Below, in pieces: positions 1-25,403 of a DNA stretch of 25,403 nt (positions within the stretch are counted from its first letter, which is position 1; each line of letters starts with the position of its first letter). The translations under genes and the position numbers were made by a program. The notes under the pieces are model-generated. The model ran no database searches. It was not told the DNA's origin and worked only from the letters and a program-made list of their open reading frames with translations. The DNA comes from a virus. Location of the stretch: the IMG/VR virus record IMGVR_UViG_3300035703_001118, positions 1 to 25,403 of that record. One strand, given 5' to 3'.

Positions 1-1279
1 CAGGTACGCCAGTATATTTTTCAACTTGATCAAAGATCATTTGCTTAGTGATAATAGCGCCTTCATTACCAAGTACCTTTTGCTTTGCGCAGGCTGCGTC
101 AAGCAAGTCAATACTCTTGTCAGGATTTTTACGATCACTAATATAGCGTGTAGCACTTTCTACAGCAGCACCGATTGCATCCTCATGAATATTGACACCG
201 TGGAAGTCATTTAGTCGTGCTGCCAGACCTGATAGAATACGCTTAGTGCTTTCTACGCTAGGTTCATCTACAGTTACCTTAAAGAATCTACGCATCAACG
301 CACGATCCTTTTCAAAGCTTTCGTAGAAATCTTCCCATGTAGTTGAAGCAATAACCTTCAAGTTACCCTTAGTAATTGCAGGCTTGATCATGTTACTAAA
401 ATCAACGCTACCGTTATTTGACGATCCAGCGTTCTTCATAGTGTGTGCTTCGTCAATAAACAGAATTGCTTTTTTCTTGGCACTCAATGCTTCAATAACG
501 TTCTTGACCTTTTCTTCAAAGTCACCACGATATCGTGATCCTGCCAACAAACTTGCAACTTCAAGACTATACAATTCATAGCCCTTGAGGAAGTCAGGAA
601 CTTCTTCTAATACGATTGATCGTGCGATGCCTTCTGCGATTGCAGTCTTACCAACGCCCGGATCACCTACCATCAATACGTTGCTCTTGAAACGCTTTGC
701 TAGTACGTTGATGATGTCATCAATTTCTTGTACACGACCAATGACTGGTTCGATCTTGTCCATACGAGCCAACTTAGTGAGGTTAGTTGTGTACTCTTCA
801 AGAATTTCGTCTGCTTGAGTCTCTGTGAGATTTTGCAGATGTTCGGCACCCTTATAAGTTTTCTGCCAGTGCTGCAAGAAATCATTCTTGTTAACACCAT
901 ACTTCAACAGGAAGTAGTGCGCATGACTATTGCCCTCAGCAGCAATACTCAAATACAAATCAACAGTAGTTACTTGTCTACGACCAGTAAACAATACTTG
1001 GGTAACGCTACGATTCATCACACGCTCTAAACTATTAGTCTTGCGTGGATTTACATCCTCTTCCTTTGATTCAATAGCATGTAGACCTGCTACGTATGCG
1101 CCGACTTCATCAGCCATTAATTCAGCATCTACACCATAACTCATCAAACACTTTTTAAATGGTTGGAACGTAATTAGTGCCAACAGCAAATGCTCAATAG
1201 TAACATATTCATGATTATGTTCCTTAGCATAAGCAATAGACTGTTCGATGATGTTTTCAATTTCGGGTGAGTTATTCAT
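1..1279 (-). CDS. clpA: ClpA-like AAA+ unfoldase, C-terminus beyond window
   Basis: ATP-dependent unfoldase of the Hsp100/Clp family; ClpA normally feeds substrates to ClpP. 426 codons are visible, from ATG at 1279 to the window edge. Order: a Clp_N-type N-domain with EHLLLALI near residue 30; AAA1 with Walker A GDPGVGKT (about 215-222), Walker B ILFIDEAH (about 280) and an arginine-finger region RALMRRF; then RYISDRKNPDKSIDLLDAA, the small-domain signature. The sequence runs from this signature into a YTGVP segment with no long coiled-coil M-domain, which argues for ClpA rather than ClpB. The AAA2 domain and any ClpP-binding loop lie outside the window. It follows dnaJ by 8 bases, with a TAAATA box and dnaJ's stop just before the ATG. 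Whether the phage also encodes ClpP or uses the host's cannot be seen. Family assignment is firm; ClpA over ClpC is inference. Confidence 0.9.
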   Translation of the reverse strand, partial: MNNSPEIENIIEQSIAYAKEHNHEYVTIEHLLLALITFQPFKKCLMSYGVDAELMADEVGAYVAGLHAIESKEEDVNPRKTNSLERVMNRSVTQVLFTGRRQVTTVDLYLSIAAEGNSHAHYFLLKYGVNKNDFLQHWQKTYKGAEHLQNLTETQADEILEEYTTNLTKLARMDKIEPVIGRVQEIDDIINVLAKRFKSNVLMVGDPGVGKTAIAEGIARSIVLEEVPDFLKGYELYSLEVASLLAGSRYRGDFEEKVKNVIEALSAKKKAILFIDEAHTMKNAGSSNNGSVDFSNMIKPAITKGNLKVIASTTWEDFYESFEKDRALMRRFFKVTVDEPSVESTKRILSGLAARLNDFHGVNIHEDAIGAAVESATRYISDRKNPDKSIDLLDAACAKQKVLGNEGAIITKQMIFDQVEKYTGVP

Positions 1280-1284
1280 TTGTG

Positions 1285-1292
1285 TATTTAAT
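1285..1292 (-). promoter_or_regulatory. Late-type box before clpA
   Basis: Minus strand reads ATTAAATA, then CACAA, then the ATG of clpA. The TAA stop of dnaJ (1288-1290) lies inside the box. It resembles the T4-type late promoter (TATAAATA) but is less exact. An AGAGGA lies about 14 bases before the ATG, too far for a typical ribosome binding site. Readthrough from dnaJ is an alternative. Confidence 0.35.
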
Positions 1293-2073
1293 TTCCTCTA
1301 TTACGTAAAATACTATCAATTATATCGTCACTTATATTATCAGGAATGTAGGGTTTTAACAAGATTAACTGGTCGCCGTAGTTACCAGAATTCATAATTG
1401 GCATACCCTGTCCTGGCAATCGTATATGCATGTAGGGTTGTGTTTTGGGTTTAATTTTAACCAATAGTGTTTTTCCTGCTATTGTTTGAAAATTAAACTC
1501 TGTTCCTACTATTAAATCTAATACAGAGACAACATGATTTGTTACCAAATCATTTTGTCGTCTTTCAAACTTTAAATCGGGTAAAACATTAAACTGTACC
1601 AATAAGGAAGAATTAGGTAGTAAGTTGTCATAACGTATTTGTGTTCCATGCATTATACCTTTTGGAACATTTATTTCTACTAGTTTGCTTTCGACTTCAT
1701 TTTGAATCTTTAAAGTCTGTGTAGAACCATTATAAGCATCTAGTAACGATACGTTGATTCGTGTTCTATAAACCTGTCTATTGTTGCGCGGTCCTTGTTG
1801 TCCCTGACCGAACATTTGGTTAAAGATATCATGTATATCCATACCATCAACATTCCACTGAAATCCTCCAGGAAAGCCTTGAGGTTGTGGATTATCATAT
1901 TGAGTTCTTTTTTGTGGATCACTTAGTACGGCGTATGCTTCTTGTATTTGTTGGAATTTGGCTGTGTCGCCGCCCTTGTCAGGGTGATGTTGACTTGCTA
2001 ATTTGCGATAGGCTTTTTTGATTTCATCAGGTGTGGCTGTTTTGCTCACACCCAATACGGCATAGTGATCCAT
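1288..2073 (-). CDS. dnaJ: DnaJ/CbpA-like J-domain co-chaperone
   Basis: Hsp40 co-chaperone that would stimulate ATPase activity of DnaK (host or phage) and deliver substrates. Residues 1-60 are a canonical J-domain with the HPD motif in HHPDKGGD (about 29-36). A short G/F-rich stretch follows (GFPGGF, about 67-72). The rest is a C-terminal substrate-binding region, with LPGQGMP near residue 220 matching the second beta-barrel domain. There are no CxxCxGxG zinc-finger repeats, so it is a type II, CbpA-like protein rather than full DnaJ. At 261 aa it is somewhat shorter than CbpA (about 306 aa). It has no Shine-Dalgarno sequence; a sigma70-type promoter ends exactly at the ATG. It lies directly before clpA, suggesting a phage-encoded unfolding/refolding module. 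Confidence 0.93.
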
Positions 2074-2078
2074 GCTTT

Positions 2079-2107
2079 AGTATAGTTTATATTGTATGTA
2101 ATGTCAA
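2079..2107 (-). promoter_or_regulatory. Sigma70-type promoter of dnaJ, predicted leaderless
   Basis: Minus strand: TTGACA (2107-2102), 17-base spacer, TATACT (2084-2079), then TAAAGC and the dnaJ ATG (2073). With a start 6-7 bases after the -10 hexamer, transcription begins at or next to the A of ATG, and there is no ribosome binding site. The TGA stop of the upstream gene (2106-2104) lies inside TTGACA. The same geometry occurs before two other genes. Confidence 0.75.
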
Positions 2108-2370
2108 CCTATATTATCGTTTTCAGTTTTAGGTGTGACTTGAAACTTACCTGCAAATTTTTCTAAACCAGTAAAACCCAATCCAGAAATAACGATCCAC
2201 ATCATACTATCATACAATGATTGTGTAATTTGATAAGTGGTAAATAGATCAACAAAGAATCCAACCATGCAGCAAATAAAAGCTAATAATGCTATAACAC
2301 GTTTGCTTGACAATGCTGAAATATCATCACTATCGGCTAACATTGTTTTTAAGTTTTGCATGAATGACAT
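2104..2370 (-). CDS. Small two-helix membrane protein, holin-like
   Basis: 88 aa. A polar N-terminus is followed by two hydrophobic stretches, about residues 26-46 (VIALLAFICCMVGFF and following) and 55-72 (SMMWIVISGLGFTGLEKF), then a polar tail. Small phage proteins with this layout are often holins or other inner-membrane proteins. No family-specific motif is visible and no endolysin lies nearby, so holin is only a guess. A good ribosome binding site (GAGGAT, about 8 bases before ATG) supports the start. It follows a 54-aa ORF by 4 bases and is probably co-transcribed with it. Its stop codon is used inside the -35 box of the dnaJ promoter. Confidence 0.7.
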   Translation of the reverse strand: MSFMQNLKTMLADSDDISALSSKRVIALLAFICCMVGFFVDLFTTYQITQSLYDSMMWIVISGLGFTGLEKFAGKFQVTPKTENDNIG

Positions 2371-2374
2371 AATC

Positions 2375-2539
2375 TTATCCTCGATTTTTAACTGCCATTG
2401 ATTTTAATTTACCCAGCATGTTAGAAGGTTTTTCTTCTAATTTTTTAGCTTTCAATGGCTGATTTATTTCGACTTTTTTTGTTTTAGAAATTGGCAAGCT
2501 AGATACTGGTATCGTAATTGGATCTGTGATAGGGCGCAT
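2375..2539 (-). CDS. Short basic ORF, 54 aa, unknown
   Basis: A 54-codon frame fills the gap between two well-supported genes. It starts with an ATG whose A is shared with the TAA stop of the upstream gene (TAATG), a classic translational-coupling arrangement. The product begins MRPITDPITIPV and is rich in lysine and proline, with KKVEINQPLKAKKLEEK in the middle and a basic C-terminus ending KNRG. There is no membrane segment or known motif. The tight fit on both sides (1-base overlap upstream, 4-base gap downstream) makes it likely to be expressed, but no function can be proposed. Confidence 0.6.
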   Translation of the reverse strand: MRPITDPITIPVSSLPISKTKKVEINQPLKAKKLEEKPSNMLGKLKSMAVKNRG

Positions 2540-3084
2540 TATAATCCTGCTAATGATTTTACGTACCTTGTATACTCGTTATCTTCAAACATTTTCTTTT
2601 CTGGAATGTTTGCTATCTTTCTAAATTCGTTTAATTCTTCTTCGTGTTCTTTGTCTTTTCTATATTCGTGTGGCGATAATTGTATTATTTGTTTTAACAC
2701 ATCTTCATCGGCATCATAATCTTCATCATTAATTTGGATAGTATAATCTTTTACTTTGATATCAGTTAATGTTTCTAGGTCTTTAAGAATTTCAATGATT
2801 CTTTCTGGTACCGTAGTTCTGCGTTTCATTTCAGCGAACACTAACCACTTGCCTGGTTCGATTTCGCCATCACTTACACTAGCATCTAAAATATAATCGT
2901 AGCCTATTTCTAACCAATTTACTAAATCATTTGCTGCTAGTTTACTGTTAACAATAAAGGTGATAGTAACAATTTCACTATCCTTACCCATCTTTGCAGC
3001 ATATTCGTCAACTGTCAATTTAGGTTCGACTTGACCTTTAAGGTCATGATAATCTAAACCTTCATTTAAAATCTTATTGGTCAT
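2539..3084 (-). CDS. Conserved-looking phage protein of unknown function
   Basis: 181 aa, acidic, no signal peptide or membrane segment. The first half looks like a compact alpha/beta fold (ITFIVNSKLAANDLVNWLEIGYDYILDA, then KWLVFAEMKRRTTVPERIIEIL). The second half is charged (DEDYDADEDVLKQI, KDKEHEEELNEFRKIA). I do not recognise the family. An AGGA about 8 bases before ATG is a plausible ribosome binding site. It starts 1 base after the stop of the 199-aa gene upstream (TAATATG), so the two are almost certainly translated as a pair. Both share an acidic C-terminal half, which may mean they act together. Confidence 0.8.
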   Translation of the reverse strand: MTNKILNEGLDYHDLKGQVEPKLTVDEYAAKMGKDSEIVTITFIVNSKLAANDLVNWLEIGYDYILDASVSDGEIEPGKWLVFAEMKRRTTVPERIIEILKDLETLTDIKVKDYTIQINDEDYDADEDVLKQIIQLSPHEYRKDKEHEEELNEFRKIANIPEKKMFEDNEYTRYVKSLAGL

Positions 3085-3085
3085 A

Positions 3086-3685
3086 TTAAATTCCTGGCGG
3101 ACCTATGTTCGGCTGACCTGCTGCTAATGCGTTTTCTGCTTCATTCTCAGGTTGCTCTTCCTTTGTATCGTCTTTATCTAAATCTTCGTCGTATGCTTCA
3201 TCCAACTCATTGAGATCGATAGTTTGATCAGCTAGGTCAATACTTCCTTCTTTAATGTCATCCATCAATTCGAGAGGTATAGTGATTTTTACAAACCATA
3301 CTTTTCTTTCTACTGATTTAGGGTAATTTGTACCTTGTTCCAAATCGTCATAATTCTTAACTTCTACTGGTACTTTAACTTTACCTTCTGCAAAGTCAAT
3401 ATCACAACCTATTGATAATAGTCTTTTTGCGCCACGTGGATCTGGCATTAGTTTATATGGCCACATGAACATACAAGTAACATTATAGCGACCAATGTCA
3501 GGGCCCTGTACTAATTCGCCCAGTAGCCAGTTTTTAAAAGCATATACATCTGATTCGTCTAAAACGCGCTCAAAATCCAATAGTACAGACATAGCACCGT
3601 CGCTAGTCATTATGCCTTTAACAGTACTGACTATACTAGTGAAGTCTACATCGTTGAAAAAATCATCTGCTACTTTATGGGTCAT
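3086..3685 (-). CDS. Unknown acidic phage protein paired with its neighbour
   Basis: 199 aa. The N-terminal 140 residues look globular (TSDGAMSVLLDFERVLDESDVYAFKNWL, with MFMWPYKLMPDPRGAKRLLSIGCDIDF in the middle). From about residue 150 the sequence is strongly acidic (DLNELDEAYDEDLDKDDTKEEQPENEAEN) and ends in a proline/glycine-rich tail (QPNIGPPGI), likely disordered. No known motif. It is the first gene of the leftward unit facing phoH. No Shine-Dalgarno is present; instead a GATAAATA box ends 4 bases before the ATG. Function not recognised. Confidence 0.8.
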   Translation of the reverse strand: MTHKVADDFFNDVDFTSIVSTVKGIMTSDGAMSVLLDFERVLDESDVYAFKNWLLGELVQGPDIGRYNVTCMFMWPYKLMPDPRGAKRLLSIGCDIDFAEGKVKVPVEVKNYDDLEQGTNYPKSVERKVWFVKITIPLELMDDIKEGSIDLADQTIDLNELDEAYDEDLDKDDTKEEQPENEAENALAAGQPNIGPPGI

Positions 3686-3689
3686 ATTG

Positions 3690-3697
3690 TATTTATC
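3690..3697 (-). promoter_or_regulatory. Late-type box before the 199-aa gene
   Basis: Minus strand GATAAATA, then CAAT, then ATG (3685). If it works as a T4-type late promoter, transcription would start within a base or two of the start codon. This is the first gene after the divergent gap, so a promoter is expected here. A second copy of GATAAATA lies 53 bases upstream. Confidence 0.5.
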
Positions 3698-3742
3698 TGA
3701 GGCTAAAAGGAATATTAATTAGGTATCACTTTGCAGGTATAT

Positions 3743-3750
3743 TATTTATC
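3743..3750 (-). promoter_or_regulatory. Second GATAAATA box in the divergent gap
   Basis: An exact copy of the GATAAATA octamer on the minus strand, in the 162-base gap (3686-3847) between the 199-aa gene and phoH. It would give a leader of about 50 bases for the leftward unit. It may be a second promoter or chance in AT-rich DNA. No other clear element is visible in the gap apart from the phoH leader. Confidence 0.35.
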
Positions 3751-3796
3751 AAAAAAACGTATGGTATTTGTACTGCAATATTACACTATTGTAGGC

Positions 3797-3840
3797 CGTA
3801 AATACTTATGGGATTGAAAAATATCCTTCTATAAAGGAGA
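3797..3840 (+). promoter_or_regulatory. phoH leader: TAAATA box and ribosome binding site
   Basis: CGTAAATA (3797-3804) is a possible late-type promoter on the plus strand. AAGGAGA (3834-3840) is a near-perfect Shine-Dalgarno, 7 bases before TTG at 3848. This site decides the start, since no in-frame ATG lies close by. No good sigma70 -35/-10 pair was found on this strand in the gap. Confidence 0.55.
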
Positions 3841-3847
3841 CTTTACA

Positions 3848-4615
3848 TTGAGTAAAAGAAAAACTGGCGCTTTGAGAAAAGAGCAACAGAAGCAGCATAA
3901 CCATAAATCAACTAATCAGTTTCAAATTTATGAAACAAAAACAATAGATTTTAACCAAGAATACAAAAAACAACGTAAACCAGTAGAACTGCTACCGCAG
4001 TCAGTCAATCAAGAAAAATATATACTATCACTTATCGACAGAGACTTAGACATCGTAGTTGTATCCGGTCCAGCTGGCACCGGTAAGACGTACTTAGCGA
4101 TGCTAGCCGCGATCAAGTCCCTAAGACAAGGCGACTGCGATAGAATCATATTGACTAGACCTGCGGTAGCGGTCGATGATGAAAAGCACGGGTTCTTACC
4201 CGGTGATTTGAATAGTAAAATGGAACCGTGGGTGCGTCCATTACTAGACGTACTGCGTGAATTTTACTCAATGAAAGAAATAGCCCACATGTTAAATGAG
4301 CAAATCATTGAAATCACTCCACTGGCATTTTGCCGTGGTCGAAACTTTAAGAACAGTTGGGTCATACTTGATGAAGCACAAAATGCTACACCAAGTCAAA
4401 TAAAAATGCTATTGACACGTATTGCCGAAGGTAGCAAGATCGTGGTAACAGGTGACATCGAACAAACCGACAGACGAACCGCAGACAATGGTCTATTAGA
4501 CTTGACCAGCAGATTAAAAGACAATCCTGTATACGGTATCGGTGTATGTGAATTTGAGACTAAGGATATAAGACGACATAGAATGATTGAACACGTTCTA
4601 GACTTATATCGATAA
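3848..4615 (+). CDS. phoH: PhoH-like P-loop ATPase
   Basis: PhoH-family ATPase, resembling the N-terminal helicase core of superfamily 1; common in T4-like marine phages, role still unclear. 255 aa. A basic N-terminus (about 1-45) precedes the PhoH core. Walker A is GPAGTGKT (about 77-84), then ILTRPAV, Walker B VILDEAQN (about 177-184), the VTGDIEQTD motif (about 204-212) and a C-terminal RRH segment. The start is TTG, fixed by a strong ribosome binding site 7 bases upstream. It is the only plus-strand gene in the window, with its own leader and a terminator 3 bases after its stop, so it forms a single-gene transcription unit. Its length fits short phage PhoH proteins. Confidence 0.95.
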   Translation: MSKRKTGALRKEQQKQHNHKSTNQFQIYETKTIDFNQEYKKQRKPVELLPQSVNQEKYILSLIDRDLDIVVVSGPAGTGKTYLAMLAAIKSLRQGDCDRIILTRPAVAVDDEKHGFLPGDLNSKMEPWVRPLLDVLREFYSMKEIAHMLNEQIIEITPLAFCRGRNFKNSWVILDEAQNATPSQIKMLLTRIAEGSKIVVTGDIEQTDRRTADNGLLDLTSRLKDNPVYGIGVCEFETKDIRRHRMIEHVLDLYR

Positions 4616-4618
4616 TAA

Positions 4619-4644
4619 AAAACGGGGAATTATTTCCCCGTTTT
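4619..4644. terminator. Bidirectional rho-independent terminator
   Basis: A perfect 11-bp stem (AAAACGGGGAA paired with TTCCCCGTTTT) around a 4-base loop TTAT. A-runs and T-runs on both flanks make it work on either strand. It sits just after phoH and contains the last codons of the convergent 90-aa gene, whose TAA stop begins in the loop (4630-4632). Confidence 0.9.
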
Positions 4645-4902
4645 CTTTAGTGCGAATTGTGCTTCCTTTTCTAATTGTTCAATTAGAACAGGATATACTT
4701 TCCTATAATAATTTGCTAAATCGTCAAATGAACGCTCAGGGCGTTTACCTTCGACAACAAACTTTTCAATTTTTCTATTAGTAAAATCCATAATCAAATT
4801 ACAACTTTGCAAATCAGCAGGCTTACAACGTTTGCTTACTACAACCTGCTCATCAATTTGACCGCCGGGCTTTCTAAAAAAAGTAACTAAAAAGTATCGC
4901 AT
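4630..4902 (-). CDS. Small protein of unknown function, convergent with phoH
   Basis: 90 aa. It begins MRYFLVTFFRKPGGQ, followed by VVVSKRCKPADLQSCNLIMDFTNRKIEKFVVEG, which suggests a beta-strand-rich start, and ends in a helical segment (ANYYRKVYPVLIEQLEKEAQFALKK). No known motif, signal peptide or membrane span. Its last codons form one arm of the bidirectional terminator. It follows the 126-aa gene by 3 bases and has no obvious ribosome binding site, so it is probably translated by reinitiation. Function not recognised. Confidence 0.75.
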   Translation of the reverse strand: MRYFLVTFFRKPGGQIDEQVVVSKRCKPADLQSCNLIMDFTNRKIEKFVVEGKRPERSFDDLANYYRKVYPVLIEQLEKEAQFALKKTGK

Positions 4903-4905
4903 AGT

Positions 4906-5286
4906 TTATTGTTTATCAAAAGTCAAATCAATAGTTCCACCTTGCTCAAACTCATTCCAAGCAAGGATTTCTTTGCCACCGTTAGATGTTTGTACGAATA
5001 CAACTCCATTAGCATTAGCAGTCATTTTGATAGATTGACCGTTTGGATCCATCCAACCACGATCTACCCATACACCAGCAGTTGGTCCAAAACTTGCACT
5101 TCCTTGCATGAACCATACATTTTGCTGTTGCCAGAACTTCAATGCGTTAGTATTGTTTGGGTCACTAGTAGTGTTTGACCAACTCTGTCCAGGACTGATA
5201 GTTGCTAAATCACCTGTTGTATTGTGTGTGACAGTGATATTATAATCTGTATTGTTGTGAATATTCAATGTTGCTTGCCATGACAT
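4906..5286 (-). CDS. Small beta-rich protein of unknown function
   Basis: 126 aa, rich in Asn, Thr, Gly and Trp and apparently all-beta. It begins MSWQATLNIHNNTDYNITVTH, contains a WFMQGSASFGPTAGVWVDRGW segment and ends GGTIDLTFDKQ. The general look (N-terminal strand with polar/hydrophobic alternation, aromatic-rich middle) recalls small beta-sandwich proteins such as aegerolysin-like or lectin-like folds, but no diagnostic motif supports either. There is no signal peptide. The start is well supported by AAGGAGA about 7 bases upstream, one of the strongest ribosome binding sites here, suggesting abundant product. A TAAATA box sits upstream. Confidence 0.8.
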   Translation of the reverse strand: MSWQATLNIHNNTDYNITVTHNTTGDLATISPGQSWSNTTSDPNNTNALKFWQQQNVWFMQGSASFGPTAGVWVDRGWMDPNGQSIKMTANANGVVFVQTSNGGKEILAWNEFEQGGTIDLTFDKQ

Positions 5287-5304
5287 AGTATGTCTCCTTT
5301 GCTC

Positions 5305-5312
5305 TATTTAAT
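5305..5312 (-). promoter_or_regulatory. Late-type box before the 126-aa gene
   Basis: Minus strand shows TATAAATTAAATAG; the ATTAAATA part ends 18 bases before the ATG at 5286, leaving room for the AAGGAGA ribosome binding site. The TAA stop of gene 44 (5313-5315) lies in the upstream TATAAAT. A late promoter here could separate this beta-rich protein from the replication gene before it. Confidence 0.45.
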
Positions 5313-6239
5313 TTATAAAGTTGTTAGTTCAATAATAGTTGCTGTTAGACTAATCTCTGGAATACCAACTGATGGCAAACTAGCAAGACCATTACGAATA
5401 ACAACTATAGCGCGATCTTTTTGTTCTTGTGTTTTACCCCACATATCAAGATTGCTGTACATCCAAGTATAGATATCTTCAATTCTAGTAGGATATAGTG
5501 AAATATAATGTAATAGTTCTTGACGAGCTTCCATTACCTTTCCTGATTTAAACAAATCAATCGTTCTGATCAAAAGTTCATCTTCTGTGTTTCCCTCTGC
5601 ATGGGGAGGCAAAAGTTTACCAGTTACGCTATTAACCTGTAACTGATTTAAACATTTGCGTAGATCAGGATAAGTTGCGCGTACATACGTATCTAAAACA
5701 TCAAGATCAAACTCGACATTTTCTGTTACAAGAACAGTCGCAGCCCTGGCTGTGAATTCAGTCATATCAGTTTTGCTAATATGAAACTCATTACAGCGAC
5801 TCTTGAGTGCAGGAATGATCTTGTGTCTATAGTTACAAGTGAGGATATAGCGTACTGTTTCGTGATACGCTTCCATATCATTTCTCAAAGCTGCTTGCGA
5901 GGCTTGTGTTAGATAATCTGCCTCGTCTAACAGCACTACTTTGAACTTGCCAAACGGCATAGTCTGCACGAAACTGTTGATCTTTTCACGCAACATGTCA
6001 ATGCCATTTTCGCGTGAAGCATTAATTTCTAATACATCATAATCAATGATACCAAGTTCATTGATGAGAACTTTTGCTAGAGTAGTTTTACCTGTACCTG
6101 GATCACCACTCAACAACAGATGCGGGATACTATCATCTTTAATCCATTGCTCAACGATATTCTTTTGCTTTTGATCGACAAAAACATATTCTGCGACAGT
6201 TTTAGGTCTGTACGCTTCGACCCAGAGTTTTTTATTCAT
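5313..6239 (-). CDS. 44: Clamp-loader large subunit, T4 gp44-like
   Basis: AAA+ ATPase of the RFC/gp44 family, which with gp62 loads the sliding clamp (gp45) onto primed DNA for the phage polymerase. 308 aa, close to T4 gp44 (319 aa). It opens with WVEAYRPKTVAEYV, the usual clamp-loader start. Walker A is GDPGTGKTT (about 45-53), Walker B VVLLDEAD (about 103-110), and the SRC motif lies in KSRCNEF (about 146-152), where the trans-acting arginine finger sits. The C-terminal region is the helical collar domain. It has no ribosome binding site; a sigma70-type promoter ends at the start codon. No gp62, gp45 or polymerase gene is in the window. Confidence 0.95.
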   Translation of the reverse strand: MNKKLWVEAYRPKTVAEYVFVDQKQKNIVEQWIKDDSIPHLLLSGDPGTGKTTLAKVLINELGIIDYDVLEINASRENGIDMLREKINSFVQTMPFGKFKVVLLDEADYLTQASQAALRNDMEAYHETVRYILTCNYRHKIIPALKSRCNEFHISKTDMTEFTARAATVLVTENVEFDLDVLDTYVRATYPDLRKCLNQLQVNSVTGKLLPPHAEGNTEDELLIRTIDLFKSGKVMEARQELLHYISLYPTRIEDIYTWMYSNLDMWGKTQEQKDRAIVVIRNGLASLPSVGIPEISLTATIIELTTL

Positions 6240-6245
6240 GCAATA

Positions 6246-6274
6246 AGTTTAGTTGAATCAGAATACAGTGTCAA
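6246..6274 (-). promoter_or_regulatory. Sigma70-type promoter of gene 44, predicted leaderless
   Basis: Minus strand: TTGACA (6274-6269), 17-base spacer, TAAACT (6251-6246), then TATTGC and ATG (6239). Spacing is identical to the dnaJ and dnaE-like promoters, placing the transcription start at the start codon. No Shine-Dalgarno is present. The upstream GroES gene stops 4 bases before the -35 box. Confidence 0.7.
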
Positions 6275-6278
6275 CTGT

Positions 6279-6635
6279 TTAGATTTCCTTATCACTTAAT
6301 GTTAGATCATTTACTGGTTCGTCGCTTATCATTAGAACGTCTTTTGGATCAACTTTACGAATGGTCTGCTCACCATTTTCATCTTCGATCTTAATTCCAC
6401 GAGTCCAACGACCATGACTAATACAAATATACTGCCCAACCTTTATGCCTTTTGTGTCAGGACCTACAGCATAAACCTTACCCCAACGTGGACGAATACC
6501 AGTATTCTTCATATCATCGTTTCTTAAGATAAGACCACTACTAGTGATTCTTTCTCCGAAATACATATCAGACACTATAATAGTGTCATGCAATGCACGA
6601 ATTTTACCTACTTTGTATGGATTAATATTAGCCAT
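6279..6635 (-). CDS. groES: GroES/gp31-like co-chaperonin
   Basis: Cap for the GroEL folding chamber; T4 gp31 plays this role for the major capsid protein. 118 aa against about 97 for GroES and 111 for gp31. Visible GroES features: VGKIRALHDTIIV at the start, corresponding to the PLxDRVxV strand; a mobile-loop region with a hydrophobic tip, ITSSGLILRND (about 31-41); then the GKVYAVGPDTKGIKVGQYICIS core strands (about 53-74). The extra length is a C-terminal tail (EPVNDLTLSDKEI). It overlaps the gene before it by 8 bases (ATGGCTAA). In this phage it would help host GroEL fold virion proteins. No phage GroEL is in view. Confidence 0.85.
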   Translation of the reverse strand: MANINPYKVGKIRALHDTIIVSDMYFGERITSSGLILRNDDMKNTGIRPRWGKVYAVGPDTKGIKVGQYICISHGRWTRGIKIEDENGEQTIRKVDPKDVLMISDEPVNDLTLSDKEI

Positions 6636-6948
6636 GTTTCTTTTTAATTTCCTCTACTTCTAAATCATCATTAAATTCTGCGTCAAGTTCCAATTCTTCT
6701 TTAGTTAATTCTGGTTTAGGTGGTGTTGGTTTAATTTGTGTTTGTGCTGATTTATTACCAACTGTTTGTGCATATTGCTGGCTGATACGGTCAGTGACCG
6801 GAACCAATACTTTTCCATTGTGATCTATGATATCACCCCTAGCGTTGGCTTTCATATTACCTACGGCAGGAGTTTTTTCATTCTTTGCCAATAGTGCATT
6901 CATGTCAACAGTTTTGCCTCTGGCAGTTTTATAAGTTTTATTACGCAT
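6628..6948 (-). CDS. Small phage protein of unknown function
   Basis: 106 aa. The N-terminal half carries YKTARGKTVDMNALLAKNE, then VGNMKANARGDIIDHNGKVLV, a pattern I associate with small conserved proteins of T4-like environmental phages, though no role is known to me. The C-terminal half is proline-rich, then strongly acidic (TKEELELDAEFNDDLEVEEIKKKHG), probably disordered. A good ribosome binding site (GGGAGC) lies 6 bases before ATG, inside the end of the dnaE-like gene; the genes overlap by 8 bases. It also overlaps groES by 8 bases, so the three are tightly coupled. Confidence 0.8.
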   Translation of the reverse strand: MRNKTYKTARGKTVDMNALLAKNEKTPAVGNMKANARGDIIDHNGKVLVPVTDRISQQYAQTVGNKSAQTQIKPTPPKPELTKEELELDAEFNDDLEVEEIKKKHG

Positions 6949-7465
6949 TTTTTGCTCCCGATTTAAAAAATTCTTCTACTGGAAGATCGTAGTATAAGCT
7001 ATTTATTTTGTGTACCCCTAGCAAATATAAAACAAAACTAGCAACACTACTACCACGACCTACTCCCCAAACAATATTATTATTGCGCATAGTATCAACC
7101 AAATACTTTAGATACTTAAGTAGATCAAACATATTGTTATCTTGGTATAGTAATAGTTCTTGTCCGGCACGTTGTAATTCACCATCATTAGTACAGTTGT
7201 CCAAAATATATTGTGCTATATCAAGATTTTTATACTCTTCTGGCATAAGCCAAATAGATTGATTGATAGTGTCGAATTCTTCTACAGATACTTTTGGATC
7301 TACATATTCTAACAGTTTTGGTTTATAAACTAAATCTAAGTTACTATCAAAATTAATATTACAGTCAGTCAAGACCTTTTGTAACTGTTTTTCTGGATCC
7401 AGCATGAATTGTTCACACAAGTCTTCCTCAGAAAAAATTAACTGACCATAGTTATCTCTATGCAT
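6941..7465 (-). CDS. Short DnaE (Pol III alpha)-like protein
   Basis: 174 aa from ATG at 7465. The second half matches the bacterial DNA polymerase III alpha subunit around its palm entry: a helical stretch LLLYQDNNMFDLLKYLKYLVDTM, then VGRGSSVASFVLYLLG (about 141-156), equivalent to the GRGSAAGS motif of DnaE, then YDLPVEEFF, equivalent to the segment before the catalytic PDIDxDF. The protein ends there, so catalytic aspartates, fingers and thumb are absent, and the PHP domain is missing or unrecognisable. The frame is open up to TTG at 7552, but ATG 7465 is preferred because an exact sigma70 promoter ends there and overlap with the upstream gene disappears. It cannot be an active Pol III; it may bind DNA, nucleotide or another replisome protein. 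Confidence 0.8.
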   Translation of the reverse strand: MHRDNYGQLIFSEEDLCEQFMLDPEKQLQKVLTDCNINFDSNLDLVYKPKLLEYVDPKVSVEEFDTINQSIWLMPEEYKNLDIAQYILDNCTNDGELQRAGQELLLYQDNNMFDLLKYLKYLVDTMRNNNIVWGVGRGSSVASFVLYLLGVHKINSLYYDLPVEEFFKSGAKNA

Positions 7466-7471
7466 TGAAAT

Positions 7472-7500
7472 ATTGTAAAGCAAAACTATTGATGTGTCAA
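7472..7500 (-). promoter_or_regulatory. Sigma70-type promoter of the dnaE-like gene, predicted leaderless
   Basis: Minus strand: TTGACA (7500-7495), 17-base spacer, TACAAT (7477-7472), then ATTTCA and ATG (7465). This is the same spacing as before dnaJ and gene 44. The TGA stop of the upstream gene (7499-7497) lies inside TTGACA. The site selects ATG 7465 over the more upstream TTG codons. Confidence 0.75.
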
Positions 7501-8045
7501 GCTTTCTTTTCTTTCCAAAGTAATCCCAATTCTTTCCAATCGTCTTTTTCAAATAGTTTAATTACTTTGTCTTTCTTTTTACTTTGTTTAGATTGGGTGC
7601 TAGTCGAATTGTCGTTCCACCAGTCTTTCATTTCGGCAAACTGTGCTGTTTCATCGTAATTGATATTAAATTTGATTCCGGCAGTTAGTTTACTACCGAA
7701 TACAATATCATCTACGTGTATCTTGCCTTCCATAATTGAATTTAACTTGAGCATCAATACACATGCAATGATCTGATCGTATGGTTCTTCGGGTAATCTT
7801 AGAACATTCATCCCGGCTTTTTCGTAATTCTCAATAATCTTAGTTTCTGCATCGAAAACAAAAATACTATTTTCTACACAACTAGTTAAAAAATAGTTCA
7901 TTCTTTCTATAGCTACGTTTTGCTCATGGGCTGAGTCAGTAAGTATAGACATGTAAAGATTGGCGTAATAATTGTTTATTAAAAAGTTATTTTCAAAATG
8001 CACTGCTGCATCAAATACAAAATCTTTCTCTATTCGTGCATTCAT
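7497..8045 (-). CDS. Unknown phage protein, 182 aa
   Basis: 182 aa with no recognised motif. Residues 1-130 look globular and helical/beta mixed (FDAAVHFENNFLINNYYANLYMSIL, then FVFDAETKIIENYEKAGMNVLRLPEEPYDQIIACVLMLKLN and MEGKIHVDDIVFGSKLTAGIKFNINYDE). A low-complexity linker (STSTQSKQSKKKDK) leads to a basic helical tail (LFEKDDWKELGLLWKEKKA). It follows the 76-aa gene by 3 bases without a clear Shine-Dalgarno, in A-rich sequence. Its stop codon lies in the -35 box of the dnaE-like promoter. Position between fibre and replication genes gives no functional hint. Confidence 0.8.
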   Translation of the reverse strand: MNARIEKDFVFDAAVHFENNFLINNYYANLYMSILTDSAHEQNVAIERMNYFLTSCVENSIFVFDAETKIIENYEKAGMNVLRLPEEPYDQIIACVLMLKLNSIMEGKIHVDDIVFGSKLTAGIKFNINYDETAQFAEMKDWWNDNSTSTQSKQSKKKDKVIKLFEKDDWKELGLLWKEKKA

Positions 8046-8048
8046 ATA

Positions 8049-8279
8049 TTATTTCTTTTCTACCTTTATTTGTGAATTGATATTCTGCTTTTTAATTAAG
8101 TTATCCATCTTTTTGGAATACTCACTTTTATAGCTTTCGAGCGCCATATTAATCTGATGTATCATTGGACCATTTTGCATTCTATATGCAAAATTTAGCT
8201 TTTTAGTTAGATCACCTATTTTTTCTTGCAAATCTTCTAAACTTAAATCTTGAAGATTATTGATAAATGGATGTTCCAT
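8049..8279 (-). CDS. Small helical protein, unknown
   Basis: 76 aa, predicted almost wholly helical. LEDLQEKIGDLTKKLNFAYRMQNG has a heptad-like pattern, followed by a second helix QINMALESYKSEYSKKMDNLIKKQN, so a helical hairpin or coiled-coil oligomer is likely. The C-terminus is basic (IKVEKK). No known family motif. It follows the 359-aa fibre-like protein by 3 bases and precedes the 182-aa gene by 3 bases, and so could be a small virion, chaperone or accessory protein; this is inference from position only. Confidence 0.75.
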   Translation of the reverse strand: MEHPFINNLQDLSLEDLQEKIGDLTKKLNFAYRMQNGPMIHQINMALESYKSEYSKKMDNLIKKQNINSQIKVEKK

Positions 8280-8282
8280 GCT

Positions 8283-9362
8283 TTACCATGATGATAGTTG
8301 TACTCTTTTCCAGATATCACTGCCATTATAAAAAGTAGCATCCATACTGGTTGTAACATTTGCAGCTACAGTAGTTAATCCAAATTCTGCGCCGGCAGTA
8401 CCACCTGATCTAGTTTCACTGATAGTCATAGTATTATTTGTTGGTATTGATTTAACATAATAAACCTGACCAGCTATAATATTTCCAAAAGTTGCTACAG
8501 AATTTCCATCTATAAACATCGTGTCAAATACTACAGGCATGTTTACAGTTACACCTGTAGGTGCAATATCTGCACTCATAGTAATAGTATTTGCACCTGC
8601 TGTAGTGGCAGTACCATTTAATGCTGTAATTTTAACTGCATCATAATCGGCTGTGCAAACATACAAGTAGTCGGCGTCAACCGCGACTGTGCCTGCAACG
8701 TCTCCCAAGAAGCCAGTTGGAGGTGGAGTGCGTGTTTGAATCTGTGCTGTCTGTGCTGACATGTTAACAGGTTCAATATAAAAAGTATTACCGCAATCTA
8801 ATGTGCTGATTCTTAAATTTAACAAACTAACGTCGTTTGGAAAACTAACATTACCGTTACCACTATAATTTTGCAATACTGTTAGGCCAAAGTTTTTACT
8901 GTCATATACTGCTTCAGGTGGGAACTGAATATTAAAATCTGTATTTGATGTTGGGTCCTTGCCTATTTGCAAATAAATTGTTTGTTGAGTCTGTGTTGGG
9001 GCCCAGCTACCAAACTGTAATGAAATATTGTTTGATACATTACCATAAAATACATCTGCTAAACTAGCATCGACTAATACAGTTCCTGATAATGCGTTAC
9101 CTAAATTATATGAAGTACTTCTAAAGCTGCGTGTGCTGGCATTGCTAATAAGTGTATTAGCCATATCGTTATTAATGGCGCCCGATGTATTTGCTAGTGC
9201 TGATTTTAATACAGCCTTGTTCTGTAAGTCTGTAATTTCGTTAGCAGCAATATCAAGATTTACCTTGATATTTTGGAAATTATCTCTGAATCCCTGGCTA
9301 TTATTATTAATACCTGGTACTGGATAATTGACATTTAACGGGTTTGTATTTATTGTACTCAT
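8283..9362 (-). CDS. Putative short tail-fibre or structural protein
   Basis: 359 aa. The N-terminus (TNPLNVNYPVPGINNNSQGFRDNFQNIKVNLD, positions 6-37) has the FRDNF..IK.NL pattern typical of phage structural proteins that begin with a short helical attachment segment. The middle is Asn/Thr/Ser-rich beta sequence. Residues about 245-350 contain a module with VNMPVVFDTMF and YYVKSIPTNNTMTIS that also occurs twice in the 1037-aa neighbour. The C-terminus ends WKRVQLSSW, a typical fibre end. A late-type box lies before the ATG. It is the last gene of the fibre block. Role as adhesin or fibre component is inference. Confidence 0.75.
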   Translation of the reverse strand: MSTINTNPLNVNYPVPGINNNSQGFRDNFQNIKVNLDIAANEITDLQNKAVLKSALANTSGAINNDMANTLISNASTRSFRSTSYNLGNALSGTVLVDASLADVFYGNVSNNISLQFGSWAPTQTQQTIYLQIGKDPTSNTDFNIQFPPEAVYDSKNFGLTVLQNYSGNGNVSFPNDVSLLNLRISTLDCGNTFYIEPVNMSAQTAQIQTRTPPPTGFLGDVAGTVAVDADYLYVCTADYDAVKITALNGTATTAGANTITMSADIAPTGVTVNMPVVFDTMFIDGNSVATFGNIIAGQVYYVKSIPTNNTMTISETRSGGTAGAEFGLTTVAANVTTSMDATFYNGSDIWKRVQLSSW

Positions 9363-9378
9363 AGTTTATCTCGTACTG

Positions 9379-9386
9379 TATTTAGT
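9379..9386 (-). promoter_or_regulatory. Late-type box before the 359-aa gene
   Basis: Minus strand ACTAAATA (9386-9379), 16 bases before ATG at 9362. The TAA stop of the 1037-aa gene (9384-9382) is part of the box. The leader is long enough only for a weak ribosome binding site (GAGAT). Confidence 0.4.
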
Positions 9387-12300
9387 AATACTGAGGATCC
9401 TTAGGTAAAATAGTCTTTCTAGGGAACAATACGTAAAAATCTTTACTATCCTGTGGATCTGGAACAGGTGTTCCGCTAGGCAATCCAGTCCAAGTTGGTG
9501 GGCTAGTGCTATTATCGTAATTATATGTTAATGACTTATCTACACTAAATCTGTCGATCTTGAAATCGATTTGATTTAGTTTATATGGCCACAAGTTTTC
9601 TATATTGGCTTTAATAATATCGCTGTAAGAAATTTCTAAGAATTTGGCAGTCATACGACCGGATGCGGTTAATAATGTATAAACATCGCCGTCTACTGTT
9701 TGACTAATTTTTATTTCAGTGTCGCTTACAATTTCTTTTACATAGTAAGTATCATTATTAAAGATATTACCAAAAGTTGTTCCTGTAAAGACGACTGGTT
9801 TACCTACTATAAATCCTTCTGTACTTTCAACTACTACTATATTGTCTACAGCAACAGTCTGTGTTGCAACAGTTGTATATGATTGTCTTGGTTTAACGTA
9901 TGCGATTACCCACGCAGGAGTATATCCTAATGTATTACCATCTTGCTGCTGACTAGTCATCCATGTAGGCAGTAACTTATAATTATATTGTTGTCCTAAT
10001 ATATCTGCTACTTGCTGACGCATGTTAGGTAAGCTGTTTGGATATAAAACTTTAGCATATCCAGGTGTTAGACTTGTATAAAATCTAGGATCGCCCTGGT
10101 TAGTAAACAATTGAACTAAGTTCTGAGTCAACAACTTTTGTTTTAATATTGTAGTTAATAGATTTTGATTTCTATCAAACTCGTAACTAGTATAGATATC
10201 AGTAATACTTGTGTAGAATGGACCTATGCCTAAGTTGATTAGTGTAGGCCATATTATTTCTTTACTGATACTAATATTTTGTGGGTTAATTAAGTTGTCA
10301 ATAACTTTGCTATAAACAACTTCATATATTATATTACCTTCTTCATCTTTAGCTACTGCTGTTTCGATTTCACCTAGTGTAATATTTCTCCAATAATGAT
10401 TTTTAGTTACTGCTGCAACATATTCAGGTAATTGACTTGCATCAATACCATATGCATGTGCGTATATTACATTTTGTGCCTTACCGAAATTGCTATCATC
10501 AGGTCTGTATAAAAATTCTTCAGGTATAATATTATTGTCTGTCAATAAATTTTGAATGACTGCTCTATCTTCAAATCCTGGAGTACACTTAATATATAAG
10601 TTATCAGTAGGTTCAGGGAATTCTTGCACTACATCTAATGTAAATGTTCTAGTACTAGTGATTAATGGATTATCTACGTTATAAGCCTGCACAGTAAATA
10701 TAAATGTAGTTTTTTCATTTGGATCTACAATTGTTGTACTTGGTTGAAACGCTGTGGTACCAGTCAAATCTCCGTTTGATTGTAATATTAGGTTAGGAGG
10801 CAAATCACCTTCTAATAACTCATATGTGAATTCTACTTGAGATAGTGCTTGTATCTTTAGTGTACTCTTGGTTGCATTATTAATCTCTCCCATATTTTCA
10901 GGAGTCAACCAAGTTATAGTTGGATCAATTTCATTTGAAACTGTAAATCCAAAGTTAAAAATTGCGAAACTATTAAAATCGTTTACTTTTCTTACTGTAA
11001 CCTGAAATGTAAATTGACTAATAGTGCCAATTGGCACTGTGGGTATTCCGTTTATCCAACCAGTTACTGGATCTAAACTTAAAAATGCAGGTGCAGATCC
11101 TAGCTGATAGTCTAACGTATCATTATTAAAATCATGACCTATAATTTTAAAATTTAAAATATTGTCACTTAAAAAGTTTCCAATAAATGCAGTCTGACTA
11201 GGTAGATATGTTTGTCCTTCTAATGCAACTGAACCAGCTGGTGGTAACACAAAGTAACCAAAATCTTCTGGCAGTGAAACATAATCGAATGTAGGAGGTC
11301 TAGTATTATAAATTGTAGGAGCAGGTATTCCACCGCTAACAGTAGGAGCATTTCTATTCTCTATGATTATAGCATATTGATTTAAATCGTCACCTAATTC
11401 ACTTTGTAATCTTATTGAAAAGTTATAAGTTTTAATAATAGGTTCGTCTTGTGTTGTGGCAGGTAATAATATATCCATGAACCCTACCCCATCACTCAAC
11501 GCAATTTCTGGTCCATCTTGTGTAGCACTTACTGTAAAAGATAAAATATTAACATTTTTTACATAATACGTTGTATCTTCATTCAATCCACCTAACAATG
11601 TGCCAGAAAACTGCACTGGTCTACCTGGTAGAAATCCATTTATATCTGTTACGTTAATTAAATTTGTGCTAGATGTAGTAGATGTTGCTAAAGAAGTTAC
11701 TGCAGGTAAACTTTTATTTGCTATTGGAGGTTCTGGATAACCACGTATTAATCCATTACCGTTAGGATTTAATTCTAAACCAGGTGGGAGTGTACCCTCT
11801 GCTAATGTTAATATTACTTTATTAGTTGATATAGGATTAGTATACGGTATAGCAAATTCTATCCAAGTACTATCTAAAAATGTTAGTGAATCCAATGTAG
11901 TTAATTGAGGTATTATATCTCCAGTAATAATCAATGAAAACGTTCTATCGTTTACATGCTGTAAATTATCTATGGCTCTTACCACAAATGTATAGTTTTG
12001 ATCACTTGTCGCTGTGTTAACAGCCGGAGTACCTGATAAAACGCCGTTTTCGTCTAATGATAATCCTTCAGGTATATTGCCTGATATTATAGAATAAAAT
12101 ACATTGACTGCTGGCAATTGTGGAGAAGCACTAAAATTAATAACTAATGGTATTAAAGCCGGATATACTCCTAACGCTCCACTAGGTGTGTTCCATATTG
12201 GAGGAGCATCACCTACAATCTTCATGTTGAAAGTTCTATCTGTATAATTACCTAAATTATCAGTTATACGTACAGTAAAATAATATTGCTGACCTGCTGT

Positions 12301-12495
12301 TATTGCTAGAGGCGATCCAGTAATAATACCATCAGTGGATAAATTTAAACCATATGGTAGTATACCTGCGACTATAGAAAATGTTGCTGAGGTTGCTGGT
12401 GATACTGGATAAGCGTAAAGATATATTTTTAAAGGTGTTAGTACGTTGTGATTACCTAACGATCCTAATCTTGTTACCCAAACTGGATTAGACAT
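9382..12495 (-). CDS. Large virion protein with Ig-like (He_PIG-type) repeats
   Basis: 1037 aa. The first 650 residues hold several copies of an Ig-like repeat of the He_PIG type, marked by 'LP.GL.L...G.I.G.P' followed by 'F.V...D......R.F.L.I'. Examples: ILPYGLNLSTDGIITGSP (about 45-62), NIPEGLSLDENGVLSGTP (about 139-156), TLPPGLELNPNGNGLIRGYP, and weaker copies near 480 and 570. Two YYVK-type modules, near 310 and 940, are inserted. Residues about 650-1037 are unlike the repeats and may form a baseplate or tip domain. A good ribosome binding site (GAGGAT) overlaps the upstream stop. No signal peptide. A long extracellular beta-rod, likely in the fibre or baseplate periphery, is the best reading. 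Confidence 0.8.
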   Translation of the reverse strand: MSNPVWVTRLGSLGNHNVLTPLKIYLYAYPVSPATSATFSIVAGILPYGLNLSTDGIITGSPLAITAGQQYYFTVRITDNLGNYTDRTFNMKIVGDAPPIWNTPSGALGVYPALIPLVINFSASPQLPAVNVFYSIISGNIPEGLSLDENGVLSGTPAVNTATSDQNYTFVVRAIDNLQHVNDRTFSLIITGDIIPQLTTLDSLTFLDSTWIEFAIPYTNPISTNKVILTLAEGTLPPGLELNPNGNGLIRGYPEPPIANKSLPAVTSLATSTTSSTNLINVTDINGFLPGRPVQFSGTLLGGLNEDTTYYVKNVNILSFTVSATQDGPEIALSDGVGFMDILLPATTQDEPIIKTYNFSIRLQSELGDDLNQYAIIIENRNAPTVSGGIPAPTIYNTRPPTFDYVSLPEDFGYFVLPPAGSVALEGQTYLPSQTAFIGNFLSDNILNFKIIGHDFNNDTLDYQLGSAPAFLSLDPVTGWINGIPTVPIGTISQFTFQVTVRKVNDFNSFAIFNFGFTVSNEIDPTITWLTPENMGEINNATKSTLKIQALSQVEFTYELLEGDLPPNLILQSNGDLTGTTAFQPSTTIVDPNEKTTFIFTVQAYNVDNPLITSTRTFTLDVVQEFPEPTDNLYIKCTPGFEDRAVIQNLLTDNNIIPEEFLYRPDDSNFGKAQNVIYAHAYGIDASQLPEYVAAVTKNHYWRNITLGEIETAVAKDEEGNIIYEVVYSKVIDNLINPQNISISKEIIWPTLINLGIGPFYTSITDIYTSYEFDRNQNLLTTILKQKLLTQNLVQLFTNQGDPRFYTSLTPGYAKVLYPNSLPNMRQQVADILGQQYNYKLLPTWMTSQQQDGNTLGYTPAWVIAYVKPRQSYTTVATQTVAVDNIVVVESTEGFIVGKPVVFTGTTFGNIFNNDTYYVKEIVSDTEIKISQTVDGDVYTLLTASGRMTAKFLEISYSDIIKANIENLWPYKLNQIDFKIDRFSVDKSLTYNYDNSTSPPTWTGLPSGTPVPDPQDSKDFYVLFPRKTILPKDPQYY

Positions 12496-12504
12496 GTGCT
12501 ATCC

Positions 12505-15763
<3,259 letters not shown>

Positions 15764-15767
15764 TGTC

Positions 15768-17714
15768 TTATCCCTCTAATGCTAATATATATGGTGTTAG
15801 AACTGCAAACAAACTTTTATCGAATGTTTCACCTTCAATTACACCTGCTTCTTCGCTAATTAATAATCCGTCACCTATTCTAAAGTCACCAAACTGATCA
15901 GTGCTTGTGTAGTTTACACGACCGCCGTTAGTTTGATAAATTTCATTTGCTTGTATAGGTACGCCACCTAATCTTGGTGTTGATGTTAAAATATTTGTAC
16001 CAGTTCCTACGTACTCAAACGTTTGACTACTTGCTGATATCAATGATATTTGTCTAAAGTCTACTGCGCCCGGTGTAGGAGTAAATTCAAGTGTTTCTGC
16101 AAATGTAATTACACTTGTTCCACTTACCAATGGAGTTGCGTCACGCACTAAAATAAATTGCGTACTTACACCATCGGTCACTTGAACAGCATCGTTAACT
16201 GCAGGTCTTTGGCTTAATCCACTTACAGTTAGTGTAGCTCTAGTGTTACTTACTAATGTACCTGAGTATAGTACAGGACCGTAACCATCTGACCACAATC
16301 CATAATCACCGAAACTGTTATTTGAGTTAGTAATTGAGCAAGTACCACCAGTCTCACATTTAACACCTGCTGTACAACAGATTGTAAAGATACTTACTAA
16401 TTGTGCATAACCCATATTAGTAATGTGTATACCTAAACCACCTTGGTTGAATTGAGTATATGAGTCGAGAACCATTGACTTCAATCCACCTGCTAGATTA
16501 CCATCTACACGCATGCCTGCGCCAGTAGTTGTAATGCTTGAACAGTTTTGAATATATGGACTTGTTACTATAAATCCTGCGCCAGTGTTTGGGAAAGCGA
16601 CTGCGGCAGCAGGACTCAAATGATCTCTGAATGTCATGCCAGTTAGATAACAACGATTACGTACCCAGAATATATCCTGTGTTGGATTAGCTGGTCTTAC
16701 GTTGACTGCACGTAAGTTATCGCCTACAATACTGACTCCTGCACTTAATGATATAGGATTGACTTCAGTATAATCACCTGCTTTAACTAATATAACAGTA
16801 ACCCCTGATGGGTTGGCTGCTTGTAGCGCATTTGCTGCGGTTACTGCTGAAGCAATAGTTAATTTTGCATTAGTTAAATCAGTACCAGAATTTGCATCAT
16901 TACCTGATTTGCTTACGTACAGAACGTTTTGTGCATATCCAGCTAAACCAGTAGCACCTTGTACGCCGGTTGCACCTGTTGCACCAAATCCAGAAGCACC
17001 AGTAGCACCTTGTGGACCAGTAGCACCTTGACTACCAGTTGCACCAGCTGCACCTGTGCTACCTGATTGACCACCGCCTGATGTGACAGCCGCCCAACCT
17101 GTTACTGCTGTATTAAACGTAAGGGTAGTTACATTAGCACTAGTGAATGTTACAACAGGATAATCATATCTACCTACGTAGCTATTACCTGTACTATCAA
17201 TTGGTTCAACGTTAACAAATTGACTATCTAAACCATGATTTACTACCCACACAGTATTTGGAGTTGACTGTGTATGTACGTATGCGCCACCAATCGCTGT
17301 TAGACCAGTAGCACCCGTCGCACCTGTTGCACCAGTTAGACCAGTAGCACCTGTTGCACCAAAACCTGCAGGACCTGTAGCACCTGTTGGACCTGGGCTA
17401 CCGTATGATACTGAAGCATAACCTGCAATAGCAGAAGTAAATGTTAATACTGCTGTATTATTATTTTGAAAATCTATCTCAGGATAATCATAACGTCCAT
17501 TTAAACTCTTATTGAATATGTCAATAACTTCAATATTAACATAACGTGCGCCTAAATTATGATTAACAGTCCATACTGTTGCTGGTGTAGATTGAAAATG
17601 TGTAAATCCATCGCCGCCTGCAATTGGACCAGTTGCACCAGTGGCACCTACCGCGCCAGCTTCGACTGGTACCCACTGTCCTAATCCTGCATCATAATAT
17701 TTTAGTACGCTCAT
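15768..17714 (-). CDS. Collagen-like fibre protein with beta-helix domain, 648 aa
   Basis: Residues 1-30 form a short head (YYDAGLGQWVPVEAG, then Gly-Ala-Thr). Two HTQS/HFQS beta modules follow (about 36-105 and 144-216), separated and followed by collagen-like blocks (about 106-140 and 217-260). From about 264 the protein changes to a right-handed parallel beta-helix of the pectate-lyase-like type: LYVSKSGNDANSGTDL, ASAVTAANALQAANPSGVTVILVKAGDYTE and NPISLSAGVSIVGDN match the usual opening of DUF1565-like domains. Such domains in phage fibres bind or cut polysaccharide, or are purely structural; no catalytic residues can be assigned. Cysteines cluster in FTICCTAGVKCETGGTC. A late-type box lies 10 bases before ATG. 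Confidence 0.88.
   Translation of the reverse strand: MSVLKYYDAGLGQWVPVEAGAVGATGATGPIAGGDGFTHFQSTPATVWTVNHNLGARYVNIEVIDIFNKSLNGRYDYPEIDFQNNNTAVLTFTSAIAGYASVSYGSPGPTGATGPAGFGATGATGLTGATGATGATGLTAIGGAYVHTQSTPNTVWVVNHGLDSQFVNVEPIDSTGNSYVGRYDYPVVTFTSANVTTLTFNTAVTGWAAVTSGGGQSGSTGAAGATGSQGATGPQGATGASGFGATGATGVQGATGLAGYAQNVLYVSKSGNDANSGTDLTNAKLTIASAVTAANALQAANPSGVTVILVKAGDYTEVNPISLSAGVSIVGDNLRAVNVRPANPTQDIFWVRNRCYLTGMTFRDHLSPAAAVAFPNTGAGFIVTSPYIQNCSSITTTGAGMRVDGNLAGGLKSMVLDSYTQFNQGGLGIHITNMGYAQLVSIFTICCTAGVKCETGGTCSITNSNNSFGDYGLWSDGYGPVLYSGTLVSNTRATLTVSGLSQRPAVNDAVQVTDGVSTQFILVRDATPLVSGTSVITFAETLEFTPTPGAVDFRQISLISASSQTFEYVGTGTNILTSTPRLGGVPIQANEIYQTNGGRVNYTSTDQFGDFRIGDGLLISEEAGVIEGETFDKSLFAVLTPYILALEG
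17061..17304 (-). repeat. HTQS beta-module, second copy in 648-aa protein
   Basis: Encodes AYVHTQSTPNTVW to TSGGGQ. It is closer to the copies in the 976-aa gene than to the other copy in its own gene, which suggests exchange between fibre genes. Confidence 0.8.
17399..17610 (-). repeat. HFQS beta-module, first copy in 648-aa protein
   Basis: The most diverged of the five modules: GFTHFQSTPATVW, then NHNLGARYVNIEVIDIF and GRYDYPEIDF. It ends SVSYGS instead of TSGGGQ. Confidence 0.75.
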
Positions 17715-17724
17715 AGTATTATAT

Positions 17725-17732
17725 TATTTAGT
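17725..17732 (-). promoter_or_regulatory. Late-type box before the 648-aa fibre gene
   Basis: Minus strand ACTAAATA (17732-17725), 10 bases before ATG at 17714, in the 37-base gap after the 571-aa gene. No Shine-Dalgarno lies between box and ATG (ATATAATACT). Confidence 0.45.
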
Positions 17733-17751
17733 AACCTTTAAGTTTATGCTA

Positions 17752-19467
17752 TTAGGCATATGTTGCCCCTGCCGTATACCACTGTGTAGTTGTAGGTGCA
17801 AGATAAATTAATGTTGCACCAGGACCATGTGTAATTGCTGCATTTGTTGATAAACTGTTAATTGCTGCGCCAGATGCAGGATAAACTAACAAACTATTTG
17901 CTGATGTGTTAGTAATACTAATCATCATACCTGCATTTGCAGTTGGTAATACAACTCCTTCTCCTGATGATACAGTTGAAACAACATTCATATCTTTAGT
18001 AAGTGCTGTTGCTGTACCTTGCGTTGATCCTGCTGCACTTATACCAGTCGCTACACTTCTGATATAATTACCAGCAAGTGTTAATGAGTCTGTTGTTTTA
18101 TTGTATGTTAAACCACTGTCGGCACCAAATGCACCGCCATCATTAAATTGTATTTGCGTGTCGCTACCGGCTGCTGTACCTGCGCTACCTGTTGCTCCAG
18201 TTAAACCAGTGGCACCAATTGGACCTGTTGCCCCTTCTGGACCAGTAGAACCAGTAGCACCTAATCCAGTAGCACCTGTTAGACCTGTTGCTCCAGTAGC
18301 ACCAGTTGGACCACCACTTGGGCCAGTAGGACCTGCAGGTCCTGTTGCACCAGTTGCACCGTTTACACCTGCAGGTCCTGTTGCACCTGTTGGGCCTGCA
18401 ATACCACTAGCACCTGTATCTAACCAAAGATAACCGCTTGCACCCGGAGCAGGAGGTGCTGTTGATCCGTATACAATACCTGCTAAACCTGTAGCACCTG
18501 TACTTCCTAATGGACCAGTAGCACCAGGTCCGCCAGTAGCACCAGTACTACCTGATGGACCAGTTGGACCGGTTGCGCCTTCGGGGCCAGTAGCACCTAG
18601 AGGTCCAATTGGACCTGTTGCACCCGTAGCTCCGCCTGGGTCGCCTTGTGGACCTGTAGCACCAGTTATACCAGTAGCACCTTGTTCGCCACCTGATGAT
18701 ACGGCTACGTACCCGGTTACTGCTGAATTGAATGTTAATGTAAGTGCATTAGCATTAGTAAAATTTATTGCAGGGTAATCATAACGTCCAACAAAACTAT
18801 TACCTGTTGCATCAATTGGTTCAACATTAACATATTGATTGTTTAAATTGTGTACTACCAGCCATACTGTATTTGCTGAACTTTGAGTATGTACATAGGT
18901 TGTACCAGTAGCACCAGTAGCACCGATTGGACCTTCAATGCCGGTAGCACCAGTAGCACCGATTGGACCAATTGGACCTGTTGCACCACTGTCTTTAGGA
19001 ACCCAAGTTAGATTACCTGCACCATCGGTTGTTGTAAGAACGTATGTTGCAACACCGCCACCTATCTTTACATTAGATACATCGCCTAGATTTGCTTGTG
19101 TAGTTACATCAATATAAGGTACTGTTAAACTATTTGCAATAATAGTATCGTCTAATAAATCGATACCTAAAACTTGAATACCGCTACTATAGTTTGCTAA
19201 TGTACCTGTACTACTTCCTATACCTACACCAACAGTGTTTGATTGTACTTGTACACGATATACGTTGGCATTTACAACTACGTTACCCGTAGGATTATTG
19301 ACTGTAATACCTTGGCCAGGAGTTAAATTAACGCTAGAAACACCTGTATTGCCTAATTGTGAAAATAATTCTGTAAAGTTTAATTGTACTTTTTGGAAGG
19401 CTGTTCTGATCGCATCTGCATTAGGATCGTCCGGGAAACTACCAAAATCAATATTGCGTTGTGCCAT
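17752..19467 (-). CDS. Collagen-like tail-fibre protein, 571 aa
   Basis: The N-terminus ([20 protein letters not shown], then [16 protein letters not shown]) has the 'R.AF.K...NF.ELF' helix often found at the start of phage fibre proteins. Residues about 45-160 are beta-rich and end [16 protein letters not shown]. Collagen-like blocks lie at about 160-188, 263-330 and 352-430. One HTQS beta module sits at about 189-262. The C-terminus from about 434 ([14 protein letters not shown] to [10 protein letters not shown]) is a close relative of that of the 976-aa protein. It is the first gene of the fibre block, after a terminator and a late-type box. Probably a side-fibre subunit; whether it and the 976-aa protein co-assemble or are alternatives is open. 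Confidence 0.88.
18680..18905 (-). repeat. HTQS beta-module in 571-aa protein
   Basis: Encodes [13 protein letters not shown] to SSGGEQ, the fifth copy of the module in the fibre block. It is flanked by Gly-Ala-Thr collagen repeats like the others. Confidence 0.8.
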
Positions 19468-19487
19468 GTCTAATATCCGTTATAATG

Positions 19488-19495
19488 TATTTATC
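19488..19495 (-). promoter_or_regulatory. Late-type box opening the fibre block
   Basis: Minus strand GATAAATA (19495-19488), 20 bases before ATG at 19467. It lies just after a rho-independent terminator, exactly where a new transcript should begin. The 22421-22428 box has the same octamer and the same 20-base spacing. Confidence 0.65.
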
Positions 19496-19519
19496 GTTTT
19501 CGGACGAACGGGTGCCCAA

Positions 19520-19549
19520 ATAAAAAATTGCCCGGACTAGCCGGGCAAT
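19520..19549 (-). terminator. Rho-independent terminator after the 726-aa gene
   Basis: On the minus strand a 9-bp GC-rich stem (ATTGCCCGG paired with CCGGGCAAT, 19527-19535 and 19541-19549) with a 5-base loop is followed by TTTTTTATTT. It ends the transcript of the head-protein genes about 22 bases after the 726-aa gene. Confidence 0.9.
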
Positions 19550-19571
19550 GTGTCGGGTAAGTTGTTAATAC

Positions 19572-21752
19572 TTACTTCATTAAACCTGCTAGTTTTTTCC
19601 AAGCAGTTACATCTTCATCGCCCATTCTTGCTTCTTGACCTGCAATAACAGGGATAGTTGTTTGACCAGTTGACTTAGGCTTGTTTAGACCGCCTGAAAT
19701 AATCTTAGTCATAAAATCAATATCACGCTCAAATGCTTGATCTGTGCCATCTTTACCTGCATCATTTGCCCATTCGTCAAGTTTTTCTTGTTCGTCTGAA
19801 ACATCTTCAGCACCGCCTTCTCCTGCATCACCTGATGTTGTCTTATCTGATTCTTCTGATGCTTCGCCGCCGTCACCGCCTTCACTTACTGCGCCGCCTT
19901 TTGATGCGCCGCTTAGTGCTAATGCGCTATCAATTTTGCCAGCGTCAGCTTGACTTTGTTCGTAACCTTCGCCGTCATCTTCAGCAACTTGATAAGTTAG
20001 TTGATCTTCAGTTTCTACTTCATCAACCATTTCTTTACCTTCGTGACAGCCACATTCGCCTTCTGGCAACTTGTGAACACCACACATCTTCATTTCTGGG
20101 GCATCACCATGATCATGACCTTCTTCGTCTTTATAATCTTCGCCACCTGATACTTTTGCTACTAATGCTTTCATATCATCGTGACCGGCAAATTTAGGTG
20201 CGCCGTAATCGCTTACTGCTGCTATTGGCTCAACTGAACCAACAACTTCTTTTTCACCACCTAGACCACCTAGACCTACTTGTTTGATGAAGTCTAATAG
20301 TTTAGCAGCATCATCGTCAGTAGCAGTTACGCTTACTGAATCGCTACCATGACCGCCCATGCCGTCATTTAAACCTTGGCTCATGTTGACACTTAGACCT
20401 TCGTTCAGTAGTTCATCTAATTGTTTGTTTAATGATTCAAATGCAAATTCATCGATTTTTGCATTATAGTCTGAACGATCAGTAAATGTCTTACCACCTA
20501 CTGTGAACTTCTCACCCTTGTCTGCTTTAGCAAGAGCGGCTGTGAAAGCATTGCCTTCATCCATATCTGCTTCCATTGCAGGCATTGCTTGTGAAGCCAT
20601 ACCAGGAACTGTTGCTGGTACTGGATTTTCGCTAACAACAAGACCGCGATTTGGCATTAGACCATAGCATTCATCAAGACCTTCTTTATAACCGTCATGA
20701 TAACGCTTGTGTTCATCACTGCCTTCATTGTAACGGCAAGCATAACTATGCTTACTTAAACCATGACTCTTGCCTTCGTGATAGGCTGCTTCTAGTGTAT
20801 TCATTGCTTCGTCTACCTTCTTTTTCTTTTTGTCGGCTGCTGCCTTCTTCATTGATTCTTTCTTATTACCATCTTTGTCTAGGTCTAAGAAATCAGGTTT
20901 TGCCTCTAATACTTTGTCATTGCGACCTGCGCCAAGACCTGCACCATAGTCAGGACCTGAACTTGGTAGTTCAGCTTCATCAGTTTTCTTTTTGATTGAC
21001 TTAGCAATGTCATGAGCCTTTACAATAGTTGACTTCTTCAATGGTGGTTTATCACCAGATGATTTCATTGCTTGTGCCATGCCAATAGCATATGGATTTT
21101 TTGCCTTCTCTGCTAATTCTTCTTCTTTCATAGCAGCGCCTTCGCCTTTTTTCCAACCGCCTTTAGCGCGTAATGCAAAATTGATTTGGCGCATTTTCTT
21201 AGCAGCAGGACTGTCTTTATCATGTGGGCTAGATTTTTTCAATTTTGCTAACATTGATTTTAGTTCTGCTACACTTTTATCTTTGTATTGACCTGTTGGA
21301 TCAACCTTAGCATCACCTGCCCATTTTTCATCAAGTTCTTCTTCTTTGATTTCATGACCTGCTAATGACATTTCACCCTTGCCAATTGACTGTTTGATTT
21401 GTGCTGCCAATTGTGGATTCGAAACTGTACCTAGTGTCTTAGTTCCTTGCTTAATTACTTGTGTGTTTTGTTTAGCAGGTTGAATAGTAATTTGTTCTGC
21501 TTCTGCAATCATGTTTTTGTCAATGATTTCAAACCAATCTTTTAATGACTTCTTATCTTTCTTGTCATCATATTCGATATCTTTGGCAACTTTCTCGCCT
21601 GCCTTTTCAGCCTTCTCGTCATCTTTGCCCTTATGACCTTCATCGTATTCGATATCCTTGGCAACTTTCTTGCCAGCTTTTTCGGCTTTGTCGTCTTTCT
21701 CAGCAGTTGATTCTGCTTCTGACATCATTTCTAAAAATTTCTTGAAATCCAT
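19572..21752 (-). CDS. Large acidic protein, probable internal head/core protein
   Basis: 726 aa, highly charged, mostly low complexity. It begins MDFKKFLEMMSEAE, like a T4 capsid-targeting sequence. A near-exact tandem repeat 'KAEKAG.KVAKDIEYD' covers about 19-62. SLKDWFEIIDKNMIAEAEQ (69-87) contains IAE followed by A, matching the (I/L)-X-E prohead-protease site. Later: an EF-hand-like DLDKDGNKKE (290-299), a His/Cys-containing 'YHEGKSHGLSKHSYACRYNEGSDEHKRYHDGYKEG' region (about 324-358, the longest ordered-looking part), and a Cys/His cluster MCGVHKLPEGECGCHEG (556-572). The C-terminus is acidic/Gly-rich, then ends in a short hydrophobic segment. Ribosome binding site AGAGGA lies about 9 bases upstream. 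Internal head protein is inferred from the N-terminus and from its neighbours. Confidence 0.75.
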   Translation of the reverse strand: MDFKKFLEMMSEAESTAEKDDKAEKAGKKVAKDIEYDEGHKGKDDEKAEKAGEKVAKDIEYDDKKDKKSLKDWFEIIDKNMIAEAEQITIQPAKQNTQVIKQGTKTLGTVSNPQLAAQIKQSIGKGEMSLAGHEIKEEELDEKWAGDAKVDPTGQYKDKSVAELKSMLAKLKKSSPHDKDSPAAKKMRQINFALRAKGGWKKGEGAAMKEEELAEKAKNPYAIGMAQAMKSSGDKPPLKKSTIVKAHDIAKSIKKKTDEAELPSSGPDYGAGLGAGRNDKVLEAKPDFLDLDKDGNKKESMKKAAADKKKKKVDEAMNTLEAAYHEGKSHGLSKHSYACRYNEGSDEHKRYHDGYKEGLDECYGLMPNRGLVVSENPVPATVPGMASQAMPAMEADMDEGNAFTAALAKADKGEKFTVGGKTFTDRSDYNAKIDEFAFESLNKQLDELLNEGLSVNMSQGLNDGMGGHGSDSVSVTATDDDAAKLLDFIKQVGLGGLGGEKEVVGSVEPIAAVSDYGAPKFAGHDDMKALVAKVSGGEDYKDEEGHDHGDAPEMKMCGVHKLPEGECGCHEGKEMVDEVETEDQLTYQVAEDDGEGYEQSQADAGKIDSALALSGASKGGAVSEGGDGGEASEESDKTTSGDAGEGGAEDVSDEQEKLDEWANDAGKDGTDQAFERDIDFMTKIISGGLNKPKSTGQTTIPVIAGQEARMGDEDVTAWKKLAGLMK
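21567..21698 (-). repeat. Tandem coding repeat in the 726-aa gene
   Basis: Two units of about 57-60 bases with a short spacer, encoding KDDKAEKAGKKVAKDIEYD and KDDEKAEKAGEKVAKDIEYD (residues 19-37 and 43-62). High DNA identity suggests a recent duplication. Confidence 0.85.
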
Positions 21753-21767
21753 TGATATATTCCTCTA

Positions 21768-22400
21768 TTATGCGCTAGCGCCTGTTTTAGGCTTTGCTGG
21801 GCGCTTGATATTAGTCATGGGACTTTTATCTCCCATCTTTTTATCGTCTAAGTATGGCTTGAATGGATCAAATGCATCTGGAGTGCGTTTTGCATCGTAA
21901 GGTATATCTTTACCTTTGAATCCATCTTTACTTTGATCTTTAATGCTATCTAGATATGAATTGCCATAATCCTTGCTTGCTTTTTTAGCAGCATCACCGC
22001 CATCTTCTAATTCAGCGTGAGTTAATACTGGACTATGTTCCATTTGGTTAGCATATTGTTCTTGTTCTGTATTGATACCGTCATCGTATGCTGAATTTAC
22101 TAGTCTTACCATGTTAACGTTATAGCCCAATAATTGAGCCATTTGTTGTACCATTGGTTCAGTACATGGATAACGGAACTTGCATTTTAATATAGTTACA
22201 GGTTCGTTGTGTATGCCAGGAAATCCATATGGATCTTTCTGTATAGGTAATGATTTAGGAACTATTTTCTCAGCAGGGCTGAACTTGTTTAGATTGTATA
22301 TAAACATATCTATAAAGTTCTTGTCTATTTCGCCTGCAATTTTAATAGTTACATCATATAGATGAACGCTTTCAGCAATGTAATGTTTAAAACTTTTCAT
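21768..22400 (-). CDS. Probable internal virion protein with capsid-targeting N-terminus
   Basis: 210 aa. The first ten residues MKSFKHYIAE, followed by S, closely match the T4 internal-protein capsid-targeting sequence MKTYQEFIAE-A, which is cut by prohead protease gp21 after IAE. A globular part follows (YDVTIKIAGEIDKNFIDMFIYNLNKF and VTILKCKFRYPCTEPMVQQMAQLLGYNV, a ferredoxin-like alternation of strands and helices). The last 80 residues are charged and Pro/Lys-rich (KDIPYDAKRTPDAFDPFKPYLDD), likely disordered. It is followed 15 bases later by the 726-aa gene with a similar N-terminus. Packaging into the prohead is inferred; the biochemical role is unknown. Confidence 0.75.
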   Translation of the reverse strand: MKSFKHYIAESVHLYDVTIKIAGEIDKNFIDMFIYNLNKFSPAEKIVPKSLPIQKDPYGFPGIHNEPVTILKCKFRYPCTEPMVQQMAQLLGYNVNMVRLVNSAYDDGINTEQEQYANQMEHSPVLTHAELEDGGDAAKKASKDYGNSYLDSIKDQSKDGFKGKDIPYDAKRTPDAFDPFKPYLDDKKMGDKSPMTNIKRPAKPKTGASA

Positions 22401-22420
22401 ATCTAACTTCCCGTATCTAA

Positions 22421-22428
22421 TATTTATC
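22421..22428 (-). promoter_or_regulatory. Late-type box before the 210-aa gene
   Basis: Minus strand GATAAATA (22428-22421), 20 bases before ATG at 22400, leaving room for a GGGAAG ribosome binding site. Same octamer and spacing as the box before the 571-aa fibre gene. Confidence 0.6.
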
Positions 22429-22432
22429 TTTC

Positions 22433-22909
22433 TTAATTGTTTTTGTTCGTCAATACCTTAAGCAGTTCATTACGATCTAACACCTTGCCTTCGCCGAGTG
22501 GTGTAGCTTCTATCTGCTTTTCTTTAGTAGCTTCTTTTTGATCAAGTGCGGCTTTTTTAAGCTGTAGTTCGATCATTTTTAGCTTTTTATTGACTTTTGC
22601 TGTTTTAGCAGTTATAGCATGTCCAAGCATAGTACCTGCGACATTGAATATTTCGCTACTATAACGACTATCAACTTGCATACCCAAATCCATTAAATCT
22701 TTATAACTTGACTGTGCTAGACCCGCTAATTCATCCATTTCTACGTCAGCTATTTCTAACCCACGTACTTGAGGTAAAGCATTTTCTATCTTTTCTAAAT
22801 TGTCTAGTGCTTCTTTTGTGACTTCTTGCGTTTGTTCAGGAAGTGGTTCTGTCAATTCATTATTATCAGAGCTAGAAAGTTCGAATAGTTCTTCCAATTT
22901 TTTCGTCAT
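22433..22909 (-). CDS. 16: Terminase small subunit, gp16-like
   Basis: DNA-packaging initiator that recognises phage DNA and stimulates the large terminase. 158 aa, close to T4 gp16 (164 aa). The N-terminus is acidic; the core is helical: ALPQVRGLEIADVEMDELAGLAQSSYKDLMDLG, then SSEIFNVAGTMLGHAITAKTAKVNKKLKMIELQLKKA, a central coiled-coil pattern fitting ring-forming small terminases. The 'EVF/IFNVA..LG..I......' stretch matches the conserved gp16 core I know from T4-like cyanophages. The C-terminus LDRNELLKVLTNK is typical of that group. It follows gp4 by 7 bases. The large subunit (gp17) is not in the window. A late-type box ends 4 bases before ATG. Confidence 0.8.
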   Translation of the reverse strand: MTKKLEELFELSSSDNNELTEPLPEQTQEVTKEALDNLEKIENALPQVRGLEIADVEMDELAGLAQSSYKDLMDLGMQVDSRYSSEIFNVAGTMLGHAITAKTAKVNKKLKMIELQLKKAALDQKEATKEKQIEATPLGEGKVLDRNELLKVLTNKNN

Positions 22910-22913
22910 ACGG

Positions 22914-22921
22914 TATTTATT
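22914..22921 (-). promoter_or_regulatory. Late-type box before gene 16
   Basis: Minus strand AATAAATA (22921-22914), then CCGT, then ATG (22909). The TAA stop of gene 4 (22919-22917) is part of the box. If active, the transcript would begin at or beside the start codon; no ribosome binding site is present. Confidence 0.5.
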
Positions 22922-23357
22922 TGGATGAACGACCTTTATAGAAAATGTCGTCCTCGGTGATAACTCTGAAAGTTAATCCTGCTTTCTTACAGTAAGCCAT
23001 AGCAGCTTGCCATTTTGCATGATTGACTGCCACTGCTGCTTTATCTTTAATAGATGTAACTTTGTTTTCAATTAAACTTTGCTTTTTAGGTTTAATTTCG
23101 ATTATCTCTGCTCTTTGTTTTTTAAACTTATCTTCGTATAACACAAAAAAGTCAGGAACATATATGGTTTGTTTGCCTGTTAATGGATTTCTGTAGGGTA
23201 TGCTAATTGCTTCGCTAGCCCAACTTATGATGTTTTCATTATTATCACAGAACATCATAAAGGTTAACTCCCAACCTGAACGATATCTAGGCTTGTGGTT
23301 GCCTACATATTTCTGTGGGTTTTTGGGAGTAAAGATACCCTGAGCATAGTTAGCCAT
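22917..23357 (-). CDS. 4: Head-completion protein, gp4 (gp50)-like
   Basis: In T4, gp4/gp50 acts after packaging to complete the head before tail joining. 146 aa, close to T4 gp4 (150 aa). Diagnostic stretches: a start with GIFTPKNPQKYVGN, then YRSGWELTFMMFCDNNENIISWASE (about 25-49), IPYRNPLTGKQTIYVPDFFVLYED, and the IEIKPKKQ motif (about 86-93), then AKWQAAMAYCKKAGLTFRVITEDD. The arrangement E (in WE), PDF and EIKPK fits the PD-(D/E)xK nuclease fold proposed for this family. It starts 1 base after the stop of the 122-aa gene. Placement next to gp16 supports a head-maturation operon. Confidence 0.92.
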   Translation of the reverse strand: MANYAQGIFTPKNPQKYVGNHKPRYRSGWELTFMMFCDNNENIISWASEAISIPYRNPLTGKQTIYVPDFFVLYEDKFKKQRAEIIEIKPKKQSLIENKVTSIKDKAAVAVNHAKWQAAMAYCKKAGLTFRVITEDDIFYKGRSSK

Positions 23358-23358
23358 G

Positions 23359-23727
23359 TCATTGTACTACGTTTCTTGCTACAGGTTCATTGGGCATTGG
23401 TATAGTTGCAACACCATACAATGCTGTTTTTGATCTTACACTGTTTAGATAATAACACATTATACTGTTTAACTGTAATTTATCTTGTGCTTTACCCTGA
23501 ATGATCTGTAATAAATCAATTGCAGGGACGCCTGATAATTGTGTTACACGAAATAATGATGAAGCTAAGTTGCCTGCAATTTTATCAGTTTCACAAATAG
23601 TTTTAAAATATCCATAAACTACATCCCATTCATTTGAAGGAATGTTGAGTTCTGCATTATAAAATGCATCAAATATTCTAACAGTTTGATCTAGTGTTTC
23701 TTTTCTATTATCGATTATAGTTGGCAT
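23359..23727 (-). CDS. Conserved T4-like virion-associated protein, 122 aa
   Basis: 122 aa, mostly helical: DQTVRIFDAFYNAELNIPSNEWDVVYGYFKTIC, then SSLFRVTQLSGVPAIDLLQIIQGKAQDKLQLNSIMCYYLNSVRSKTALYGV, ending PNEPVARNVVQ. The 'YYLN..RSKT..LGV....P....ARNV' ending is one I associate with a small structural protein conserved near gp4 in T4-like cyanophages; its exact role is not known to me. It lies between a tail-tube-fold gene and gp4, matching that neighbourhood. A TATAAATA box ends 5 bases before ATG, with no ribosome binding site. Confidence 0.75.
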   Translation of the reverse strand: MPTIIDNRKETLDQTVRIFDAFYNAELNIPSNEWDVVYGYFKTICETDKIAGNLASSLFRVTQLSGVPAIDLLQIIQGKAQDKLQLNSIMCYYLNSVRSKTALYGVATIPMPNEPVARNVVQ

Positions 23728-23732
23728 AGAAC

Positions 23733-23740
23733 TATTTATA
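23733..23740 (-). promoter_or_regulatory. Exact T4-type late promoter TATAAATA
   Basis: Minus strand TATAAATA (23740-23733), then GTTCT, then ATG (23727). This is the exact T4 late consensus. With the usual late-promoter spacing, the first transcribed base is the A of ATG. The TAA stop of the upstream gene (23738-23736) lies inside the box. Confidence 0.65.
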
Positions 23741-25001
23741 TTGGTCCTCTAGTAGTGACAGGACCTACTTGATTTTTATTTGGACCAGCTATTCCTGAGG
23801 GTACTTGAACACCAGCGGTTGTAACTGCACCACCTACATCATCTACAGGTTGCAATTCAGTATATGCTGTAGTTGGATTACCTGCACCATTGTAATAGCC
23901 AGGTGTTTGACCGCCGTATACAGGAAAATTAAATCTTGTGTTTCTGGTTGGGTTAGGATTTTGACGGCTATTAGTAATAATATCATATTCAATTTCGCGT
24001 CTTAACAAATCTTTCAGATTTACATCTTTAAATGTATTGTATAGTAATCCACCGCGTATTAATGATCCGATTGGATCATTACCCATGTTACCTAACACGC
24101 CACCTAAACCATCTAATAATCCACCTCTACCTAGTACAGAACTATTAGTACCTGGTTTCAATAATGGACTCAATTGTCTATCATACCATTCTCTAGTTGC
24201 AAAACCTGTAGCGATTTCATCAGGACTTGTACCATCAATATAACCTTTATTATAAAGTACTGTTTCATACTTAATGGTCATAGTATTTTTCATTGTAGTA
24301 TTTGATTCATCATAACTGTAAGTATCGTGTGCGAACTCAGTAATAATTGGATTAATCAAAGTATACGCAATGAAATTATGTTGTTCAAAACCAAAAATAG
24401 TAATGTTATTAAAGAAAGGTAATTTTTGTGGATCAGGTACATTAGGAACGCCTGTCTCACCTATATAACCCCAATCATTCGATCCGGCTGGTAAATTACC
24501 ATCGTATATATTTCTATATTCTTGTTCAGCGTTGTTATCGCCACGACCGAAACCACCTGCACGTAAGTTACCTACTGCACCACGACCAGCGTTGTATAGT
24601 GGGCTACCTACCTTTAATGCATCAGCATAGTAGTAAGTATAATATGCATACCATAATTCATTGATTGAGTTAGCATTATCATCATGAAAAGTAATGCTAA
24701 TAGGATCGTAGTTGATTGCTGTTTGAACTAAACGTTTACGATTATATTGATTATATTCTTTGACATCAAACTTATAACTAGGAAGTTTGATTTCTTTTAC
24801 TAAAAGTGAATATTCTGGAATATAGTTTATTCCTGTTTCTTGATTGATATCAAAATAAACGTGGAATAAAAACTTATATTTAGGAGCGTTTTGATACCCG
24901 TTGGTTTGGAAGGTTTTAGCGGCGTGTGCGTAATCTCGTAAATAGTCGTTACCGAATATTGATCCTACGAAATTCTTCCACTCGTCGCTAAACCATCCCA
25001 T
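23736..25001 (-). CDS. Tail-tube-fold protein (gp19/gp54-like)
   Basis: 421 aa. The N-terminal 130 residues carry the tube-fold pattern: YKFLFHVYFDINQ, then YSLLVKEIKLPSYKFDVKEYNQYNRKRLVQTAINYDPISITFHDD (about 65-109) and a helix INELWYAYYTYYYADAL. The 'V....LP......E..N.YNRK' with 'I.Y.PI.ITF.DD' matches the gp19/gp54/gp48 family of tube and tube-initiator proteins. The pair of strands after 200 (ITIFGFEQHNFIAYTLINPIITEFAHDTYSYDESNTTMKNTMTIKYETVLYN) completes the fold. The last 140 residues are Gly/Asn/Pro-rich, an extension not seen in gp19 (about 163 aa); this favours a baseplate/tube-initiator or tube-associated role. It follows another tube-like gene by 13 bases. Confidence 0.8.
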   Translation of the reverse strand: MGWFSDEWKNFVGSIFGNDYLRDYAHAAKTFQTNGYQNAPKYKFLFHVYFDINQETGINYIPEYSLLVKEIKLPSYKFDVKEYNQYNRKRLVQTAINYDPISITFHDDNANSINELWYAYYTYYYADALKVGSPLYNAGRGAVGNLRAGGFGRGDNNAEQEYRNIYDGNLPAGSNDWGYIGETGVPNVPDPQKLPFFNNITIFGFEQHNFIAYTLINPIITEFAHDTYSYDESNTTMKNTMTIKYETVLYNKGYIDGTSPDEIATGFATREWYDRQLSPLLKPGTNSSVLGRGGLLDGLGGVLGNMGNDPIGSLIRGGLLYNTFKDVNLKDLLRREIEYDIITNSRQNPNPTRNTRFNFPVYGGQTPGYYNGAGNPTTAYTELQPVDDVGGAVTTAGVQVPSGIAGPNKNQVGPVTTRGPI

Positions 25002-25014
25002 TTGATTATTCTAA

Positions 25015-25403
25015 TTAACCAAATCTCTGAACAGTCTGACCAGTACCTGAAGTTAGACCTGTAGTTGTTGCTCTACCTACTGATGCACCTACGCCACTAT
25101 CAAGTGGTGAGTTCAATGCATTGTCATAACGTATTTGCAACTGTATTGTTACAGCCTGACTTTCAGCATAGTTCAAGTTGTTATAGTTTACTACCTTCAA
25201 GAAGCAACCATAGCATTCCCAAACTTCAAGAGCTTGTGGAGCATAGTTACCATTGCCACCATCAAGAATTGTGATATTAGTTTGGAACTTATAGTCTGAA
25301 CCTGCTGCTGCTGATGCCTGCTCCATAAAGTCAAGTTGTTTCTGCAATTGTTGACCGCATGCTTTTGCAACAGTACCTGAAGCATCATCACGAATATTGA
25401 TTG
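25015..25403 (-). CDS. Tail-tube-like protein, N-terminus beyond window
   Basis: C-terminal 128 residues of a protein entering from the right. The visible part begins INIRDDASGTVAKACGQQ, then QLDFMEQASAAAGSDYKFQTNITILDG, then ALEVWECYGCFLKVVNYNNLNYAESQAVTIQLQIRYDNAL, a strong match to the gp19/tail-tube C-terminal pattern in T4-like phages ('W.L.GC.L..VNY..L.Y..SE...I...IRYDNA'). A Gly/Thr-rich tail (VGRATTTGLTSGTGQ) follows. The frame is open to the window edge, so the TTG at 25347 is not the start. It and the 421-aa gene are tandem tube-fold genes. Confidence 0.82.
   Translation of the reverse strand, partial: INIRDDASGTVAKACGQQLQKQLDFMEQASAAAGSDYKFQTNITILDGGNGNYAPQALEVWECYGCFLKVVNYNNLNYAESQAVTIQLQIRYDNALNSPLDSGVGASVGRATTTGLTSGTGQTVQRFG

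Follow-up and report, generated by a model that had tools for sequence, protein, structure and literature searches.

The phage represented by the window (the whole 25.4-kb stretch of DNA analysed here) is a member of a clade of giant, uncultured phages related to T4, in which promoters are highly likely to be placed in two ways, leaderless and leadered, with the window genes dnaJ, gp44 and a DNA polymerase III alpha-like (pol-III-like) gene predicted to be leaderless by means of sigma70-type promoters. In the leaderless way, transcription would begin at the A of the ATG or no more than one or two bases from it, either from a host sigma70-type promoter (TTGACA-N17-TATAAT, 6 bases to the ATG) or from a late NATAAATA box 4–5 bases before the ATG, a form that appears to be used by structural genes such as 3086–3685. 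In the other, leadered way, promoters of both types would lie 16–36 bases upstream, often together with a Shine-Dalgarno (SD) sequence.

The window (IMG/VR record IMGVR_UViG_3300035703_001118) carries tail-fibre, structural and replication genes, and its uncultured relatives are numerous, some having genomes of 300–367 kb. The gp44 protein was found to share 53% identity with that of Pseudomonas phage PA5oct and its kin, with T4-like phages being more distant. The ATG starts assigned to dnaJ, gp44 and the pol-III-like gene (Table 1) are supported by the homology of each protein, which begins at or next to residue 1. A longer reading frame for the pol-III-like gene, starting at TTG 7552, was rejected, as one relative (L083) has an in-frame stop immediately before the equivalent of ATG 7465. 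With regard to the host, gp44 had no match among the 84,980 bacterial and archaeal genomes scanned, and the phage-encoded bS21 allowed no host call, its relatives being mixed (Margulisbacteria, Bacteriovoracaceae, Flavobacteriales and others).

Table 1. Predicted leaderless genes and putative promoters of the window (window coordinates).
Feature	Coordinates	Strand	Description
dnaJ-like gene	1288..2073	-	J-domain protein, 261 aa; predicted leaderless
dnaJ promoter, sigma70-type	2079..2107	-	TTGACA 2107-2102, N17, TATACT 2084-2079, N5 (AAAGC), ATG 2073
gp44 gene	5313..6239	-	sliding-clamp loader, 308 aa; PHROG 168, E 1e-75; predicted leaderless
gp44 promoter, sigma70-type	6246..6274	-	TTGACA 6274-6269, N17, TAAACT 6251-6246, N6, ATG 6239
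DNA polymerase III alpha-like gene	6941..7465	-	174 aa; DNA_pol3_alpha PF07733, E 2e-10; PHROG 11127; predicted leaderless
pol-III-like promoter, sigma70-type	7472..7500	-	TTGACA 7500-7495, N17, TACAAT 7477-7472, N6, ATG 7465
late promoter GATAAATA	3690..3697	-	4 bases before ATG 3685, virion structural gene 3086-3685
late promoter AATAAATA	22914..22921	-	4 bases before ATG 22909, gene 22433-22909
late promoter TATAAATA	23733..23740	-	5 bases before ATG 23727, gene 23359-23727

A preliminary description of this DNA had reported TTGACA, 17 bases and a good -10 hexamer on the minus strand before each of the three ATGs, and the sequences do read in this way. The further claim of exactly 6 bases between the -10 and the ATG holds for gp44 and the pol-III-like gene but not for dnaJ, where there are 5. 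The reported lack of an SD was borne out, none being found at any of the three sites when one was sought before these ATGs. All three genes have AUG as start codon, and +1, when placed from the -10 box, would fall on the A of this codon, within 1–2 bases. The pattern TTGACA-N15-19-TANNNT-N4-9-ATG occurs three times in the window compared with 0.30 expected (0 of 100 shuffles reached three), and this relaxed-spacing search returned exactly the dnaJ, gp44 and pol-III-like sites. Generic promoter-like matches in the window are not in excess (62 compared with 54.6 expected), and the signal is therefore the coupling of promoter to ATG. The intergenic gaps before the three genes are 30–39 bases. For dnaJ and the pol-III-like gene (two of the three), the upstream gene ends in the TGA within TTGACA, and the promoter thus occupies the entire gap.

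The distance (d) between the promoter box (-10 or late box) and the ATG was examined across the genomes of 11 relatives and the window. Sigma70-like sites with a 17-base spacer number 35 at d = 6 and average approximately 1.5 at each of the other positions below d = 22, although these counts are not independent, since the compared genomes are related, and family counts are safer. A second, broad mode lies at d = 23–36, with little between the two modes, and about half of the sites in this second class have SD-like words. When strict sites were considered in nine genomes and the window, 33 were found at the 6-base peak, and a reversed-pattern control gave no peak. The base at -1 of the d = 6 sites is C or T in 80%, with A at +1; a pyrimidine at -1 and A at +1 is the usual start preference of sigma70. 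A TA-like signal located ~10 bp upstream of start codons has been reported as an in-silico mark of leaderless genes (PMC3160421). The recurring sigma70-type families predicted to be leaderless are dnaJ (nine genomes), the pol-III-like gene (six), a 5'-3' exonuclease (four) and a dNMP kinase (three). Those found across divergent genomes include the exonuclease (PF02739), the kinase (PF21448) and a deoxyribonucleotidase (PF06941), with a GIY-YIG protein, a PP-loop protein, a predicted exonuclease and several unknowns as further families; many of the sigma70-type leaderless genes are replication and nucleotide genes. The leadered early sigma70 promoters of the relatives share a long common consensus, TTGACAATAAATgG.TTTgGttaTATAATA.AttCtT, far stronger than plain sigma70, which is mostly lacking at the leaderless sites.

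The search of relatives against shuffled upstream regions that had been proposed in the preliminary description was carried out with orthologues dereplicated at 85% identity, on the basis of 9 or more matches to the 12 consensus bases, positioned 4–8 bases from the ATG. The layout was found to be kept before dnaJ in 42 of 46 relatives (shuffled mean 1.5), before the pol-III-like gene in 14 of 24 (shuffled mean 0.4) and before gp44 in 5 of 32 (shuffled mean 0.5). Boxes and spacing are retained among orthologues though the sequence of the spacer diverges. This conservation, together with the sharp 6-base peak, strongly supports the leaderless reading, and dnaJ, gp44 and the pol-III-like gene are very probably true leaderless genes. 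In two of the pol-III-like orthologues counted as misses, another ATG lies in frame two codons farther upstream, at d of approximately 5, and these orthologues therefore also fit. For gp44, the layout is found only with the same upstream gene (eight relatives), while in other subclades the promoter lies ~26–30 bases upstream together with an SD, or there is no promoter. Ten dnaJ relatives without a -35 box have TG one base before the -10, which is what an extended -10 promoter would need.

The promoter spacer of dnaJ was also observed to contain, in a number of relatives, an inverted repeat ~8–30 bases before the ATG, the arms of which covary (TAACAGA/TCTGTTA, TAGCATA/TATGCTA, GCATACA/TGTATGC and TAACGCA/TGCGTTA). 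Stems of at least five pairs are present in 26 of 44 dereplicated sequences compared with ~3 in shuffles; such a repeat is absent from the window itself. It may serve as an operator, or may form a hairpin in read-through transcripts or late mRNA. In 13 relatives a AATAAATA late box lies 35–39 bases before the dnaJ ATG, directly ahead of TTGACA. A late transcript from this box would begin with the inverted repeat, and dnaJ may therefore have a leaderless early mRNA and a hairpin-led late one. PA5oct has a hairpin, AAAGCACTTA-TTTTCGA-TAAGTGCTTT, in the same place upstream of its dnaJ (at 12201), without a sigma70 promoter.

A similar arrangement was found for late promoters of the T4 type, in which the NATAAATA box precedes the inferred start site of late genes by a fixed number of bases. 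Three such promoters lie in the window (Table 1). The structural family of gene 3086–3685 has the late leaderless layout in all 10 genomes scanned, the window included, and the layout seen before gene 22433–22909 is also found in three relatives (G004, G007 and G013). Among the 11 relatives and the window, 203 late boxes are located at d = 3–7, only 12 at d = 8–12 and 250 at d = 13–27; d = 4 and d = 5 together account for 165 (70 and 95, respectively). SD-like words are found near 5 of 182 boxes at d = 3–7 compared with 82 of 178 at d = 15–24. Late leaderless placement is predicted for 189 genes; these fall into 91 families, 36 of which are present in at least two genomes, and a gp55-like late sigma factor was identified in 8 of 13 relatives. 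The T4 late box occupies positions -13 to -6 (PMC1524935), and d = 5 would therefore place the A of the ATG at +1. As sigma70 and late sites both have two modes, both promoter classes exist in leaderless and leadered form, often before conserved genes.

These late promoters bear on the earlier suggestion that the three window sites represent a fixed regulatory unit for early/middle genes. Replication and nucleotide genes are indeed numerous among those with the layout, but late promoters before structural genes have it likewise (three genes in the window), and a pure early/middle regulon was rejected. What these genes share is therefore a general way of placing the start codon, and they do not make up one regulon.

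The same layout would also arise if genome compaction alone had squeezed promoters into the smallest gap, the missing leader then having no regulatory or translational role. The short gaps of the window and the stop codons lying inside TTGACA agree with such an origin. However, compaction alone should give short leaders of every length, whereas the observed distances are bimodal with almost none at 8–12 bases, and specific gene families retain the layout across large divergence. Compaction as the whole explanation is considered rather unlikely. It is improbable that these genes are translated mainly from read-through mRNAs by coupling or re-initiation, the ATG-proximal promoter being minor, even if most gp44 relatives have no promoter and follow directly on their neighbour, and the inverted repeat of many dnaJ relatives would be carried only by a read-through or upstream late transcript. 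Conservation of the promoter boxes is clear, and upstream stops ~30–39 bases away with no SD, as in the window, are poorly suited to re-initiation. Chance matches in AT-rich DNA, with which only the lack of an excess of generic matches in the window agrees, have a negligible probability given the shuffles of the window and relatives, the reversed-pattern control and the sharp genome-wide peaks.

Under leaderless placement, the mRNA would have no SD and translation must then start by recognition of the 5'-terminal AUG. We infer both the exact start at the A of the AUG and this mode of initiation from promoter position; start sites can shift by 1–3 bases, and leaders of 0–3 bases are therefore possible. 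A further mRNA, with a leader, could arise by read-through from the genes upstream. Initiation on the leaderless mRNAs would be by 70S ribosomes, or by 30S subunits with initiator tRNA, and may be helped by phage-encoded IF1, bS21 and initiator tRNA. An IF1-like gene was found in 6 of 13 relatives (G001–G005 and G011), including all five above 300 kb, and bS21 in 7 of 13 as well as in PA5oct; neither IF3 nor IF2 was detectable in the 13 relatives. The C1:A72 mismatch is a mark of initiator tRNA, and tRNA-Met genes of this type were identified in G001 (168495), G004 (201328), G005 (122204) and PA5oct (270167). Extra initiator tRNA has been described as strongly favouring leaderless mRNA, with IF1 and IF2 stimulating such mRNA in vitro and excess IF3 inhibiting some (review, PMC9031893). 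A set of IF1, bS21 and initiator tRNA without IF3 or IF2 would suit 5'-AUG initiation, though the set is not specific. As a sole explanation bS21 was rejected, being present in only 7 of 13 relatives and also in PA5oct, which has both bS21 and initiator tRNA yet few leaderless sites; IF1 was rejected as a specific marker, as Phosso has IF1 but no late box 4–5 bases before an ATG. It is a speculative and rather unlikely possibility that the clade runs a second, leaderless translation programme, in which phage IF1, bS21 and initiator-type tRNA, without IF3 or IF2, would tilt the host ribosome toward tens of 5'-AUG mRNAs per genome and away from the SD-led mRNAs of the host.

The leaderless cI mRNA of phage lambda, transcribed from PRM, is likewise the product of a phage gene with a sigma70 promoter, a start at the A of the AUG and no SD. 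However, cI is a single repressor gene, whereas tens of genes per genome and two promoter classes would be concerned in this clade. The late box is the same as that of the T4-type late promoters (TATAAATA, gp55/gp33/gp45), but T4 has no late box at d = 3–7 before an ATG, its late genes being leadered. Genome-wide leaderless genes of Actinobacteria and Deinococcus-Thermus have a -10 signal at a fixed short distance, alongside SD-led genes, as here (PMC3160421); those are cellular genomes, while the present ones are phage genomes and include a phage late-promoter class.

The layout is restricted to the clade as a widespread arrangement, being a minority in PA5oct (Arenbergviridae) and Pelagibacter phage Mosig, relatives with gp44 in common. 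In PA5oct, four late boxes lie at d = 5, and a single sigma70 site, at d = 7, precedes an exonuclease gene (at 158242) homologous to the leaderless exonucleases of the clade. In Mosig (MT647606), a NATAAATA box precedes an ATG by exactly 5 bases in six cases, which suggests that pelagiphages, too, have a limited group of late leaderless genes. For Syn9, Phosso, Atu_ph07, SCTP-2, GAP32 and Vibrio phage 2.275.O, the counts of the pattern were similar to those at control spacing or too low for a judgement, and that of XacN1 was 5 compared with 2. AR9 was rejected as a leaderless precedent, its mapped leaders being 26–491 nt. Freshwater jumbo phages with their own bS21 are also giant and carry this protein as do some clade members; it has been proposed that their bS21 steers ribosomes to phage mRNA, and the main text of that report contains no mention of leaderless genes or promoters (PMC9723584).

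The literature searched, which covers few of the subscription journals, yielded no description of leaderless genes either for this clade or for T4-type late promoters. The individual ingredients are known, and the novelty, as far as this literature shows, lies in the scale and in the late-promoter class. Leaderless placement would represent a conserved, genome-wide second mode of expression, apparently undescribed in this jumbo-phage clade. Leaderless mRNAs of phages are usually treated as single curiosities, cI being an example, whereas here they would correspond to a sizeable share of the clade's promoters. Orthologues which keep or switch the mode form natural pairs in which the cost or gain of a leader can be tested, and leaderless genes offer a testable reason for the carriage of IF1, bS21 and initiator tRNA by giant phages.
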